From the NCBI GenBank assembly GCA_021812245.1, contig JAKAOK010000007.1, forward strand, positions 1 to 64,000: a DNA stretch of 64,000 nt. Reading direction: 5' to 3'. The notes below the pieces were generated by a model, which was not told the origin of the DNA, did no database searches, and saw nothing but the letters and a program-made list of their open reading frames with translations. This document shows positions 1 to 64,000 of the stretch, one piece after another (within the stretch, counting starts at the first letter, position 1; each line of letters opens with the position of its first letter). A program made the position numbers and the translations under genes. Source of the DNA: a bacterium (GTDB taxonomy: Bacteria > SZUA-79 > Acidulodesulfobacterales > Acidulodesulfobacteraceae).

Positions 1-1
1 G

Positions 2-457
2 CTGTCCACCCTTATGTATTACGGTTATCCGGGAAATACCAGGGAGCTCGAAAATTTTATCGAAAGAGCCTGTATTTACTGCGAAGGCGGCTATACGTCC
101 GGCGTTGCGGATACGCCGAAAGAAATAGGCATAGAGTGTCTCCCCGATTATATTTTTAACGACTATAAAAAAGAAAAGAGCACGCGGTTTGTAAAAGAAG
201 AAGCGGTAGAAGTTCGCAGAAACGATTCGTTCAAAAAGACGGATGCCGAAAATTATATGGCGGAGATAGCCGATATATTCGACCGCGTCAATAAAAAAAG
301 GGACGTATCGCTTCCCTATTTTATGAAAGAAGTCGAAAAATATATAGCGGCAAACAGGATAAAAAAGGAAAATTCTAAATTGGAAGCCGCAAAAAGTTTA
401 GGTTTGTCTCTAAGGTCTTTAAGATATATACTGTCTAAAAACGATAATAACGGATAA
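2..457 (+). CDS. C-terminal part of a sigma-54-dependent (NtrC-family) response regulator, truncated by the window edge
   Basis: Frame is open to the window start (LSTLMYYGYPGNTRELENFIERA); GNTRELEN AAA+ motif and Fis-like C-terminal HTH (EAAKSLGLSLRSLRYIL). Confidence 0.85.
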   Translation: MSTLMYYGYPGNTRELENFIERACIYCEGGYTSGVADTPKEIGIECLPDYIFNDYKKEKSTRFVKEEAVEVRRNDSFKKTDAENYMAEIADIFDRVNKKRDVSLPYFMKEVEKYIAANRIKKENSKLEAAKSLGLSLRSLRYILSKNDNNG

Positions 458-464
458 TAATCGA

Positions 465-1235
465 ATGAATTATTTAATGGTTTTTGAATATTGCGGAACT
501 AACTATAACGGCTGGCAGGCTCAAAACGTCGTCAATGCGCCGGAAGGAAATAAAACCGTAGAAAACGAAATGCTGAAAGCTATAAAAATTATCACGAAGT
601 TTGACGTAAAATTATTAGTTTCGGGTAGAACCGATACCGGCGTTCATGCTTTAAACCAGGTTGCCAATTTTAAACTTCCTTTTTATTATGATTTAAATAA
701 GTTTAAAGCTGCATTAAACGGAATTCTGCCCCGCGACATATCGGTAAAGAATATAGAAATAGTGCATAATTCGTTTCACGCGACACGTGATACCGTTTCA
801 AAAATATATCTTTATAAAATAAATTCCGGATTCAGGAGTTCGCTGTTATCGGACAGGTCATGGTTTATTAAAGAAGAGTTAAGCATAAATCTAATGAATG
901 AATCCGCAGGTATTTTTTTAGGAAGAAATAATTTTTTTAATTTTGCTAAAAGAGAAAAGGGGAGAAAGTTCATAAATTATTACAGAGTAATTACAGGAAT
1001 AGAAATATGCCGGAAAAATTACGGGTTCGATATATTTATAGAGGGAGAGGGTTTTTTAAGGCATATGGTCAGAAGAATAGTGGGAACTTTAATTTTATGC
1101 GGAACCGGAAAAATGAATATTAGCAGCCTAACCGATATGCTTAAAGGAGAAAATAAAGCCGGTAATATTATATGCGCCCCTGCCCGCGGGCTTTTTTTAT
1201 ATTCGGTAAGATACGGGCATAAAATTTATTGTTGA
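465..1235 (+). CDS. truA: tRNA pseudouridine(38-40) synthase TruA
   Basis: YCGTNYNGWQAQ and SGRTDTGVHAL catalytic motif; FLRHMVRRIVGTL. Confidence 0.95.
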   Translation: MNYLMVFEYCGTNYNGWQAQNVVNAPEGNKTVENEMLKAIKIITKFDVKLLVSGRTDTGVHALNQVANFKLPFYYDLNKFKAALNGILPRDISVKNIEIVHNSFHATRDTVSKIYLYKINSGFRSSLLSDRSWFIKEELSINLMNESAGIFLGRNNFFNFAKREKGRKFINYYRVITGIEICRKNYGFDIFIEGEGFLRHMVRRIVGTLILCGTGKMNISSLTDMLKGENKAGNIICAPARGLFLYSVRYGHKIYC

Positions 1236-1307
1236 TATTTTATTAAATTTTATTTATAATTCTATATGATAGTATATAAAAAAGATTTTACGATAGAGTT
1301 TTTATAT

Positions 1308-1333
1308 AAAAGTGGGTTATGCCCGCTTTTTTT
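1308..1333 (+). promoter_or_regulatory. rimP leader hairpin / terminator-like element
   Basis: AAAAGTGGG-TTATG-CCCGCTTTT plus T-run directly upstream of the rimP start; resembles the known rimP leader motif. Confidence 0.65.
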
Positions 1334-1338
1334 GTTTT

Positions 1339-1818
1339 ATGCATGAAAATTTAATAAGAGATATAGAAAAAATTATCGAGGATATAGTGCCTTATTACGG
1401 ATGCTATCTTGTAGGGGCTGTGTTTTTTCCTGCAAGAAAGAACACCGGCGCTATTTTAAGAGTATATGTCGATACCGACGGCGGAGTAGATATATCGGCC
1501 TTATCCGAAATATCTAAAGAATTGAGTATGATTCTGGACGTCAAAGACATTATAAAATTTAAATACACTCTTGAAGTTTCGTCTCCCGGCATAAACAGGG
1601 TCCTTTTGAAATTTAACGACTATAAAAAATTTATAGGCAAAAGAGTAAAAATAGCGTTAAAAAATAAAATAGAAGGCAGAATTAACCTCATCGGGGAGAT
1701 AACGGATACGTCCGGCGAAGACGAAAACCCCGGCGTTACTATTTTTGATGAAATAGAGAATAAACCGCGGACGGTAGGTTTTTACGATATAAAGAAAGGA
1801 AATTTATTGGTCGTATAA
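1339..1818 (+). CDS. rimP: Ribosome maturation factor RimP (start reassigned to ATG 1339)
   Basis: VDTDGGVDISALSEISKELS, LEVSSPGINRVL; followed by nusA. Confidence 0.93.
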   Translation: MHENLIRDIEKIIEDIVPYYGCYLVGAVFFPARKNTGAILRVYVDTDGGVDISALSEISKELSMILDVKDIIKFKYTLEVSSPGINRVLLKFNDYKKFIGKRVKIALKNKIEGRINLIGEITDTSGEDENPGVTIFDEIENKPRTVGFYDIKKGNLLVV

Positions 1819-1848
1819 TATAAATTTATAAAATTAAGGAGTCTTAAT

Positions 1849-3144
1849 GTGCCGCAAATTATTATAAACGATTTGAACCCGGTGATAGACCAGGTATCAA
1901 AAGATAAAAATATCGAAAGATATCTGGTGGTGGAGGCTTTAGAGCAAGCTATTCTTGCCATAGCCAGAAAAAACCTCGGTCAGGGTTACGATTTAGAAGC
2001 GCATTTTACGGAGGAAACCGGCGAGATTGAGGTTTTTATGTTTAAGCAGGTAGTAGAAGAGGTTAAAAACACCAAAACGGAAATATCCCTTGAAGAAGCC
2101 TTGAAAGTTGACCCCGATGCCATTATTGGAGACAGCCTCGGACTTAAAGTCGAAAAAAATATTTACGGAAGAATAGAAGCGCAGGTTGCAAAACAGGTTA
2201 TTTTCCAAAAAATAAAAGAAATCGAATACAAAAATATTTTTAACGAATTTAATGAGAGGAAGGGAGATATAGTCAGCGGACTCGTAAGAAAGGTTGAGAA
2301 GTCTGTGATAATAGTAGATCTTGGAAAAACCGAGGCCGTTTTACCGAGGCAGGAGCAAATATTCAGCGAAACATACAAGCCGCACGACAGGATAAGAGCC
2401 GTCCTATCCAATATTAAAATGGAAAAAGGCGGACCTAAACTTATTCTTTCCCGTGCTTCGGACGAGTTTCTCATTAAACTTTTTGAGACCGAGGTTCCGG
2501 AAATATACGATGGGGCGGTCAAGATAGTGAGAGTTGCCAGAGCGCCCGGATTCAGGTCTAAAATTGCCGTTGCGACAACTAATAAGGACATAGATCCGGT
2601 AGGCGCATGCGTGGGAATGAGGGGAATCAGGATTCAGAGCATAACTAACGAGCTTAGGGGCGAAAAAATAGATATTATACCTTATTCGGATAACCCCTCA
2701 AAATTTGTCGTAAGCGCTTTAAGTTCCGTTGAAGTTTCCAATATTATAGTCAATGAGGACTTAAAATCTATTGCCGTTATAGTTCCGGACGACCAGCTTG
2801 CGCTTGCGATAGGCAAACAGGGTCAAAACGTAAGACTCGCCTCAAAAATTACAGGTTATAAAATAGACATTCTAAGCGAATCTAAAATCAGCGCAAAGGA
2901 TAAAAACGCCTATAAAGACCTTATGGATATACCCGGAGTAGGGGAAATTACGGCAAAGCTTCTGTATCAGAACGGATATGTCTCGACAAACGATATAGTT
3001 GGCTCGGATGCGGAGAAGTTAGCCAAAGATATTTCCGTAGATGTAAAAAAAGCCGAGAAGATTATTAACTCGGCAAGCGTTTATTTAGAAAAAGTAAAAT
3101 CCGATATGGAACTTAAAGAAAAAATAGAAAAAGATGCTATCTAA
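1849..3144 (+). CDS. nusA: Transcription termination/antitermination factor NusA (GTG start)
   Basis: S1/KH domains: DPVGACVGMRGIRIQSITNELRGEKIDII, LAIGKQGQNVRLASKITGYKIDI. Confidence 0.97.
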   Translation: MPQIIINDLNPVIDQVSKDKNIERYLVVEALEQAILAIARKNLGQGYDLEAHFTEETGEIEVFMFKQVVEEVKNTKTEISLEEALKVDPDAIIGDSLGLKVEKNIYGRIEAQVAKQVIFQKIKEIEYKNIFNEFNERKGDIVSGLVRKVEKSVIIVDLGKTEAVLPRQEQIFSETYKPHDRIRAVLSNIKMEKGGPKLILSRASDEFLIKLFETEVPEIYDGAVKIVRVARAPGFRSKIAVATTNKDIDPVGACVGMRGIRIQSITNELRGEKIDIIPYSDNPSKFVVSALSSVEVSNIIVNEDLKSIAVIVPDDQLALAIGKQGQNVRLASKITGYKIDILSESKISAKDKNAYKDLMDIPGVGEITAKLLYQNGYVSTNDIVGSDAEKLAKDISVDVKKAEKIINSASVYLEKVKSDMELKEKIEKDAI

Positions 3145-3195
3145 AAGAGAAATGGGGCAGGACTTCAAGTCTATCCCCTTTAAAAAGGGAAAATA

Positions 3196-5520
3196 ATGGA
3201 AGAAAGAAGGGTTTCTAAAGGAGTTATCAGAAGAAGGGCAAGCACGACGGAACCGGAAGAAACTAAAGGAAATTTGACTGAGGCGGCATCGGAAAATATA
3301 TCTTTAGCCGAAAAACAGGAAAGCGGCGAAAAACTATTAGCGCCCGCCGGAGTTTTAACCAAAGAGCATAAAGAGCCTGAACCGCCGCATCCCGTGGCCG
3401 CGGAAAAAATGCCGCTTAGAGAAAAAGAAAACACTGTTAAATCAAAAAAAAGCGGCAAAAAAGAAGAAGCTCAAAAGCCGGATGTTCTCAGCGTAATAAA
3501 AACCTTAGACAATCTGAAAGTTAAAAGTATAGCCGAAGAAGCAGCCGAATCCGCGTCCCATAAAAAACCCGTCAAAAAAGAAGAGATAAAGAAAGGTCCT
3601 CAAGCCAAATTTTCTAAAAACGAAAAGTTTATAGATACCTCCGAGGAAGGGGAATCGTTTATTTTCAGGAAGCATAAAAGAAAATTCGGCGGCAAGTTTC
3701 ATAAACAGCCCAAGCGCGTCCAACAGATAGTTCCGGAAAAAAAAGCATCCAAGAAAGTAATTAAAATAAGCAGCGGCATAACCGTAAACGAGTTGTCTCA
3801 GGCTATTGGAGTCAAAGCGTCCGAAGTTATAAAAAAATTAATGGACGTCGGCATAATAGCTACCATGAACCATATAATAGATATAGACGCAGCTTCCCTT
3901 ATCGCTTCCGAGTACGGATATACCGTAGAAAACGTCAGCTTTAACGAGACGATAGCGCTGGAAGAATCCGTTGACGCGAAAGAATCGCTTTTGCCGAGAG
4001 CTCCGGTAGTGACGGTTATGGGTCACGTCGACCATGGCAAGACCTCACTGCTCGATGCCATAAGAAAAACAAACGTTACGTCTAACGAAGCCGGCGGAAT
4101 AACGCAGCACATAGGCGCATACAGCGTTAAGATAGACGATTCTATGATTACTTTTCTCGATACCCCTGGACATGAAGCATTTACGGAAATGAGGGCAAGA
4201 GGCGCCGGTATAACCGATATAGTAGTTCTTGTAGTTGCGGCGGACGACGGGGTTATGCCTCAGACAATCGAAGCGATTAACCATGCTAAAGCCGCCAATG
4301 TTCCCATTATAGTCGCAATAAATAAAATAGACAAGCCGGGCGCAACCCCAGCTAAAATTAAAAACAGCCTTCTGGAATACGGTCTCGTTTCGGAGGAACT
4401 TGGAGGAACGACTCTTTATGCGCAGGTTTCTGCTAAAACAGGCGTCGGAATAAAAGAACTCCTCGAACTCATCATACTTCAATCCGAAATATTAGAATTA
4501 AAAGCAAATCCGGATAAGCCGGCAAGGGGAACCGTTATCGAAGCAAAGCTCGATAAGGGGAGGGGTCCGGTGGCTACGGTTTTAATCCAGAGCGGTACTT
4601 TAAAGGTTAATGACAGCGCGGTATGCGGTTTGTATTATGTCAAAGTCAGGGCAATGCTTGATTACAAAGGAAATAAAATTGAAACGGCCGGTCCGTCCAC
4701 TCCCGTTGAAATATTCGGCTTGGAAGGTGTTGCGTCTCCCGGAGATAATTTTATCGCCCTTAAGGACGAGAAAGAAGCAAAAAGAATAAGCATGGAAAGA
4801 CAGCTGAAGCATAGAGAAGTCGAGTTAAGTTCCAATGCAAGGCTTACTTTGGAAGGATTGTACGAAAAGATTAAATCCGGCGACGTAAAAGAACTTAGGT
4901 TAATCGTTAAAACCGATGTTTACGGCTCTATGGAAGCGTTAATACAGTCGTTTAAAAAACTTTCCAATCCTAAGGTAAAAGTCAATATAATACACAGCGG
5001 GGCGTCGGCAATTACCGAAAGCGACGTTATGCTTGCAAAAGCGACTAATTCTATAATCATAGCTTTTAACGTACGTCCGGAGTCTAAGGCTTCGGCATTA
5101 AGCGAAACTGAAGGAATAGAAATCAGGTATTACAGCATTATTTACGATGCGGTAAAAGATATAAAGGATGCAATGGAGGGGCTGCTTGCTCCCATAGAAA
5201 AAGAAAAAATTACGGGCAAGGCGGAGGTAAGGAGCGTTTTTAACGTTCCAAAGTCCGGAGCGGTTGCAGGGTCGTTCGTATTAAGTGGATTAATTAAAAG
5301 GTCGTCAAACGTCAGACTGTTAAGGGATAACGTGGTAATATATACCGGACATATAGATTCGCTGAAAAGATTTAAAGAAGATGCAAAAGAAGTTCAGGCA
5401 AACTTTGAATGTGGTGTTCTGCTTGAAAATTTTAACGATATAAAAGTTGGCGATATTATAGAAACTTACGATATAGAATATATTAAACAGACGCTGGAAT
5501 CTTCCGTCAATAACGAGTAA
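3196..5520 (+). CDS. infB: Translation initiation factor IF-2
   Basis: [34 protein letters not shown]; charged N-terminal region. Confidence 0.98.
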
Positions 5521-5536
5521 GGAGAGTTTTAATAAA

Positions 5537-5893
5537 TTGATAGAAAGAAATAAAAGGGTAGCGGAAATGATAGCTAGGGAAGTTTCTTTGTGTTTGGAAT
5601 TTGAAGTAAACGACGCTAGATTGAAAAACGTTACTATTATAAGCGCCGAAATTTCAAAGGACTTAAAATTCTGTAAAGTATTTTTCAGCGTATTGGGCTC
5701 TGAAAAAGAAATAAAAAAAACGTTAAGCGGTTTCGAAAGTTCCAAAAATTTTATTAAAAAAAATGTTTTTTCCAAGGTTCTTTTGAGGGTAGTGCCGGAA
5801 ATCAGGTTTGAATATTACGGCGGATTACAAAAGGCTTTTGATATAAACACGATTATAAACGAATATAATTCTACAAAACAAACAATAAAATAA
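5537..5893 (+). CDS. rbfA: Ribosome-binding factor A
   Basis: Size, synteny, and RVAEMIAREVS...VPEIRFEYYGG motif; TTG start with SD upstream. Confidence 0.9.
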   Translation: MIERNKRVAEMIAREVSLCLEFEVNDARLKNVTIISAEISKDLKFCKVFFSVLGSEKEIKKTLSGFESSKNFIKKNVFSKVLLRVVPEIRFEYYGGLQKAFDINTIINEYNSTKQTIK

Positions 5894-5899
5894 ACAATT

Positions 5900-7027
5900 A
5901 TGGTATCTATAAAAAAAGAATATTCCGTTTCAGACTTAAAGACTTTAAATAATTACGCCGATGAGATATTCAGAATTATAGAAACATCTAAAAAAGTTCT
6001 CATAGCGACGCATGAAAACCCTGAAGGCGATGCCATAAGTTCGGCAATAGCGATGGGTATTTTTTTAAAAACTATAGACAAAGACGTTTATTTATACGAT
6101 AAAGACCAGATACCGAATAATTTAAAATTTTTACCGCAGGTCGATAAATTTTTAAACGAGTTTCCGAAAGAACCCATAGATTTGCTTATAGTCGTAGATT
6201 GCGGGGAATTCTCGCGCATCGGGGCTAATTACGAACAACTCTCCGGCATAAACAGAATAATTAATATCGACCATCATTTTACAAACACTTTTTTCGGACA
6301 TTCTAACCTCGTACTGCCCGATGCAAGTTCTACAGGTGAAGTTCTCTTCTATCTTTTTTTGGCATATGGAGCTTATGTAAACGATATTGTATATTCTCCC
6401 TTCGATAGTTTTCTCGGGGACAAACTTGGCGAACCACCTCTTCCCTGTGGGATGGAAGAAAGAAAAAAAATATTATCGTTTGTAACCGACGACATTGCTC
6501 TGTCTTTATATACGTCTATATTGACCGATACCGGTTCTTTTCATTATTCTTCGGCGAATAAAAGGGCTTTTTATATATGTTCCGTTTTAAACGAATATAA
6601 TTTAGACCCTGCTAAAATAGCCACCGAGCTTTTTGAAACTAAGCCCGCCGAGATGTATTTTTTGCTGGGGAAAAGTTTAAACACGCTCGAATTTTCCTCC
6701 AACGGAAAGGTAGCCTCTATGGTTGGAACCAAGAAAATGATAGAAGATGTTTTAAAGGAAGCGGATGGGAACAGGATTAACGGCTTATACGAAAATTTCG
6801 TAAATTATCCAAGGTCTATTCAGGGAGTCGAAATAGCGATATTTTTCAGGGAAACCGGATTCAATCAATATAGATTGAATTTCAGGTCTAAAAGTTATGC
6901 AAACGTCGCTTACGTTGCGGAGAAGTTTGGCGGCGGCGGACATAAATTTGCTGCGGGATGTAAAGTAAGCGGCGATATAAACGAAATTAAAAACGAAGTA
7001 TATAAATATTGCGGCGAAATAATATAA
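5900..7027 (+). CDS. DHH/DHHA1 phosphoesterase (NrnA-like nanoRNase/pAp phosphatase)
   Basis: THENPEGDAISSAIAM, IDHH, DTGSFHYSS, FGGGGHKFAAG. Confidence 0.92.
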   Translation: MVSIKKEYSVSDLKTLNNYADEIFRIIETSKKVLIATHENPEGDAISSAIAMGIFLKTIDKDVYLYDKDQIPNNLKFLPQVDKFLNEFPKEPIDLLIVVDCGEFSRIGANYEQLSGINRIINIDHHFTNTFFGHSNLVLPDASSTGEVLFYLFLAYGAYVNDIVYSPFDSFLGDKLGEPPLPCGMEERKKILSFVTDDIALSLYTSILTDTGSFHYSSANKRAFYICSVLNEYNLDPAKIATELFETKPAEMYFLLGKSLNTLEFSSNGKVASMVGTKKMIEDVLKEADGNRINGLYENFVNYPRSIQGVEIAIFFRETGFNQYRLNFRSKSYANVAYVAEKFGGGGHKFAAGCKVSGDINEIKNEVYKYCGEII

Positions 7028-7035
7028 ATACGGTT

Positions 7036-7776
7036 ATGAATAAAGGTAAAAATAACAGCGTAAGCGGGATTTTAGTCATAGACAAGCCTAAAGATATGAC
7101 CTCGTTTAAAGTAGATTTTTTAATCAAAAAAGAGCTTAATTGTTCTAAGGTAGGTCATGCCGGAACTTTGGACCCTTTTGCGACGGGAGTTCTCCCCGTT
7201 CTTTTAAACAAAGCGACAAAGCTCCAGGACAGCTTAATTAATCTTCCGAAATCTTACGAAGGGACGCTTAAATTAGGTATAAGCACCGATACCCTCGATA
7301 TTACGGGCCGCCAAAACGGCGGAAGAGACGTTTCCGATTTGGAAATGGACGGCGTAATCCATTATCTAAATAATTTAGAAGGCGATTTTATTCAAAAGAT
7401 ACCGGCTTTCAGCGCCAGAAAACATAAAGGAGTTCCTTTATATAAATATGCAAGAAAAAATATCGACGTAATTCTGGAAAATCCTACGTCCTTAGTTAAA
7501 ATTTATAATTTTGAAGTAAAATCGCACCGGAATCCTTTTATAGATTTCAGATGCACCGTTTCAAAAGGAACATACGTAAGGGCAATCTCTCAGGATATAA
7601 TGGATAAATTCGATATTCCGGCACATCTTTACAGCCTTAAAAGGACGAGCGCGGGCGGTTTCGATATTTCCGAAGCCCTGCCGCTGGAGTTGCTCGAAAA
7701 AGGTTCCGATTTCATAATCGAAAACCTGATACATATTAATAACGTTTCTGATATTCGTACCGGCGGCATTAATTAA
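7036..7776 (+). CDS. truB: tRNA pseudouridine(55) synthase TruB (start moved to ATG 7036)
   Basis: GILVIDKPKDMTSF, VGHAGTLDPFATGVLPV. Confidence 0.96.
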   Translation: MNKGKNNSVSGILVIDKPKDMTSFKVDFLIKKELNCSKVGHAGTLDPFATGVLPVLLNKATKLQDSLINLPKSYEGTLKLGISTDTLDITGRQNGGRDVSDLEMDGVIHYLNNLEGDFIQKIPAFSARKHKGVPLYKYARKNIDVILENPTSLVKIYNFEVKSHRNPFIDFRCTVSKGTYVRAISQDIMDKFDIPAHLYSLKRTSAGGFDISEALPLELLEKGSDFIIENLIHINNVSDIRTGGIN

Positions 7777-7834
7777 AATATATATAATAACTAATTAAAC
7801 TAACTAAAACATATCCTTAAGGGGGTTCAATTAA

Positions 7835-8104
7835 ATGCCTATTTCAAAAGAAGAAAAAAACGCGATAATCGAGAAATTCAAGACCCATAGTAATGATTCC
7901 GGTTCGGTAGAGGTGCAGGTTTCCCTGCTTACATACCGGATTAATTTATTGTCGGAACATTTTAAAAAGTTTGCCAAAGACCATCATTCAAGAAGGGGTC
8001 TTTTAAAAATGGTTTCAAAAAGAAGGCACCTTCTCGATTATTTGAAAAGCAAGGATGATGCAAGATATAAATCTTTAATCGAAGCTCTTGATCTTCGCAA
8101 ATAA
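7835..8104 (+). CDS. rpsO: 30S ribosomal protein S15
   Basis: 89 aa; [44 protein letters not shown]. Confidence 0.98.
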
Positions 8105-8165
8105 AACAAAAACGATAAATTAATTTTTCTTAAAAACAAGTTAATCAGATTTAATAGGAGACAAG

Positions 8166-10235
8166 ATGATAAGCAATACTTTAATGTTTGACGGTAAAAA
8201 AATAACTATCGAAACGGGGAGACTTGCCAAACAGGCGTCAGGAAGCGCATTGGTTACAATAGGAGACACAAAGGTTCTCGTTACTACGTGTTTGAATAAA
8301 AAAATAAAGGAAGGAACAGATTTCCTGCCTCTTACCGTGAATTACGTAGAAAAATATTATTCTGCGGGAAAAATACCGGGCGGTTTTTTTAAAAGAGAAG
8401 CAAGGCCGACCGAAAAAGAGGTTTTGACCTCCAGATTTTTAGATAGACCGATAAGGCCCCTTTTCCCGGATAATTACTTTTTTGATACGCAGATAATAGC
8501 CACCGTGGTTTCTATGGATAACGAAAACGATCCGGATATGGCGGCAATGTTAGGTGTTTCATTTTCTTTGATGCTCTCCGAAGCCCCGTTTAAAGGACCA
8601 ACCGCAGGCGTTAGAATTGCGAGGGTAAACGGTAATTTCATTGCGAATCCGACTTATAAAGAACTTGAAGCCAGCGACACGTTTCTTATAGTCGCAGGCT
8701 CAAAAGACGCTATAACGATGGTTGAAGGAAGCTTTAACGAATTAGACGAGGAAGAGCTTATTTCGGCGATAGAATTCGGGCACAATAAAATTGTAGAATT
8801 AACAGAGTTTCAGAATAAAGCTCTTTCTGAAATGACTATTAATAAAGCCGTATCGGAAGAAATTAACATACCGGAAGGATTATATGAAAGAGTTAAGGAA
8901 CTTTCTTACGACGATTTATCCGCCGCTCTTAAGATTTCCGCAAAATTGGAAAGAAACGAAAAAGTGGAAAATCTAAACGTCAAAGTTATCGAACTGTTGA
9001 ATGAGTCTTATCCCGGGCAGGAAGCGGCGATAAGCCATATTTTTGAATCTATTCAAAAGGATATATTGAGAAGCAACATAATTAACGACGGTTTAAGAAT
9101 AGACGGAAGAGGGCTTAGAGATATAAGGCCTATCAGCTGTTCCGTCGGCGAACTGCCAATGGCTCACGGAAGCGCCGTTTTCACACGCGGTGAAACTCAG
9201 GCTCTCGTCGTCGCCACTCTCGGCACTAAATTCGATGAACAGATTATAGACGCGCCCGAGAAAGAATCGACTAAAAAATTTATGCTGCATTATAATTTCC
9301 CTCCTTTTTCCGTGGGAGAGGTCGCTCCCTTAAGGTCCCCCGGCAGAAGAGAGATAGGGCACGGGTCGCTTGGCGAAAAAGCGCTCAGATATGTAATTCC
9401 GTCCGCGGAAGAATTTCCTTATACGATAAGATTAGTTTCCGAGATACTCGAATCTAACGGTTCTTCTTCTCAGGCCACGATTTGCGGAGGCACATTGTCT
9501 TTAATGGATGCCGGAGTTCCGATAAAGGCTCCGGTTGCGGGAATAGCAATGGGACTAATAAAAGAAGGAGATAAAGTTGCGATACTTTCCGATATTTTAG
9601 GCGATGAAGACCATTTGGGAGATATGGATTTTAAAGTTGCGGGAACCGCTAAAGGCGTAACAGCTTTACAGATGGATATTAAAATTTCGGGAGTTACTAA
9701 AGAGATTTTGAGAAATGCCCTTTCCCAGGCAAAAGAGGGAAGAATACATATACTCAATATAATGCTTCAGTCTATAACCGAACCTAGAAAAGATATGGCA
9801 AAAAATGCCCCGAGAATCGTCACTATGATGGTTAAGCCTGAAAAAGTCAGAGAAGTTATCGGGTCCGGCGGAAAAGTTATTAAGGGGATAATAGAAAAGA
9901 CCGGCGCAAAGGTCGATATAGAAGATTCCGGAAAGGTTACTATTTCTTCTTCAAACGGCGAATCATTAAAACTTGCCGTTGCTATGATAAACGACATAAC
10001 GCAGGAAGCGGAAATCGGCAAGATTTATTTCGGTAAAGTCAGAAAAATAATGGATTTTGGAGCTTTCGTGGAGATATTTCCCGGGACGGACGGACTTGTT
10101 CATATTTCACAGATAGATAGTAAGAGGGTGGAAAAAGTCTCCGATGTTTTAAAAGAGGGCGACGAAGTAAAAGTTAAGGTTTTAGATGTGGACAGGGCTG
10201 GTAAAATAAAACTCTCTATAAAAGAAACTTTATGA
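8166..10235 (+). CDS. pnp: Polyribonucleotide nucleotidyltransferase
   Basis: Two RNase PH domains, KH (VREVIGSGGKVIKGI) and S1 domain; follows rpsO. Confidence 0.98.
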   Translation: MISNTLMFDGKKITIETGRLAKQASGSALVTIGDTKVLVTTCLNKKIKEGTDFLPLTVNYVEKYYSAGKIPGGFFKREARPTEKEVLTSRFLDRPIRPLFPDNYFFDTQIIATVVSMDNENDPDMAAMLGVSFSLMLSEAPFKGPTAGVRIARVNGNFIANPTYKELEASDTFLIVAGSKDAITMVEGSFNELDEEELISAIEFGHNKIVELTEFQNKALSEMTINKAVSEEINIPEGLYERVKELSYDDLSAALKISAKLERNEKVENLNVKVIELLNESYPGQEAAISHIFESIQKDILRSNIINDGLRIDGRGLRDIRPISCSVGELPMAHGSAVFTRGETQALVVATLGTKFDEQIIDAPEKESTKKFMLHYNFPPFSVGEVAPLRSPGRREIGHGSLGEKALRYVIPSAEEFPYTIRLVSEILESNGSSSQATICGGTLSLMDAGVPIKAPVAGIAMGLIKEGDKVAILSDILGDEDHLGDMDFKVAGTAKGVTALQMDIKISGVTKEILRNALSQAKEGRIHILNIMLQSITEPRKDMAKNAPRIVTMMVKPEKVREVIGSGGKVIKGIIEKTGAKVDIEDSGKVTISSSNGESLKLAVAMINDITQEAEIGKIYFGKVRKIMDFGAFVEIFPGTDGLVHISQIDSKRVEKVSDVLKEGDEVKVKVLDVDRAGKIKLSIKETL

Positions 10236-11473
10236 AGAATTTTAAAAGAGAAGTTTTAGAATCGGGGATTACGCTTATAACGGAAAAAAAGTCATATTTT
10301 AACTCTATAAGTATCGGATTGTGGGTAAAAACCGGCTCGGTTTACGAGCCGGCAGAATTAAACGGCATATCTCATTTTATAGAACATCTGCTCTTTAAGG
10401 GAACTAAAAACAGAACTTATAAAGAAATAAACAGGGAAATAGACCTTATGGGGGGAGCGCTGAACGCTTTTACCGGAACGGAGCTTACCTGTTTATATAC
10501 CAAAGTTTTATATAAAAACTACGACAACGCCGTCGATCTTTTAATCGATTTAATGTTTAATTCTTTGTTTCCAGAAGATGAAATCGAAAAAGAAAAAAGC
10601 GTGATACTGCAGGAAATTTCCGGCGTTCAGGACGATCCTTCGGATTATTCGATGGAGCTCTTTCATAGAAATTTTTACGGAAATTCATCGTATGCTTTCC
10701 CTATTCTTGGAACCGAAAATACGATTAAAAATTTTAACCGAAAAAAAATATTAGATTATTATTACCGGCATTACAATCCCGGAAATATAATAATTTCGGT
10801 CGCAGGTAATTTCGAACACGATAAAATAGCGGGTTCGATCAACAGCCGTATGGGTAAAATAGCTTCGCAGTTCGATAGTAAAATAGTACAAAAAAAATTT
10901 AAAACCGATAAAGTGTACGGCGATTTTTTTCAAGATAAGGATCTGGAGCAGACCCATTTCTTAATTGGACTCGAAGGTATAAGCAGGTCTGACGAAGATT
11001 TTTTCTCCGTAGAAGTTTTAAACACTATTTTAGGCGGGTCCGTCAGTTCTAAACTTTTTCAGGAAGTAAGGGAAAATAAAGGGCTTGCGTATTCTATTTA
11101 TTCAAATTCGGTGTTTCATAGGTCCGACGGATATTTTTATATTTATGCGGGCGTTTCTCCTAAAAAATTCAAGCTTTCCAAAGAGCTTATTTTTGATATA
11201 ATCGACGGCATAGTGGGCGGCGATATCAGCGACGACGAAATTATGAATGCAAAAAAACATATATATGACGGTTTTCTTCTTGGTATGGAATCTACCGGAA
11301 ATATTATGAACCGTAATGCTATTAACGAAATTTACGAAGGCAGATATGTTCCCAAGGCGCAGGTTTTAAAAAAGATAGAAAAAGTAGATAAACAGGCTGT
11401 TAAAAGAATTTCCGAGCGGTTATTTTCAAGTAAGAAAAACAGAAATATTTCCGTTCTCGGCAAGGTTAAATAG
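10232..11473 (+). CDS. M16-family zinc metallopeptidase
   Basis: HFIEHLLFKGT (HxxEH), overlaps the pnp stop. Confidence 0.93.
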   Translation: MKNFKREVLESGITLITEKKSYFNSISIGLWVKTGSVYEPAELNGISHFIEHLLFKGTKNRTYKEINREIDLMGGALNAFTGTELTCLYTKVLYKNYDNAVDLLIDLMFNSLFPEDEIEKEKSVILQEISGVQDDPSDYSMELFHRNFYGNSSYAFPILGTENTIKNFNRKKILDYYYRHYNPGNIIISVAGNFEHDKIAGSINSRMGKIASQFDSKIVQKKFKTDKVYGDFFQDKDLEQTHFLIGLEGISRSDEDFFSVEVLNTILGGSVSSKLFQEVRENKGLAYSIYSNSVFHRSDGYFYIYAGVSPKKFKLSKELIFDIIDGIVGGDISDDEIMNAKKHIYDGFLLGMESTGNIMNRNAINEIYEGRYVPKAQVLKKIEKVDKQAVKRISERLFSSKKNRNISVLGKVK

Positions 11474-11502
11474 TACAATAACAAAGTAAGGCGGCTTTAT
11501 TT

Positions 11503-12051
11503 ATGGAAAAGGAAATTTATTACCCTAAATCGTACGATATTATTTACAGGTCGGGTTATATCATAGGCTTTATAGGAATAGCTTTATTTGCTTTTTCATA
11601 TATTTATTCCGATATACCCGGTTTTTATGCGGGGATTTCTATTTTTTACGCAGGTTCTTTAATTTCTTCATCGTTCCTTTTAGTATGGAAGAAAGAGATT
11701 AAAATATTTATATTGTCCTGCGTAATTTTGGGGATTTTATCCGGAGCCGGTTATGTTTTTGTTTTTAAAAATCCGGAAATTTTAATTATATCTATAGGGC
11801 TTGTCCTTGCAGGAGTCGCTGGGCTTTACGGTAAAGAAGCCCACTGCTTTCATTTTATCGAAGGATGGATTCTGATGTGGTCGTTTCCGGTTTTAATTTT
11901 TGCAAATTTATTAATTTACGGATTAAATGTTGAAAATCACGGCATAGTCCGCGCTGTTTTTTCCGTAATTTATGTCATCATAATGCTTTTGGCGCTTTCT
12001 TTTTTAATTAAAAAAATAAAACAGCCTTTAATGCAATTTTGCCAGAATTAA
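11503..12051 (+). CDS. Multi-pass membrane protein of unknown function
   Basis: Several hydrophobic helices; no recognised motif. Confidence 0.6.
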   Translation: MEKEIYYPKSYDIIYRSGYIIGFIGIALFAFSYIYSDIPGFYAGISIFYAGSLISSSFLLVWKKEIKIFILSCVILGILSGAGYVFVFKNPEILIISIGLVLAGVAGLYGKEAHCFHFIEGWILMWSFPVLIFANLLIYGLNVENHGIVRAVFSVIYVIIMLLALSFLIKKIKQPLMQFCQN

Positions 12052-12069
12052 AATAAAATTATTTTTTTA

Positions 12070-12098
12070 TTGTATTATGACTTTAAAGTCATTATAAT
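12070..12098 (+). promoter_or_regulatory. Sigma70-like promoter TTGTAT-17-TATAAT with operator palindrome ATGACTTTAAAGTCAT (12077-12092) in the spacer
   Basis: Exact palindrome and 17-nt spacing read directly; immediately upstream of tetR-family gene. Confidence 0.7.
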
Positions 12099-12107
12099 AA
12101 TATGTAT

Positions 12108-12713
12108 ATGGTCGAAAATATAGATAAATATGAATTGATTTTGTCGTCTTCAAGAAAGCTGATAGAGGAAATTGGATTTTCCGCTTTAACCATGGATAGG
12201 GTAGCGCAAAAAGCCGGTATAGCCAAAGGAACGGTTTATCTTTATTTTAAAGATAAAGACGAACTTTTAGAGAAAGTTCTATCCTCGGGTTTTGAGAGAA
12301 TGTTTAAAAGAATACAAGACCGGGTTGCAAAAGAGAATGGCGGAATCAATAAATTAAAGGCCCTTATTAGCGAGAATATCGATCATATTTATGAAAACAG
12401 GTATTTTTTTAAAACGATTTTTTTAGACGAAGTTAACGTCGTATTTTTGAAAAAAAAATCAAAAGAGTCCTTTAATTTAAGAAGAAGAAGATATGCCGAT
12501 TTTATAGGAGAGATTATCAAATCGGGAATAGATTCGGGAGAGTTCAGAGGCGGTTTAGGTCCTGCCAAAGGCGGATATATGCTTGTATCGTTAATTAAGA
12601 CGTGCGCTATATATAATTTCCTTAACGACAGATTCGAACCGACGCCGGAAATGATAGAAAAAGACGCGGAAGAGATATTAAATCTGTTTCTTCACGGCAT
12701 ATCCGTTAAATAA
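12108..12713 (+). CDS. TetR/AcrR-family transcriptional regulator (ORF also open from ATG 12102)
   Basis: N-terminal HTH IGFSALTMDRVAQKAGIAKGTVYLYFKDKDELL. Confidence 0.93.
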   Translation: MVENIDKYELILSSSRKLIEEIGFSALTMDRVAQKAGIAKGTVYLYFKDKDELLEKVLSSGFERMFKRIQDRVAKENGGINKLKALISENIDHIYENRYFFKTIFLDEVNVVFLKKKSKESFNLRRRRYADFIGEIIKSGIDSGEFRGGLGPAKGGYMLVSLIKTCAIYNFLNDRFEPTPEMIEKDAEEILNLFLHGISVK

Positions 12714-12727
12714 TTTTTTTAAATAAA

Positions 12728-14272
12728 ATGGTTGAAAAAACCCACAAAAATTACAAGTGGATAGTTCTTGCCCTTGTCGTAGTATCCTCCTTTATGGCAA
12801 TACTCGACGTTAATATAGTAACGGTCGGGCTCCCCAAGATGATGTCTCATTTCGGAATTAACGTTACGGATGTGGAATGGGTAATGATAGCATATACTAT
12901 TGCTTATTCTATTGTTATACTGCCGATGGCTTATGTCAGAAGAAAGTGGGGAATAAAATATCCCTTTATCGTATCCATCGTCATTTTTGTTATCGGTTCG
13001 GCTTTATGCGGGCTTTCCCCTTCTTTTACCTACCTTGTTATTTTTCGCGTTATACAGGCAATAGGAGGCGCCGGACTTACGCCGACCGGTCTTACCTTGC
13101 TTGCGGAAGTGTTCCCGCCTGATGAAAGGGGCGAGGCTATGGGGATATGGTCTATCGGCGCAATGGTAGCTCCGGCGGTAGGGCCGACTCTCGGAGGATA
13201 TCTTGTGGATTACGTGGACTGGAGATGGATATTTTACGTCAATGTCCCTATAGGTATTATATCTATATTGGGTTCTATCGCAATCTTAACCCATGATATA
13301 CCGATAGAAAGATATACCAAAAAATTCGATGCGCTCGGTTTTTTATTTATGGCTTTGTCTATGGCTTCTTTATTGTATGCCCTAAACGAAGGGCAGACGC
13401 TCGGGTGGCATGCGCCTATAATAATACAATCGGAAGTTATAAGCGGTTTTTCGTTTGTTTTTTTTGTAATATCCGAATTATTTGTCGAAACGCCTATTCT
13501 CAATCTTGATATTTTTAAGAATTATAATTTCGTCATTGCATTTATAGTCAATATGGTGAGAGCGGTAGGAATTTTCGGGGCTATGTTCCTACTTCCGCTT
13601 TTCATAGAAAACGTCCTTAACTATAATGCTATGAACGCCGGTATTTTAATGGCTCCCACCGCTATTGCGGTGGCATTGGTATCGCCTTTTTCGGGGAAAA
13701 TATCCGATAGAATAGGACCCAGGTATCCTCTTTTTGCCGGACTGTTAATAGTTGCGGCATCTATGTTCATGTTCGATAATATTTCTTTAAACACAAGCGT
13801 TTACGATATAGTAGTAAATCAACTAATAAGAGGCGTCGGGATAGGGCTTCTAAATGCGCCGGTAATGAGCGCCGCTCTAAATTCGGTAAAAACAGATATG
13901 CTCCCCGAAGCCTCCGGTTTGATTCCGGTATCGCTTCAGATAGGAGCTTCATTCGGCATAGCTTTCATAGGCAACGAACTTGTGGCAAGGCAGGTTTATC
14001 ACTTAAACCAGTATGCGGGGGATATTAAATATAATTCTTACGCGTACCGCGGCGTAATAAATTTCATTAACGGTGATTTGGTGAACAAAGCCGCCGCATA
14101 TTTGAGGCCTGGAACTATTTTTCCGAACCCGACTTTGGGCTTTTTTGACGAAATAGTGCAAATGCAGGCTTCGATTGCTTCTTACGGAGATTCGTTTGCC
14201 ATACTCGGTTATTTGACGATTGTCGGAGCGGCCGTGGCTTTTTTTATTAAAAATAAAAGGCATAGCAGATAG
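12728..14272 (+). CDS. MFS drug efflux transporter, DHA2/EmrB family, 14 TM
   Basis: SSFMAILDVNIVTVGLPKM, FRVIQAIGGAGLTPTGLTLLAEVFPPDERGEAMG. Confidence 0.92.
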   Translation: MVEKTHKNYKWIVLALVVVSSFMAILDVNIVTVGLPKMMSHFGINVTDVEWVMIAYTIAYSIVILPMAYVRRKWGIKYPFIVSIVIFVIGSALCGLSPSFTYLVIFRVIQAIGGAGLTPTGLTLLAEVFPPDERGEAMGIWSIGAMVAPAVGPTLGGYLVDYVDWRWIFYVNVPIGIISILGSIAILTHDIPIERYTKKFDALGFLFMALSMASLLYALNEGQTLGWHAPIIIQSEVISGFSFVFFVISELFVETPILNLDIFKNYNFVIAFIVNMVRAVGIFGAMFLLPLFIENVLNYNAMNAGILMAPTAIAVALVSPFSGKISDRIGPRYPLFAGLLIVAASMFMFDNISLNTSVYDIVVNQLIRGVGIGLLNAPVMSAALNSVKTDMLPEASGLIPVSLQIGASFGIAFIGNELVARQVYHLNQYAGDIKYNSYAYRGVINFINGDLVNKAAAYLRPGTIFPNPTLGFFDEIVQMQASIASYGDSFAILGYLTIVGAAVAFFIKNKRHSR

Positions 14273-14292
14273 AATATGATATTATTATAACT

Positions 14293-15690
14293 ATGAATAA
14301 AGATACCGGCGAAAAAGATTTTAATAAGATAGTTTTGACCGTTTCTGAATTCTCCCGCATTCTGAAGGCAACAATAGAAAATGTTTTTTACGCCGTCGGG
14401 ATAAAAGGCGAAATATCCGGATTAAAAATAAATTATTCTTCGGGATATTATTTTGACCTTAAAGACGAATCCGCAAAATTAAAATGTATAATATTCAAGA
14501 GCGACTTAAGTAAAATAAAATTCGATATAAAAGACGGATTGTCCGTAACGGTTTACGGAAGAATTAACCTATACGAACCTAGAGGCGAATACAGCTTTAT
14601 AGTATCGGAAATAGAACCTCTCGGATACGGCGAGCTTTATATATTGCTCGAGAGGCTAAAAGAAAAGCTTAAACGGGAAGGCTTGTTCGACGAATCGCGC
14701 AAAAAAGCCATACCTTTCCTGCCGGAAACAATAGGCATAGTTACGTCGAGAAGCGGCGCGGTTTTGCATGATATCGTGAAAATCATAAAGTCAAGGTTTG
14801 AAAGCGTATCCATAATTTTTGCAAATGCAAGCGTTCAGGGGCAAAACAGCGCGGCGGAAATCGCGCAGGCCATAGAACTTTTAAATTTATACGGCAGGAC
14901 AAAAAGAAAAATAGACGTGATTATAGTCGGCAGAGGCGGCGGGAGTATAGAGGATTTATGGGCTTTTAACGAAGAAATTACCGCAAGGGCGATTTATAAC
15001 TCGTCTATTCCGGTAATCAGCGCCGTCGGCCACGAAACGGATTTTACCATTGCCGACTTCGTCGCCGACAAAAGGGCTTCGACGCCGTCAAATGCTGCCG
15101 AAATGGCAGTTCCGGTAAAATCGGAATTAGTAAAGCAGGCGGGAACTTTGAGAAACAGAATAAGGTTTGGCGCCGTTAATTTAATTTCAAGCAGAAAAGC
15201 CGAGCTGTCTAATTTAATTAAAAATATGGAAAAAGTTTCTCCAAAAAGGATTATTCAGGATAGAAAAATCAGGGTTTACGACCTCGACGGAAGCCTGCAA
15301 AGTTTAGTCGAAGGACGGATAAATTTATTAAGGCTGAATGTTTCGCATTTGCATAAAAGGCTTTTACTGAAAAGCCCCTTAAATATCTTTAAAGAACGCA
15401 AATTATATATAACCGGACTATCGGGCAGGCTTAAAAGGGCAGCGGAAACGGTAATTTCAAATTATAAAAACATGGTCAGAACGGAGAGCAAGGCGCTGAA
15501 TTCATTGAGTCCCTATAACGTTCTTAAAAGGGGTTACGGCATAGTTTTTTCGGAAGAAAAAGCGGTAGTTTCATCGGTTTTACAAGTTAAAGAAAACGAA
15601 AATATAAAGATAGTTTTAAACGACGGCAGTTTAAAATCAAAAATTCTGGAAGTAGAGCCGCCTGCCTTCCCGTCGGTAAATAAGCCATAA
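14293..15690 (+). CDS. xseA: Exodeoxyribonuclease VII large subunit
   Basis: OB-fold N-term, GIVTSRSGAVLHDI, VGRGGGSIEDLWAFNEE, SAVGHETDFTIADFVADKRASTPS. Confidence 0.96.
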   Translation: MNKDTGEKDFNKIVLTVSEFSRILKATIENVFYAVGIKGEISGLKINYSSGYYFDLKDESAKLKCIIFKSDLSKIKFDIKDGLSVTVYGRINLYEPRGEYSFIVSEIEPLGYGELYILLERLKEKLKREGLFDESRKKAIPFLPETIGIVTSRSGAVLHDIVKIIKSRFESVSIIFANASVQGQNSAAEIAQAIELLNLYGRTKRKIDVIIVGRGGGSIEDLWAFNEEITARAIYNSSIPVISAVGHETDFTIADFVADKRASTPSNAAEMAVPVKSELVKQAGTLRNRIRFGAVNLISSRKAELSNLIKNMEKVSPKRIIQDRKIRVYDLDGSLQSLVEGRINLLRLNVSHLHKRLLLKSPLNIFKERKLYITGLSGRLKRAAETVISNYKNMVRTESKALNSLSPYNVLKRGYGIVFSEEKAVVSSVLQVKENENIKIVLNDGSLKSKILEVEPPAFPSVNKP

Positions 15691-15712
15691 TCTTCGATAT
15701 TTTATTGCAGGA

Positions 15713-16888
15713 TTAAGGGGAAATCGAGTTCTTAACGGTTTTTTTCTTTTTTATAAGGTGAATCGAAGATTTTTTTAATGATACTTTGACAGTTTTTCCC
15801 TCAAAAAGATGCATAACTTCGTAAGCATGAAAAGGTATTAAAACTTTAAGCTCCAGATTTTCTTCCGATTTTATCGATATCTCCATCATTCTGGAAGTAA
15901 AAATAGACGAAATAATTTTTCCGGAAAGACGGTTTTCTCTTACCGGTTTTGAAGCCTCCCTATCTTCTCTTAATATTATTATCTCTTCGGGCCTTACGGC
16001 TAAAAAAACCTGTTCGCCTGTTTCAAAATTTCCTTGAAAATCTGCTTCCATAATAACACCGGTATGCGTATTCCCGTTTCTAACTTTAACCTTAACTTTT
16101 ATTAAATTATTATTACGGTCTATTTCCGATATGACCCCGCCTAATATATTTTCCGTTCCGATAAGGAAAGCGGTATCTATAGAAGAAGGTTTTCTTAAAA
16201 CTTCTTTAGGATGCCCCGAATCTTGAATCTTGCCGTCGTTTAAGATAAACATTTTATCGGATAAATTGACGACGTCTTCGATGTCGTGCGTTACGAGCAA
16301 TATTGAAATTTTAAGTTCGCGGTTGACGTCTTTGATGAGCTTTCTGACCTTTGTTTTTGAAATAATATCAAGATTAGAAAAAGGTTCATCCATAAGTATA
16401 ATTTCAGGATTTACGATCAAAGCCCTTGCCAAAGAAACTCTTTGAGCTTGCCCCATACTTATTTCGGACGGGTATCTTTTCTCGAGTCCGGTTATTCCGA
16501 GCAGTTCCATTATTTCTCTTGGAGAATAAAATATTTTTTTATTTTTCCCGATATTATTAATAAGGTTTCTTTTGTTGATATTTAATTTTAAACCAAATTT
16601 GATATTTTCTATTACATTCATATTGGGAAACAAAAGCGGTTCGTCCATTACAAGCGGCGTGCGTCTTTCGTAGGATTCAAGATTATTTATATTTTTTGCG
16701 TTAAGAATGACGTCTCCGCAGTCTTGCTTCAATATTCCGCAGATAATTTTTAACATAGTGCTTTTGCCTTCTCCGGAATAGCCGAAAATAGAAGAAATTT
16801 CTCCGCCTTCGATTTCTAAATTTATGCCGTCCAAAACTTTCTTATTCAAAAAACTTTTACTTATATTTTTAATTTCCAGCAGTTTCAT
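15713..16888 (-). CDS. ABC transporter ATP-binding protein, molybdate/tungstate type with C-terminal TOBE-like domain
   Basis: Walker A GYSGEGKST, ISMGQAQRVSLARAL, Walker B; adjacent to permease and binding protein. Confidence 0.88.
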   Translation of the reverse strand: MKLLEIKNISKSFLNKKVLDGINLEIEGGEISSIFGYSGEGKSTMLKIICGILKQDCGDVILNAKNINNLESYERRTPLVMDEPLLFPNMNVIENIKFGLKLNINKRNLINNIGKNKKIFYSPREIMELLGITGLEKRYPSEISMGQAQRVSLARALIVNPEIILMDEPFSNLDIISKTKVRKLIKDVNRELKISILLVTHDIEDVVNLSDKMFILNDGKIQDSGHPKEVLRKPSSIDTAFLIGTENILGGVISEIDRNNNLIKVKVKVRNGNTHTGVIMEADFQGNFETGEQVFLAVRPEEIIILREDREASKPVRENRLSGKIISSIFTSRMMEISIKSEENLELKVLIPFHAYEVMHLFEGKTVKVSLKKSSIHLIKKKKTVKNSISP

Positions 16889-16904
16889 ATCAGTTTAATT
16901 TTTT

Positions 16905-17708
16905 TTATGCATTAGTTTTTATTTTATAGTTGAAATATTTAAAAATACCAAGGAAGAATAGCGATATAATCATTAATATACCGGCAATAGTAATTGCGGC
17001 GGGATAGTTGCCGTAGCTTGTTTTAACGAAGACTTCTATAGGAGCGGTTTCGGTTATTTTAGGGATAACGCCGGAAACCATTTGCGTTGCGGCATACTCG
17101 CCGATAGACCTTGACCAGCTCATTGCAAGTCCTGCGATAATTCCGTTATAAGAAAGCGGAATTATAATTTTGAAAAGAACGTCGAATGAGGATGCGCCCA
17201 GCGTTTTGCTTAAATTCAGCATTTTTCTGTTTATGGAATCGAATGATGTTTTTACTATATTTACGAAAAACGGAAAAGATATAATCAGCTGGACCAACAC
17301 GATGCCTTGAGGCGTGAATACGAATTTTATTCCGTTATCGATAAAAAATTTTCCTATAGGATTAAGCGAACCCATAGTAATTAGAACAGCAAAGCCGACG
17401 ACTAAGGGCGAGGTCGTAAGAGGCAGGGCGGAAATTAGGTCCAATAAAAATGAAATTTTGCCTTTTTTAAACGACAATACGTAGGCTATGGGAATTCCGA
17501 TTATTAAATTTATGATGATGACTATGAAAGAAAGCTTAAAACTTAAAAATATAGAATTCCAGAGGCCGACATCCTTTAGTTCTTTCATGAAAATATGAAT
17601 AGAGGTTTGGAAAAATATGCCGGAAAGAAGAAGTATCAGTGTTGCAAAAAACAAGAACGAAATAATATAAACAAGTATATCGAATATTTTATTTTTGTTT
17701 AAAGGCAT
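16905..17708 (-). CDS. ABC transporter permease, molybdate/tungstate type
   Basis: SWSRSIGEYAATQMVSG EAA-like motif; hydrophobic; in operon. Confidence 0.88.
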   Translation of the reverse strand: MPLNKNKIFDILVYIISFLFFATLILLLSGIFFQTSIHIFMKELKDVGLWNSIFLSFKLSFIVIIINLIIGIPIAYVLSFKKGKISFLLDLISALPLTTSPLVVGFAVLITMGSLNPIGKFFIDNGIKFVFTPQGIVLVQLIISFPFFVNIVKTSFDSINRKMLNLSKTLGASSFDVLFKIIIPLSYNGIIAGLAMSWSRSIGEYAATQMVSGVIPKITETAPIEVFVKTSYGNYPAAITIAGILMIISLFFLGIFKYFNYKIKTNA

Positions 17709-17773
17709 ATATTAATCATTTTATAATATCGGAAATATTATTGAAATATAAAATATAAAAATCCCCGCCTTTA

Positions 17774-17802
17774 TGTCATTGCGAGCGCAGCTAACCAATC
17801 TT
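17774..17802. repeat. Copy or remnant of a TGTCATTGCGAGCG-type intergenic repeat
   Basis: TGTCATTGCGAGCGCAGCTAACCAATCTT in an intergenic gap; resembles a repeat family seen in many bacterial genomes. Confidence 0.4.
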
Positions 17803-17808
17803 AACGTT

Positions 17809-18636
17809 TTACTTTAAGGAATTAACCGGAGAAAATCCCCAATATTTTAAAATCTTTTTTCCTTTTTTAGAAAAAAGAAGTCTTATGAAATCTTCGTCTA
17901 AAGACTTATATTTTGACTGATTTAAAACGGAAGCCGTAAATTTTGCTTTAGTGTTATACTTTTTGGTAATGGCTATTATTTTTATTTTAGCTCCGCTTCT
18001 TTTAAGTTCGAGAAGCTGGGAAGCGTAAAGTATTCCTAAATCCGTATTTCCGCTTTCAAGCACGGGCATAACTAAAGCGGCGTCAAGCAGATGGTTTACG
18101 TGTCCGGTTATTTTTTTAAAAGCTCCGGGGAACCGCCTGTTTATTATTCTAAACATTTTCCATGTATAGTCGCCTGCGGGGTCGGCATGAGGGCTGGAGG
18201 TCGTAAGAGCGACGTTTGGGTCCATAAGCTTTTGTATTAAGTTAGAAGGGGTTACGCCCGCAGGATTATTATAAGGCGTGGCAGCGGCTAAATAATCGTA
18301 TGCAAAGACTTCATAGAATTTTAAAAACCCTTTATGTTTAAGCTGTCTCTGAAATTTTCCGTTGGCTGAAAGAAAGACGTCGCATGGCGCACCTTCCTCG
18401 ATATCGCCTTTAAGAACTCCTGCGCCCAGAAAATCATAATCTATTTTTACACCCGGATGCTCTTTTTTAAAGATATTACCTATCTCCATAATCGGTTTAG
18501 GCAGGGCATCCGCCGCCATTATCCTTAATGTTGCGGCATTAGAAATATTTTCGGCAAGCATAGGAATTCCGGCGAAAATCAAAAATAAGCCGATAAAAAA
18601 AATTATTGCGTAATAAATTGCGATATTCTTTTTCAT
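17809..18636 (-). CDS. Molybdate/tungstate ABC transporter substrate-binding protein (ModA/WtpA-like)
   Basis: Signal peptide, AADALPKPIMEIGNIFKKEHPGVKIDYDFLGAGVLKGDIEEGAPCDVFLSAN. Confidence 0.85.
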   Translation of the reverse strand: MKKNIAIYYAIIFFIGLFLIFAGIPMLAENISNAATLRIMAADALPKPIMEIGNIFKKEHPGVKIDYDFLGAGVLKGDIEEGAPCDVFLSANGKFQRQLKHKGFLKFYEVFAYDYLAAATPYNNPAGVTPSNLIQKLMDPNVALTTSSPHADPAGDYTWKMFRIINRRFPGAFKKITGHVNHLLDAALVMPVLESGNTDLGILYASQLLELKRSGAKIKIIAITKKYNTKAKFTASVLNQSKYKSLDEDFIRLLFSKKGKKILKYWGFSPVNSLK

Positions 18637-18670
18637 TTTTTATCCTTTACGATTTTAAGTTAGTTTTTAA

Positions 18671-18705
18671 ATAAATGCCGCTTTCAAAAACGCGGCTTTA
18701 TTTTA
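18671..18705 (-). terminator. Candidate intrinsic terminator downstream of the 18716-19726 gene
   Basis: GCCGC...GCGGC stem flanked by A/T-rich arms. Confidence 0.45.
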
Positions 18706-18715
18706 TTATATTTTA

Positions 18716-19726
18716 TTAAAATGCCATAATTATATCTACCATTCCGTAATATCCGTCCGGTCCGTTGTCGCCGTGAAGGTCTTTCAGCACCCGTCCGTCA
18801 AGCTGAAAAGCCGGAGTAAAATGGTAATCGACGCCGAACCCGCTTATTACGTCTTTGTAGCCGTTGTTGATAAGACCGTAAGCGTTGACCGTTCCATACG
18901 AAGTGTTTATATAACCGTAATTATCAAACTGCTTGACGTATGCCGTTTCATTGTAAATATCGAGTTTAGGAGTAATAAAATAGTTAAGGTATGCATCCAG
19001 AAAGATATTGTTCCCCGGGTCGGTATAGCTTGCCGGTTCGGAAACGTTAACGGTCGAATGCCCCTCGTTCTTGCTGTAACCTAAAGCGTAATCCAAGGCT
19101 ATGGACTGCTTTGCGGGCAGTTTGTAAGTAAACTGTCCCGCAAGGGTAGGCATTATCTGCCATTCATCGCCACCGATATTAACCGAAGAATCGGAACTCC
19201 ACTGACCCGTGGGAACCGTAAAACTGATTTGGGGGAAAAAATTAAATCCAAAATTTCCGTAAGAATAATTTTTGCTGTAAATTCCGTAAAAAAGCAGGAT
19301 ATCGCCGAGCCCGCCGCTCGAATTTGAAAAGTTGGACGGCTGGCTTGACGGCTGGTCGGCGTTAGTGATATTTTGCGATGCGCTTCCGACCGGCGTTACG
19401 ACTTCGAAGAAATTAGTGACGCCGAGGATGTTTTTCGTCCATATAAACTCCGGCAGGAAGACGAATTTATCGGTCTGAGCCGGTTTGTTTTCTACCGAGC
19501 CACTGTTTGTGAAGACAGAGCCGAAGGTCTGGTAGGTCAAACCCTGAAAAGTAATGAATTTATTTGGCGGCATGACTCCAAAAGCGGTCGGTCCTTTAAA
19601 GAAAAAGTTGTTTCCCGAATCGTCCGGTCCGGCAAAAGCGTTTTTAAAGGGTAAAAATAAATAGAGGCTTAATGTAAAAAAGAAAATTACGAAGATAGCG
19701 CAAAATCTGTTTCCGGTATTTTTCAT
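18716..19726 (-). CDS. Secreted, probably outer-membrane beta-barrel protein (transporter-like)
   Basis: N-terminal signal peptide; alternating aromatic beta-strand pattern; C-terminal MVDIIMAF. Confidence 0.6.
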   Translation of the reverse strand: MKNTGNRFCAIFVIFFFTLSLYLFLPFKNAFAGPDDSGNNFFFKGPTAFGVMPPNKFITFQGLTYQTFGSVFTNSGSVENKPAQTDKFVFLPEFIWTKNILGVTNFFEVVTPVGSASQNITNADQPSSQPSNFSNSSGGLGDILLFYGIYSKNYSYGNFGFNFFPQISFTVPTGQWSSDSSVNIGGDEWQIMPTLAGQFTYKLPAKQSIALDYALGYSKNEGHSTVNVSEPASYTDPGNNIFLDAYLNYFITPKLDIYNETAYVKQFDNYGYINTSYGTVNAYGLINNGYKDVISGFGVDYHFTPAFQLDGRVLKDLHGDNGPDGYYGMVDIIMAF

Positions 19727-19903
19727 CGCCCGTTCTCCTTGATTAATTATTTAATATTTAGTTTTAATTTTCTTTCATTATATCCAAAATGTTATAACGA
19801 TATTCGAATCATATCAAAGCAAATGAAAAAAGAAAGAAATGTAAAAAAATATTATGTTGTGTCTATTATGATATAACGCATAATTAATGTCAAGGGAAAA
19901 TAT

Positions 19904-19932
19904 TTGACAAATTATTTACAAATGGGTATATT
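19904..19932 (+). promoter_or_regulatory. Sigma70 promoter TTGACA-17-TATATT
   Basis: Consensus hexamers with exact 17-nt spacer upstream of the TPR gene. Confidence 0.7.
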
Positions 19933-19998
19933 AAAATCACTCTTCCAATATAAACAAAAAATAAATCGTATATTATTAATTTATTAGGGTGGAATTAA

Positions 19999-20970
19999 AT
20001 GAAAATTAAAAGCATTATTTATCCGATTATGTTATTTTTATTTTGTTATTTCTTTTTAAGTCCTGCATCGACCTTTGCTTTAACTAAGATTAGTAAAATC
20101 AAAACAGAGAAAGAAACGGGCATAAGCGACGTTAAAAAAATATTATTCAAAAATCCAGAACTTGCTATAAAAAAACTAAACGTTATGGTCAAAAAAAATC
20201 CGAAAAACCCAAAATTATATTATTATTTAGGAATATCTTACGGCAGATTAAATAAAACCCATAAAGCAATTAATTATTATAAAAAGGCTATAGGATTAAA
20301 TCCTAAATATTTAAACGCTTATGATAATTTGGGTCTTGCTTACAACAAAAACCGCAAATATAAAAAAGCCTACGAAACTTTTTTAAAAATGATTAAATTA
20401 AATCCAAAAAATCCGGTTTATTATAATAATGTCGGTTTTGTAGAAGAAGAGAGGGACAAAAACCATAAAGCCGTGGAGTTTTTCAATAAAGCCGTAAGTT
20501 TAAATCCTTTCTATACTATGGCTTATCTGAACTTAGGTTCTATTTACAGAAAAATGGGAGAAAATAGGCGGGCGGCGAAAGAATACAATAAATCAGGATT
20601 AGCATATTTCAGGACTGGGAATTATATGCAGGCGGTAAATTCTTTTAGGCTTTCTATAAAATTATACCGCAGGTATATTTATCCATACGGAAATATCGCC
20701 AATTCATACGTTAAAACGGGAAATATCGGTAAAGCCGTTTTTTACTATACTTCAAGCGGCAATATGTATAACGATAAACAAAGGTATCATAGAGCTATAA
20801 AGGATTTTAATCTGGCATTACAATACAATCCTAAATATATGCAGGCTATCCACGGTATAATTTTATCGTATCAAAAATTAGGGAATATGACTATGGTTTC
20901 CCGATATATGCGCGAAGAAATTCAGATAGGCGGGGTAGGAGCAATTTTTGGCGCAGGAATGCTCCCGTAA
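19999..20970 (+). CDS. Secreted/periplasmic TPR-repeat protein
   Basis: Signal peptide plus repeated TPR units (YYYLGISYGRLNKTHKAINYYKKAIGLNPK etc.). Confidence 0.88.
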   Translation: MKIKSIIYPIMLFLFCYFFLSPASTFALTKISKIKTEKETGISDVKKILFKNPELAIKKLNVMVKKNPKNPKLYYYLGISYGRLNKTHKAINYYKKAIGLNPKYLNAYDNLGLAYNKNRKYKKAYETFLKMIKLNPKNPVYYNNVGFVEEERDKNHKAVEFFNKAVSLNPFYTMAYLNLGSIYRKMGENRRAAKEYNKSGLAYFRTGNYMQAVNSFRLSIKLYRRYIYPYGNIANSYVKTGNIGKAVFYYTSSGNMYNDKQRYHRAIKDFNLALQYNPKYMQAIHGIILSYQKLGNMTMVSRYMREEIQIGGVGAIFGAGMLP

Positions 20971-20998
20971 ATAAAATTTTTCTTTTATAGGAATTTTA

Positions 20999-21027
20999 TT
21001 GACATTTTTTTTGAAAATATATATAAA
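20999..21027 (+). promoter_or_regulatory. Sigma70 promoter TTGACA-17-TATAAA for the GrpE/Hsp70 cluster
   Basis: Consensus hexamers with exact 17-nt spacer, about 0.1 kb upstream of ORF 21141. Confidence 0.7.
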
Positions 21028-21140
21028 AAATAATAAATGATTAAATAATAAAAAAAGAAGATTTAGAATTTACGGCATAGATTAGTTATATTTTGTTGTT
21101 ATATAAATTTCGATAAAAACAACTCTTACGGAGGCGGAAA

Positions 21141-21767
21141 ATGGAGAACGGAAGCGCAACGGAATCATATTTAAATTCCCAGATTAACGATTCGGAAAGC
21201 TCGGAGATTTCAAGCGATAAGGCAAAACCCGTTGATAATATAAAAGAATACGATTTGCAATCAATAGATCAAAAAGTTTTTTTACTAATAAAGGAAAACA
21301 ATGATTTATTAAAAAAAATTAAGGACGATATAGACGTTAAAATTGCCGTTGACGAAACTAAAGATAAAGCTTTCAATAAGTTATACGACGAATTAAAAGA
21401 GGCAAAAGAAAAAGATAACATTAAAGATTCTGCAATTAGACCCTTATTGGGCGATTTATTGTTATTTTATGATAGTCTTATAAAGTTTAAATCAAAAATA
21501 GAAACTAATAATAAAAATGATGAAATGTTATTAAAAGAAACAGATTTTATTTTAGATGAGCTATTAGAAATATTTTATAGGCAAAACATTGAAATTATAC
21601 CGGAAAATTCAGACCGCACTTATGATTCCAAAATTCAAAAAGCTGTAAAAATTGAAAAAAATCAAGAAATTGACGATAATAAAATAATCAAAATTATTAG
21701 AAGCGGTTTTTTATGGAAAGATAAAATGCTCAGACCACAAGAGGTTTGTGTAAATAAACATAATTAA
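21141..21767 (+). CDS. GrpE-like nucleotide exchange factor (divergent)
   Basis: Coiled coil then C-terminal IIKIIRSGFLWKDKMLRPQEVCV, typical of the GrpE beta-domain end; directly upstream of an Hsp70. Confidence 0.75.
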   Translation: MENGSATESYLNSQINDSESSEISSDKAKPVDNIKEYDLQSIDQKVFLLIKENNDLLKKIKDDIDVKIAVDETKDKAFNKLYDELKEAKEKDNIKDSAIRPLLGDLLLFYDSLIKFKSKIETNNKNDEMLLKETDFILDELLEIFYRQNIEIIPENSDRTYDSKIQKAVKIEKNQEIDDNKIIKIIRSGFLWKDKMLRPQEVCVNKHN

Positions 21768-21801
21768 TAAATAATTATAATAATTAATTTAGGAGGTAAA
21801 T

Positions 21802-23409
21802 ATGCCTGAAAACATTGAAAATAATAATTTAGTATTCGGTATTGATTTAGGAACTACATTTTCAGCCATCGCTTATATCGATGAATTTAAAAAACCGGTT
21901 ATAATTCCAAATATAGAAAATAAACTTACGACGCCGTCGGTTATTAATTTTTATAGTGCTGATTCATATGTTGTAGGCGACGAAGCAGTAAATAGATTGC
22001 TCGCAGATCCTTCAAATACGGTAAGCTTTATTAAGCGCGAAATGGGTTCAAAAGATTATTCATTATCTTATTACGGCAAAAATTATACGCCGCAAGAAAT
22101 ATCGGCAAAAATTCTCGCAAAATTAAAAAAGGATGCCGAATCTTATTTTCAAAATAAAGGCTTAAATATTGAAGTTAAAGATGTCGTAATAACGGTTCCG
22201 GCGTATTTTGGCATGGAACAGCGCTCTGCAACTAAAGATGCCGGTGAAATTGCAGGACTAAACATATTAAATATACTAAATGAGCCTACCGCTGCCGCAT
22301 TATCTTACGGTATTAATAACGTAAATAAAAATAACACCGTATTTGTTTTTGATTTAGGCGGAGGAACATTTGATGTAACTATTTTAGAAATAAAAGGAAA
22401 TGATATAAAAATGCTCGCTTCCGATGGGGATGCCCGTTTAGGGGGGAAAGATTGGGACGATAAAATATTGTCATACTGCGTAGAAAACTTTAAAAAAGAA
22501 AATAATAATATAGATCCCCAGGATAACCTCGACTCATATCAAGAGCTTTACGATAGGGTTTTAAGGGCTAAAATTTCATTATCGACTCGACCAAACGCTG
22601 ATATAATTACAAGCGCCGATGGTAAAAGTTATAAAAACCAAATGAATGTAGAAAAATTTGAGGAACTTTCGGAAGATTTGCTGGATAGATGCAAGCATTG
22701 TTCCGAATTGGTTTTGAATAAAGCCGGAAAAAAATGGGATGATATTGATACGGTTTTATTAGTCGGGGGATCGACTTATATGCCTATGATAAGAAAATTG
22801 GTGGAAAATATGAGCGGTAAAAAGCCTTCCACCGAGGTAAATCCCGATCTTTGTGTGGCGCAAGGCGCCGCTTGGTACGGATTTTTACAAAAAACAGAAG
22901 ATATAGTTAATAAACAAAGAACAATATTAGGCGATAAGCAAGCGGAAATTACTCAAAAAACATTATTAGGGTCATTGCCGTCAATTAAAGTTACCGAATG
23001 TGTAGCTAAGTCCTTAGGTATAATTACCATTGGAGCAGATGACAAAGAGTTCGTATTTAATCTGATAAAGGCGCAAACTCCTATTCCATGCGAAATAGTT
23101 AATGATGAACTTACTTATCATGATAACGGGCAAACATCGCTACGGGCGCGGTTAACGGAAGGGGAAGGAAGTAACGTAGAATTAGTTTCTAAGATTGGGG
23201 AGTTTACTCTATCCGGCTTGCCGCCTAGAACAGTAGGCGATAAAATTAGGATAGTTTTAAAATATAACAAAAATAAGATATTAGAACTTTTAGTGGAAGA
23301 TTTGGAAACACATAAACAAATAGCAGGAAAAGTCGAATTAGCAGGTGGAATGGATAAAGAGCAAAAGGACGATGCCATTAAACAGCATATATCTCAAACA
23401 CAAAAATAA
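21802..23409 (+). CDS. DnaK-like Hsp70 lacking the usual C-terminal lid
   Basis: GIDLGTTFSAIAYI, DLGGGTFDVTILE, VLLVGGSTYMPMIRKLVE; 535 aa, ends soon after the SBD-beta. Confidence 0.93.
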   Translation: MPENIENNNLVFGIDLGTTFSAIAYIDEFKKPVIIPNIENKLTTPSVINFYSADSYVVGDEAVNRLLADPSNTVSFIKREMGSKDYSLSYYGKNYTPQEISAKILAKLKKDAESYFQNKGLNIEVKDVVITVPAYFGMEQRSATKDAGEIAGLNILNILNEPTAAALSYGINNVNKNNTVFVFDLGGGTFDVTILEIKGNDIKMLASDGDARLGGKDWDDKILSYCVENFKKENNNIDPQDNLDSYQELYDRVLRAKISLSTRPNADIITSADGKSYKNQMNVEKFEELSEDLLDRCKHCSELVLNKAGKKWDDIDTVLLVGGSTYMPMIRKLVENMSGKKPSTEVNPDLCVAQGAAWYGFLQKTEDIVNKQRTILGDKQAEITQKTLLGSLPSIKVTECVAKSLGIITIGADDKEFVFNLIKAQTPIPCEIVNDELTYHDNGQTSLRARLTEGEGSNVELVSKIGEFTLSGLPPRTVGDKIRIVLKYNKNKILELLVEDLETHKQIAGKVELAGGMDKEQKDDAIKQHISQTQK

Positions 23410-23429
23410 AATTTCTCTATAATAAAATT

Positions 23430-24632
23430 ATGTCAGAAAACCAATATGCAGAATCTATACAATCTTTCGAGAGTTTTATAGGCGAAGCCAAAAAACATAA
23501 AGATAAAGATTTTATTAAGGCCGATTTTTTTTTAAAAGAGGATGATAACAGTTATATTGATATTTACATCTTTTTAAAAATAAAAAAAGATGTACCTCCA
23601 GATGAAAAAAAAGACGAACTTAATAAGCTTATAAGTTCTATACAAAAGGGGGATAAACTTAGTTCGCTTCATAAATTAGCAATTAATGTGCGTGGTGAGT
23701 TTAAACTTTTATCCAATGATGATTTTAAAGAATCCTATAGGTCACATATTTTATCAAAAATAGAAGAAGAAATAAAAAAGAGATTAGGTGTTTTTAAAGG
23801 AACATCAACAATCGAGAATAAAGTAATAGATAATATAAAAAGAGATATTACAAAAGAATTTAATTACAATGATGATGATGTTTTATTTACTAAAAATCAG
23901 ATACAAGAATATTTAGATGAAACAATAAAGAAGTTATTGAACGATTCTGGAATTAAAATAAATACCGATATTAATACTAATAATTATAAAAGTAATAATA
24001 ATCAAAGCGGGAATAATACAAATTATACTAAATCTAATACCTCGAAAAAATTTGCAATATTAATAGGCTTGATAATTATAGTGTCTTTAGTTATTTATTT
24101 TAAAAAAAGAGGGATTACTCATTCAAATAAAAAAATAATAAAACCTGTTTCAAATAAAAGTATAAATATAGCAAAAAATAATAATAATTTAAAACCTATA
24201 AATCGGATAAATCATGGCAATATATATCAACCAAACATTGTTCGTAAATCTCAAAATATAGTAAAGGAAAATAAAACGACCGCGAGTGATGTAGTTTCGA
24301 CGAAATCCTCTGTTCCGTATAAAAAAACGGTTAGATTATCAAATTCACAAAAGCCTTCGCCTAAGGTTGCCTATGTTCCGAATATTTCAAGCAAAATATT
24401 TCAAGAACAAGGATTCCAGCTATTTAAGATGTCCGGTTGCTTATATTGCCACAGAATCTATAATAAGGGTTATAAAAATGGTTCAAATCTTTCCAATATA
24501 GGTTCGTCGATGAGTTTGGCGGAAATAGAAAACCAGATTATCCGTCCTGCAAATTCTTCTATGCCCCCAAACGCTAATATGCCAAGCAATGAAGTAGCGC
24601 AAATTGCAAATTGGTTGGAAAGTTTAAAATAA
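23430..24632 (+). CDS. Single-pass membrane protein: N-terminal cytoplasmic domain of unknown function, Asn-rich linker, TM helix, C-terminal c-type cytochrome domain
   Basis: TM KFAILIGLIIIVSLVIYF; heme c motif CLYCH (codons at 24438-24452) and downstream MPPNANMPSNEVAQIANWL with a candidate Met ligand. Confidence 0.8.
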   Translation: MSENQYAESIQSFESFIGEAKKHKDKDFIKADFFLKEDDNSYIDIYIFLKIKKDVPPDEKKDELNKLISSIQKGDKLSSLHKLAINVRGEFKLLSNDDFKESYRSHILSKIEEEIKKRLGVFKGTSTIENKVIDNIKRDITKEFNYNDDDVLFTKNQIQEYLDETIKKLLNDSGIKINTDINTNNYKSNNNQSGNNTNYTKSNTSKKFAILIGLIIIVSLVIYFKKRGITHSNKKIIKPVSNKSINIAKNNNNLKPINRINHGNIYQPNIVRKSQNIVKENKTTASDVVSTKSSVPYKKTVRLSNSQKPSPKVAYVPNISSKIFQEQGFQLFKMSGCLYCHRIYNKGYKNGSNLSNIGSSMSLAEIENQIIRPANSSMPPNANMPSNEVAQIANWLESLK

Positions 24633-24689
24633 AATGAAAAATAATTTAATTTTTAAAATTTATATAGCATTCGTTGATGGTATTTTTTT

Positions 24690-24920
24690 ATGCTAAAAGA
24701 TTTTATACTTGGTTTTTTAATAGGGTTTATAATAATTAAAGTTTTATTGGGGATACTCAAAATATCTTTTAAGTTTATTAAAATGATGGTTCAATATTCA
24801 AAAACTTTATCAATTAAATATTTTGGCAGTTCTGGAGAAGCGAGTATTAAAATCGGTCAATTGCTTATATTTGTTTTAATGTTTTTGGTTGTGTATATGT
24901 TGTTTATAATGATTTTTTAA
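24690..24920 (+). CDS. Small membrane protein, two predicted TM helices
   Basis: 76 aa, hydrophobic termini; lies in the cluster. Confidence 0.5.
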   Translation: MLKDFILGFLIGFIIIKVLLGILKISFKFIKMMVQYSKTLSIKYFGSSGEASIKIGQLLIFVLMFLVVYMLFIMIF

Positions 24921-24946
24921 TCAGTTATAACCAGTTATTTATTTAG

Positions 24947-25729
24947 ATGATTAATTTGAAAAAAGATATAATAAGATTACTGATATTCATAATATTTTTT
25001 GGTATTAATTTCTTTTTGCCGATTAATTCATACGGCTCTATTACCATAGGGAGTATTGCCGAAAAGCAACAAAATTTCCAACATTATTATTTTTTAGGCA
25101 ATTATTATCTTAAAAATAAAGATATTAAAAAAGCAATTTTTTATTACAATGATAGTTATATTTTGGCAAAAAAATTTAAAAATAAACAGTTTAAATTATT
25201 AAGTTTGAAGTCGTTATTTTGGATTTATTTTAAGGAGAAAAAAATAAACAAAGAATTTTATTATTGCAAAGCTATAATTAAAAATTCTAGTAACAATAAA
25301 CTGCAGTTGGCAGACAGATTTTATTATATGCAGGCAGGTTTTATTTACGGCAATTATTTTCATAACTATAATAAGTCTATATTTTATTATAAAAAGGCTG
25401 TTTTGCTATATAAATCGGTTCATAATTTTTATGTAATAGGAAGAATATATTACTTTTTAGGCGAGGATTACTTGAATTTAAAGGATTTTTATTATGCAAG
25501 GAAATATACCTTAAAATCCATTCATATTAACTCAAGGCAGAACAGTCATGCTTTAATTACAGGTTTTGGATTTGAATCGTTAGGCTTGACATATCTTTAC
25601 AATAATAATAAATATTTTTGTATTTTATATTATAAAAAAGCTTATAAAATTTTTAAAAAAGATAAATTTTATTCAGGGATGAAAGAAATAAAGTCTTTAC
25701 TAATTAGACTAAATAAATTAAAAAGTTAA
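24947..25729 (+). CDS. Secreted TPR-like repeat protein
   Basis: Signal peptide; repeated YYF/YY helices typical of TPR (YYFLGNYYLKNKDIKKAIFYYNDSY). Confidence 0.65.
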   Translation: MINLKKDIIRLLIFIIFFGINFFLPINSYGSITIGSIAEKQQNFQHYYFLGNYYLKNKDIKKAIFYYNDSYILAKKFKNKQFKLLSLKSLFWIYFKEKKINKEFYYCKAIIKNSSNNKLQLADRFYYMQAGFIYGNYFHNYNKSIFYYKKAVLLYKSVHNFYVIGRIYYFLGEDYLNLKDFYYARKYTLKSIHINSRQNSHALITGFGFESLGLTYLYNNNKYFCILYYKKAYKIFKKDKFYSGMKEIKSLLIRLNKLKS

Positions 25730-25752
25730 TAAATTAAACAAGGAGTGATAAA

Positions 25753-26280
25753 ATGAAAAATAAGATATCGTTGTCGTTAAAGCTAATTATTTTCGTTTCG
25801 ATTGTTTCTGTAATTATTTCAATTTGTAATGTTAATAAAACTTTTGCATCCGTAGGAAGTACATTAAAAAAAATGCAATCGAAATATCATATGAAAAGGA
25901 TTCCTTTAAGCAAACTGTATTTGCTAGAGCCTAATCTTTCGCAATATAATTACAAAAATTCCGACATAAAGGCTTACGAATATACTTTAAATAAAGTTAA
26001 ATATGAAGCCGTATTTAATGATTCCGGCGTATGCTGGATGGAACTTGCAGTAGCAAATAGTTCCGCAATTATACCGTTAAGCGCTTTGATTCAAAAAAAT
26101 CTTTACGGATTTCCTATTTTATTTAAGACGCTAAAATACATACCTAACGAATACGAAAAACTTCTATACGGAAGAAGTGTAGGCAAGGTAATTTATATTA
26201 TGCAATATATTTACGAAAATAATTCTATATTACAGGAAGCGGTAATGCCTTCTATGTCGCCGGACGGAAATTACTATTAA
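25753..26280 (+). CDS. Secreted protein of unknown function
   Basis: Signal peptide and SD (aaggagtgat); no recognised motif. Confidence 0.6.
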   Translation: MKNKISLSLKLIIFVSIVSVIISICNVNKTFASVGSTLKKMQSKYHMKRIPLSKLYLLEPNLSQYNYKNSDIKAYEYTLNKVKYEAVFNDSGVCWMELAVANSSAIIPLSALIQKNLYGFPILFKTLKYIPNEYEKLLYGRSVGKVIYIMQYIYENNSILQEAVMPSMSPDGNYY

Positions 26281-26457
26281 TTAATATTTTTTTAAAAAAT
26301 AGCAACATAAATAAGACAATAATTTGTATTAGCACCCTAATTGACCGGAATAAAATTAGACGATATATAATTAAGTCGATTTAAGGTTAAATAGATGTAC
26401 CTCGTATAAAATAATATTAGTTTTTATCCAAAAAATTAATTAATTTTAAAGAGGAAT

Positions 26458-26505
26458 AATATAAAAAGTCTGACTTATTAACTAATAAGTCAGACTTTTT
26501 ATATT
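26458..26505. terminator. Bidirectional intrinsic terminator between convergent genes
   Basis: Perfect inverted repeat AATATAAAAAGTCTGACTTATTA / TAATAAGTCAGACTTTTTATATT (23 bp) with A-tract and T-tract. Confidence 0.88.
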
Positions 26506-26529
26506 TTGAATAATAACCGTGGTATATAT

Positions 26530-27306
26530 TTACGGCATCAGGTTTGCTATTGAGTGGGCGATTTGTTGTTTTAGTAAAGGTTCTGCGGTGCTGAATTGTA
26601 AATTTATTGCTTTTGCCTGAGAAACAACCCTGTCTCTGTATATTGCCCAGTTTTTTACGCCTGCATTATAAGTAGTCGTAGAGTTTCCTAATCCTTCGCT
26701 GGCTGAGGTTCCGTTTGTTGTGTATGAACCCGCCTGTCTTTGTTCAAGTTGTATATCGACTACCATCATATATGCCTTGTGTTGAAACATTGCGCCGACT
26801 AAAGCTCCTGCTGCAAGTCCGATTAATCCTCCTCCGACGACGCCCGTTCCCGTATTATATCTTGAACCAACCAACGCGCCGCCGAAACCACCGGCAAGCG
26901 CTCCCGCCATAGTGTATGATTTTGTCCTTTTGCCAATGTAAAGAACGTTGGTCATTAACATAAAGTTTGCTTCTTTAGGAGTATTGGTAATTTTGTAACC
27001 CTCGCCGATTAATTCGGATATGAGTTCCTGCCTAAAGTTAAGTCCGGTAGCCGTGGATGTGTTTCTAACGCTGACGTAAACTATTTTTTTCTGCGGCGAT
27101 ACCGGTTGCAAAAAGATTGACGAACTCATTTTGGTATTTAAACCTACGTTGCCGGAAGATAATCCGCTGGAACTTGTTCCTGTTCCTGCGGTAGTAGCAC
27201 ATCCGGAAAAAGCTACAACCGGCAGTAAAAGGAATAAAACTAAAGCTAAAATCTTAAGTTTTGAATTACTCAAAGCTTTTGCAAATCTTTGAACTTTAAA
27301 GTACAT
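26530..27306 (-). CDS. TraT-like complement-resistance/surface-exclusion family lipoprotein
   Basis: Lipobox AFSGCA; LNTKMSSSIFLQPVSP...VYVSVRNTS, glycine-rich hydrophobic segment, C-term YRDRVVSQAKAINLQFSTAEPLLKQQIAHSIANLMP. Confidence 0.85.
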   Translation of the reverse strand: MYFKVQRFAKALSNSKLKILALVLFLLLPVVAFSGCATTAGTGTSSSGLSSGNVGLNTKMSSSIFLQPVSPQKKIVYVSVRNTSTATGLNFRQELISELIGEGYKITNTPKEANFMLMTNVLYIGKRTKSYTMAGALAGGFGGALVGSRYNTGTGVVGGGLIGLAAGALVGAMFQHKAYMMVVDIQLEQRQAGSYTTNGTSASEGLGNSTTTYNAGVKNWAIYRDRVVSQAKAINLQFSTAEPLLKQQIAHSIANLMP

Positions 27307-27396
27307 TAAAAATCCTCCTTTGTTAATTTTAAATTAAAATTTATATTAGTAAGTATATATTTAGTTATAATTGTTTTAACTAATATTATTAAATTA

Positions 27397-28434
27397 TTAT
27401 TTAAGATATTTGTCAATATTTTTTATCTGACCTGCAAGGCTGTCTGAGAATACCGTTTTACCTGTTTTTTCAGCCATATAATACAAATATTTTGTCTTTG
27501 GCGGAGCTATAGCCGCCTTTATAGCTTTTATATCGGGATTTGCGATAGGAGTCGGTGGGAGTCCGTAGTTCATATATGTATTATAAGGTGATTTTGTTTT
27601 AAGATATATCTGTTTCATATGAAATACAGGTTTATACTTATCCCCCGTTTTTAAGTAGTTTTCATACATTATCAGGTTTAACGAGTAAATAGACGTAGAA
27701 TCGATATCGAGCGGCATATTGATTTTTAGCCTGTTATGTATTACCGACGATATAAATCCGGTAGAATTTTTATCGTTTTCATCCGCTTCCTTTATTATCA
27801 AGGACGCTATAATTAAATCTTTATAAGTTAGCTTCATATTTTTTGTTTTTATAAAAAATTCGCTTACCATTCTTTTGATTATATTTTTAGGTTTTGAATT
27901 TATTTTGAAAACATAGGTATCGGGATATAAAAATCCTTCGGCGCTTTTAGCATCGATTTTAATGCTTAAAAGGAATTTCCTATTGAAGCACTTTTCTAAG
28001 AAAAGCTTTCCGGCCGTTATTTTATCTTTAGACATAACCTGCGCCATATCGAAAATATTTAACCCGGGCGGGATTACGACTTTAACCCTTGCGACCCTGC
28101 CGTTTACGAATTCATGGTATATCGAAGCCGGCGACTGGTCCATTGATACGTAATAAGTTCCCGCCTGTATATATCTTGAATAACCGCTGATAAATCCGAT
28201 GAAATAAAAAAGATATGGGTTGTTTACGAGTTTTTTATCGTAAAGTTTATATACTATTTCTTTTAATGAGCTTCCTTTAGAAATAATAATAAGCGCAGGT
28301 TTTTCATAGATGGACGATTGCGGAGTAAATGCGTATAAAAAGAGGTACCCGATAATGATGGCGGGGACGGCAATTTCTAAAATAAAAATTATCTTTTTAA
28401 CCCGCTTATAGAGCCTATAGTCGAAATAGCACAT
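27397..28434 (-). CDS. mltG: Endolytic murein transglycosylase MltG (YceG-like)
   Basis: ASLIIKEADENDKN, DIDSTSIYSL, SPYNTYMNYGLPPTPIANP. Confidence 0.92.
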   Translation of the reverse strand: MCYFDYRLYKRVKKIIFILEIAVPAIIIGYLFLYAFTPQSSIYEKPALIIISKGSSLKEIVYKLYDKKLVNNPYLFYFIGFISGYSRYIQAGTYYVSMDQSPASIYHEFVNGRVARVKVVIPPGLNIFDMAQVMSKDKITAGKLFLEKCFNRKFLLSIKIDAKSAEGFLYPDTYVFKINSKPKNIIKRMVSEFFIKTKNMKLTYKDLIIASLIIKEADENDKNSTGFISSVIHNRLKINMPLDIDSTSIYSLNLIMYENYLKTGDKYKPVFHMKQIYLKTKSPYNTYMNYGLPPTPIANPDIKAIKAAIAPPKTKYLYYMAEKTGKTVFSDSLAGQIKNIDKYLK

Positions 28435-28492
28435 TTATTTATTATTATTGTTATCAAGTATATTTAACATATAGCATAATAACATTCTTAAA

Positions 28493-28951
28493 TTATTTAA
28501 ATGTTTTTTCTTCTTGCTTTTTTTGCCTGTCCAAGTAAGACTGCAATATAAAGGTCGAGGCGACGGAGTCTATTTTTCCTTTCCTTTCTTTCCTTTTAAT
28601 ATTTTGTTCTATAAGGCTTTTTTGCGCCTGAACGGACGAAAATCTTTCGTCGTAAACCGCAACCGTGATTTTTTCGCCGGCTTTTTCTTTTAATTCCTGA
28701 ATGAATTCGCCGATTTTAACGGACATTTCGGTCTGTTTTCCTTTAAGCCCTATAGGCATACCGATTACGACTAACCCGATATTTTCTTTATCTATAATTT
28801 CTTTTAGTTCGGAAACGGTTTTTTTTAACGATTCGTTAAGGATATATTTAAAGGGAAAAGCGATAGTTTGAGTATCGTCGCTTAAAGACAATCCGATTCT
28901 TTTTAAGCCGAAATCTATACCGAGAGCTTTTTTATTTATATTTTCAGGCAT
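28493..28951 (-). CDS. ruvX: Pre-16S rRNA-processing endonuclease RuvX/YqgF (start reassigned to 28951)
   Basis: ALGIDFGLKRIGLSLSD, VYDERFSSVQAQ, DSVASTFILQSYL. Confidence 0.92.
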   Translation of the reverse strand: MPENINKKALGIDFGLKRIGLSLSDDTQTIAFPFKYILNESLKKTVSELKEIIDKENIGLVVIGMPIGLKGKQTEMSVKIGEFIQELKEKAGEKITVAVYDERFSSVQAQKSLIEQNIKRKERKGKIDSVASTFILQSYLDRQKKQEEKTFK

Positions 28952-29957
28952 ATTCAGCCCGCGGCGGTTTGGAAACATTCGGCTCAAATCCTAAATCGTT
29001 AATCAGCTCTAAGTCTAATTCAGGATTTCTTCCGGCTGTAAGAAGATAATTCCCGAGAAGGAATCCGTTTGCCCCGGCCATAAGAGCGAGAGGTTGAAGC
29101 TGGCGGAGGTTATGTTCCCTCCCACCCTGCGCCAGTATATTCTTTTTAGGATTGACTATTCTGAATATCGCAAGAGTTTTGATGCATTCCATGGGCGTAA
29201 GCGGTTCGGTATTTTCAAGAGGCGTTCCTTTAATAGGATTTAAAAAATTAACCGGAATATTATCGACGTCAAGTTCTTTTATTTCTTTCGCCATTTTTAT
29301 TCTGTCGAGACGGGATTCGCCCATTCCTATAATTACCCCGGAACATACCTTGAGCCCGGCTTTTTTTGCCGATTTAACGGTTTCGATATTGTCGGCAAAC
29401 GAGTGCGTAGAGCATATCTTCGGGAAATAGCCTCTGCTTGTTTCGATATTATGATGGAATATTTCGAGTCCGCATTCTTTTAAAAACAACAAATGTTCAT
29501 ATTCCATAAGTCCGAGGGATGCGCATGGAGTAATGCCGACCTCGTTTTTTATAGACTTGACGGCGTTCCCGATTATTTCGAGTTCTGTCCGGTCTGATAC
29601 CTTAGTTCCGCTTGTAACTATGGAAAATTCATTTGCCCCGTTATTTTTCGCAATTTTGGCCGACTCTACTATTTCGGAAATGGGCATAAGCGCATTTACT
29701 TTTATTTTTTTTTCTTTTTTTCCGGCAACTGCGGACTGACCGCAGAATGAGCAGTCCTCCGAGCATATTCCCGTTTTTGCGCTGACGATAGAGCAGAAGT
29801 TAACCTTGTTCCCGGTATATTTTTCTTTTAGTTCAAGGGATAGAGAAAAAAGCTCCATCAGCGGAGCGCCGGAAAGTTCGAAAACGGATAAAAGAATGTC
29901 GTCCGGAATTTCTATGCTTCCGTCGATTAGTTCTTTTATTTTTAATGTAATATTCAT
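28944..29957 (-). CDS. bioB: Biotin synthase
   Basis: CSEDCSFCGQS radical SAM motif; HNIETSRGYFPKICSTHSF; IKGTPLEN. Confidence 0.96.
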   Translation of the reverse strand: MNITLKIKELIDGSIEIPDDILLSVFELSGAPLMELFSLSLELKEKYTGNKVNFCSIVSAKTGICSEDCSFCGQSAVAGKKEKKIKVNALMPISEIVESAKIAKNNGANEFSIVTSGTKVSDRTELEIIGNAVKSIKNEVGITPCASLGLMEYEHLLFLKECGLEIFHHNIETSRGYFPKICSTHSFADNIETVKSAKKAGLKVCSGVIIGMGESRLDRIKMAKEIKELDVDNIPVNFLNPIKGTPLENTEPLTPMECIKTLAIFRIVNPKKNILAQGGREHNLRQLQPLALMAGANGFLLGNYLLTAGRNPELDLELINDLGFEPNVSKPPRAEYA

Positions 29958-30025
29958 TAATTTATCGTCCTTGTTTATTTTATTAAATTATTAACCGGAA
30001 AACGGGTCGATTTAACTGCGGGATG

Positions 30026-30400
30026 CTAAAAACTCTCATCTCCGTTATCTAAAGGGCTGCCGATTATGTTCCGAAACGATTCACTTTTTCTAATTATAAA
30101 CATAAGCTCGTCTATGCTTTTAGACCTGTCCATTGCGTCAAAAACGGTTTTAAGCTTGCTTTGATAATCTATAATTTTTTCTCTCAGGTTCAGAATTACG
30201 GACGCCCCTTCATCATTGACCCCCAGCTCGTTTTTAATTTCGGAAATCAATCTGAGCGTGTCCGCAGTTTTTTTGTCTATATAAAATTCGTTTTCCCTGC
30301 GTTCGACGCAAATTATTCCTTCATCTACGAAAAACATTGCGGATTCGTCGTCTAAGTTGATATTGCCGCATAGATTTAAAAGATTGATGGAATAATCCAT
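30026..30400 (-). CDS. CbpM/MerR-like chaperone modulator
   Basis: FVDEGIICVERRENEFYIDKKTADTLRLISEIKNELGVNDEGASVILNL; adjacent to a CbpA-type DnaJ. Confidence 0.7.
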   Translation of the reverse strand: MDYSINLLNLCGNINLDDESAMFFVDEGIICVERRENEFYIDKKTADTLRLISEIKNELGVNDEGASVILNLREKIIDYQSKLKTVFDAMDRSKSIDELMFIIRKSESFRNIIGSPLDNGDESF

Positions 30401-30413
30401 TTTTAATTCCTAT

Positions 30414-31325
30414 TTAAATTCCTTCCTTTGAAAGCTCGGAAAATATCTTTTTTGTTTTATCCGATATGTCTGAAGGTATATCGACGAATACGGTAACTAT
30501 TAAATCGCCGGTTTTTTTCCCCGAAACATCCGTAGCCCCTTTTTTAGAAATACGGAACTTTGTCCCGTTTTGGGTTCCGGCAGGGACGGTAAGCATAAAC
30601 TTGCCGTCTATTGCGGAGATTTCTACCTTTGCTCCAAGAACGGCTTCGGTTAATTTTATTTTTTTATTAACGTAGATATCGTTTTCTTTTCTTTCGTATA
30701 TGTTATCGTTTAAAACCGAAATCGTAATATATAAGTCGCCGTTAGCGCCTCCATTGAAACCCGAGGACCCTTTTCCGGAAAGTTTTATTTTTCCGCCGTT
30801 CGAAATTCCCGCAGGTATCTTTATCTTTATCTTTTCACCGTTTAAATTTATTATTCTTTCGGCGCCCTTGACGCTTTCCGCGACCGATATTTCAAGCGAA
30901 GCGTTCAAATCGTTTCCTTTTGCCGGTCCATTTTTTCTTCCAGACCTGTTAAAAAGGTCCGAGAATATATCCTCGAAGTTAACCCCCTCCCCTCCGCCGG
31001 CATTGTTGTAATTATAATTGAAGCCGGAAGCGCCGCCTCCGGAATAGTCGTAGTAATATTGTCCCTGTGAAGCTCCGCCACCCGCGCCGGCATTTTTATA
31101 GTTGAAATAATTGGTTCCAAGTTCATCGTATTCTTTTCGTTTTTTTTCGTCTTTTAGAATGTCGTATGCTTCCTGAAGTTCTTTAAATTTCGATTCGGCG
31201 GTTTTATCGTTAGGATTGACGTCTGGGTGGTGTTTTCTTGCTAATTTTCTGTACGCTTTTTTTATTTCGTCCGCGGAAGCGGTTTTACCGACGCCGAGTA
31301 TTTTATAGTAATCTTTATATTCCAT
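30414..31325 (-). CDS. DnaJ-class co-chaperone (CbpA-type, no zinc-finger domain)
   Basis: J domain [36 protein letters not shown] region; C-terminal domains without CxxCxGxG. Confidence 0.93.
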
Positions 31326-31424
31326 ATTGTTTTAATAATATCAGAAACCGTAAAAAAATTCAATATGCCGCCCCCTAACCGCTTCTTGTGGAAATAGCGA
31401 AAGAGGTCAGGGGAGCGTTTAGGG

Positions 31425-31443
31425 TAAGCGCAAACTGCGCTCA
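31425..31443 (-). promoter_or_regulatory. Candidate bSECIS hairpin downstream of the precursor UGA (hypothesis)
   Basis: Minus strand UGAGCGCA-GUU-UGCGCUUA (8 bp with one G:U), 12 nt after the UGA at 31458-31456, GU in apical loop, no following U-tract. Confidence 0.35.
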
Positions 31444-31455
31444 TTTGCATTCCTT

Positions 31456-31560
31456 TCAGGAGTAGCACGAATCCTTTAAGCCGTATCCCTCGGTAATTAA
31501 AGCGTAAAATTCTTCCGCGGGGATTTCAAGAAACAGCGGCGCATTATAGATCTTTTTCAT
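31456..31560 (-). CDS. RiPP precursor peptide (34 aa to first UGA; possible Sec extension to the UGA at 31443-31441)
   Basis: MKKIYNAPLFLEIPAEEFYALITEGYGLKDSCYS*; strong SD AAGGAGGTGA 5-6 nt upstream; start overlaps the end of the PqqD-like ORF; next to radical SAM/SPASM gene; shorter than the ORF track cutoff. Confidence 0.75.
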   Translation of the reverse strand: MKKIYNAPLFLEIPAEEFYALITEGYGLKDSCYS

Positions 31561-31840
31561 AAAGCTCACCTCCTTTTTCATTGTCGTTGTCATAAATATA
31601 TTTTTTATCTAAAAGAATGCGCACCAATCCTTCAAAATCCTTTTCCGCCTCCGTTATTGTTGCGTCAAAGCTTTCCGTTATGTTTAATAGTATGTCTTCA
31701 TCCGTATTTTTCCCGTCGCAAAGCGATAAAATTTCATACGATAATTCGTTAAGTTTATAAATATTACCGCTTATATTGTCGAAAAGCATAAAATTCTCTT
31801 CGTCCTGTTTTAAAGATACGGTATCCGCAAGTATTAGCAT
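31544..31840 (-). CDS. PqqD-family RiPP recognition element/peptide chaperone
   Basis: 98 aa; FMLFDNISGNIYKLNELSYEILSLCDGKNTDEDILLNITESFD. Confidence 0.85.
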   Translation of the reverse strand: MLILADTVSLKQDEENFMLFDNISGNIYKLNELSYEILSLCDGKNTDEDILLNITESFDATITEAEKDFEGLVRILLDKKYIYDNDNEKGGELYEKDL

Positions 31841-31901
31841 TTATTTCTCCCGTAATAAACATAATCATATTATATTTATTATATTATATTGTTATATTCG
31901 G

Positions 31902-32921
31902 CTATATCCAGCATTGCGGGTCTTTAGAGTTTAAATCTCTATTATAATAATAGCTTATAGCTTTACACCCCCCGCACTTGTCGGCGTGGCTGCAACCTGC
32001 ACATCCGTTCTCCCCGTTCCTTTTTCTTAACTTCCACAAAATATCGGAGTTGTACCATACCTTAAAGAGTCCGTCGGTTAAAATATTTCCGAGCGGGAGA
32101 TAAAGCCTTCTGCATGGAAGCAGGGCGCCGTCATGCAGTATGCATAGCGACGATAAGCCTGCAGGGCAATATCCGCCGGCATTTTCGTCTATCAGATTCC
32201 ATAGCGGGCGGGATACTGAAAGTTTAGTATTTTTATTTTTAAATTCTGTTTTTGCACTGGCGTAAACATCGAAATAAACGTTTTTTAGGTCGGAAGCTTC
32301 GATGAAAAATTCATCCCTTTCTATATCGCTCATAGCCGTCATTCTTTCCACCGTTAAAGCATCTATGTTTAGCAAGGCGGCGAGTCTCGGCATATTGGAT
32401 GCCGATCCGATATTTTTTTTATGAAGAGTGAACATTACCGCGGTTTTAATTCCGGAATTTTTAAGCATTTTAATAGAATTTATCGTTTTCAAAAATGTTC
32501 CTTCTCCTCTGACGCCGTCATGGGATTCTTCATCATGTCCATCGAGGGAAACTTGAACTTCGGCTAATTTTTTATAATTTTTAATCTTTTTAATCAGTGT
32601 GTTATCGATAAGCGTTCCGTTGGTCAAAATCGCAATATTTTTGAAATTATCCGAGCTTTCAATCATATCCATTAAATAAAAAAGTCCTTCTGGTTTCAAA
32701 AAAGGTTCTCCTCCGGTAAGGGAAACGAAACATTTCATTTTCCATTTTGCCATCGCTTCATCTAATTTCAGAAATATATCCTTTAAAATATTTAAATCTA
32801 AGGTTTTATGATTATAATCGTTTTGATAGCAATGGACACATCTCAGGTTGCATGAGTCTATAAAATGCCATTGCACGTAAAAATCTTTATTTATATTTTT
32901 TTTATCGTTGTATCCGTCCAT
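31902..32921 (-). CDS. Radical SAM/SPASM peptide maturase
   Basis: CNLRCVHC, SLTGGEPFL, and SPASM cysteines CPAGLSSLC...CRR...CAGCSHADKCGGCKA. Confidence 0.93.
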   Translation of the reverse strand: MDGYNDKKNINKDFYVQWHFIDSCNLRCVHCYQNDYNHKTLDLNILKDIFLKLDEAMAKWKMKCFVSLTGGEPFLKPEGLFYLMDMIESSDNFKNIAILTNGTLIDNTLIKKIKNYKKLAEVQVSLDGHDEESHDGVRGEGTFLKTINSIKMLKNSGIKTAVMFTLHKKNIGSASNMPRLAALLNIDALTVERMTAMSDIERDEFFIEASDLKNVYFDVYASAKTEFKNKNTKLSVSRPLWNLIDENAGGYCPAGLSSLCILHDGALLPCRRLYLPLGNILTDGLFKVWYNSDILWKLRKRNGENGCAGCSHADKCGGCKAISYYYNRDLNSKDPQCWI

Positions 32922-33192
32922 TTTTTATTTTATATATTTAGTATTAATAAGCCCGATTTATATTATTATCCGTTTCTATAAACTATACCGCATAATTTTC
33001 AATTTTCAATTTTTAAGATGAAGAATATAGATAAACTCCCGATAAAAAACAGAAAAAAACTATTGATTTTTTTTTAAATAATGATATATATATATATTAT
33101 GTAAAAATTAATCAATTTATCTAATCCGGATAATCCGGTTTTAAAAGCCAATTAATTTAATCTTATTTTAATTTTTAAGGAGAGAGTTTACG

Positions 33193-33741
33193 ATGAACAA
33201 AAAAACAAAGATCGGCCTTTCTATTCTTGGTTTAGTTTTCGGCGTTTCTGCCGTCCTTTCAGGATGCGCCCCAAAAGTAACAAAAACGTCCTCGAGCGCC
33301 CTGCCGCCGGCACAAAAGCCAGCCGCCGCGACCGCAGTTAGTCCGCAGGTTCAACAGGCGCCTTCTTACATGAAAAAGTATCCGTGGCTTGCAAATTACA
33401 ATATTCAAGCCAACTCCAACAACATTCATTTTGCTTTCGACAAATCTATCCTTACCCCGCTCGATAAGATGATACTTAAAAAAGATGCGATTTATCTTAA
33501 GTATAATCCCAATGTTGCTATTCAGATTCAGGGAAACTGCGACAGAAGAGGTTCTGAAGCATATAACCTTGCCCTTGGATGGAGAAGAGCTAATGCTGCT
33601 AAAGCATACCTTCAGGACCTTGGCGTCGCGGCAGGCAGGCTCAAAACAATCAGCTACGGAAAAGAAAAACCTTTATGCAGGGCGCATACGAGAGTATGTT
33701 ACGCGATAAACAGAAGAGACCATTTTGCGGTTGCTAAATAA
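33193..33741 (+). CDS. pal: Peptidoglycan-associated lipoprotein (OmpA-like)
   Basis: Lipobox VLSGCA; IHFAFDKS..., IQGNCDRRGSEAYNLALGWRRANAAKAYL, ISYGKEKPLC. Confidence 0.92.
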   Translation: MNKKTKIGLSILGLVFGVSAVLSGCAPKVTKTSSSALPPAQKPAAATAVSPQVQQAPSYMKKYPWLANYNIQANSNNIHFAFDKSILTPLDKMILKKDAIYLKYNPNVAIQIQGNCDRRGSEAYNLALGWRRANAAKAYLQDLGVAAGRLKTISYGKEKPLCRAHTRVCYAINRRDHFAVAK

Positions 33742-33776
33742 ACGGCAACTCCCTAAAGTTTTAAGTTAAAATTTAG

Positions 33777-33812
33777 CCCTGAATAAATTAATAATTTATT
33801 CAGGGTTTTTTA
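33777..33812. terminator. Bidirectional intrinsic terminator between pal and the convergent bioC-like gene
   Basis: CCCTGAATAAATT-AAT-AATTTATTCAGGG followed by TTTTTTATTTTTTTT. Confidence 0.9.
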
Positions 33813-34619
33813 TTTTTTTTTAAGCGTCAGGTATGCGATATTGTAAGTGCAGAAGACCATTCCATTGCTATTGCGGTAACATTTGTCGTAATTAATAAGC
33901 CCTTTCCTTAAGAAAGCCGTTTCGCATATTTTTTCGTTAACCGCATTTTTTGCTCCAAGCATATTTATTCTTTTTAGGAGCTGCAAAGAAGACCCTGCGG
34001 TTTCTATATATTCTATGGTTTTGGAATAGTCGGCCTTTAAGCCCGCCGGACCAATTTTTTCGTTAAAATATTCTAACTTTAGAAACTTATGGAGTTTTAT
34101 TACGTTTTCATTTTCGGTGTTTTTAAAATTTTCTTCTAATTCTTTTAATGTTCCGTAAATTAAAAAAGACAGGATAATAATTCCGCCGTCTTTTAATATT
34201 GAATTGCATCTATTGAGGAAATAATCTATATCGTTGAGCCAGTGCAGAGTCATATTCGATAATATGACGTCAAATTTCTTGTCTTTTAAAGGCAGAGATT
34301 CCGCGTCTCCGCAAATTAAACACGCATTATCCGCCGCATCGCCGGACACTCTTATTTTTCTTTTTGCTTCCTTAAGCAGTCCAAAGGCAAGGTCTAATCC
34401 TAAATAATCGAAAGAATTTTCCGTGGCGGCGTCTTTAACCGCAAAATATCCCTGCGCCGTTCCGCATCCTATATCGAGTATATTCAGCCGCCTTTTATCA
34501 TAATTATAATTTTTTATAGATTGAGATATCATTTTGAGGGTTATATTATGATAGGATGTATAATTGTCGTAATCTTTAGCTTCGGAAAAATTTTTTTTAA
34601 CTTTATGTTTATTTATCAT
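33810..34619 (-). CDS. bioC: SAM-dependent methyltransferase, probable malonyl-ACP O-methyltransferase BioC
   Basis: NILDIGCGTAQGYFAV, LSNMTLHWLNDIDYFL; adjacent to bioF. Confidence 0.82.
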   Translation of the reverse strand: MINKHKVKKNFSEAKDYDNYTSYHNITLKMISQSIKNYNYDKRRLNILDIGCGTAQGYFAVKDAATENSFDYLGLDLAFGLLKEAKRKIRVSGDAADNACLICGDAESLPLKDKKFDVILSNMTLHWLNDIDYFLNRCNSILKDGGIIILSFLIYGTLKELEENFKNTENENVIKLHKFLKLEYFNEKIGPAGLKADYSKTIEYIETAGSSLQLLKRINMLGAKNAVNEKICETAFLRKGLINYDKCYRNSNGMVFCTYNIAYLTLKKK

Positions 34620-34630
34620 ACGTTTTACAT

Positions 34631-35845
34631 TTAATTGCCCATATTCAATTTTACCTTATCGACTATCTCTTTTAAAGCATTCTCAAGCATTGCGCCGTTT
34701 ATCGCCGCATTTATGCCGAGCCTTAATCTTGCGCTTTTTTTAGGAACAGCGGGGTATCTTACCGCCTTGAGATAAATGCCGGCTTTTAACAATTCTTTTT
34801 CTATTAAAACGGCTTTATCTTCTTCTCCTATTAGTATGGGAATTATGTGAGTCGATGAATTCAGAGTGTTCAATCCCGACCCGCTTATATATTCGCGGGC
34901 AAATTCGGAGTTATCTCTTAATATTTGGACTATTCCGGGGTTTTCCTTTATTAACCTTAAGGCTTCAAGAGCCGAAGCGGCTGACGCAGGAGGTATGCCG
35001 GTAGAAAATATGAATGCTCTGCTGAAATTAATCAGATATTCTATTATTAAACGATTTGAAATAGCGAAAGCCCCGTTTGATGCCAGAGCTTTGCCCAGAG
35101 TTCCTATGATTATATCGGGTTTTACTTTATGAAAATCGGCGCTTCCGCCCCCTTTTTCTCCGATAGTCCCTGTTGCATGGGCGTCATCGACGATGCTTAA
35201 AGCATCGTATCGTTTTGCTATACTTAAAATACCCGGCAAATCGGGGATATCTCCGTCCATACTGAAAACGCCCTCGGTTATAACGAGCTTTATTTCATAG
35301 TCTTTATGCCTGCTTAATGCGCTTTCTAGATGGTTTAAATCGTTATGTTTAAAACTTTTGAATTTTACGCCGGATGACATAACTCCATCGATAATCGATG
35401 CATGGGAAAGTTCGTCAAAAGCTATGAATGTTTTTAAAGGAGAAACGTTTGACAGAGACCTGATTATTCCCGTATTAGCTTGATAGCCCGAAGGATATAA
35501 GATGCAGTCTTCATAGCCTCCCTTGAATTCGCACAATTCTTTTTCTAGTTCCCGATGTATATCGGAATGGCCGCATATTAAAAAAGAAGACGAGGCTGAA
35601 GTTCCATATATACCGACGGCTTTTTTAGCCGCATTTTTTATTTTTTCGTTTTTAGAAAACCCTAGATAATCGTTTGTTGCAAGATTAATGGTTCCGGTGC
35701 TATAATTAAATTTGTTATAAATATTTTTATCGGCGCAAGTTTTTAGGTTATATTTATCGAAGCTTATTTCGGGAATTTCTCTATAGAGCCCCAGCTTTTT
35801 ATTTTTTTCGATTTTGCTTGAGATTAGTTCGGATAATAAAGACAT
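34631..35845 (-). CDS. bioF: 8-amino-7-oxononanoate synthase
   Basis: NYLGF, VDDAHATGTIGEKGGGSADF, GTLGKALASNGAF. Confidence 0.93.
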   Translation of the reverse strand: MSLLSELISSKIEKNKKLGLYREIPEISFDKYNLKTCADKNIYNKFNYSTGTINLATNDYLGFSKNEKIKNAAKKAVGIYGTSASSSFLICGHSDIHRELEKELCEFKGGYEDCILYPSGYQANTGIIRSLSNVSPLKTFIAFDELSHASIIDGVMSSGVKFKSFKHNDLNHLESALSRHKDYEIKLVITEGVFSMDGDIPDLPGILSIAKRYDALSIVDDAHATGTIGEKGGGSADFHKVKPDIIIGTLGKALASNGAFAISNRLIIEYLINFSRAFIFSTGIPPASAASALEALRLIKENPGIVQILRDNSEFAREYISGSGLNTLNSSTHIIPILIGEEDKAVLIEKELLKAGIYLKAVRYPAVPKKSARLRLGINAAINGAMLENALKEIVDKVKLNMGN

Positions 35846-35948
35846 AGGCGATTATTATAATAACATATTTACATATTAAATTAAATCTTTAAATTAAACC
35901 CCAAATTAAACAGCATAATAATAAAATAATAAACAGTAAAATCAAATA

Positions 35949-36719
35949 ATGGAAAAGAATTTTGAATTGACCGCCGTAGATTTATATCCTGAAATTATGA
36001 ATATTTACGGGGATAGAGGGAATATTATTTATTTTAAATACAGATGTTCCCTTTACGGAATCGATATAAAAACTTATGATGTTTCTATGGTAAAGGGTTC
36101 GGAAAAAGAATGCGGCGAAGCCGATATTTTTTTTATGGGTGGAGGGCAGGATGCCGAACAGGCATTAATTTACGAAGATTTTATCAACAATAAGAAAAAT
36201 ATTTTAACCGAAGCGGTGGAAAATAATAAAATAATGCTGGCGGTATGCGGCAGTTATCAGCTGTTATGCGATTATTACAAATCTACAGACGGCAAAATAA
36301 TAAAAGGTATTTCAATATTTAAGGGTTATACGGAATCTAAACCCCCCAGATTAATCGGAAATATAGCAGTCAAAGCCGGCGATTTCATTCTGGCAGGATT
36401 CGAAAATCACGGCGGCAGGACTTATTTGGAAAAGGGGCAGAATGTTTTAGGCAGAGTCTTGAAAGGATGCGGAAACAACGGAGAAGATAAAACCGAAGGG
36501 GCAAGGGCAGGAAATTTTTTTGGAACATACCTGCATGGAAGTTTTCTGCCGAAAAATTTTGCCTTTTGTGATTATCTTATAGATACGGCGCTAAAAAACA
36601 GATACGGGGTCAGGCTTTCCGAAGCCGCAAAAAGAAACGGGGTTAACATTAATAATATAGACAGCGATTTTGAAATAAAAGCAAGAAAAGATATTGCCGA
36701 TTTGAGAAAATTTGTTTAA
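35949..36719 (+). CDS. gatD: GatD-like class I glutamine amidotransferase (lipid II isoglutaminyl synthase glutaminase subunit)
   Basis: PEIMNIYGDRGNIIYFKYRC, MGGGQDAEQ, AVCGSYQLL nucleophile, GTYLHGSFLPKN histidine. Confidence 0.82.
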   Translation: MEKNFELTAVDLYPEIMNIYGDRGNIIYFKYRCSLYGIDIKTYDVSMVKGSEKECGEADIFFMGGGQDAEQALIYEDFINNKKNILTEAVENNKIMLAVCGSYQLLCDYYKSTDGKIIKGISIFKGYTESKPPRLIGNIAVKAGDFILAGFENHGGRTYLEKGQNVLGRVLKGCGNNGEDKTEGARAGNFFGTYLHGSFLPKNFAFCDYLIDTALKNRYGVRLSEAAKRNGVNINNIDSDFEIKARKDIADLRKFV

Positions 36720-36720
36720 T

Positions 36721-37140
36721 TTAGATAGTTTTGCCGGTCTTTTTTTCTTTTTCGTATTTAACTTTTACTACCGTATTTAATCCGCCGCGGGATTCAAATT
36801 TTGCTTCTACTTCCATAAATTCAGGCTTGAGTATTTTTGAAAGGTCTTTAATAATTCTGTTTACGGCGTGCTCCTGAAGAATGCCTACGTTTCTGAAAGA
36901 CAAAAGATAATATTTTAAAGATTTCATCTCGACTAATTTTTTAGAAGGCAGATACGTAATCAGGAGCTCCGCCGTATCGGGAAGTCCCGTCCACGGGCAG
37001 ACTGACGTGAACTCCTTTGTCCCTATCGTTACGAGCGTGCCGCTTCCACGATATTGGAAATCCAATGTTTCTAAGACATCGGCATCAATATTTTTTTCCG
37101 ATAGGATGTCGAACCTTTTATTTATATATTTGTCTTCCAT
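36721..37140 (-). CDS. queF: NADPH-dependent 7-cyano-7-deazaguanine reductase QueF (short type)
   Basis: EFTSVCPWTGLPDTAELLITYLPSKKLVEMKSLKYYLLSFRN. Confidence 0.95.
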   Translation of the reverse strand: MEDKYINKRFDILSEKNIDADVLETLDFQYRGSGTLVTIGTKEFTSVCPWTGLPDTAELLITYLPSKKLVEMKSLKYYLLSFRNVGILQEHAVNRIIKDLSKILKPEFMEVEAKFESRGGLNTVVKVKYEKEKKTGKTI

Positions 37141-37242
37141 CGAGTTTTTTATTTTTATTTTTTATTTTTTATTTTATAATAATTAAGGTAATTAATTGAT
37201 TTTATCATAATTATTAAAGTGATTCCATATTAAAATTATTAA

Positions 37243-38088
37243 ATGAAATTTAACGATTCCCCTATAGGAATATTTGATTCCGGTCTTGGAGGGCTGACGG
37301 TTTTTAAAGAAATAAGGAAAATCTTGCCTTTAGAGGATTTGATTTATTTCGGCGATACGGCAAGGGTCCCCTACGGAAACAAGTCAAAAGAAACGATAAT
37401 TAAATATTCGTCCGAAATTTTAGGATTTTTAACCGGCAAGAAGGTCAAAATTGTAGTGGTTGCCTGCAATACTTCGTCGAGCGTGGCTTTAGAATATTTG
37501 CAAAACAAAACGGACGTTCCCGTATTCGGCGTAATAGAACCGGGAGCGAAAAAAGCGGTACAAACATCTTCGGGCGGAAATATAGCCGTAATAGGAACAT
37601 CCGCAACGATTAAAAGCAGGGCGTATTCAACGGCGATATATAAAGAAATTGCTTTTTTAAAAGGCGATAAGAGCCGTCTGTTCGGCAGCGGTTTTAAAAT
37701 TACGGAGAAAGCCTGCCCGCTTTTCGTGCCGCTGGTAGAAGAAGGATTTTTAAACCAAGAAATAACAAAAAGCGTCGTAACGCATTATTTATCTTCCTTA
37801 ACTGCCGAAAAACCGGCATGTCTCGTATTAGGGTGCACCCATTATCCCATCCTCAAAGACTTGATATCCGCCCAACTTGACGGAGATACGGAAATAATAG
37901 ATTCCGGCATAGAAACCGCCGGGGCGGTTAAAAATTATTTAGAGAAAAACGGGATGTTAAAATCCGGAGCGAAAAAAGGAGGTGAACTGTTTTTCGTCAG
38001 CGATGACATCGAGAAATTTAAAGAACTCGGCGGAAAATTTCTGGGAAGGCCGATAGAAAACGTCGGCTTAGCGGACGGTATAAAATAA
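37243..38088 (+). CDS. murI: Glutamate racemase
   Basis: PIGIFDSGLGGLTV, VACNTSS, LVLGCTHYPIL. Confidence 0.96.
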   Translation: MKFNDSPIGIFDSGLGGLTVFKEIRKILPLEDLIYFGDTARVPYGNKSKETIIKYSSEILGFLTGKKVKIVVVACNTSSSVALEYLQNKTDVPVFGVIEPGAKKAVQTSSGGNIAVIGTSATIKSRAYSTAIYKEIAFLKGDKSRLFGSGFKITEKACPLFVPLVEEGFLNQEITKSVVTHYLSSLTAEKPACLVLGCTHYPILKDLISAQLDGDTEIIDSGIETAGAVKNYLEKNGMLKSGAKKGGELFFVSDDIEKFKELGGKFLGRPIENVGLADGIK

Positions 38089-38121
38089 ATTTAACGCAGG
38101 ATAATTCATTACAATTTTATT

Positions 38122-40563
38122 ATGATAAAAGATTTTAGAGCGGAATTGAAAAAAAGATTGATACTTTCGGACGGAGCTATGGGAACGGTTCTTCAGCTTA
38201 AGAACCTTCTGCCAAAAGGACTTCTTCCCGAAAGTTTTAATATTTCCGAAAAAATTAAATATATAAAAGACGTTCATAAAAACTATTTTAATGCCGGAAG
38301 CGAAATAATAGTCGCAAATACTTTCGGCGCCAACAGAATTAAATTAGCCGAGTACGGTCTGGCAGATAAAATATACGACGTAAACCTTAAAGCCGTCAAA
38401 GCGGTTAAAGAAATTGCAGGAAACAATGCGCTGACCGCCATGTCTTTAGGTCCTACCGGAAAATTTATTTATCCCGTAGGGGAAACGACTTTTAAAGAAA
38501 GTCTGGAAATATACAAGGAACAGATAAGAGCGGGATTAGACGCGGGAGCCGATATTTTTCAGCTTGAAACGATGATAGATTTACAGGAAATCAGAAGCGC
38601 TATCATTGCCGTTAAAGAATTATGCGATAAGCCCGTTATTGCGATGATGACGTTCGACGGCACTTATAGGACTATACTTGGAACTACGCCGGAGGTTTTT
38701 GCGATAACTGCCGACAGCCTCGGAGCCGATGTAATAGGCGCAAACTGCTCCGTAGGTCCGGCGGGAATTTACGAAATTTTAAAAAAAATGGCTTCGGTTA
38801 CCGATGTGCCTTTAATTTCTAAGCCCAATGCCGGAATACCGAAATTAAAAGACGGGGTTACTATTTTTCCGGGAAAACCGGAAGATTTTACGTCGTTAAT
38901 TTCGGAACTTGCGTTAATAGGAGTCAGGGTTTTTTCGGCATGCTGCGGCAGCAACGAGGCGTTTGTTTCGGCCTTAAAAAAAGAGATTGACGCCGTTAAT
39001 GAAAACGGTTTGCATCCTAAAAGCATAAAGAGAGAAAAGGGGCTGTTTTTAACGTCGAGAACCGAATTTATATCGTGCGGCTATAATCACCCGCCGGTTA
39101 TTATAGGCGAAAGGATAAACCCCACCGGCAAAAAAGACTTTATAGAAGAGCTTAAAAACGGTAAAACCAATTATATTAGAAAAACCGCATTAAAGCAGGC
39201 AGAGGCAGGCGCAGCGGTGTTAGACCTGAATGTCGGGGTTCCGGGCACCGACGAGATAAATTTGATGAAAAAAGGTATAATTGCGGTAACCGGCGTTGTT
39301 CATACACCTGTATCGCTTGATTCTTCAAATCCGGATGTTTTAGAAGAAGCTCTTATGCTGTACCCTGGCAAACCCTTGGTAAATTCGATAAGCGGAGAAG
39401 AAAATAAACTGACGAAGATTATGCCTTTAATAAAAAAATACGGGGCAGGAGTTTTAATTTTAGCTTTAGACGACGACGGCATTCCGGAATCCGCCGAAAA
39501 AAGGCTTGAAACGGCTTATCGCGTGTATCAAAGGCTTGTGGATTACGGCGTCAAGTCTTACGACATAATAGTAGATTTTCTTACCCTGCCGATAAGCGCG
39601 GGGCAGGAAAAGTCTCTTGTGACTATCGAAGCCCTTTTTAAAAATAAAGCCGCGCTGAATCTTCCCACGGTTTTAGGGGTCAGCAACGTATCATTCGGCC
39701 TTCCGAAGAGGTCTTTTATTAACTCGTCTTTTTTGTCTTTATGCCTCAAAGAAGGTCTGAGCGCCGCTATAATAAATCCCGAGGACTCATATTTAATTGC
39801 AAATTTTTATGCGATGAATGCGCTTCTGGGCAAAGATTATCTTTTTAAAAATTACATAAACAGATATTCGAGCGAAGCCAAAGATTATTCCGCAAGCAAT
39901 GAAAAAAAATCCGATTCCGCCGCGGCAAAAACCGAAGGCGAACTTTTATATGAAGCCGTCGTTCACGGAGAAAAAGAACATATAACGCAATACGTCGAAA
40001 AAATTTTAGCCGCCGGAGAGTTACCGTTAAATATCGGCAACAAATATTTAATTCCCGCTCTGGAAGAAGTCGGCAGGCTTTTCGATAAAAATATTTATTT
40101 TCTTCCGCAGGTAATGGAAAGCGCCGAAGCCATGAAAACGGCATTTAACATAATTAAAAACGAAATGCCTAAAAACGATGCGGTTTCTTCGGGACCCAAA
40201 ATACTAATGGCTACTGTTGAAGGCGATGTGCACGATATAGGAAAAAATATAGTTACGATGCTTCTTGAAAACAATGGTTATGAGGTTATAGACCTCGGAA
40301 GAAACGTTAAAACCGAAAATATCGTAGAAGAAGCGGTAAAAAATAAAGTGGATTTTGTCGGACTTTCTGCCCTAATGACCACGACCGTTACCGAAATGGA
40401 GCACGTCATTAAGGAACTTAAAAAACATAACGTAAAGGTTTTTTCGATGGTCGGCGGAGCCGTCGTTACCGAAGATTACGCAAAATCTATCAATGCCGAT
40501 ATTTATGCCAGAAATGCTATGGAAGCGGTCGAGAAGATAAAACGGTTTGTTGCAGATTTATAA
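38122..40563 (+). CDS. metH: Cobalamin-dependent methionine synthase, short form without the AdoMet reactivation domain
   Basis: Hcy domain (SDGAMGTVLQ, GANCSVGP, CCGS), pterin domain (GERINPTGKKDF), B12 domain (DVHDIGKNIV); ends directly after the B12 domain at 813 aa. Confidence 0.92.
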   Translation: MIKDFRAELKKRLILSDGAMGTVLQLKNLLPKGLLPESFNISEKIKYIKDVHKNYFNAGSEIIVANTFGANRIKLAEYGLADKIYDVNLKAVKAVKEIAGNNALTAMSLGPTGKFIYPVGETTFKESLEIYKEQIRAGLDAGADIFQLETMIDLQEIRSAIIAVKELCDKPVIAMMTFDGTYRTILGTTPEVFAITADSLGADVIGANCSVGPAGIYEILKKMASVTDVPLISKPNAGIPKLKDGVTIFPGKPEDFTSLISELALIGVRVFSACCGSNEAFVSALKKEIDAVNENGLHPKSIKREKGLFLTSRTEFISCGYNHPPVIIGERINPTGKKDFIEELKNGKTNYIRKTALKQAEAGAAVLDLNVGVPGTDEINLMKKGIIAVTGVVHTPVSLDSSNPDVLEEALMLYPGKPLVNSISGEENKLTKIMPLIKKYGAGVLILALDDDGIPESAEKRLETAYRVYQRLVDYGVKSYDIIVDFLTLPISAGQEKSLVTIEALFKNKAALNLPTVLGVSNVSFGLPKRSFINSSFLSLCLKEGLSAAIINPEDSYLIANFYAMNALLGKDYLFKNYINRYSSEAKDYSASNEKKSDSAAAKTEGELLYEAVVHGEKEHITQYVEKILAAGELPLNIGNKYLIPALEEVGRLFDKNIYFLPQVMESAEAMKTAFNIIKNEMPKNDAVSSGPKILMATVEGDVHDIGKNIVTMLLENNGYEVIDLGRNVKTENIVEEAVKNKVDFVGLSALMTTTVTEMEHVIKELKKHNVKVFSMVGGAVVTEDYAKSINADIYARNAMEAVEKIKRFVADL

Positions 40564-40683
40564 AGATAATATTACAATAATGTTACGTTTTTATTACGTT
40601 TTTGTGACAATTTCACAGCCGCTGTTAATTTCTTATATTAAAGTCTTAATGTTGCAAAAAGGATTTATAGAAAAATTAAGCAG

Positions 40684-40705
40684 TTAATCAAAATGATTAA
40701 TTTTT
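40684..40705 (+). terminator. Candidate AT-rich intrinsic terminator after metH
   Basis: TTAATCA-AAA-TGATTAA-TTTTT. Confidence 0.45.
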
Positions 40706-40762
40706 AAGCAATATTAAGCCTTTGATATTTAAAGGGAAATCAAATAAGTTATTTAATTTATT

Positions 40763-42187
40763 ATGTTATTAAGAAAAAAACACAACGCGGAAATTATTTT
40801 TTATATTTTTTTAAAATTTGTATTAAATAAACTTTTAGGCAGGGAAGGCGATGTTTTTCCAGCCCATATTTTAAAAAAAATAGACAAAAATATTTTTGAC
40901 GATTTTGCCGGATATGTTGCCGCCCTCGATATTCCGGTTATCATGGTAACCGGTACCAACGGGAAAACCACGACGGCAAACCTTATTGCCGAAACGCTTA
41001 AAAGCGCCGGAAAAAGCGTTTGTTCAAATTCAAACGGCGCTAATATGGCTAACGGTATTTTCGGGGCAGTTATAAACTGCTTTAAGTTTGCAGAATTAAG
41101 CGGTTTGACCTGCCCGGCTTTTAAATTTTCCGCTGATTTTATTGTTATAGAATCGGATGAAAAAGTCTTTCCTTATATATCTTCGAGATTAAAGCCGTCT
41201 GCCGTCGTTATAACTAATTTTTATAGGGACCAGTTAGACAGGTACGGGGAGGTCAACTCTACCGTTTTTGAAATAAAAAAGGCCGTAAAAAGTTTATCCG
41301 GCAATCCTCTGCTTGTTCTGCCTTCCTTTGAACCGTTAGCCTCATTTACAGGCTATGAAGTAAAAAACCGTAAAATATTTTACGGTTTTAATAAAGATGG
41401 AACAGGAGCATATTTTGCGGAGACGGCTCTGACAGACGCTTTAACATGTCCAGGGTGCGGAAGCATTCTTTCGGCTGGAAAAGAATTGAACGAAAATGCT
41501 CTTTTGACTAAATTTAAATGCGAAAAGTGCAGTTTCGCAAATTCTAACCCCGATGTTTACGCCGTATGCAATAATCCCGAGGCAATAAAAATAATATCGC
41601 GTAAAGAAACTGACGGCGCATTTGTTTTTAAGCCGGTTCTAACCGGCGATTATAATGTTGCTAACTATCTTGCGGCTTATTCCGTTTTAAAGAATTTTAA
41701 AATTGACGGCGATATAATAAAATACTCGTTTGAAAACTTTGAAACTAAATTCGGTAGGTCTTTTAGAAAAAATATAAAAGATTTGGATGTAAATATAGAC
41801 CTTGTAAAAAATCCGGCAGGATTCAACCGCGTCCTTAAAAAAATAACCGGAAGCGGCGGTATCCGTTCCAATCCTGTAAATATTTTATTCGCATTTTCCG
41901 ACAGGGATGCCGACGGTAGAGACGTTTCATGGATTTGGGACGTCGAATTCGAAAAATATATCCAAAATATCGGAAAAATAGTGATTTCCGGACGCAGACC
42001 CTTCGATTTAGCCGTAAGATTAAAAGCGGCAGGTATGGACAGAAATAATATTACGGTAGAACATAATTTAAAAAAAGCGGTTAAAAAAATTTTTCAAATT
42101 GCCGGAAGGCGAAATCCTTCCGATAAAAAAATTTATATTCTGCCTACTTATACGGAATTGCTAAGGCTGAAAAAATATATAATATAA
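40763..42187 (+). CDS. murT: MurT-like Mur ligase (lipid II isoglutaminyl synthase synthetase subunit)
   Basis: VTGTNGKTTTANLIAE; zinc ribbon CPGCGS...CEKC; NPAGFNRVL; ALAFSDRDADGRDVSWIWDVEFE-type C-term. Confidence 0.87.
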   Translation: MLLRKKHNAEIIFYIFLKFVLNKLLGREGDVFPAHILKKIDKNIFDDFAGYVAALDIPVIMVTGTNGKTTTANLIAETLKSAGKSVCSNSNGANMANGIFGAVINCFKFAELSGLTCPAFKFSADFIVIESDEKVFPYISSRLKPSAVVITNFYRDQLDRYGEVNSTVFEIKKAVKSLSGNPLLVLPSFEPLASFTGYEVKNRKIFYGFNKDGTGAYFAETALTDALTCPGCGSILSAGKELNENALLTKFKCEKCSFANSNPDVYAVCNNPEAIKIISRKETDGAFVFKPVLTGDYNVANYLAAYSVLKNFKIDGDIIKYSFENFETKFGRSFRKNIKDLDVNIDLVKNPAGFNRVLKKITGSGGIRSNPVNILFAFSDRDADGRDVSWIWDVEFEKYIQNIGKIVISGRRPFDLAVRLKAAGMDRNNITVEHNLKKAVKKIFQIAGRRNPSDKKIYILPTYTELLRLKKYII

Positions 42188-42191
42188 TACT

Positions 42192-42560
42192 ATGGCTATA
42201 ATTTCTTATATTTTTATGGGTCTTGCCGTAATATTCACTTCAATAGGCCAAATCCTGCAAAAAATAGGTTCCGGCAGAGTTAAAAATGAGCATTTAAACA
42301 TAGGCATTAAATCCATTTTTGTATTTTTCGACCCTTTTATATTCGGTGCGCTTATAATGCTCTTTTTTGCAACGGTTTTTTATCTTTTTGCTTTGTCTAA
42401 GCTTCCGCTTTCTATTGCTTATCCTATGTTATCGAGCGGATATGTTCTAGTGGTTCTGCTGTCTAAAATATTTTTGAAAGAGAAAGTAAGCCTGAGAAGA
42501 TGGCTTGGCGTTTTTATAATAATAATCGGAATATTTATAATATTTAATTCAGGCAGATAG
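42192..42560 (+). CDS. Small 4-TM EamA/SMR-type transporter
   Basis: 122 aa; LPLSIAYPMLSSGYVLVVLLSKIFLKEKVSLRRWLGVFIIIIGIFII. Confidence 0.8.
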   Translation: MAIISYIFMGLAVIFTSIGQILQKIGSGRVKNEHLNIGIKSIFVFFDPFIFGALIMLFFATVFYLFALSKLPLSIAYPMLSSGYVLVVLLSKIFLKEKVSLRRWLGVFIIIIGIFIIFNSGR

Positions 42561-42574
42561 GGTAACTAATTTTT

Positions 42575-43372
42575 ATGAAACTGTTTTCTACAAACGGATT
42601 TGTTATTTACTCAAAAAAGATGAACGAAGCCGACCTGCTTTTAAGCTATATTACCGAGGACTACGGAAAGATTACATGCTTTGCTAATAATGCGAGAAAA
42701 AGCAAAAAAAGATTTCTCGGCAAATTGGAACCGGCAATGCTTACCAATATAAAATTTTACGAAAAACCGGGGATGACTCTGGATATTCTGTATGAAGTAG
42801 ATTTAATAGAAGATTATAAGAATTTAAGGAAGGATATTAATATATATCTTTTTTTAACAAAGCTGGTCGAAATTTCAAGAATTTTATGTCAGGAAAGGGA
42901 CAATAATAAAAATATTTTTTACCTTATAAGAAATATTTTTAAAAGTCTTAATAAATTAGAGACGGGGCCTGCCGCCGGGCGGCAGGCTATTTCGGTAAAT
43001 TCCGTCCTCCTTAAGTATGAAATTTACTTTATTTCTAATCTGCTTAAATTTACGGGAATTTACCCTAATTTCTCGAATTGCATAGGCTGTTCGGAAAGTA
43101 ATTTATATAACGCCTTTGATTTTAATTTAAAAAAAGGAGGGGTTATCTGCAAGTCCTGCGGCGAAGATAAAAATAACGGGTTCGGATATTCCGAAATAAA
43201 GAAACTGCCGGTTAATTTTATAAATTTATCTAATCTAATGATAGAGTCGGATTTGTCCATAATAAATAAATTAGCGGTAAAAGATGATACATTAACGGAC
43301 TGTTCAATATTTTTGAGAGATTTTTTGTCTTTTCATACGGGAAAAAGACTTAAGTCCTTTGAAACTATATAA
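42575..43372 (+). CDS. recO: DNA repair protein RecO
   Basis: GFVIYSKKMNEADLLLSYITEDYGKITCFANNARKSKKRFLGKLEP; C-terminal CIGC...CKSC. Confidence 0.9.
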   Translation: MKLFSTNGFVIYSKKMNEADLLLSYITEDYGKITCFANNARKSKKRFLGKLEPAMLTNIKFYEKPGMTLDILYEVDLIEDYKNLRKDINIYLFLTKLVEISRILCQERDNNKNIFYLIRNIFKSLNKLETGPAAGRQAISVNSVLLKYEIYFISNLLKFTGIYPNFSNCIGCSESNLYNAFDFNLKKGGVICKSCGEDKNNGFGYSEIKKLPVNFINLSNLMIESDLSIINKLAVKDDTLTDCSIFLRDFLSFHTGKRLKSFETI

Positions 43373-43380
43373 AATAAATT

Positions 43381-44823
43381 ATGGAAGATAGCAAAAAACA
43401 AAATATTTTAAGGCGGTTTCCAAGCGTGCAGTCCATTCTTCAGGATAGTGCGGTCGTCAGGCTTGCGGAATCATTTCCCCATGCATTTATCAAAGAAAAA
43501 ATAGAAGAATTAATAAAATCGGAAAAAAGCAAAGCAATTGAATCTTTAAATTCGGAAAATGAATGCACCGTATCGAATAATTTTAATTTTACGGTCGATT
43601 TTTTCGTTAAAAAACTTTTGGACGATTTGAATAATTTTTCTTATAGCCTTAAAAAGGTAGTTAACGGAACGGGGGTCGTTATTCATACAAATTTAGGGCG
43701 TTCTATACTGCCGGAAAGCGCCGTTAAGAACGTCCGTAAGATTTCGTCTTCATATTCCAATTTAGAATTTAATTTGATAGAAGGAAAAAGAGGTAAAAGA
43801 TATTCCCATATAGAGTATCTTCTAAAAAAAATTTTAAAATGCGAAAAGGCGTTAGTAGTAAATAATAATGCTGCTGCGGTGTTTATGGCGCTTTCATCTT
43901 TTTGCGCAGGATCTAAAAAAGAGGTTATCGTTTCGAGAGGCGAACTGGTCGAAATAGGTGGTTCATTCAGAATACCGGATATAATGAAGGCATCGGGGGC
44001 GGAACTTATAGAAGTAGGGACTACTAATAAAACCAAGCCGCAGGATTACGAATCCGCTATAAACGAAAATACAGCGCTATTATTGAAAGTTCATCAAAGC
44101 AATTTCAGGATGAGCGGTTTTGTCAGCGCGCCGTCGAGCAAAGATATAGCCGCAATCGGAAAAAAACATAATATACCCGTTATGGAAGACTTGGGTTCCG
44201 GCAGTTTCGTCGGTATGGAAAAATTCGGATTGCCCTGCGAGCCTACGGCGCAGGAAGTCGTTAACGCAGGCGTGGACATCGTTACGTTCAGCGGAGATAA
44301 GCTCCTTGGAGGACCTCAGGCGGGAATAATAGCCGGAAAAGCCGGATATATCGATATGATCGCTTCAAATCCTTTAAACAGGGCATTTAGAATAGACAAA
44401 ATGACGCTTGCCGCCCTGGAAGCAATTCTATTTGAATATTTAGATATAGAAAGAGCCGTTAAAAATATTCCAACGCTTTTTCTTATAGCCCAAACCGAAA
44501 AGGAAATTAGAAAAAAAGCCGTAAAACTTTTAAATAAGATTAAAAAATTTAAAAATATCGATAAAAATTTATTCGATTTTAAAATAATCGAAGATTTTAG
44601 CATAGTCGGCGGCGGGGCGCTTCCGGATTATGAACTTAAGACTTTTGCTTTGAGAATTGCCCATAAAAAAATAAGCGCGTCAGGACTGGGCAAATTTTTA
44701 CGCGACTGTAATGTGCCGATTATCGGAAAAATAAAAAACGGGGAATACTTGCTTGATATGAGAACGGTATTGGAAGATGATTTTAGCGATATATTAAATG
44801 CCTTTGTATTAATTTCAAAATAA
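43381..44823 (+). CDS. selA: L-seryl-tRNA(Sec) selenium transferase
   Basis: NGTGVVIHTNLGRS, VVNNNAAAVFMAL, FSGDKLLGGPQAGII. Confidence 0.96.
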   Translation: MEDSKKQNILRRFPSVQSILQDSAVVRLAESFPHAFIKEKIEELIKSEKSKAIESLNSENECTVSNNFNFTVDFFVKKLLDDLNNFSYSLKKVVNGTGVVIHTNLGRSILPESAVKNVRKISSSYSNLEFNLIEGKRGKRYSHIEYLLKKILKCEKALVVNNNAAAVFMALSSFCAGSKKEVIVSRGELVEIGGSFRIPDIMKASGAELIEVGTTNKTKPQDYESAINENTALLLKVHQSNFRMSGFVSAPSSKDIAAIGKKHNIPVMEDLGSGSFVGMEKFGLPCEPTAQEVVNAGVDIVTFSGDKLLGGPQAGIIAGKAGYIDMIASNPLNRAFRIDKMTLAALEAILFEYLDIERAVKNIPTLFLIAQTEKEIRKKAVKLLNKIKKFKNIDKNLFDFKIIEDFSIVGGGALPDYELKTFALRIAHKKISASGLGKFLRDCNVPIIGKIKNGEYLLDMRTVLEDDFSDILNAFVLISK

Positions 44824-44903
44824 GACTTTTTGATTTTTTATTTTATTGATATAATATATTAATATTTAATTTTTTTATAAATATAAATATAAATAAAATA
44901 ATT

Positions 44904-45503
44904 ATGGTATCCTCAAGCGTTCTTGTATTAAATAAGTCTTTTTTGCCGGTCCACGTCACATCACTGAAAAGGGCGCTTATACTTCTTTATCAAGATATCG
45001 CCAAAGCGGTGGATGAAAACTATAGAACGTTTAATTTCGACTCATGGCAGGACCTTTCGGTTACCGAAAAAACAAACTCGATTGGACTTGTAGGCAGGGC
45101 GATAAGGGCGCCGAGAGTCATAATTCTTCTTAATTACGATAAATTACCTAAAAGATATATCAAATTTTCCAGAGCCAACATCTTTTTAAGAGATAAAAAT
45201 AAATGCCAGTATTGCGGAAAAGAATTCAAAAAAAGCGAGTTAAACTTAGACCACGTTATTCCAAGAATGTCCGGTGGAGTTTCGTCGTGGGAAAACGTTG
45301 TATGCAGCTGTATCCCATGTAATAGAGCCAAGGGAGGAAGGACGCCGGAAGGAGCCGGAATGAAACTCGTAAAGAAGCCCAGAAAACCGGAGTGGTCGCC
45401 GTATTACCATATATCCCTTACCAACATTATGTACAAAGAATGGATGCCTTTTCTGAATCTCGTGGATAACGCTTACTGGCATGTTGAACTGGAAGAATCA
45501 TAA
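44904..45503 (+). CDS. HNH endonuclease-fold protein
   Basis: NKCQYCGKEFKKSELNLDHVIPRMSGGVSSWENVVCSCIPCNRAKGGRTP. Confidence 0.9.
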   Translation: MVSSSVLVLNKSFLPVHVTSLKRALILLYQDIAKAVDENYRTFNFDSWQDLSVTEKTNSIGLVGRAIRAPRVIILLNYDKLPKRYIKFSRANIFLRDKNKCQYCGKEFKKSELNLDHVIPRMSGGVSSWENVVCSCIPCNRAKGGRTPEGAGMKLVKKPRKPEWSPYYHISLTNIMYKEWMPFLNLVDNAYWHVELEES

Positions 45504-45513
45504 TAACGGTTTT

Positions 45514-46293
45514 ATGAATATAATCCTTATCCCGTTTGAAAAAGTAGGCAAATTTGTATTATATACCGTTGACGAGTTAGGTTCTATCGTGATTTATGTG
45601 TGGGAATCCTTTGTTTCGATACCGGAATATTTCATAAATTTCGAGAATCTTATAGACCAGATAATTTTTATCGGTATGGATTCATTCTACGTAGTCGGAC
45701 TAACCGGTCTTTTTGCCGGTATGGTGCTGTCCCTTCAAGCTTATTACGCCGCCAAAATAGTTGGAGTTACGTATATGATAGGACCTACCGTCGCATTGTC
45801 TATGGTAAGAGAGCTGGGTCCGGTTCTTACCGCCCTTATGATTACGGCAAGATGCGGTTCTTCTATGGCATCGGAAATAGGAACCATGAAAGTTACGGAG
45901 CAGATAGACGCTCTCGAAGTTATGGCGGTGGATCCGTATTATTTTCTTTCCGTGCCGAGGATACTTGCCGCAATGGCTATGCTTCCTGTAATGGCCGTTT
46001 TATGCTCTTTGATAGGCATAATAGGCGGTTACGTAGTTTACGTATATTTTTTGGGACTAAATCATATTACTTATATCGAAAAGATATATCAGTATATTAA
46101 ACTGGGCGATATATATAACGGTTTATTAAAATCCGTTTTTTTCGGGGCAATACTCGCGGTAATAAGTACTTTTAAAGGTTTTCAGACTACCGGAGGCGCA
46201 AAAGGAGTAGGAAGGTTTACTACTCAGGCGGTCGTATTGAGCTCGGTCTATATTCTTTTTGCGGATTATTTGCTTACCTCGATCCTTTTTTAA
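45514..46293 (+). CDS. mlaE: MlaE-family ABC permease (start reassigned to ATG 45514)
   Basis: VRELGPVLTALMITARCGSSMASEIGTMKVTEQIDALEVMAVDP. Confidence 0.94.
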   Translation: MNIILIPFEKVGKFVLYTVDELGSIVIYVWESFVSIPEYFINFENLIDQIIFIGMDSFYVVGLTGLFAGMVLSLQAYYAAKIVGVTYMIGPTVALSMVRELGPVLTALMITARCGSSMASEIGTMKVTEQIDALEVMAVDPYYFLSVPRILAAMAMLPVMAVLCSLIGIIGGYVVYVYFLGLNHITYIEKIYQYIKLGDIYNGLLKSVFFGAILAVISTFKGFQTTGGAKGVGRFTTQAVVLSSVYILFADYLLTSILF

Positions 46294-46455
46294 ATATTTT
46301 TTACCTTTTTACCGCATTATTAATTGATTAATTAAACGACGGGATATATAATTATAAAATATATATTGATATTGATATAATTTAATATGTTTAATTTAAT
46401 TGAACCGTTAAATAAAAGATATAAACATTTTTATTAATTTCATTAATCATTTGCT

Positions 46456-47199
46456 ATGATTGTTTTGCAACGGTTGTCAAAATCATTTAACGGCATAAAA
46501 GTGTTAGACGATTTAGACATCGAGTTCGGCGAAAAACAGATAACGGTCGTTATAGGCAGAAGCGGCGGCGGAAAAAGCGTAATGCTGAAGCACATAATCG
46601 GGCTTATGAAACCTGATTCCGGTAAGGTTTTAATAGGCGGCATAGATATAAATACATTAAAAAAAAAGGAGCTTAACGAAATAAGAAAAAAATTCGGAAT
46701 GGTATTTCAGGACGGAGCGCTTCTGGATTCTTTAACCGTGTTTGAAAATGTGGCGTTTCCGCTCAGGCGGCATCTCAAGATTTCCGAAAAAGAAATAAAA
46801 GACAGGGTAATTTCTGTTCTAGAAGATGTAGGGCTAGAAGGGCAGGATAGTAAGATGCCGTCCGAGATTTCGGGGGGAATGAGAAAGAGGGTCGGGGTTG
46901 CAAGGGCGTTAATACTTAATCCCGAAATAATGCTTTTCGACGAACCGACTACCGGACTTGACCCCGTTATGTCCGACGTTATTAATAATTTAATTATATC
47001 TATGCATAATAAATTTAAATTTACTGGAATAATTATAAGCCACGATATATCGGGGACCTTCAAAACCGGAAATATTATTGCAATGCTTTACGAAGGCAGA
47101 ATTATAGAATCGGGTACGCGGGAAGAGTTCAAAAATTCAAACAATCCCGTAGTAAAGCAGTTTATATCGGGAAGCATGGAAGGTCCAATTTTAATTTAA
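46456..47199 (+). CDS. mlaF: MlaF-family ABC ATPase
   Basis: GRSGGGKSVMLKHIIGL, VFQDGALLDSLTVFENV, PSEISGGMRKRVGVARAL. Confidence 0.94.
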   Translation: MIVLQRLSKSFNGIKVLDDLDIEFGEKQITVVIGRSGGGKSVMLKHIIGLMKPDSGKVLIGGIDINTLKKKELNEIRKKFGMVFQDGALLDSLTVFENVAFPLRRHLKISEKEIKDRVISVLEDVGLEGQDSKMPSEISGGMRKRVGVARALILNPEIMLFDEPTTGLDPVMSDVINNLIISMHNKFKFTGIIISHDISGTFKTGNIIAMLYEGRIIESGTREEFKNSNNPVVKQFISGSMEGPILI

Positions 47200-47214
47200 T
47201 TTAATTTCTTTACT

Positions 47215-48798
47215 ATGAATATCAATAAAGAAACAAAAGTAGGCATTTTCGTCGTTATAGTATTGCTTATACTTGCCTATTTTTCGGTAAAGGTTGGGAA
47301 AATCAGACTCTTTAAGCCGCCCGCCTATACTATTTCCGCATATTTTAAATCTGCAAACGGCATCGGTACGGGAACTCCCGTTACGATGGCCGGAATAAAA
47401 ATAGGAACGGTAGAAAAAATCAGTCTGGAAAAAGGACTGGCCAGGGTTTATATGTCCATAAAAACCGAGTATAAGGTTTATCCGCAATATGTTGCGTCTA
47501 TAAGGTCGATGAGCCTGCTTGGAGAAGCCTATATATCTATATCGCCGGTCAGCGGAGAGACCGGGTCCAAAACTAAAGAATCTTTGAACAGCGAAGTTAT
47601 AAGAAGCGAGATGTCCCCTCAGAGTATGTCTGCCCTTATTATGAAATTTTCCAAGACTGCAGGCGATCTGGAAAAAGTTTCTAAATCGTTAAAAAATTCG
47701 ATAGGGACAAAGACGGGGGAAAAAAATATAAAGGCTATACTTCACAATATCGCGACGCTTTCGAGAAATTTAAACAGGCTTGTGTATGTAAACCAGCAAA
47801 ACGTGGATGTCATTCTGTCTAATTTTGCTTCTATTTCAAAAAATATAAACGGTTTAACGGTGCGGAATGATGCCGCCATTACCAGGACTATTCATAATTT
47901 CGATTCCATATCGTATAATCTAAAAAAAGAACTTCCTGCCATTACCGAAAATATAAAGGGACTTTCTAAAAATCTTAATTATATCGTCGCTAAAAATAAA
48001 GGTAATATCAACAGTAGCCTTAAAAATATAAATGCCGATACAAAAAAATTAAAACTTACCTTAAATGAGCTGTACGGAATTTCTTCTAAAATCAATAGCG
48101 GTCAGGGAACTATAGGCAGGTTAGTCAACAGAAATTCGGTGTATGACAACCTGAACGGCTCGCTTAAGGGCATTAATAATTTAGTCGGCGGATACAGCCA
48201 ATTTCAGGTTAAGGTAAATATGAATTCCCAGTATCTTGCAAGGAGTAAAGGCTCTATTTCGCAGGTGAACGTTAAACTTCAGCCGTCCCCGGGGCATTAT
48301 TACGAACTCGGTGTGGCTTCGGTGCCGATGGGTTATGGGAATACTTACGGAGAAACTCAGACGACCACTTATACTACAAATAATCCTCCGTCGGGGCAGT
48401 TTTATCCTTCGAGTATAACTACTAATACGACTCAATACAGCTACTCCAATAATATAAAAATTAACGCTTTGATAGCAAAAAATTTCTATAACTTTACGCT
48501 TCTTGCCGGTTTGCTGTATTCTACCGGCGCTGTCGGCGTCAACTATTACGTGCCGGATACCGGCAAAAATCTTAAGCTTTATGCAAGGGCGTTCGGTTTT
48601 AATGCCGATAACAACGGCGTCAGCGAGGATATTAACGCGGGCATCGCCTATACTTTTTACAGGCATATATTTTTGGATGCCGGATATGACGATATATTCA
48701 ATAACGGCAACAGGTCGGTATATTTCGGCGGGGGAGTCAAATTCACGGATAAAGACCTTAAATACCTTATAGTAGGCGGGAAAATACCCACTCCTTAA
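47215..48798 (+). CDS. mlaD: MlaD/MCE-domain protein
   Basis: N-terminal TM; KVGIFVVIVLLILAYFSVKVG, ANGIGTGTPVTMAGIKIGTVEKI; long C-terminal extension. Confidence 0.9.
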   Translation: MNINKETKVGIFVVIVLLILAYFSVKVGKIRLFKPPAYTISAYFKSANGIGTGTPVTMAGIKIGTVEKISLEKGLARVYMSIKTEYKVYPQYVASIRSMSLLGEAYISISPVSGETGSKTKESLNSEVIRSEMSPQSMSALIMKFSKTAGDLEKVSKSLKNSIGTKTGEKNIKAILHNIATLSRNLNRLVYVNQQNVDVILSNFASISKNINGLTVRNDAAITRTIHNFDSISYNLKKELPAITENIKGLSKNLNYIVAKNKGNINSSLKNINADTKKLKLTLNELYGISSKINSGQGTIGRLVNRNSVYDNLNGSLKGINNLVGGYSQFQVKVNMNSQYLARSKGSISQVNVKLQPSPGHYYELGVASVPMGYGNTYGETQTTTYTTNNPPSGQFYPSSITTNTTQYSYSNNIKINALIAKNFYNFTLLAGLLYSTGAVGVNYYVPDTGKNLKLYARAFGFNADNNGVSEDINAGIAYTFYRHIFLDAGYDDIFNNGNRSVYFGGGVKFTDKDLKYLIVGGKIPTP

Positions 48799-48807
48799 AA
48801 AACAAAA

Positions 48808-49863
48808 ATGACGTCTAATAAGTACAAACTTACAAACCTGACAAGTGCCCACGGCTGAGGGTGCAAGATAGGTCCGGAGGACCTTTCTAAAATTCTCGAA
48901 AAATTGTCCGTGCCTGAAAACGACAATGTTTTAGTCGGGTTCGGATATAAAGACGATGCAGGCGTTTATAGAATCAACGACGATACATGTCTTATTCAGA
49001 CCGTAGATTTTTTTACTCCGGTCGTGGATGACCCCTATTCTTTCGGTCAGATTGCCGCAGCCAATGCTCTTTCGGATGTTTATGCCATGGGGGGGAAGCC
49101 TTTAACGGCGTTAAATATTGCCTGTTTTCCTATAAACGATATAGAAAAAGAGGTTTTTAATCTTATACTTATGGGCGGATTAGATAAGATTAAAGAAGCT
49201 GGCGCCGCGCTTTTAGGGGGTCATTCAATCGATGATAAAGAAATAAAATACGGTCTTAGCGTTACTGGTATATGCGGCATAGATGAAATTTATTCAAATA
49301 GCGGCGCGGAACAGGGGGATATTCTATATCTAACTAAAAGTCTCGGTACTGGATTTGCCGTAAGCGCCATATGTACGGATTTTCTTAATGAAGATACGCT
49401 GAACGAGGCTACGCTGTCTATGTCGAAGCTAAACAAATATGCTTCCGAATTAGCGGTTTCTTTAATGTCGCCTAATGCCGTAACCGACGTTACCGGGTTC
49501 GGGCTGATAGGGCATCTGAGCGAAATGATGATTGCAAGCGGAACCAGATGTGAAATAGACTTGAATTCCCTTCCCGTTATAAACGGTGTTCCGGAATTGA
49601 TAAAAAAGGGCATTAATCCGGCGGGAACAAAGCGCAACAGAAAATATTTCAGCGAATATACGTCTATGAAAGACGGGCTTGAGGAAAATTTATTATGGAT
49701 AGCTTTTGGGGCGGAAACTTCGGGGGGTTTAATATTTTCGGTTCCGAAAGACAAAGCCTCTGAAACGGAAAAAATATTTAAAATCAAGGGCGAACCTCTT
49801 TATAAGATAGGCAGGGTTTTAGATAAAAGCGTAAAAGACGGCATTTATATAAACATAACATAA
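48808..49863 (+). CDS. selD: Selenide, water dikinase SelD as a selenoprotein (in-frame UGA = Sec at 48856-48858)
   Basis: ATG 48808 reads MTSNKYKLTNLTSAHG-U-GCKIGPEDLSKILEKLSV then continues in frame into the listed ORF ([39 protein letters not shown]-type motifs). Confidence 0.95.
48870..48884 (+). promoter_or_regulatory. Probable bSECIS hairpin of selD
   Basis: AGGTCC-GGA-GGACCT, 6-bp perfect stem beginning 11 nt after the UGA. Confidence 0.65.
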
Positions 49864-49865
49864 TA

Positions 49866-51116
49866 ATGAAATACTCGCTCGGCGTAGATCTTGGCACGAC
49901 GACAGTTGCGGCAATTTTAACCGGCGGCGAAAAAACCGTTTTTCCGGCTAAAAGCCTCTTAAATTTTCAGTATCCGGAATTCGGTCTGGATTCCGTAAAG
50001 AGGATACAGAACGGTTTAGATAAAAATTCGGTTAGAAAACTGCAGGAAAGGGCGGTATCTACTTTAAACGCCATCGTAGATTCATACAGAAATGAGTTAG
50101 GATTCGATTACGGCGATATAAAAGAAGTTGCGGTTGCCGGCAATACCGTTATGGAAATGGCATTGTGCGGCTACCCTTTGGTATCTCTTTCAAAGCCTCC
50201 TTACAGACCTATGTCCGAACTCTTCTTTCCGGATAACACCGATTATTTTCCGGACTTTCATCCTAAAAATAAGAAATTATTTATTTTTCCGGTATTAGAC
50301 GGCTTTGTAGGAGGAGATATGGTCGCTTCTATTTATTATTTAAATATGATAAGGAGCGACAAGCCGGTTTTTATCGCTGATTTCGGAACAAACGTCGAGA
50401 TAGCCGTCGGCTTTAAAGATAAAATATATACTACTTCCGCTCCTGCAGGACCGGCATTTGAAGGCGGAAATATAAAATCGGGAATGACCGCTTCGGACGG
50501 GGCCATTTACGAGGTGCGCCTCAAGGACGGTTCATTTAAGATTAAAACTATATCGGATTCGGCTCCATCCGGAATTTGCGGCAGCGGCATAATGAGTCTT
50601 ATCTATGAACTTTTAAAAGAAGGCGTAATAAATAAAAACGGTAGAATTTTGCCTCCTGAAGAGATAGAATCCGAAAATTTTACCGTTGTCGTAAAAGCCG
50701 AAAAAGCAGATGAAAATGAAATTATTCTTTATTTTGACGGGAAAAATAATATAAAGTTTTTTCAGGAAGACGTCAGGCAGTTTCAATTTGCTAAATCGGC
50801 AGTCAAATCGGCTTCCGAAATACTGCTTGATAAATTTAAAATTTCGGACTATGAAGATTTCGACGTATATATCTCGGGAACGTTCGGGAGCCATATAAGA
50901 CCCGATATTATAGACTTAATCGATATCTTTCCTTTCAAAGAAAAGAGTATTAACATCCTAGACGGGTCGGTCCTTTCCGGATGCTTGAAATACATATCGG
51001 CGGATTCATTGCAAAGGGAAAGAGATATAAAAGATATAATTAAAATATCTAAAAATTTCCCTCTTTCGGGCAGCGGGATTTTCCAAAAATATTTTATCGG
51101 GAATTTATCGTTTTAG
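49866..51116 (+). CDS. ASKHA-domain (DUF4445/RACo-like) protein lacking the N-terminal ferredoxin domain
   Basis: SLGVDLGTTTVAAIL, VAVAGNTVMEMAL, FIADFGTNVEIAV, TSAPAGPAFEGGNIKSGM, GICGSGIMSLIYEL. Confidence 0.87.
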   Translation: MKYSLGVDLGTTTVAAILTGGEKTVFPAKSLLNFQYPEFGLDSVKRIQNGLDKNSVRKLQERAVSTLNAIVDSYRNELGFDYGDIKEVAVAGNTVMEMALCGYPLVSLSKPPYRPMSELFFPDNTDYFPDFHPKNKKLFIFPVLDGFVGGDMVASIYYLNMIRSDKPVFIADFGTNVEIAVGFKDKIYTTSAPAGPAFEGGNIKSGMTASDGAIYEVRLKDGSFKIKTISDSAPSGICGSGIMSLIYELLKEGVINKNGRILPPEEIESENFTVVVKAEKADENEIILYFDGKNNIKFFQEDVRQFQFAKSAVKSASEILLDKFKISDYEDFDVYISGTFGSHIRPDIIDLIDIFPFKEKSINILDGSVLSGCLKYISADSLQRERDIKDIIKISKNFPLSGSGIFQKYFIGNLSF

Positions 51117-52152
51117 CCTTAAGTTGTCCGCACCCGCCGTTTATAGAACTAGCTTTGGAAAATCTCACCGTTACCGTAAAGCCCGCTTTAGCCAATTTTG
51201 ATTTAAAATTATCGACTTCGGCATCGTCAGGTCTTTCGAAGTTTTTCAGATATATCGAATTTTGCTCTTTATTTAAAGGTATCAGGTTAAATTTTACCTT
51301 TGCAGGCGAAAACATTTTAATTAATTTTTTGGCGTTTTCTATGCCGTCATTTATCCCTTTTATCAGTACATATTCTATCGTTGTTTTGTTATGAACCGAA
51401 GGTTTTTTGCCGTTTATCAAAGCGGATAAATTTTCTATAGGAAATTTTTTATTAATGGGCATAAGCATACTTCTTGTTATATTGTCGGATGCGTTTAATG
51501 ATACCGCAATCTTATATCTGTATTCATTGAAATTTAAGCCGCTTAAAACATTCAGCATGCCGCATGTGGAAACGGTTATTTTTCTCGGAGCTATGCCGAT
51601 AAATTTATCGTTAGATATTATATCTAACGATTTTTCTACTTCTTCTATATTATCTAAAGGTTCGCCCATACCCATAAAAACAATATTGGTAATCCCGATG
51701 CCGGTATCGTTTTCTACGGTCAATATCTGGGATATTATTTCTCCGGACGTCAGGTTTCTGGTAAAACCCAGACCAGAGGTTTCACAGTAAGCACAGCCCA
51801 TTCTGCACCCTATTTGGGACGATAAGCATAAGGTTTTTCTGTTTCTATAGTTTATTAAAACGGATTCTATTATCCCTCCGTCCCTAAATTTTATCAGATA
51901 TTTTTTAGAACCGCCTCCTGCATCCGTTTCATATTGCGTATCTACGATTTCCGAAAGGACGGCATTAAAATTATCCGTAAGATTTTTCCTGAGAGGTTTA
52001 GGAATATCCGTCATTTTAGAAAAATCGAAAAGCCTGCAGTAATAAATCCATCTCATAATCTGTTCGGCGTTGTATTTTTTAAATCCCTTTTCGATGCAGT
52101 ATTCCTCAAGTTCTTTTTGTGATTTGTCGAATATCCAATATTTACTGTCCAT
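51094..52152 (-). CDS. rlmN: 23S rRNA (A2503-C2)-methyltransferase RlmN
   Basis: SSQIGCRMGCAYCETSGLGFTRNLTSGEI, NIVFMGMGEPLDN, SINGGCGQLK. Confidence 0.96.
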   Translation of the reverse strand: MDSKYWIFDKSQKELEEYCIEKGFKKYNAEQIMRWIYYCRLFDFSKMTDIPKPLRKNLTDNFNAVLSEIVDTQYETDAGGGSKKYLIKFRDGGIIESVLINYRNRKTLCLSSQIGCRMGCAYCETSGLGFTRNLTSGEIISQILTVENDTGIGITNIVFMGMGEPLDNIEEVEKSLDIISNDKFIGIAPRKITVSTCGMLNVLSGLNFNEYRYKIAVSLNASDNITRSMLMPINKKFPIENLSALINGKKPSVHNKTTIEYVLIKGINDGIENAKKLIKMFSPAKVKFNLIPLNKEQNSIYLKNFERPDDAEVDNFKSKLAKAGFTVTVRFSKASSINGGCGQLKAKTINSR

Positions 52153-52264
52153 ATTTATTATTTTTTTACGGGCCTTCCTTGCTTGTTTTTAATGATAAAA
52201 TATGGTAAATTTTATTATAGTATATATCTATTATAACATTTAAAAAATAGGGGATATATAAATA

Positions 52265-52942
52265 ATGAACGGAACCGCGTTATTTTACGGTATGAACGCA
52301 GGCGAGACTATTTATGGAAAAAGCGTAAGCATTATAGATTCTCTTTTGAAAGACGAGGAACATTTCAACGATTCATATTCCGAAGCCGAGAAGGCGGTCG
52401 TAAAAAGGGTTATCCATGCCACAAGCGACATAAGTTATGCCGGAACTATTTTTTTTACCAATGGTTCCGCAGAAAAAGGCATAAGGCTCATTAAAGAAAA
52501 AATCGTTAAAAAAGAACCTTTAAAAATAGTATGCGATTCGGAGATGACAAGGGCGGGAATAAGCAGAAACGTCAATAAAAATATAATTATGGATTTAAGC
52601 TGTTATATAAATTCCGTCGGAATGCCTACCGATGCCGGAACGACTAAATCGGCTTTTTCTATAAAAACCGCTATAAGCGAAACATTGCCCGATATAATAA
52701 TAATAGGCAATGCTCCCACCGCGCTGACCGGGGCGATGGAGCTCTGTGGCGGACTTTATGAAACGATAAACTACAAACCGTCTTTAATTATCGGAATGCC
52801 CGTGGGTTTTGTGGGCGCGGCGGAGTCGAAGGCGGCTCTTTATAAAAATAACTTTTATAATGCTATAGGAAATTTTGGAAATTTGGGCGGCAGTTCATCC
52901 GCCGCCGCCGCTATGAATGCTTTATTGCGTGAAAGCTTATGA
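52265..52942 (+). CDS. cbiC: Precorrin-8X/cobalt-precorrin-8 methylmutase
   Basis: RVIHATSDISYAGTIFF, CDSEMTRAGISR, GNAPTAL, PVGFVGAAESKAAL. Confidence 0.92.
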   Translation: MNGTALFYGMNAGETIYGKSVSIIDSLLKDEEHFNDSYSEAEKAVVKRVIHATSDISYAGTIFFTNGSAEKGIRLIKEKIVKKEPLKIVCDSEMTRAGISRNVNKNIIMDLSCYINSVGMPTDAGTTKSAFSIKTAISETLPDIIIIGNAPTALTGAMELCGGLYETINYKPSLIIGMPVGFVGAAESKAALYKNNFYNAIGNFGNLGGSSSAAAAMNALLRESL

Positions 52943-53520
52943 AGACTTTATATGTTTTTATTGCGGCCACCGTTTTTTTAATAAACATAATTTACCTCAA
53001 TGTCGCCGCAGCCGATATCTATATGCGCGTCGGCAAAAATGGAACCGCTTATTTCTCAAACGTTCCGGTTTCGAGCGGATATAATCTTTATATGCGCACG
53101 GAAAGGAACGGCGGCAATAATCTAAAGAATTACGGACATATATTATATAAAAATATAATACTCAAGGCTTCAAAAAAATATAACGTAAGTCCGAAATTAA
53201 TAGAAGCGGTCATTAAAGCCGAATCGGGATTTAACATAAAAGCGGTTTCGGATAAAGGAGCGGAAGGGCTTATGCAGCTTATGCCCCAAACGCAGAGAAG
53301 GCTCGATGTAGCCGACCCTTTTAATCCGTCTCAGAATATTTACGGCGGCACCGAATATTTAAAGAGCCTTATAGCCAAATATAGAGGCAATCTGCCATTG
53401 GCCCTCGCCGCTTATAATGCCGGCAGTAAAGCCGTTAAAAAGTACGGCGGCATACCCCCGTACGACGAGACCCGCAACTACGTCAACGAAGTTATGGAAT
53501 ACTATAAGGAAAAGAGATAG
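52939..53520 (+). CDS. Lytic transglycosylase (SLT domain)
   Basis: LIEAVIKAESGFNIKAVSDKGAEGLMQLMPQTQ, LALAAYNAGSKAV. Confidence 0.93.
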   Translation: MKTLYVFIAATVFLINIIYLNVAAADIYMRVGKNGTAYFSNVPVSSGYNLYMRTERNGGNNLKNYGHILYKNIILKASKKYNVSPKLIEAVIKAESGFNIKAVSDKGAEGLMQLMPQTQRRLDVADPFNPSQNIYGGTEYLKSLIAKYRGNLPLALAAYNAGSKAVKKYGGIPPYDETRNYVNEVMEYYKEKR

Positions 53521-53525
53521 CGCAA

Positions 53526-54086
53526 ATGAAAAATAAAAAGCAGATATACAATATTCCTAATATTCTAACCTTTTCAAGAATTTTGATTATACCCGTAATA
53601 TTTTTTTTGCTATTTTTTAAGGAAGAAATTTACGGGATATATGCCGCCGTTTTTTTCTTTCTCGCAATTTTAACCGATTTTATAGACGGTTATATAGCCA
53701 GAAAAAAAAAGCTGGTGACCAATCTGGGGATTTTTCTGGACCCCATTGCGGATAAATTGCTCGTCATTACTATTCTTATTATGCTGATACCCCTAAAAAG
53801 AATTCCGGCATGGGTTGTAGCTATAATAATATTTAGAGAAATATTCGTTACGGGATTAAGGGCGATAGCAAGCGAAAAAGGCATCGTTATTTCGGCGGGA
53901 AAAGAAGGAAAATGGAAAACGGCGTTTCAAATGTTTGGAATATTTTGCCTGCTTATTTATTATAAACATTTTTATCTGAATTTTGGATATGTAGGTTTGG
54001 CGCTTATTTTTATAAGCATAATATTTTCTTTGATTTCATCGTATAAATATTTAAAAAGCGTATCAGCTGTTCTGCTTAGCGGATAG
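53526..54086 (+). CDS. pgsA: CDP-diacylglycerol-glycerol-3-phosphate 3-phosphatidyltransferase
   Basis: YNIPNILTFSRI, DFIDGYIARKKKLVTNLGIFLDPIADKLL. Confidence 0.94.
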   Translation: MKNKKQIYNIPNILTFSRILIIPVIFFLLFFKEEIYGIYAAVFFFLAILTDFIDGYIARKKKLVTNLGIFLDPIADKLLVITILIMLIPLKRIPAWVVAIIIFREIFVTGLRAIASEKGIVISAGKEGKWKTAFQMFGIFCLLIYYKHFYLNFGYVGLALIFISIIFSLISSYKYLKSVSAVLLSG

Positions 54087-54959
54087 ACTATCCCTTTCTT
54101 TCAAATTTATTTTAGCTTCTTCTATAAGCATATTGTAATTTTTATAGTGTTTCTTTAAATTTAATTCGGAAATTCCATATTTTAAAACAGGTTTTACGTT
54201 GTCGGGGAATTTTAACAATCCTGAAAATTCATCTTTAATTTTTTTAAATTTTTTATCGGCGTTTTCATAATCGGTATGAGGCAGGATGCCGATGAAGCTG
54301 TTAAAATCTATTCTAAAAACTGTATCAGTTTTTCTCAATTTCTGCTTAAAATAAATACCTATATATTTAAGAACACGGTTAAGTCTGTCGTTTCCGAACG
54401 ACTGTCCGAAAAAAATTAAATTTTCAAAATAGAATACCGATACCGATAATGGAAAACGGTATCTTTCCGACCTTTCTGTTTCTTTAGAAAAAATTTCCTC
54501 GAACTGATTTTTTAAAAACATACTGGTTATTTCGTCATAAACCATGCCGGATTTGCCGTTTAAAGAGACGATGTAATCGACTAAAGGCGTGAGGTCGTGA
54601 AAAATAAATAAAGTTCCGGAAAAAAGTCCGAATTTATTTAAAATAGTTATGCTTTCTATATTAAAAAACCTTTCCCTTGTTTGCCCGTCCCCCGTTTTAA
54701 CGTCTATTTTTTTATTTATTGCTATATGGCTAAGTTCATTTATTTGTTTTGCGTCTTCGGATAATCTTTCGTCGTATGAAACGAATATAGTTTCTTTAGA
54801 AGAATTAGAAAGTATTTTAGCAGGTTCGTTCATATAAAGAATTTCGCCTTTAATTCCCTTTATCGCTATAGGCATACTGGAAGAGGAAAATGATTTAGCA
54901 TAATCGAAATCAATGGGTGAATCAGTTGCTAACGGCTGAATACTATTTATAATATCCAT
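54063..54959 (-). CDS. PAS-like plus degenerate GGDEF-domain protein
   Basis: PAS-like IKGEILYMNEPAKIL; DEITSMFLKNQFEEIFSKETERSERYRFPLSVSVFYFEN; DTVFRIDFNSFIGILPHTDYENA in place of the GGDEF loop. Confidence 0.72.
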   Translation of the reverse strand: MDIINSIQPLATDSPIDFDYAKSFSSSSMPIAIKGIKGEILYMNEPAKILSNSSKETIFVSYDERLSEDAKQINELSHIAINKKIDVKTGDGQTRERFFNIESITILNKFGLFSGTLFIFHDLTPLVDYIVSLNGKSGMVYDEITSMFLKNQFEEIFSKETERSERYRFPLSVSVFYFENLIFFGQSFGNDRLNRVLKYIGIYFKQKLRKTDTVFRIDFNSFIGILPHTDYENADKKFKKIKDEFSGLLKFPDNVKPVLKYGISELNLKKHYKNYNMLIEEAKINLKERDSLSAKQNS

Positions 54960-55110
54960 AAAATTTTAAAATAAATCATTTTAAAATTGAATTTTTTTTT
55001 AATATATTTTATACTGATTATAACGGGTTTAATGTTAAATTTACTAAAAATTTAATAATTTAATTCAACTATATAAATAAATTATACAATAATAAAATAT
55101 AAATATAAAT

Positions 55111-56436
55111 ATGAATAAAGAATATGCTTTTTTTTGGGGCTGTACCATACAGGCAAAGTTTCCCTTTATGGAAAAAGCCACCAGATTAGTCTTAGACAGA
55201 TTAAATATAAAATACAGGGATATCGATTCTTTTACTTGCTGTCCCGAAAAATCTTTAGTGAAAAACATCGACGAAGGTCTTTTTGATATAACCGGAATCA
55301 GAAATATCGCTCTTGCCGAAAATGAAAGTGTCGATATAATGTCGGTTTGTACCGGATGTTATTCAAATCTTAAGCAGATAAAGGCAAAAGTCGCATCTAA
55401 CCTTCCGTATCAAAAAAAGTTAAATAAAACTCTTGAAAAATTAAATTTAAACTTTTCGGGTAAATCGTCCGTGTATCATTTTATAGAACACCTGCACGAC
55501 GAAGTCGGACTCGATAAAATCAGGGCAAACGTCAAATATCCGCTTAAAGGTTTAAATATTGCGATACATTACGGATGCCATTTAGTCAGGCCTTCCCACG
55601 CCATAAATTTTGATTCCCCTTTCGAACCCCTTAAATACGACAATATTTTAAAAGCGCTCGGGGCTAACGTCGTCCAGTATAAAAACAAAATGATGTGCTG
55701 CGGACAGGCATTGGACAGAGTCGATGAACACGATAAAGCGCTGATTATGACAAGAATAAAATTAGATTCCATTAACGAGAGCAAAGCCGATGCTATTTCT
55801 ACCGTCTGTCCTTCCTGTTTTACCCAGTTCGATACAAATCAATTTATGCTTTTAAAGGAGGGGCTTAACCGCCAGATTCCGGTCATAACCTTAGAAGAAC
55901 TTATGTGTCTGGCTTTCGGCATAGAGGGCGCCGAAGAGTTTATATTGCAGCATAAAATTAAAGCGGGAAAGTTTATAGAAAAGTTTAACGAAATAAAGGC
56001 TTTGACCGATTATTCAACTGTTTTCGACAGAGACTCTTTAGTCAGATGCTATAATTGCTGCGCATGTAAAAACGATTGTCCGATGAGCCTTTCTTTTGAA
56101 TCTTATGACCCGCCTTTAGTCATAAAAATGATTTTGGACGACGACGTCGAAAGGGCGATGTCGTCGAAAATAGTATGGGAATGTCTTGAATGCCATACAT
56201 GTGTGGAGTTGTGTCCGCAAAATTACAGTTGGGAAACCGTTCTTACTACCCTTAAAAATCTTGCGATAAAAAACGACGTCGGCCCCCGGAATGTTAAAAA
56301 AGCAGAGGAGCTTTTCTTTAAAACATTGAGGCTAGGCGACCCTCAGGAAGGGATGCGGAAGAAATTGGGGCTTCCGCCCGTAAAGAAGGTTTTAGATGTG
56401 GAATTCAAAAGGATTATAGACGAAAATATTTTATAA
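55111..56436 (+). CDS. HdrB-HdrC-like fusion: CCG-domain protein with C-terminal dicluster [4Fe-4S] domain
   Basis: WGCTIQ, SFTCCPEK, CTGCYSNL, HYGCHLVRP, MMCCGQALD, CPSCFTQF then CYNCCACKNDCP and CLECHTCVELCP. Confidence 0.87.
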   Translation: MNKEYAFFWGCTIQAKFPFMEKATRLVLDRLNIKYRDIDSFTCCPEKSLVKNIDEGLFDITGIRNIALAENESVDIMSVCTGCYSNLKQIKAKVASNLPYQKKLNKTLEKLNLNFSGKSSVYHFIEHLHDEVGLDKIRANVKYPLKGLNIAIHYGCHLVRPSHAINFDSPFEPLKYDNILKALGANVVQYKNKMMCCGQALDRVDEHDKALIMTRIKLDSINESKADAISTVCPSCFTQFDTNQFMLLKEGLNRQIPVITLEELMCLAFGIEGAEEFILQHKIKAGKFIEKFNEIKALTDYSTVFDRDSLVRCYNCCACKNDCPMSLSFESYDPPLVIKMILDDDVERAMSSKIVWECLECHTCVELCPQNYSWETVLTTLKNLAIKNDVGPRNVKKAEELFFKTLRLGDPQEGMRKKLGLPPVKKVLDVEFKRIIDENIL

Positions 56437-56520
56437 GACATATTGTTAAAAAAATGTATATATGTTATATTTAAATCGTAAATATTATACAAATTTATAA
56501 TAAAGAATAGAGGGATTAAA

Positions 56521-57657
56521 GTGTTCAGGATAAAAAATAAATTTAATGCGGAAAGAGATATATCCGGATGCGGATTATGCGGCATTATAAACGCAAAAAA
56601 AGTCAAGACGAACGGCGGCGATATAAAAAGGGCTATATCGGTAGAGCATGACAGAGGAAACGGCTTAGGCGGCGGTTTTGCCGTTTACGGCAACTATCCC
56701 GATTATGCCGAATTATATGCTTTTCATATAATGTACGATAATCTTCCGGCCAAGGCGGATGTCGAAGAATATCTTAAAAATAATTTTATAATCGAAAAAG
56801 AAGAGCCTATTCCAACGTTTAGGACTTCTAAAATATATGACCATCCTTATCTGCACCGCTATTTTATAAAGCCTAAATCCGATAGGCCGGACAAGCTGTT
56901 TCATGAACTCGGTGATGACGATTTTGTAGTCAACAGCGTTATGCTGATTAATCAAAATTATGATGGAGCATACGTTTTCTCAAGCGGAAAAAATATGGGA
57001 GCGTTTAAGGGGGTAGGTTATCCTGAAGATATCGCCGATTTTTACAAATTAGAAGAAATCGAAGGCTATATGTGGACGGCGCACAACCGGTTTCCGACAA
57101 ATACGCCGGGCTGGTGGGGAGGCGCTCATCCATTTACGTTATTAGACTGGTCTATCGTGCATAACGGAGAGATATCTTCTTACGGAATAAACAAAAGGTA
57201 TCTTGAGATGTATAAATATAATCTTGCGCTCAGAACGGATACCGAAGTGATAACATATATTCTGGACCTGCTTATCAGAAAGCATAAACTTCCAGTCCGC
57301 CTTGCCCTAACGGTTCTTGCTTCGCCGTTTTATCAGAAAATAGACAAAATGGACGACGATAAAAAAGAGTTATTTACCGCATTAAGGCAGATTTACGGCA
57401 GCGCGCTTTTAAACGGACCTTTTGCTATAGTATTCGGATATTCCAATGGTATGGTAGCTATGAACGACAGGATAAAGCTAAGACCTCTCGTTGCCGCCGC
57501 TATGGGCGATTTTACTTACGTAGCATCGGAAGAAGCCGCAATAAGAGCTGTTTGCCCGTCTCCCGATATCGTATGGTCGCCTAAAGCGGGAGAACCGGTT
57601 ATCGTGGAGTTTGAAGAAAAAAATATACCCCAGAAAGGAGGATTGATCAGCTTATGA
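56521..57657 (+). CDS. Glutamate synthase glutamine amidotransferase domain protein (split GOGAT)
   Basis: CGLCGIINAKK, HNRFPTNTPGWWGGAHPFTLLDWSIVHNGEISSYG. Confidence 0.88.
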   Translation: MFRIKNKFNAERDISGCGLCGIINAKKVKTNGGDIKRAISVEHDRGNGLGGGFAVYGNYPDYAELYAFHIMYDNLPAKADVEEYLKNNFIIEKEEPIPTFRTSKIYDHPYLHRYFIKPKSDRPDKLFHELGDDDFVVNSVMLINQNYDGAYVFSSGKNMGAFKGVGYPEDIADFYKLEEIEGYMWTAHNRFPTNTPGWWGGAHPFTLLDWSIVHNGEISSYGINKRYLEMYKYNLALRTDTEVITYILDLLIRKHKLPVRLALTVLASPFYQKIDKMDDDKKELFTALRQIYGSALLNGPFAIVFGYSNGMVAMNDRIKLRPLVAAAMGDFTYVASEEAAIRAVCPSPDIVWSPKAGEPVIVEFEEKNIPQKGGLISL

Positions 57658-59174
57658 CAAAATCCTCGTTTTCCAATATACAATCCGAATATTTAGCGCT
57701 CATAGACCATAATAAATGCGTCAGGTGTAAAAGATGCATCCAGAATTGCGGATGGGGAACATACAGCTTCGGCGGGGATAAAATTCTTGCCGACCATTCT
57801 AAATGCGTAGCCTGCGGCAGGTGCTATACATACTGTCCGGAAGGAGCTATCTCGATAGTTAAAAACCCTACCGTTCTTAGAGAAAATGCAAATTGGAAAG
57901 AAGGACTCATAAAAAATATTTGGAGGCAGTCGGAAACCGGTGGAATCGTTATCTCCGGTATGGGAACCACTTTCAAATATAAAAAATATTTTGACCATAT
58001 ACTTTTGGATGCCTGTCAGGTTACCAATCCTTCAATAGACCCTCTGCGCGAACCAATGGAACTTAGGACTTATCTGGGCAAAAAGCCTTCAAAGCTGGAT
58101 ATAGATTTTGATGAAACCGGCGAGCCTATTTTAAAATCAAAAATGCCTCCGCAAATAGAATTACAGACCCCATTTGTTTTTGGAGCAATGTCTTACGGCT
58201 CTATCTCTCTTAACGCGCAAAAGGCGATGGCTTTAGCCGCCAGAGCTTTAGGAATCGTTATGAATACCGGCGAGGGAGGATTGCATGACGATTTAGTTCC
58301 GTTCGGTAAGAACATCATAGTTCAAGTCGCTTCGGGGAGATTCGGCGTTCACAGGGACTATCTGAACAGCGGGGTTGCAGTGGAAATAAAAATAGGACAG
58401 GGTGCAAAGCCGGGTATAGGAGGCCATCTTCCCGGCGAGAAAATCGGCGCGGATATATCTAGAACAAGAATGATTCCCGTGGGAACCGATGCAATTTCCC
58501 CTGCCCCGCATCATGACATTTACTCTATCGAAGATTTAAGGCAGCTTATTTATGCCGTTAAAGAGGCCACCGATTATGAAAAACCTGTATCCGTTAAAGT
58601 AGCGGCGGTACATAATATAGCTGCTATAGTAAGCGGAATCGTCAGGGCTGGAGCGGATATTGTTTATATAGACGGTTATACCGGAGGAACGGGAGCCGCC
58701 CCTAATATAATTAAAGACCATGTCGGCATACCTATCGAACTTGCCCTTGCTCAAGTCGATGAAAGACTTAGAGAAGAAGGTATCAGAAACGAGGCTTCGA
58801 TTATAGCGGCGGGAAGCATCAGGTCAAGCGCCGATGCCGTAAAAGCCATTGCTTTAGGTGCGGATGCGGTTGCTATAGGAACCGCCGCTCTAGTAGTTAT
58901 GGGATGCCATGTATGCGGCAAGTGTAATACCGGAAACTGCAGTTGGGGAATTACCACGCAAAGGCCTGAACTTGTAAGGAGGCTGGACCCGGAAGTTTAC
59001 GGAGAGAGATTATATAATTTGATTTCCGCATGGAGCCATGAAATTCAGGAAGTTTTGGGGGCAATGGGGGTTAATTCCATTGAAAGTTTGCGGGGCTCCA
59101 AGGAAAGATTGAGAGGCGTCGAATTAACGGACGCCGAACTAAATGCCCTTGGAATTAAGCATGCGGGATTATAA
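57654..59174 (+). CDS. Archaeal-type glutamate synthase central/FMN domain with N-terminal 2x[4Fe-4S] ferredoxin domain
   Basis: CVRCKRCIQNCGWGTYSF, CVACGRCYTYCPEGAI; FGAMSYGSISLNAQKAMALAA, DGYTGGTGAAP, CHVCGKCNTGNCSWGITTQ. Confidence 0.94.
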   Translation: MTKSSFSNIQSEYLALIDHNKCVRCKRCIQNCGWGTYSFGGDKILADHSKCVACGRCYTYCPEGAISIVKNPTVLRENANWKEGLIKNIWRQSETGGIVISGMGTTFKYKKYFDHILLDACQVTNPSIDPLREPMELRTYLGKKPSKLDIDFDETGEPILKSKMPPQIELQTPFVFGAMSYGSISLNAQKAMALAARALGIVMNTGEGGLHDDLVPFGKNIIVQVASGRFGVHRDYLNSGVAVEIKIGQGAKPGIGGHLPGEKIGADISRTRMIPVGTDAISPAPHHDIYSIEDLRQLIYAVKEATDYEKPVSVKVAAVHNIAAIVSGIVRAGADIVYIDGYTGGTGAAPNIIKDHVGIPIELALAQVDERLREEGIRNEASIIAAGSIRSSADAVKAIALGADAVAIGTAALVVMGCHVCGKCNTGNCSWGITTQRPELVRRLDPEVYGERLYNLISAWSHEIQEVLGAMGVNSIESLRGSKERLRGVELTDAELNALGIKHAGL

Positions 59175-59212
59175 TCTATTTTTAAAAATAAGTAAGGAGC
59201 GTTAATAAAGAT

Positions 59213-59950
59213 ATGATAACTATAGATGCCGCCGGAATGCACTATAAAGAGCTTAACCGATTGATAAGAGAAGGAATCGAAAAAGGTATTAGAAAATTTT
59301 TTCTTGAAAACGTCAACGGACAGTATTATATAGGAGACGGAATTAAAGGAGACGACGTCGTCATTAATATAAACGGTATTCCGGGGAACGATCTTGGAGC
59401 TTTTATGGACGGTCCGACTTTAATTGCAAACAATAACGTGCAGGATAATGTCGGCAATACTATGAACGCCGGTAAAATATTAATAAAGGGAGACGCGGGA
59501 GATGTCGTAGGATACGGAATGAGAGGGGGAAAAATTTACATCCTCGGCAATGCCGGCTATAGAGTAGGAATACATATGAAAGGTTATAATGAACAACTGC
59601 CTATTATTATCATAGGAGGAAAAGTCGGAAGTTTTTTTGCCGAATATATGGCAGGGGGCATAATAGTATTATTAGGGCTTAACGATTCCGATGAATTCGA
59701 CAGCGAGTATTTTGCATCCGGTATGCACGGAGGTACTATATATCTCAGAAAAAAAATAGATTTTTCTAAATATTCGAAAGATGTGGAACTCTATGAGGCG
59801 GACGAAAACGATATGAATTTTTTAAAAAAATATTTAATCGATTATACCGATAGTTTTAATATTTCTTCGGAGGAAATTACTGCCAAGCCTTTCTATAAGA
59901 TAGTGCCTTCAAGTGCAAGGCCTTATGCTCATCTTTATACTTCGGCTTGA
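59213..59950 (+). CDS. Glutamate synthase GXGXG (alpha C-terminal) domain protein
   Basis: Beta-helix repeats: AGKILIKGDAGDVVGYGMRGGKIYILGNAGYRVGIHMKG. Confidence 0.9.
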   Translation: MITIDAAGMHYKELNRLIREGIEKGIRKFFLENVNGQYYIGDGIKGDDVVININGIPGNDLGAFMDGPTLIANNNVQDNVGNTMNAGKILIKGDAGDVVGYGMRGGKIYILGNAGYRVGIHMKGYNEQLPIIIIGGKVGSFFAEYMAGGIIVLLGLNDSDEFDSEYFASGMHGGTIYLRKKIDFSKYSKDVELYEADENDMNFLKKYLIDYTDSFNISSEEITAKPFYKIVPSSARPYAHLYTSA

Positions 59951-59984
59951 TATGCAAATGTAAATAACATAATTAATTAAATTT

Positions 59985-60239
59985 ATGAATGAATTATTTT
60001 CTGGAACTCAAAAAATGGACATTAACAATCTTAGCGCTATAGAAGAAAGAGTTATTCTGATTAAGGAATCGTTCGAAAAATTAAAAATAGAACGGGATAA
60101 ACTTTTAACGGAGGTTAAATATAAAGATGACGAGATTAATAAGCTGAAGGATATAATTGCCCAAAATGAAGCCGAAAACGATTCGGTAATAAAAAAAATA
60201 GACGGCATATTAAATAGCTTAGAAACGATACAGTTATGA
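59985..60239 (+). CDS. Short coiled-coil protein, possibly ZapB-like
   Basis: 84 aa heptad-rich; immediately upstream of and overlapping zapA. Confidence 0.6.
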   Translation: MNELFSGTQKMDINNLSAIEERVILIKESFEKLKIERDKLLTEVKYKDDEINKLKDIIAQNEAENDSVIKKIDGILNSLETIQL

Positions 60240-60514
60240 GCGAATTAGTCGAACTTACGATTTTGAATCATAAGTTTATCTTAAACAGCGATAAAGATAG
60301 AAAATATTTAGAACGGCTTGCTTCATACGTAAACGCCAAAGCGGATGAAGTAGTTAAAGGGACTAAGTCGGTCGATTCTTTTAATGTCGCCGTTTTGACG
60401 GCGCTGAATATAGCCGATGATTTTATGTCGGATAAAATGGAAGTTAATAACGAAAGTAAAAGGGTTTTAGATAAAGTTAACAATATATATAATTATATAT
60501 CGAAATCTTCATAG
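60236..60514 (+). CDS. zapA: Cell division protein ZapA
   Basis: VELTILNHKFILNSDKDRKYLERLASYVNAKADEVVKG; upstream of 6S RNA. Confidence 0.88.
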   Translation: MSELVELTILNHKFILNSDKDRKYLERLASYVNAKADEVVKGTKSVDSFNVAVLTALNIADDFMSDKMEVNNESKRVLDKVNNIYNYISKSS

Positions 60515-60540
60515 ATAATTTTACTTTTTGATTTTATAAA

Positions 60541-60722
60541 AAACCCTGCGGTATTTGATGTTTGTTTTTAAAATTGACCCAACAGTTGGATAGAATGGGA
60601 TTGTCACCGCCGGTTACGGTAAGGAAACTTGGAAACTTTGATTCCTTTTTCAATCGGCATACGGTTACCACCTATTTTTAATAGGTCCAATTTTAGAACA
60701 TCTTCGGTACAAGCGGGGTTTT
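60541..60722 (+). ncRNA. ssrS: 6S RNA
   Basis: Located between zapA and 5-FCL, its classic position; about 180 nt rod: closing stem AAACCCTGC / GCGGGGTTT, GATGT / ACATC, internal TTACGGTAAGG...CGGTTACC elements. Confidence 0.85.
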
Positions 60723-60784
60723 GTATATTGCGGCTTTTCGACCCCCCGCTGTTCTCCTTTCTTTAATTAATTCCTCAAAAAAAC

Positions 60785-61360
60785 ATGATAAAGAAAAGCG
60801 CCGCCAGAGATTTGATGAGAAATAAACGGGATAAATTGGATGAATTTTTTATTAAATCAACCAGTTTAAAGATTGCGGAATTTGCCTTCGATTATATAAC
60901 AGCGAATTCATTTAAAAATATAGCGATTTATATGAGCATAAAAAACGAGGTCAGAATTCAGTATATTATAAATCTGAATAAAGAAAAAAAGTTCGATATA
61001 TTCTTGCCGGTTTGCAAAAGAGAAGATTATATTTGTTTTAATAAATTAGAAGATATGAATTCTATGCAGAAAGATTATTTCGGCATTTCCTGTCCAAAAA
61101 ACGATAATACCGTAGACGAAAGAGAAATAGACGTTTTTTTTGTACCGGGGCTTGCATTCGATACGTCAGGAAATAGAGCGGGCTACGGGAAGGGTTGTTT
61201 CGACAGAATATTAAAAAATTCAGGCAAATCTTTTTTTGTAGGCGTATGTTACGATTTTCAATTAATTTCAGGCGATATTCTGGAAACGGACGGCAACGAT
61301 ATCGGAATGGATTTTATACTTACGGAGAAAGGAATGCGCAGAGTAACTAATTTGCAATGA
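60785..61360 (+). CDS. 5-formyltetrahydrofolate cyclo-ligase
   Basis: FVPGLAFDTSGNRAGYGKGCFDRIL; downstream of 6S RNA. Confidence 0.92.
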   Translation: MIKKSAARDLMRNKRDKLDEFFIKSTSLKIAEFAFDYITANSFKNIAIYMSIKNEVRIQYIINLNKEKKFDIFLPVCKREDYICFNKLEDMNSMQKDYFGISCPKNDNTVDEREIDVFFVPGLAFDTSGNRAGYGKGCFDRILKNSGKSFFVGVCYDFQLISGDILETDGNDIGMDFILTEKGMRRVTNLQ

Positions 61361-61386
61361 TTTGCATTAAATAAGGAGAAATAAGG

Positions 61387-62949
61387 ATGGCAGAATATTT
61401 TTTAACAATTTTAATAATTATTGTTTCCGCAGTATTTTTTACAGCCGGTTTTTTTATCAAGCATATCATCGATAAAAATTCAATAGACAGCGCATCTTCA
61501 GAAATAGATTCAATTAAAAAGGAATCTGAAAAAAAAGCCGAAGAAATTAAAAAAGAATCCGTTTTGGCCGCTAGAGCGGAAGTTATCCGGTATAAAGAGA
61601 CCGCCGATGAAGAAATCAGAATTCAGAAGCAGGAATTGAGTCAGCTTGAAAAAAGATTGTCGATTAAGGAAGATAATCTGGAAAAAAGGATATCCTTAAT
61701 AGAAAAAAAAGAAACGGATTTTATGAGAAGGGAAAGGACGCTGGTTCAATCCGAAAAAACAGCCGTCGAAAAAGAAAAACTTGCGGAAGAAAAACTTAAG
61801 GAAAAAATTATTGAATTAGAAAAGATTTCCGGAATGACCTCGGCGGAAGCTAAAAATACCCTGATAAATTCGATTACCGAAGAAGCCAAGCATGAATCCG
61901 CAAAGGCTATAAAAAGAATAGAAGACGAAACAAGAGAAATTGCGGATAAAAAGGCGAAGGAGATTATAGCCACCGCCATTCAGCGGTATGCAGGGGATTA
62001 CGTCGCGGAAAAATCGATATCTTCCGTTCAACTCCCAAGCGATGAAATGAAAGGCAGAATCATAGGAAGGGAAGGCAGGAATATCAGGGCGCTAGAAGCC
62101 GCTACGGGAGTGGATTTGATAATAGACGAAACTCCCGAAGCGGTTATCCTGTCTTCTTTTAATCCCGTAAAAAGAGAGATTGCAAGACTTTCATTGGAAA
62201 GATTAATAGCCGACGGAAGAATCCATCCTGCAAGAATAGAAGAAATAGTCGGCAAAGTAGAAGAAGAGCTTAGTCAGGCTATGAAAGAGGCAGGCGAGCA
62301 GGCTACTTTCGACGTAGGCATTCACGGTATTCACCCGGAACTTCTTAAGCTGTTGGGAAGGTTAAAATACAGGACAAGTTATTCCCAGAACGTGTATAAC
62401 CATTCCATAGAAGTTGCTTTTCTCTGCGGAATAATGGCGGCGGAACTTAACATTAACGTTAAACAGGCCAAGCGTGCGGGGCTTTTGCACGATATAGGAA
62501 AAGCGGTTGACCATGAGGTTGAAGGATCTCATGCGGTTATAGGCGCCGACCTTGCAAAAAAATTCGGAGAATCTCCTAAGGTAATACATGCCATAGCGGC
62601 GCATCATTTCGACGAGGAACCAAACAGCATTCTTGCCGTTTTGGTTTCCGCCGCAGATGCCTTGAGCGCGGCAAGACCGGGCGCGAGGAAAGAAATGTTT
62701 GAGACCTATGTGAAGCGGCTCGAAGATCTGGAATCTATCGCAAATTCTTTCAGCGGAGTCGCTAAAAGCTACGTCATTCAGGCAGGAAGGGAAATCAGGG
62801 CTATAGTTCAGAGCCAGAAAATAACCGATGAAGATTCCGTTATGCTGTCTAAAGATATAGCAAAAAAGATTGAAACTACTATGCAGTACCCGGGGCAGAT
62901 TAAGGTAACGGTTATAAGGGAAACGAGGGCTACCGAATTTGCAAGATGA
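61387..62949 (+). CDS. rny: Ribonuclease Y
   Basis: N-terminal TM and coiled coil; [52 protein letters not shown]. Confidence 0.97.
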
Positions 62950-63754
62950 CGATATCAATATTCTTTTTATAGGCGATATCATAGGGAAGCCGGGCAGATT
63001 AGCCGTTAAATCGCTTATGGGCAGATTAACCGAAAAATACAAGCCGGAGTTAATTATTGCAAACGGCGAAAATGCCGCCCACGGGATGGGAATAACTCCG
63101 GATATTGCGGGTTTCTTGTTTGGTTTAGGTATAGACGTTATAACTACCGGAAACCACATATGGGATCAAAAAACCATAATTCCTTATATTGATACCCAGC
63201 GCAGGCTTTTGCGTCCGGCAAATTACTCTTCTTTAGTTCCGGGGAAAGGATACGGCGTTTTCGATTCAAAATTAGGCAGGAAGACAGCCGTTATAAATTT
63301 AGAAGGAAGAGTTTTTATGAAGGGGCTTTCCGAGTCGCCTTTTACGGTTGTAAAAGACATAATTAAAGTGGTTTGCGGCGAAGCGGATGCTATAGTTATA
63401 GATTTTCACGCGGAAGCGACATCCGAAAAAGAGGCGTTAGCATTATATTTAGACGGCAGTATTTCCGCCTTTCTGGGTACGCATACACATGTACAGACTA
63501 ACGACGATATGATATTGCCAAAGGGTACCGCTTATATTACCGATGTGGGAATGGTGGGTTCAAAATATTCGGTATTAGGAACCAATAAAGATATCGCTAT
63601 TAAAAGATATTTAACCGGAATGCCGGAAAAATTTATTCCTGAAGAAAACGACATAGTTTTAAATGCAGTTTCTATAACAGTTGACAAAAAAACGAAATTA
63701 AGTAAAAATATTCAAAAAATTCGCATCGATAAAGATCCAGATATAAATTCTTAA
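62939..63754 (+). CDS. YmdB-family metallophosphoesterase (TTG start)
   Basis: [64 protein letters not shown]; follows rny. Confidence 0.94.
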
Positions 63755-63762
63755 ATTTAAAT

Positions 63763-64000
63763 ATGAACAGCTTGAATAACGTTGGCGCAAAAAAAGAGAT
63801 GGAAGGCAAAATCCGCGGGCAGATAGAAGCTATTAAAAGAGGAAGCGCCGAACTCATAAAAGAAGACGAGCTTTACGAAAAATTATCATATTCCGTATCT
63901 AATAATATACCGCTGAAAATCAAAGCCGGTTTTGACCCCACGTCTCCCGATATACATCTGGGGCATACGGTTTTATTGAATAAACTGCGAACCTTCCAGG
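63763..64000 (+). CDS. tyrS: Tyrosyl-tRNA synthetase, N-terminal part (runs off the window)
   Basis: [32 protein letters not shown]...[29 protein letters not shown] (class I HIGH-like motif). Confidence 0.9.

Follow-up and report, generated by a model that had tools for sequence, protein, structure and literature searches.

Specialised Hsp70 systems and extracytoplasmic heme sensors have each been described before. In the neighbourhoods of GAP1-N2 GTPases, accessory HSP70-GrpE-DnaJ/FNIII modules alternate with modules made up of a kinase, a PP2C phosphatase and a vWA protein (Kaur et al., 2020; PMC7159879). E. coli HscC is a specialised Hsp70 paralogue that is believed to act on membrane proteins together with its tail-anchored partners DjlB and DjlC (PMC8215388). 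Geobacter chemoreceptors are an established case of sensor domains that carry c-type heme (PMC3460858). A kinase-HSP70 fusion in Pirellula is recorded in a survey of Ser/Thr kinases from bacteria, which does not mention cytochromes, and our literature search found no description of a Ser/Thr kinase fused to a cytochrome c domain.

The operon analyzed here lies in a 64,000-nucleotide stretch (hereafter the window; positions 1 to 64,000 of contig JAKAOK010000007.1) from an uncultured member of the Acidulodesulfobacteraceae, and couples an Hsp70/GrpE pair to a membrane-bound c-type cytochrome. It is a variant of known modules and not a wholly new system; its presentation as a candidate undescribed system in the preliminary description was too strong, since accessory modules of the HSP70-GrpE-DnaJ/FNIII type are already in the literature (PMC7159879).

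The operon occupies positions 20999-26503, with all of its genes on the plus strand, and each open reading frame of the preliminary description was found where that description had placed it. A putative sigma70 promoter (20999-21027, plus strand), an exact match to TTGACA-N17-TATAAA, is followed by genes for a divergent GrpE-like nucleotide exchange factor of 208 aa (21141-21767; Pfam GrpE, 3.4e-20), a lidless Hsp70 of 535 aa (21802-23409; Pfam HSP70, 5e-116), a membrane partner with a C-terminal cytochrome c (23430-24632; hereafter ORF 23430), a small two-TM protein of 76 aa (24690-24920), a probably secreted TPR protein of 260 aa (24947-25729; TPR_2, 3e-9) and a secreted protein of 175 aa (25753-26280). 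The fourth and the sixth of these genes matched no family, and Rfam gave no match in the window. The promoter is plausible, although sigma70-type sites with at most one mismatch number two in the window against 0.98 expected, which is not beyond chance. The operon ends in a bidirectional terminator-like hairpin (26460-26503, no strand assigned). Earlier described as a 23-bp terminator, it is real, with a 20-pair stem, but sits about 180 bp past the last stop codon; it reads both ways and would be shared with the convergent TraT-like gene. The secreted TPR gene upstream (19999-20970, plus strand) does have the TTGACA-17-TATATT promoter reported for it (19904-19932), but it is a separate gene outside the operon core. 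Its membership of the system was rejected because G002 has a 59% orthologue at the same site without an Hsp70 operon.

Base composition sets the operon apart from its surroundings. Its genes have a GC content of 0.22-0.36 and GC3 of 0.21-0.30, whereas the 49 other genes of the window average 0.385 and 0.389 (GC3 z = -2.2 to -4.3). The AT-richness at first judged by eye is thus borne out by calculation, and the accessory origin proposed with it is supported by this composition and by the empty and alternatively occupied sites in relatives described below.

Alignment of the Hsp70 with the 645-aa DnaK of its own genome stops after SBD-beta, confirming that the SBD-alpha lid is missing. The ATPase residues are intact. 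At the position of DnaK R167 the protein has N, at that of Q378 it has Y, and the linker VLLL is replaced by IKVT. DnaK Arg167 is the contact for the aspartate of the J-domain HPD. The missing lid, the IKVT linker and N at 167 place the protein outside the canonical DnaK-DnaJ-GrpE system, a normal set of which is present elsewhere in the same genome. Assignment to HscC was rejected as well, identity being only 31%, the lid absent, the GrpE-like gene its own and the operon devoid of an HPD partner. The GrpE-like protein bears a weak resemblance to canonical GrpE and falls far under every NCBIfam GrpE cut-off.

In a tree of 11 rows, the Hsp70 groups with proteins from G093, G067, G164, G109, G379 and G250, and DnaK and HscC fall outside this group (support 99/99). 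This lidless clade spans several phyla, and its members are encoded with a GrpE-like gene and/or a gene for a protein with an HPD-less J-like domain; such arrangements occur in the six genomes just named and in G453 and G491. Arg167 is lost in all eight lidless Hsp70s compared, and D8, T11, K70, E171, D194 and T199 are retained. Outside the phylum of the window organism, the third gene encodes WD40, FGE-sulfatase, FNIII-TM or TPR parts, and in one relative an Hsp70 fused to vWA is encoded close to a caspase-like gene.

ORF 23430 is made up of an N-domain (aa 1-180), one TM segment (aa ~208-224), an Asn/Lys/Ser-rich linker and a monoheme class I cytochrome c (aa ~324-400). The single TM segment and the C-terminal CxxCH domain recognized earlier both hold, the latter with a Pfam Cytochrom_C match above the cut-off (4e-5, aa 326-400). 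The CLYCH attachment motif (C337-H341; 24438-24452, plus strand) and the candidate distal heme ligand, M378 in SMPP, are invariant in 14 of 14 aligned tails, as expected of class I cytochromes c. The protein is predicted to be loaded with heme, and its N-domain is probably cytoplasmic with the cytochrome C-out. ResB/CcsA-like maturation genes were recognized by eye near dnaK.

The operon contains no J-protein with an HPD, in agreement with the preliminary description, but ORF 23430 sits in the slot of the J-like proteins of related operons and shares their general plan. A J-domain in its N-domain, convincing by eye, is unsupported by hhalign and Pfam, which gave no significant match to J-domains or to any family; by J-domain HMM scores, which were matched by 129 of 2000 shuffles for the window and 32 of 2000 for G023; and by two AlphaFold jobs (AF2; pLDDT 61 and 70), which gave no J-fold match. 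That the N-domain is a degenerate J-domain is a possibility, unproven. A CbpA-type J-protein with HPD is encoded on the minus strand 4 kb downstream of the operon (30414-31325).

Among the 30 genomes of the phylum set, the same five-gene core in the same order is found in one other, G023 (L066; MAG SKS5.bin53, JAJZVN010000064.1), which belongs to a second genus. The Hsp70 version is carried by these two genomes only. Identity between the two operons is 75% for the Hsp70, 59% for the GrpE-like protein, 40-44% for ORF 23430, 53% for the two-TM protein and 43% for the secreted TPR protein. The coupling of Hsp70/GrpE to a membrane cytochrome is therefore kept across genera, and it is outside the phylum that the pair occurs away from a cytochrome gene. 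The G023 operon has no counterpart of the 175-aa secreted gene, and a place for this gene in the ancestral core was rejected on that ground.

Ten sister genomes carry the same tail fused to a zinc-ribbon Ser/Thr kinase, encoded in a vWA-(FHA)-PP2C-kinase cluster, usually followed by a homologue (63-76%) of the last gene of the window operon. After the G023 orthologue these kinase tails are the best relatives of the ORF 23430 tail (57-63% over 85 aa), with E values of 1e-21 to 2e-32, linker and TM included, against 1e-11 or weaker for the other cytochromes of the phylum. Small monoheme cytochromes are plentiful in the organism and its relatives. In G003 the site reads kinase module, secreted gene and then TraT-mltG-yqgF-bioB-CbpA-pal; in G007 the secreted gene precedes TraT, with the kinase end present; in G005 and G014 the site is empty; and in G002 it holds the TPR gene only. 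The Hsp70 operon occupies this same chromosomal site in the window genome, and its secreted gene is nearest to the same-site genes of the kinase genomes (76% and 75%). As G023 lacks it, this gene may have been left behind by a former kinase module. Behind one presumed redox sensor, cells seem to have exchanged a kinase for a chaperone, probably in that direction. Neither Hsp70 genome carries the kinase version, but this mutual exclusion falls short of significance, having a chance probability of about 0.44 given that 10 of the 30 genomes have the kinase.

The reading that we favor, with confidence and doubt in about equal measure, is that the operon encodes an accessory Hsp70 switch, dedicated and tethered to the membrane, with an external heme domain that senses redox state. 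The cytoplasmic N-domain of ORF 23430 would dock the lidless Hsp70 and GrpE, providing the physical linkage proposed earlier, its one TM helix would cross the inner membrane, and the extracytoplasmic class I cytochrome c would read the outside redox or heme state. A change at the heme would be passed inward and alter the ATPase/client cycle of the Hsp70, which would be no general folding machine but a switch driven by ATP and acting on a small number of clients, most likely proteins of the envelope or of regulation. The small two-TM protein, the secreted TPR protein and the 175-aa secreted protein may cooperate with the part outside the membrane; the tail and the secreted protein found in relatives would serve the Ser/Thr kinase there. 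Between the sensor and assembly roles offered in the preliminary description, the sensor is favored because relatives attach the transferable cytochrome tail to a kinase. More doubtfully, the operon could encode a trans-membrane redox receptor whose signal passes through the ATPase cycle of an Hsp70 in place of a kinase. A single cytochrome c sensor outside the cytoplasm would then have two interchangeable cytoplasmic readers, namely the Ser/Thr kinase with its phosphatase and vWA protein, or a lidless Hsp70 that lacks Arg167, paired with GrpE and driven by an HPD-independent membrane partner. If so, this Hsp70 would relay signals from an external redox sensor, of which kinase and chaperone would be exchangeable readers. 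The clade-wide loss of Arg167, together with HPD-less J-like partners, raises the testable question of how an Hsp70 cycle can be triggered without the HPD-Arg167 contact.

A role in envelope assembly survives best among the alternatives, though we consider it unlikely. Hsp70-GrpE would here assist the insertion or maturation of ORF 23430 and of the secreted proteins that work with it, with the cytochrome as an electron carrier or client, and the membrane and secreted products of the last genes, the service to membrane proteins proposed for HscC with DjlB/DjlC (PMC8215388) and the wealth of small monoheme cytochromes would fit. However, the same tail and secreted protein accompany the kinase-phosphatase-vWA cluster, which has no need of a folding service. 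Moreover, the membrane partner and the cytochrome are one covalent chain, and an Hsp70 with neither lid nor Arg167 would make an unlikely folding machine. Less probable again is a horizontally moving defense or conflict module giving an ATP-thresholded response like that of GAP1-N2 HSP70-GrpE, in which the cytochrome would be the trigger or the effector arm. The patchy distribution, AT-richness and alternative occupants of one site speak for it, as do the HSP70/GrpE and kinase/PP2C/vWA alternatives of conflict-system neighbourhoods (PMC7159879) and the Hsp70-vWA fusion beside a caspase-like gene, but the secreted and heme parts point outward, and scans with general family models (Pfam and NCBIfam) recognized no GTPase, nuclease, peptidase or other effector in the operon and no GTPase among its nearest neighbours. 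That these are degenerate remains with no coherent function, in which an acquired Hsp70 operon happened to land beside the secreted gene left by a kinase module in decay, would suit the affinities of that gene and its absence from G023 but is very improbable with all ORFs and ATPase residues intact and the five-gene core kept in another genus at 75% Hsp70 identity.

The membrane-tethered switch that we favor can be set against each of the known systems. Like the window operon, the GAP1-N2 module combines an accessory HSP70 and GrpE with a third protein, there with J or TPR domains, and its neighbourhoods, like those of the window and its relatives, have an alternative kinase-PP2C-vWA version; in the window, by contrast, the third protein ends in a TM segment and cytochrome c, FNIII is absent and no GTPase is recognized. 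HscC is likewise a specialised paralogue that lacks the stretch corresponding to DnaK 76-101 and has a dedicated membrane-anchored partner (DjlB/DjlC), but it keeps the lid and Arg167, its tail-anchored partners keep HPE and it has no GrpE partner, whereas in the window Hsp70 the lid is gone and residue 167 is N, and a GrpE-like gene of its own accompanies it. The vWA-FHA-PP2C-Ser/Thr kinase clusters of the sister genomes share with the window the TM-cytochrome tail, the secreted protein and, in G003 and G007, the site itself; unlike them, the window operon has no kinase, phosphatase, FHA or vWA gene. Finally, Geobacter GSU0582 and GSU0935 have one covalent heme on an extracytoplasmic sensor that connects across the membrane with a signaling part in the cytoplasm, as is predicted for ORF 23430. 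The Geobacter sensors are PAS folds, whereas that of the window is a C-terminal class I cytochrome c, with a chaperone or a kinase on the cytoplasmic side.

The six ORFs of the operon were confirmed, all on the forward strand and separated by gaps of 20-57 bases: a GrpE-like gene (21141-21767), an Hsp70 gene lacking the lid region (21802-23409), ORF 23430 (23430-24632), a two-TM gene (24690-24920), a TPR gene (24947-25729) and a gene for a secreted protein (25753-26280). Pfam recognizes GrpE, HSP70, the C-terminal cytochrome c domain of ORF 23430 and TPRs; no family was matched by the 76-aa two-TM protein or the final 175-aa secreted protein, either in Pfam or in a further family-model search. 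The genome (1.78 Mb, 61 contigs, 87% complete) has a normal dnaK, along with grpE and dnaJ, outside this operon, and the operon is thus a second chaperone set. AT-richness, suspected in the preliminary description, is borne out: apart from the Hsp70 gene, the genes of the operon exceed all others in the window in AT content, and even the Hsp70 gene has third codon positions low in GC. The promoter at 20999 is an exact consensus, but at one mismatch it is not beyond chance, and the terminator hairpin is strong and bidirectional. The upstream TPR gene (19999) of the preliminary description is an independent neighbor: genome G002 carries its orthologue at this site and has no such operon there. 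The coupling of Hsp70/GrpE to the cytochrome gene is conserved in a second genus: among 30 genomes of the phylum the five-gene core is found in just one other, G023, from another genus. Gene order is the same (Hsp70 75%, GrpE-like 59% and cytochrome protein 44% identical), with the two-TM (53%) and TPR (43%) genes after the cytochrome gene; the 175-aa secreted gene is absent from the G023 operon.

What else carries this cytochrome tail? In ten other genomes, a protein of about 540-650 aa combines an N-terminal zinc ribbon and Ser/Thr kinase with a C-terminal TM and the same tail (as two separate ORFs in G027). The copies read sit in a vWA-FHA-PP2C-kinase cluster (no FHA ORF was seen in the G003 copy), and a homologue of the last gene of the window operon (63-76%) comes after most of them. 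Over the 85-residue tail CxxCH and a candidate distal Met are invariant in 14/14 sequences; the Hsp70-type tails form one group, separate from the other tails (support 100/99). A search for the kinase-cytochrome gene in the window's own genome and G023 found none, but because the genomes are so few, mutual exclusion of the kinase and Hsp70 versions is not significant. G028 (L069 8264-10765) lacks the kinase gene; there a shortened vWA ORF leads directly into a short ORF for the cytochrome, with the secreted gene next, which looks like what a deletion left of the kinase module. The G009 cluster occupies a different place, between amtB/pilB and the dnaK region; at this position in the window's genome only about 90 bases separate amtB and the next gene.

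The window operon is followed 3' by the run TraT-mltG-yqgF-bioB-CbpA-pal-bioC-bioF. In G003, vWA-PP2C-kinase/cytochrome-secreted gene stands ahead of the same run, and in G007 the secreted gene precedes it at a contig end, with the kinase lying at one end of a different contig. The site is empty in G005 (modABC-porin, then TraT after about 410 bases) and G014 (modABC adjoins TraT), and holds the TPR gene alone in G002. The window secreted protein is nearest to the same-site proteins of G003 (76%) and G007 (75%). The kinase and Hsp70 front ends are therefore alternatives at one chromosomal site, with a common tail type and secreted gene. Most simply, the Hsp70 operon may have arrived beside or in place of a kinase module and kept the secreted gene of that module.

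The G003 module (L068 2877-10410) also contains two vWA genes and an opposite-strand HD-GYP-type gene, apparently with a globin-like sensor (by eye). In the window, a small RiPP-like cluster (31456-32921), recognized by eye, is inserted between CbpA and pal and comprises a radical SAM/SPASM protein (31902-32921), a PqqD-like protein (31544-31840) and a candidate 45-aa precursor (31456-31593), all on the reverse strand; no radical SAM gene was seen between CbpA and pal in G003, G002, G005 or G014. Further along, the SelD sequence (48787-49863, forward strand) contains ...KLTNLTSAHG*GCKIGPEDL, in which an in-frame TGA precedes the start assigned mechanically to the ORF, making a selenocysteine-containing SelD probable. 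A gene resembling SelA is at 43381-44823.

A search of 386 diverse genomes with the window Hsp70 recovered full-length lidless relatives in G093 (50%), G067 (44%) and others, and the family is present in 30 of the 84 genomes of the G067 phylum, which is not that of the window. GrpE-like genes are found with them in G093, G067, G109, G379, G250 and G453. These Hsp70s form a clade separate from DnaK and HscC (support 99/99, 11 sequences); their ATPase residues are retained, but DnaK Arg167 is replaced by N, M, Q or D and the VLLL linker by a polar one. In nearly all these loci a third gene encodes a J-like domain without HPD (Pfam DnaJ 8e-15 in G093, 4e-4 in G109 and 0.004 in G164, with weaker likeness elsewhere), while the remaining parts differ: FNIII-like + TM, WD40, FGE-sulfatase, TPR or MshEN + TM. 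DnaK holds the HPD aspartate through bonds from Arg167 and Gln378 (PMC8215388). Loss of Arg167 together with HPD-less partners suggests that the trigger of the Hsp70 cycle is changed in this clade. This loss is not an absolute rule for related proteins, since an Hsp70-vWA fusion in G453 retains Arg. The fusion is a second Hsp70 adjoining the GrpE-Hsp70 pair (L189 1-8166), and a caspase-like peptidase gene is close by (by eye).

ORF 23430 matches a J-like partner by position and plan, being third after GrpE and Hsp70 and having a cytoplasmic N-terminal domain, a TM and a variable outer part; sequence comparisons did not support this. Pfam finds no DnaJ in the N-domain and hhalign against J-like domains gave no significant match. 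J-like HMM scores were equalled by 129/2000 shuffles for the window and 32/2000 for G023 (195/500 and 1/500 with an earlier HMM). AlphaFold, run on the two sequences, gave a model with strands for the window (pLDDT 61) and an all-helical one for G023 (pLDDT 70), neither matching a J-domain.

Attachment of c-type heme takes place outside the cytoplasmic membrane, so the tail of ORF 23430 should be outside and its N-domain in the cytoplasm. As the tail is common to a kinase-phosphatase-vWA set, we infer that it may signal some condition to the cytoplasmic reader that a given genome has; the simplest candidates are redox state and heme/electron supply. Here the reader would be the lidless, Arg167-less Hsp70 with its dedicated GrpE, more likely acting as a conformational switch, driven by ATP and serving few clients, than in bulk folding.

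The operon had been put forward as a candidate undescribed system, a label that goes too far: published GAP1-N2 GTPase neighborhoods include accessory HSP70-GrpE modules whose partners are J/FNIII or TPR proteins, and also kinase-PP2C-vWA alternatives (PMC7159879). C-type heme sensor domains are described for Geobacter chemoreceptors (PMC3460858). As far as the literature searched shows, three features are new: that either front end can bear the cytochrome c tail, that the two alternate at a single site, and that Arg167 is lost across the Hsp70 clade.

Follow-up and report, generated by a model that had tools for sequence, protein, structure and literature searches.

A candidate selenocysteine-containing RiPP precursor encoded beside PqqD-like and radical SAM/SPASM genes in a member of the Acidulodesulfobacteraceae

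RiPPs containing selenocysteine (Sec) were proposed in 2011 by Haft and Basu (cited in the available part of PMC4979651). The closest described system is that of SbtA and SbtM, in which SbtM acts on both Cys- and Sec-containing precursors with the removal of four hydrogens, the Cys product being assigned as a thiooxazole (PMC11002830, available sections). A search of open-licence papers on Sec-containing RiPPs returned only SbtA/SbtM and the 2011 proposal, though others may exist in print. Of such selenium-containing peptides very little is known. Other systems to which the present locus can be related include GeoRSP, of which a Sec precursor is to our knowledge no defining feature, the lasso peptides, whose leaders are resembled by those of the Y-x-x-P type, and the maturases SkfB, SuiB and that of structures 5wgg and 5why, all of which carry a fused RRE. 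The 5wgg/5why enzyme, a thioether maturase, is presumably CteB.

The locus described here was found within the window, the whole stretch of 64,000 nucleotides that was analysed (36.9% GC), which forms contig C35 of a genome of 1.78 Mb that is 87% complete. The minus strand carries a radical SAM/SPASM gene, then a PqqD-like gene and then a small ORF with its start ATG at 31558–31560 (Table 1), with a Pal/OmpA-type gene upstream and a DnaJ-type gene downstream (Pfam). The window neighbours with Pfam matches were Pal/OmpA, a methyltransferase, DnaJ and a MerR_2-like protein. This gene order had been claimed in a preliminary description, and it is borne out by the matches of the maturase to PF04055 (75.5 bits) and PF13186 (28.2 bits), both above cut-offs, and of the PqqD-like protein to PF05402 (43.8 bits, cut-off 23.4). 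The CxxxCxxC motif of the maturase (C24/C28/C31) and its SPASM cysteines C252, C270, C307, C310, C316, C319 and C337 are invariant in 20 aligned relatives. The near-perfect Shine-Dalgarno sequence that had been noted is also present, as AAGGAGGTGA. The overlap reported between the small ORF and the PqqD gene holds for the window, where the ORF begins 17 nt before the PqqD gene ends, but it is a local feature, being found in four of 19 PqqD/precursor pairs measured (the window and three close relatives), while the other 15 show a gap of 16–262 nt. The ORF had been read as ending at 34 aa with its only Cys at the C-terminus. This requires revision, as the TGA at that point is most likely, on comparison with homologues, a Sec codon between two cysteines, with the ORF running to 31441 (39 aa plus stop) and a tail of C-Y-S-U-K-E-C-K.

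Table 1. Coordinates of the features of the window and of related precursor loci in other genomes.
Feature	Position	Strand	Basis
Radical SAM/SPASM maturase, 339 aa	31902-32921	(-)	Pfam/NCBIfam and alignment of relatives
PqqD-like RiPP recognition protein, 98 aa	31544-31840	(-)	PF05402
Shine-Dalgarno AAGGAGGTGA	31566-31575	(-)	5 nt before ATG; read directly
Predicted Sec-containing RiPP precursor, 39 aa, MKKIYNAPLFLEIPAEEFYALITEGYGLKDSCYS-U-KECK, final stop TGA	31441-31560	(-)	Orthologues, TGA/Cys exchange, synonymous change
UGA probably read as selenocysteine, codon 35	31456-31458	(-)	TGA/Cys counts in 36 copies
Putative bacterial SECIS-type hairpin UGAGCGCA-GUU-UGCGCUUA	31425-31443	(-)	Spacing, covariation, neighbour-stop control
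SelA, selenocysteine synthase	43381-44823	(+)	TIGR00474; ORF
SelD, selenophosphate synthetase, in-frame UGA	48808-49863	(+)	TIGR00476; translation; hairpin
All-Cys Y-x-x-P precursors ending WCFGCTNCNCN	L082:5692-5850, L093:7400-7519, L083:7259-7384, L084:7292-7411		
Double-Sec peptide loci	L092:4749, L100:5750-5869, L107:5722-5844, L110:5768, L120:2299-2415		
Double-Sec peptide loci, continued	L125:5828-5950, L126:5846, L127:795-902, L143:1555-1680		

Judged by its conservation, the small ORF is a real gene, far beyond chance. The 34-aa peptide was searched as a single sequence against 61 genomes, namely that of the window plus 60 relatives, of which 29 belong to the same family (f1), and orthologues were recovered at E-values down to 1e-19, with strong matches in f1 only. 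The phylum is probably Candidatus Acidulodesulfobacteriota (GTDB SZUA-79), since no family other than f1 represents it among the genomes analysed and the GC content of the window falls in the range of 28–44% given for that phylum in PMC11382960. A profile of the extended peptide detected the precursor in 27 of the 30 genomes examined from the phylum, the exceptions being G004, G013 and G001, in the last of which the maturase sits at the edge of a contig. A close maturase was present in 22 of the 29 f1 relatives (absent in G002, G004, G012, G013, G019, G026 and G029). At most loci it directly precedes the PqqD gene, for which the loci compared gave a cluster of 24 ORFs, and the precursor. The genes are unlinked in some genomes, several having the precursor between Pal and DnaJ and the maturase elsewhere. 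The Y-x-x-P motif that had been pointed out in the leader (Y5, P8) proved to be well conserved, with Y5 kept in 26/26 and P8 in 25/26 of the copies aligned (26 of the 36 found). Together with orthology and with a maturase that is linked to the ORF in most genomes, this motif backs the original assignment of the ORF as a RiPP precursor accompanying radical SAM/SPASM and PqqD genes. Maturase loci without the ORF, or with an unrelated peptide in its place, had been named as evidence that would count against this assignment, and within the phylum this was not the pattern observed. The Sec precursor is also kept at the syntenic site in G019 (L194, G019:C5), a genome 97% complete which has no close maturase, and in G026 (L159, G026:C22), where the maturase is found in fragments only. 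The peptide may therefore function unmodified; in these two genomes its function may survive loss of the enzyme, or they may represent recent decays.

Some individual loci differ from the general arrangement. In G007, a degraded precursor that is interrupted by a TAA and lacks a stable SECIS-type hairpin adjoins an intact maturase (L181:12060–12167, G007:C88), and an intact copy with its own PqqD lies on a different contig. Genomes of the genera g1 and g2 share near-identical Cys-form precursors (L157:902, L160:3108 and L177:8442); just upstream of each lies an ORF of cluster c18 (DsrE-like in L177), as if precursor and c18 ORF had moved as a cassette. A protein of approximately 750–800 aa with no Pfam match is encoded near the precursor at L194:10628–12934, with homologues in L159, L184, L186 and L192 (genera g5, g6).

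For the analysis of codon 35, precursor copies scoring over 35 bits were collected by profile search of the f1 regions, weaker matches being dropped, which gave 36 copies from 27 genomes. Codon 35 was TGA in 26 of these, TGC in six and TGT in four, with no TAA or TAG, although the copies are related and neither these counts nor those of the hairpin below are independent. The in-frame UGA is thus aligned with Cys in homologues. The stops of 558 neighbouring ORFs, mechanically called, were TAA in 397, TGA in 90 and TAG in 71. Reading through the TGA gives KECK, KSCK or similar in the relatives, 24 of the 25 intact TGA copies having K-[ES]-C-K (the 26th copy, G007:C88, is degraded). Among these 25, the codons past the TGA vary synonymously, with AAG (15) or AAA (9) for the first Lys (R once), TGC (20) or TGT (5) for Cys and AAA (19) or AAG (5) for the last Lys (F once). 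At least one TGA copy was present in 23 genomes; Sec does not appear to be indispensable, since the other four of the 27 hold Cys copies only. A general reassignment of TGA was also considered and put aside, as TGA ends 90 of the 558 neighbouring ORFs and the alternative in homologues is always Cys.

Downstream of the codon, the hairpin UGAGCGCA-GUU-UGCGCUUA begins 12 nt after the UGA, its loop beginning at 20 nt, and has a stem of 8, a loop of GUU, a dG of −9.3 and an MFE of −9.9. These values agree with all of the bSECIS rules set out in the available part of PMC13188914, namely a stem of 4–16 bp, an apical loop of 3–9 nt with G in the first two loop positions, a distance of 16–37 nt from the UGA and an MFE of −7.5 or less. 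A hairpin with a dG of −5 or less was found in 25/26 TGA copies against 2/10 Cys copies, and, as a control, after 1/89 neighbouring TGA stops and 11/555 neighbouring stops of any kind. The TGA copies represent 22 distinct sequences, 21 of which have the hairpin. Covariation was assessed on 19 of the 26, six near-duplicates and the degraded copy being left out. All of the 89 scored cells were paired, with two-sided change in three of six pairs, and the score of 0.216 (shuffled mean 0.126) was reached in none of 500 shuffles and fell to 0.079 or below when the alignment was slid by 1–3 columns. The MFE over 45 nt was −7.5 or less in 18/26 TGA copies, the hairpin of genus g2 being at −7.1. Folding z-scores of the hairpin regions are weak (−1.49 for the window); the case for Sec is built on the hairpin's position, its covariation and its association with TGA, and not on folding energy alone. 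The second TGA of the window (31441–31443) was also considered as a Sec codon and rejected: most relatives have TAA or TAG in this region and it lies 5 nt from the hairpin loop, outside the 16–37 nt rule.

The machinery for Sec is encoded in the same genome, with SelA (TIGR00474, 571.8 bits, cut-off 267.9) and SelD (TIGR00476, 361.9 bits, cut-off 125) in the window and SelB (305.5 bits) and tRNA-Sec (70.5 bits; anticodon tca by ARAGORN) outside it. From the exchange at codon 35, the conserved K-x-C-K, the hairpin and this machinery, the precursor is predicted to read ...KDSCYS-Sec-KECK, and Sec coding of the 39-residue form is, at the level of sequence, strongly supported. Among the relatives, tRNA-Sec was not found above cut-off in G002, G006, G014 and G015, of which the last three carry TGA copies. 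It should also be noted that SelD is itself a selenoprotein, with one TGA inside its ORF (48856–48858, motif HGUGCK) and a hairpin AGGUCC-GGA-GGACCU whose loop lies 17 nt downstream of the UGA; SelA lies approximately 4 kb upstream.

A scan of a genome collection with the maturase alignment gave at least 80 loci, while a scan of viral contigs gave no match. Among the matches listed, the closest maturases outside the phylum (44–47% identity) adjoin related all-Cys peptides with the same Y-x-x-P leader. The loci belong to Hydrogenedens (L082), WOR-3 (L093), Ruminococcus (L083) and Roseburia (L084). The L093 peptide is MKKYEKPMW...EWCFGCTNCNCN, with similar peptides in the other three, that of L082 ending in ...CTNCSCSCY. 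These share with the window peptide a leader of K-x-Y-x-x-P or K-x-Y/Y-x-x-P and the spacing C-x2-C-x2-C, but have the middle Cys where the window peptide has Sec. SelA was found in none of the four genomes with WCFGCTNCNCN peptides, and the three peptides of this type that were scanned matched no NCBIfam model above cut-off. Two of the all-Cys loci come from gut Bacillota MAGs, whose maturases are almost identical. Peptides of a CRQCSxCHGC type occur at L085, L086 and in genome G030 (L168), SelA being present in one of two genomes with CRQC-type peptides; the precursors at L085:7295, L086:4505 and L168:4344 end in CRQCSSCHGCR, CRQCSGCHGCR or CVQCSSCHGCS, with maturases of 36–39% identity.

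A second type of Sec-containing peptide, C-x2-U-x2-U-K, occurs in Nitrospirota, Chloroflexota and Thermodesulfobacteriota, where it immediately precedes a radical SAM/SPASM gene (double-Sec loci, Table 1); the core of L126 (C-x2-C-x2-U-K) is unlike the others. In the eight loci examined (all but L092) a bSECIS-type hairpin lies 16–27 nt from a UGA with a dG of −6.7 to −10.2, and six of the eight genomes have SelA. Among 395 genomes sampled from the L100 phylum, 60 had a match to the double-Sec peptide, 59 with two TGA inside and one with a single TGA, and nine of the ten double-Sec loci listed from this phylum have an ORF with a radical-SAM motif downstream. None of nine double-Sec peptides matched NCBIfam models, and Table 1 of PMC13188914 holds no entry describing a C-x2-U-x2-U-K precursor, its one RiPP-like entry being selenobacteriocin. 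Tentatively, and at somewhat less than an even chance, Sec may have entered radical-SAM RiPP cores at least three times (SbtA, C-x2-U-x2-C and double-Sec), with C-x2-U-x2-(C/U)-K marking an unnamed class of intracellular, enzyme-modified selenopeptides acting as selenium-based cofactors in redox reactions or metal binding.

To place the maturase among known enzymes, it was compared with NCBIfam models, of which TIGR04082 (SbtM) was the best match at 137.5 bits (cut-off 350), covering positions 199–515 only of the 516 in the model. The comparison with GeoRSP-like systems that had been suggested shows that the locus does not belong there, the maturase scoring 127.7 bits against TIGR04303 (cut-off 400) and the PqqD-like protein 18.9 bits against TIGR04302 (cut-off 100). 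The precursor matched no family above cut-off in Pfam or NCBIfam (26 copies in the NCBIfam scan), three of the 26 copies matching NF033528 (lasso_cyano) weakly, with a best E-value of 0.17. In a quick IQ-TREE tree of 92 maturases, with SH-aLRT support only, nine f1 sequences including that of the window formed a clade (100%) which joined the four of the WCFGCTNCNCN loci (97%), while eight SbtM sequences, set on a long branch, grouped by themselves (100%) and nine sequences linked to double-Sec peptides formed a third clade (98%). By this tree the window maturase is sister to the maturases of the all-Cys precursors and distinct from SbtM, which suggests that selenium entered the all-Cys/C-x2-U-x2-C class separately. 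Sampling of 395 genomes from the L085 phylum gave 38 with an SbtM above cut-off. In 14 of the 15 SbtM loci read, SbtA-like precursors were present, all unlike the peptide of the window, being 64–113 aa in length, most with MExKELKKxLAG-like leaders, and having SGUG/SSUSG-type units. The nearest solved structures by sequence were SkfB (78 bits) and 5wgg (58 bits), and the nearest folds SkfB, SuiB and 5why/5wgg, at 16–22% identity over the fold alignments. The structure model is of mediocre quality (mean pLDDT 70.1, with values under 50 in much of the SPASM part), so that the fold search supports assignment to the superfamily only.

Taken as an ordinary stop, the TGA would end a 34-aa precursor in SCYS, and the hairpin would be a terminator or an mRNA-stability element. 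This would agree with an ORF that is complete to the TGA behind a perfect Shine-Dalgarno sequence and with a hairpin just past the coding region. It is nevertheless highly unlikely, given that the ten copies with a Cys codon stay in frame as far as x-x-C, that no copy has TAA or TAG, that the codons past the TGA change synonymously and that the hairpin tracks the TGA state; nor was any T-run seen 3' of the window hairpin when the sequence was read directly. If the TGA is a Sec codon, the peptide might still be a small redox selenoprotein that receives no radical SAM modification, the maturase pair being lineage-limited or a passenger. The peptides of G019 and G026, the genomes which keep the peptide at the Pal–DnaJ site with the maturase elsewhere and the common use of C-x2-U as a redox motif (Table 1 of PMC13188914) are consistent with this. 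It is considered unlikely in view of the close maturase in most family relatives, usually directly before PqqD and precursor, and of the Y-x-x-P leader common to precursors beside sister maturases in other phyla.

Membership of the SbtA/SbtM family (selenobacteriocin, thio(seleno)oxazole) could be argued from the Sec precursor in both and from TIGR04082 being the best NCBIfam match. However, the score is far under cut-off and the match starts well into the model, neither TIGR04081 nor another NCBIfam model was matched above cut-off in the 26 copies, the SbtA-like precursors differ in length, leader and repeated units, and SbtM forms its own clade on a long branch. This membership is disfavoured and its probability is minimal, although the two systems could still share a product chemistry. 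A system of the GeoRSP or lasso type is extremely improbable as well: the leader is lasso-like and a few copies resemble NF033528 weakly, but the GeoRSP models are not reached and no pair of B protease and C cyclase was present among the window neighbours scanned by Pfam.

It is very probable, from the comparative sequence evidence, that the locus makes a Sec-containing RiPP, with UGA-35 read as Sec and the 39-residue precursor modified by the PqqD/maturase pair. The hairpin, together with SelA, SelB, SelD and tRNA-Sec, would direct Sec to codon 35, giving a precursor whose leader is Y-x-x-P...AEEFY and whose core is C-x2-U-x2-C-K. From what is known of these families, PqqD would bind the leader and present the core, whose Sec and/or Cys residues the radical SAM/SPASM enzyme may then modify. 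The chemistry can be guessed to be an oxidative change at Sec/Cys of the selenooxazole/thiooxazole sort or a thioether from Se/S to carbon. A comparison of 39 regions, 38 from f1 and one from G030, showed housekeeping-site genes as the recurring neighbours, and among the neighbours identified no exporter or peptidase was seen near the precursor. With no conserved exporter, peptidase or immunity gene seen and a core that hardly varies, the product is expected to stay in the cell and might perhaps be a redox or metal-binding peptide rather than a secreted bacteriocin.

The product proposed for the locus is a radical-SAM RiPP that contains Sec and stands apart in its leader, its core and the clade of its maturase. 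The locus would then be a second, compact Sec-RiPP system, and, because natural Sec and Cys versions exist in close relatives, the contribution of selenium and the action of the enzyme are directly testable. It also points to a blind spot, in that precursor finders which stop at UGA lose the core, the part likely to be modified. In comparison with the known systems, the locus shares with SbtA/SbtM a radical SAM/SPASM enzyme adjoining a precursor with an in-frame UGA and a SECIS (PMC11002830 and PMC13188914, available parts) and a modified residue that is Sec or Cys (PMC11002830, available part), the modification being a prediction for the window system. It differs in that SbtA bears a different leader and multiple units of the SGUG type, whereas the precursor of the window has one Sec in C-x2-U-x2-C, and in its stand-alone PqqD and a maturase clade apart from SbtM. 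With GeoRSP it has in common the pairing of a radical SAM/SPASM enzyme with a PqqD-like protein, but the proteins of the window score far below the curated cut-offs. Compared with SkfB, SuiB and the 5wgg enzyme, the RRE of the window system is a separate PqqD protein.

Follow-up and report, generated by a model that had tools for sequence, protein, structure and literature searches.

A predicted family of selenocysteine-containing peptides encoded beside radical SAM/SPASM enzymes and shortened by gene finders at an in-frame UGA

The closest described system to the locus presented here is that of SbtA and SbtM, the latter a thio(seleno)oxazole maturase (Lewis et al., 2021, as cited in PMC11002830 and PMC13188914). 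The excerpted text of the 2026 prokaryotic selenoprotein catalogue gives one selenium RiPP family, the selenobacteriocin family (TIGR04081), with the motif SGUG (PMC13188914). We found SbtM genes above the cut-off in 27 of 297 genomes and inspected the flanks of 20 loci, where the SbtA-type precursors beside SbtM carry an LKK-LAG-IA leader and a Gly/Ser-rich core containing UGA, for example SGUGG. A search within open-licence papers returned no precursor with a C-x2-U-x2-C core. Here we describe such a precursor, encoded in a window of 64,000 nucleotides (the whole stretch of DNA that was analysed); this precursor has neither an SbtA-type leader nor an SGUG core. By comparison of its homologues, the peptide appears to represent a new family of modified selenopeptides, which gene finders shorten at a UGA codon. 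We hold it to be highly probable that the locus as a whole is best explained by a 39-residue precursor with selenocysteine (Sec) at residue 35, decoded through SelB and a SECIS element and matured by a PqqD-like protein and a radical SAM (rSAM) enzyme.

The precursor gene, its homologues and the in-frame UGA

Read directly from the sequence, the precursor ORF runs for 34 residues, MKKIYNAPLFLEIPAEEFYALITEGYGLKDSCYS, up to a UGA at 31458-31456, and it is preceded by a good ribosome-binding site (ggaggtgagctttATG). The UGA is followed by AAG GAA TGC AAA (KECK) and then by a second UGA at 31443-31441 (Table 1). The preliminary description of this DNA had reported the same peptide, tail, second UGA and hairpin, and our reading agrees with it. 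No Pfam or NCBIfam model matched any of the precursors that we tried.

Table 1. Positions of the features discussed in the text; sites in other loci are given by locus and position.
Feature	Position	Strand	Evidence or remark
Precursor peptide gene, 39 codons with UGA35 = Sec (predicted)	31441..31560	(-)	leader MKKIYNAPLFLEIPAEEFYALITEGYGLKD, core SCYS-U-KECK
In-frame UGA, predicted selenocysteine codon (residue 35)	31456..31458	(-)	UGA 26 + UGC/UGU 10 in 36 homologous copies
Precursor true terminator UGA	31443-31441	(-)	direct sequence reading
Putative bacterial SECIS element, UGAGCGCA-GUU-UGCGCUUA hairpin, apical AGUU	31425..31443	(-)	overlaps true terminator codon
PqqD-like protein (98 aa), probable RiPP leader-recognition protein	31544..31840	(-)	PF05402 43.8 bits
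Radical SAM/SPASM protein (339 aa), probable maturase	31902..32921	(-)	PF04055 75.5 bits, PF13186 SPASM 28.2 bits
selD, UGA/Sec gene (HGUGCK)	48808..49863	(+)	TIGR00476 368 bits
Double-UGA precursor sites	L135:3840, L144:3852, L154:3870, L166:2587, L168:2395, L175:882, L192:1660 (first UGA), L228-L259		

With the UGA read as Cys, the window peptide finds relatives in 27 of the 30 genomes searched in the phylum, distributed over six genera of one family; the 30 genomes sampled all belong to that family and are apparently metagenome-assembled. From the surrounding DNA we extracted 36 copies (34 distinct) that are readable through the core. Codon 35 is UGA in 26 of them and a Cys codon in the other 10, and UAA, UAG or any other sense codon never occurs; the distinct copies have TGA (24), TGC (6) or TGT (4) and nothing else. 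The next residue is K or R (AAA, AAG, AGA), followed by E, S, A or G and then by an invariant Cys (TGC in 27 and TGT in 7 of the 34 distinct copies), after which comes K, F or T. Synonymous changes are seen in the codons past the UGA (AAA/AAG, GAA/GAG, TCC/TCT, TGC/TGT), and the true terminator moves freely among TAA, TGA and TAG, with an extra Lys codon before it in some copies. A natural twin is present in genome G012, which carries CYV-UGA-RACF and CHT-UGC-RACF with an identical downstream hairpin, apparently the outcome of a recent Sec/Cys swap. Synonymous drift in the tail, Sec/Cys exchange, and drift of the terminator but not of the inner UGA are together predicted by translation through the UGA. 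The preliminary description had named a UGA/UGC exchange at position 35 as a supporting observation, which is borne out by 10 copies, and it had named two observations that would speak against Sec; neither occurred, as UAA and UAG are absent from codon 35 in the 36 copies and the sequence past the UGA is conserved. A degenerate copy of the precursor, with a TAA in the leader and the altered tail SCHS-UGA-KQYKK, was also observed at L101:6058-6174 and is apparently a pseudogene.

The genome encodes tRNA-Sec (70.5 bits, cut-off 47) and selB (305.5 bits), whose absence had been put forward as a third argument against Sec, and selB is matched in 29 of the 30 phylum genomes, 27 of them above the curated cut-off. 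In the window itself, the UGA of selD (48856-48858) lies inside HGUGCK, and a stable hairpin, AGGUCC-GGA-GGACCU, follows 11 nt downstream; the likeness between this hairpin and that of the precursor, pointed out in the preliminary description, holds up in the identity of selD, its UGA and the spacing. The joint presence of tRNA-Sec, selB and a UGA-type selD indicates that the Sec pathway is present and presumably in use. The features by which a selenoprotein gene is recognized, namely Cys homologues at the UGA codon, conserved downstream sequence and Sec machinery in the genome, are all found here, and the UGA at 31458-31456 is very likely read through with insertion of selenocysteine. A general recoding of UGA to sense (for example as Trp or Gly) would also have codon 35 of the precursor translated, which is the sole point for it, but the precursor gene itself ends with UGA, both in the window and in several relatives, the replacing residue is always Cys, and selB, tRNA-Sec and the Sec-type selD are in place. 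We give such a change of code practically no credence.

The hairpin downstream of the UGA

Starting 12 nt past the first UGA, the window hairpin, UGAGCGCA-GUU-UGCGCUUA, is the fold of minimum energy, with 8 bp and −9.9 kcal/mol. Set against shuffled sequences it is modest when taken alone (z = −2.0; 7 of 200 shuffles fold equally well), so its significance comes from conservation in the homologues. All 26 UGA-type copies have a hairpin with the loop AG[U/G]U located 18-25 nt past the UGA, and the stems vary in sequence yet pair (GCGC/GCGC, GUGC/GCAC, GCGU/ACGC, UGUGC/GCACA). The hairpins were aligned on the loop because the length of the spacer varies. Among the 18 distinct hairpins, 84.9% of the cells are paired and five of the seven pairs have changed on both sides (13 cells), a covariation score that none of 500 shuffles reached, and slid registers are only 22-57% paired. 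Of these two controls the slid register is the more reliable, since sequence relatedness inflates the shuffle test. The AGUU hairpin is kept in one of the 10 Cys copies (that of G012), and in the other nine it has either been lost or is altered in its loop or stem. The preliminary description had taken the hairpin as support for Sec and had proposed conservation of the KEC tail and hairpin as a check. The single sequence is weak in this respect, as its z value indicates, but the geometry is correct and the hairpin is conserved in 26 of 26 UGA-type copies with compensatory changes in the stem.

By the published rules, bacterial SECIS elements have a loop of 3-9 nt, a stem of 4-16 bp, a G in the first two loop positions, a distance of 16-37 nt from UGA to loop and a minimum free energy of −7.5 kcal/mol or lower (PMC13188914). 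The window copy falls within these limits, whether it is read as an 8-bp stem with a GUU loop or as a 7-bp stem with AGUUU, as it has 19-20 nt from UGA to loop and −9.9 kcal/mol; the hairpin of one homologue, at −7.1 kcal/mol, is slightly short of the energy rule. An Rfam scan of the 64-kb window gave no match, hence no SECIS match. A pattern search for the hairpin motif in the same genome found 6 sites and its reversed control 7, which means that the motif alone is not specific.

Taken alone, the window sequence, including a hairpin with z = −2.0, is compatible with an ordinary stop at the first UGA, in which case the peptide would end ...DSCYS, and what follows, the K-x-C codons and the hairpin, would be coincidental or a terminator. 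The homologues argue against this: none of the 36 copies has UAA or UAG at the codon and 10 replace it with Cys ahead of a like tail, the downstream Cys is invariant amid synonymous drift while the second stop varies freely, and the hairpin covaries and, in the window copy, is without a U-tract. We therefore regard a plain stop as extremely improbable.

The rSAM-PqqD operon and its relatives

The 3′ end of the PqqD-like gene overlaps the start of the precursor by 17 nt, and the genes for the rSAM, the PqqD-like protein and the precursor are adjacent in that order on one strand in 18 loci. A small precursor beside rSAM/SPASM and PqqD-type proteins, found here in several lineages, is the arrangement by which a radical SAM/SPASM RiPP system is recognized, and the conserved gene order makes it likely that the two proteins mature the precursor. 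In G001, G007 and G010 the precursor lies away from the rSAM-PqqD pair, which is found elsewhere in the genome, and in G008 (97% complete) the Sec precursor is intact but an rSAM orthologue is missing; for this reason another enzyme may act on it, or the link between precursor and rSAM may be looser. Beside the precursor of G001, and at two precursor sites of G009, pieces of the rSAM 5′ end survive (L093:6336-6500, L087:4-111, L111:56-190), which suggests that the maturase was lost in place there. The window neighbourhood (Pal/OmpA, BioC, BioF, DnaJ, BioB) looks like an ordinary chromosomal context, and neither a dedicated exporter nor a dedicated peptidase was seen repeatedly beside the precursor.

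Two further observations were made around these loci. Small, apparently secreted DsrE-family proteins stand beside several Cys-type copies (L079:331-801, L085:4878-5348), a possible link to sulfur trafficking. Beside rSAM copies in two genomes (L104:1872 onward; L101, about 5700-6000) there is an FmdB-like zinc-ribbon ORF with the end ...EAIACGKTGGGFG-UGA-GT-TAA, possibly a further selenoprotein.

An rSAM profile scan over one genome per species identified enzymes 44-47% identical to that of the window in Candidatus Hydrogenedens, Ruminococcus, Roseburia and a WOR-3 bacterium. Each locus has the rSAM, then a PqqD-like gene (called by size, position and sequence character), then a small ORF ending CFGCTNCNC or similar, and the leaders carry a Tyr-x-x-Pro type motif. 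These operons share with the window family the gene order, a related rSAM and a C-x2-C-x2-C core at the end of the leader, but have Cys where the window family has Sec. The genomes of the four lineages gave no selB match at E 1e-70, and no Pfam or NCBIfam model matched their all-Cys precursors. In the rSAM tree the enzymes of the window family and of the CFGCTNC operons form one clade (99/97, and 100/99 in a rebuilt tree). Operons of rSAM and PqqD with a longer core, C-x2-C-x2-C-x2-C, were observed at L108:4021 (-) and L128:4631 (+) (CRQCSSCHACR and CVQCSSCHGCS), with a squalene-hopene-cyclase-like protein following them (a Pfam match in the case of L108).

Sec could also be inserted into a free-standing mini-selenoprotein, a redox or metal-binding CxxUxxC peptide that escapes modification by rSAM and whose neighbours act elsewhere. 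Precursors that stand apart from the rSAM in several genomes, and the one genome without an rSAM, fit this idea, and CxxUxxC would resemble the spacing of metal or Fe-S ligands. However, the rSAM-PqqD-precursor order is kept in 18 loci and in four distant lineages with C-x2-C-x2-C cores, a leader-like N-terminus is conserved separately from the core, and G001, G007 and G010 have retained their rSAM-PqqD pairs at other sites, all of which makes an unmodified peptide unlikely.

Under our preferred reading, a Sec35 precursor matured by its neighbours, SelB and Sec-tRNA-Sec would decode the UGA at 31458-31456, aided by the SECIS hairpin at 31443-31425, to give the C-terminal core S-C-Y-S-U-K-E-C-K (C-x2-U-x2-C). 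Translation would end at the UGA at 31443-31441, which would escape recoding because it is too near the hairpin. The leader (M-K-x-x-Y-x-x-P...E-E-F) would be presented by the PqqD-like protein to the radical SAM/SPASM enzyme encoded next to it, and the latter would oxidize the Cys/Sec residues of the core or positions adjacent to them, yielding either a thio(seleno)oxazole, as SbtM does, or a thio/selenoether to an alpha carbon. As the flanking side chains vary and the three chalcogen positions are fixed, the chemistry is most likely centred on Cys and Sec themselves plus the backbone. Given that no exporter or peptidase recurs and that the gene is kept throughout the group, the product might perhaps be an intracellular Se/S redox or metal-binding peptide and not a secreted antibiotic.

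More distant rSAM relatives have, just upstream of the enzyme, a small ORF ending C-x-x-UGA-K-x-UGA-K-S-stop. This double-UGA family occurs in Nitrospirota, Desulfobacterota and Chloroflexota. It was found in 38 of 296 Nitrospirota genomes, where every match has exactly two in-frame TGA, and in four genomes of the phylum of a Deltaproteobacteria bin, half of them with two TGA and half with one. In the 33 copies that we read, a few of which are the same locus twice, the codon at core position 7 is always TGA and that at position 4 is TGA 30 times and TGC three times; the terminators are TAA (15), TGA (14) and TAG (4). Nearly all copies have a G-loop hairpin 15-18 nt past the second UGA, and this one hairpin may serve both UGAs. 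A selB gene is present in seven of the eight double-UGA genomes checked, and the rSAMs form a separate clade (100/99). NCBIfam gave no match to the five precursors tried, and no PqqD-like gene was noticed beside the precursor in the four loci examined. Judged by its sequences, the core C-x2-U-K-x-U-K-S marks a candidate Sec-RiPP family of its own. Variants with Cys first and Sec second (CLSCKGUKSK, CLKCKSUKSK) were observed at L174:3960, L260 and L261 and are natural Cys/Sec swaps.

We think it probable that a RiPP class with Cys or Sec at every third residue (C-x2-[U/C]-K-x-[U/C]-K) has been overlooked because gene callers stop the peptide at the first UGA. The class would be at least partly Sec-based, would extend over several phyla outside SbtA and at least two rSAM lineages (C-x2-U-x2-C and C-x2-U-x2-U), and would have small selenium cofactors or metal ligands as its products. 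A separate selenium RiPP family that differs in core, leader and enzyme clade, is retained throughout a whole bacterial group and includes natural Sec/Cys pairs suggests a wider use of selenium in ribosomal peptides than is recorded, and the window family provides defined substrates for studying what Sec contributes beyond Cys to radical SAM chemistry.

Comparison with SbtA/SbtM and other radical SAM systems

The window rSAM has its best NCBIfam match in TIGR04082, SbtM (E 5.8e-40), but its 137.5 bits are below the cut-off of 350 and barely above its scores for ACGX and GeoRSP. This match and the Sec in both precursors are what would speak for placing the window family in the SbtA/SbtM thio(seleno)oxazole system as a divergent member, and in both a radical SAM/SPASM enzyme is encoded next to a short precursor whose core has UGA/Sec. 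Nevertheless, the SbtA-type leader and core (SGUG) share nothing with those of the window peptide (C-x2-U-x2-C), SbtM has about 190 extra N-terminal residues whereas the window family has PqqD as a separate gene, and SbtM and the window rSAM fall in separate clades of the tree. Three SbtM rows of the first tree were probably in wrong frames, and a tree rebuilt with two SbtM rows only gave the same clades. Membership in SbtA/SbtM is thus very unlikely. On the comparative evidence, a plain stop, a general code change and SbtA/SbtM membership were all rejected. The preliminary description had pointed to predicted selenium-containing, rSAM-modified peptides from Geobacter-type genomes; Sec in an rSAM-associated peptide is indeed the common element, but the score (137.5 of 350 bits) and the clade set the window system apart from SbtA/SbtM.

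ACGX (TIGR04340) and GeoRSP (TIGR04303), both related rSAM/SPASM systems, are matched at 135 and 128 bits, far from their cut-offs of 400, and the ACGX repeats are absent from the window precursor. The PapB model gave 85 of the 340 bits it asks for against the window rSAM. The sactipeptide and ranthipeptide maturases (SkfB, PapB) share the enzyme superfamily with the window rSAM, and SkfB (6efn) is its nearest solved structure by profile (E 2.5e-23). The window family would thus resemble SbtA/SbtM in its use of Sec in an rSAM-associated peptide while standing, on its leader, core and enzyme, outside that system.
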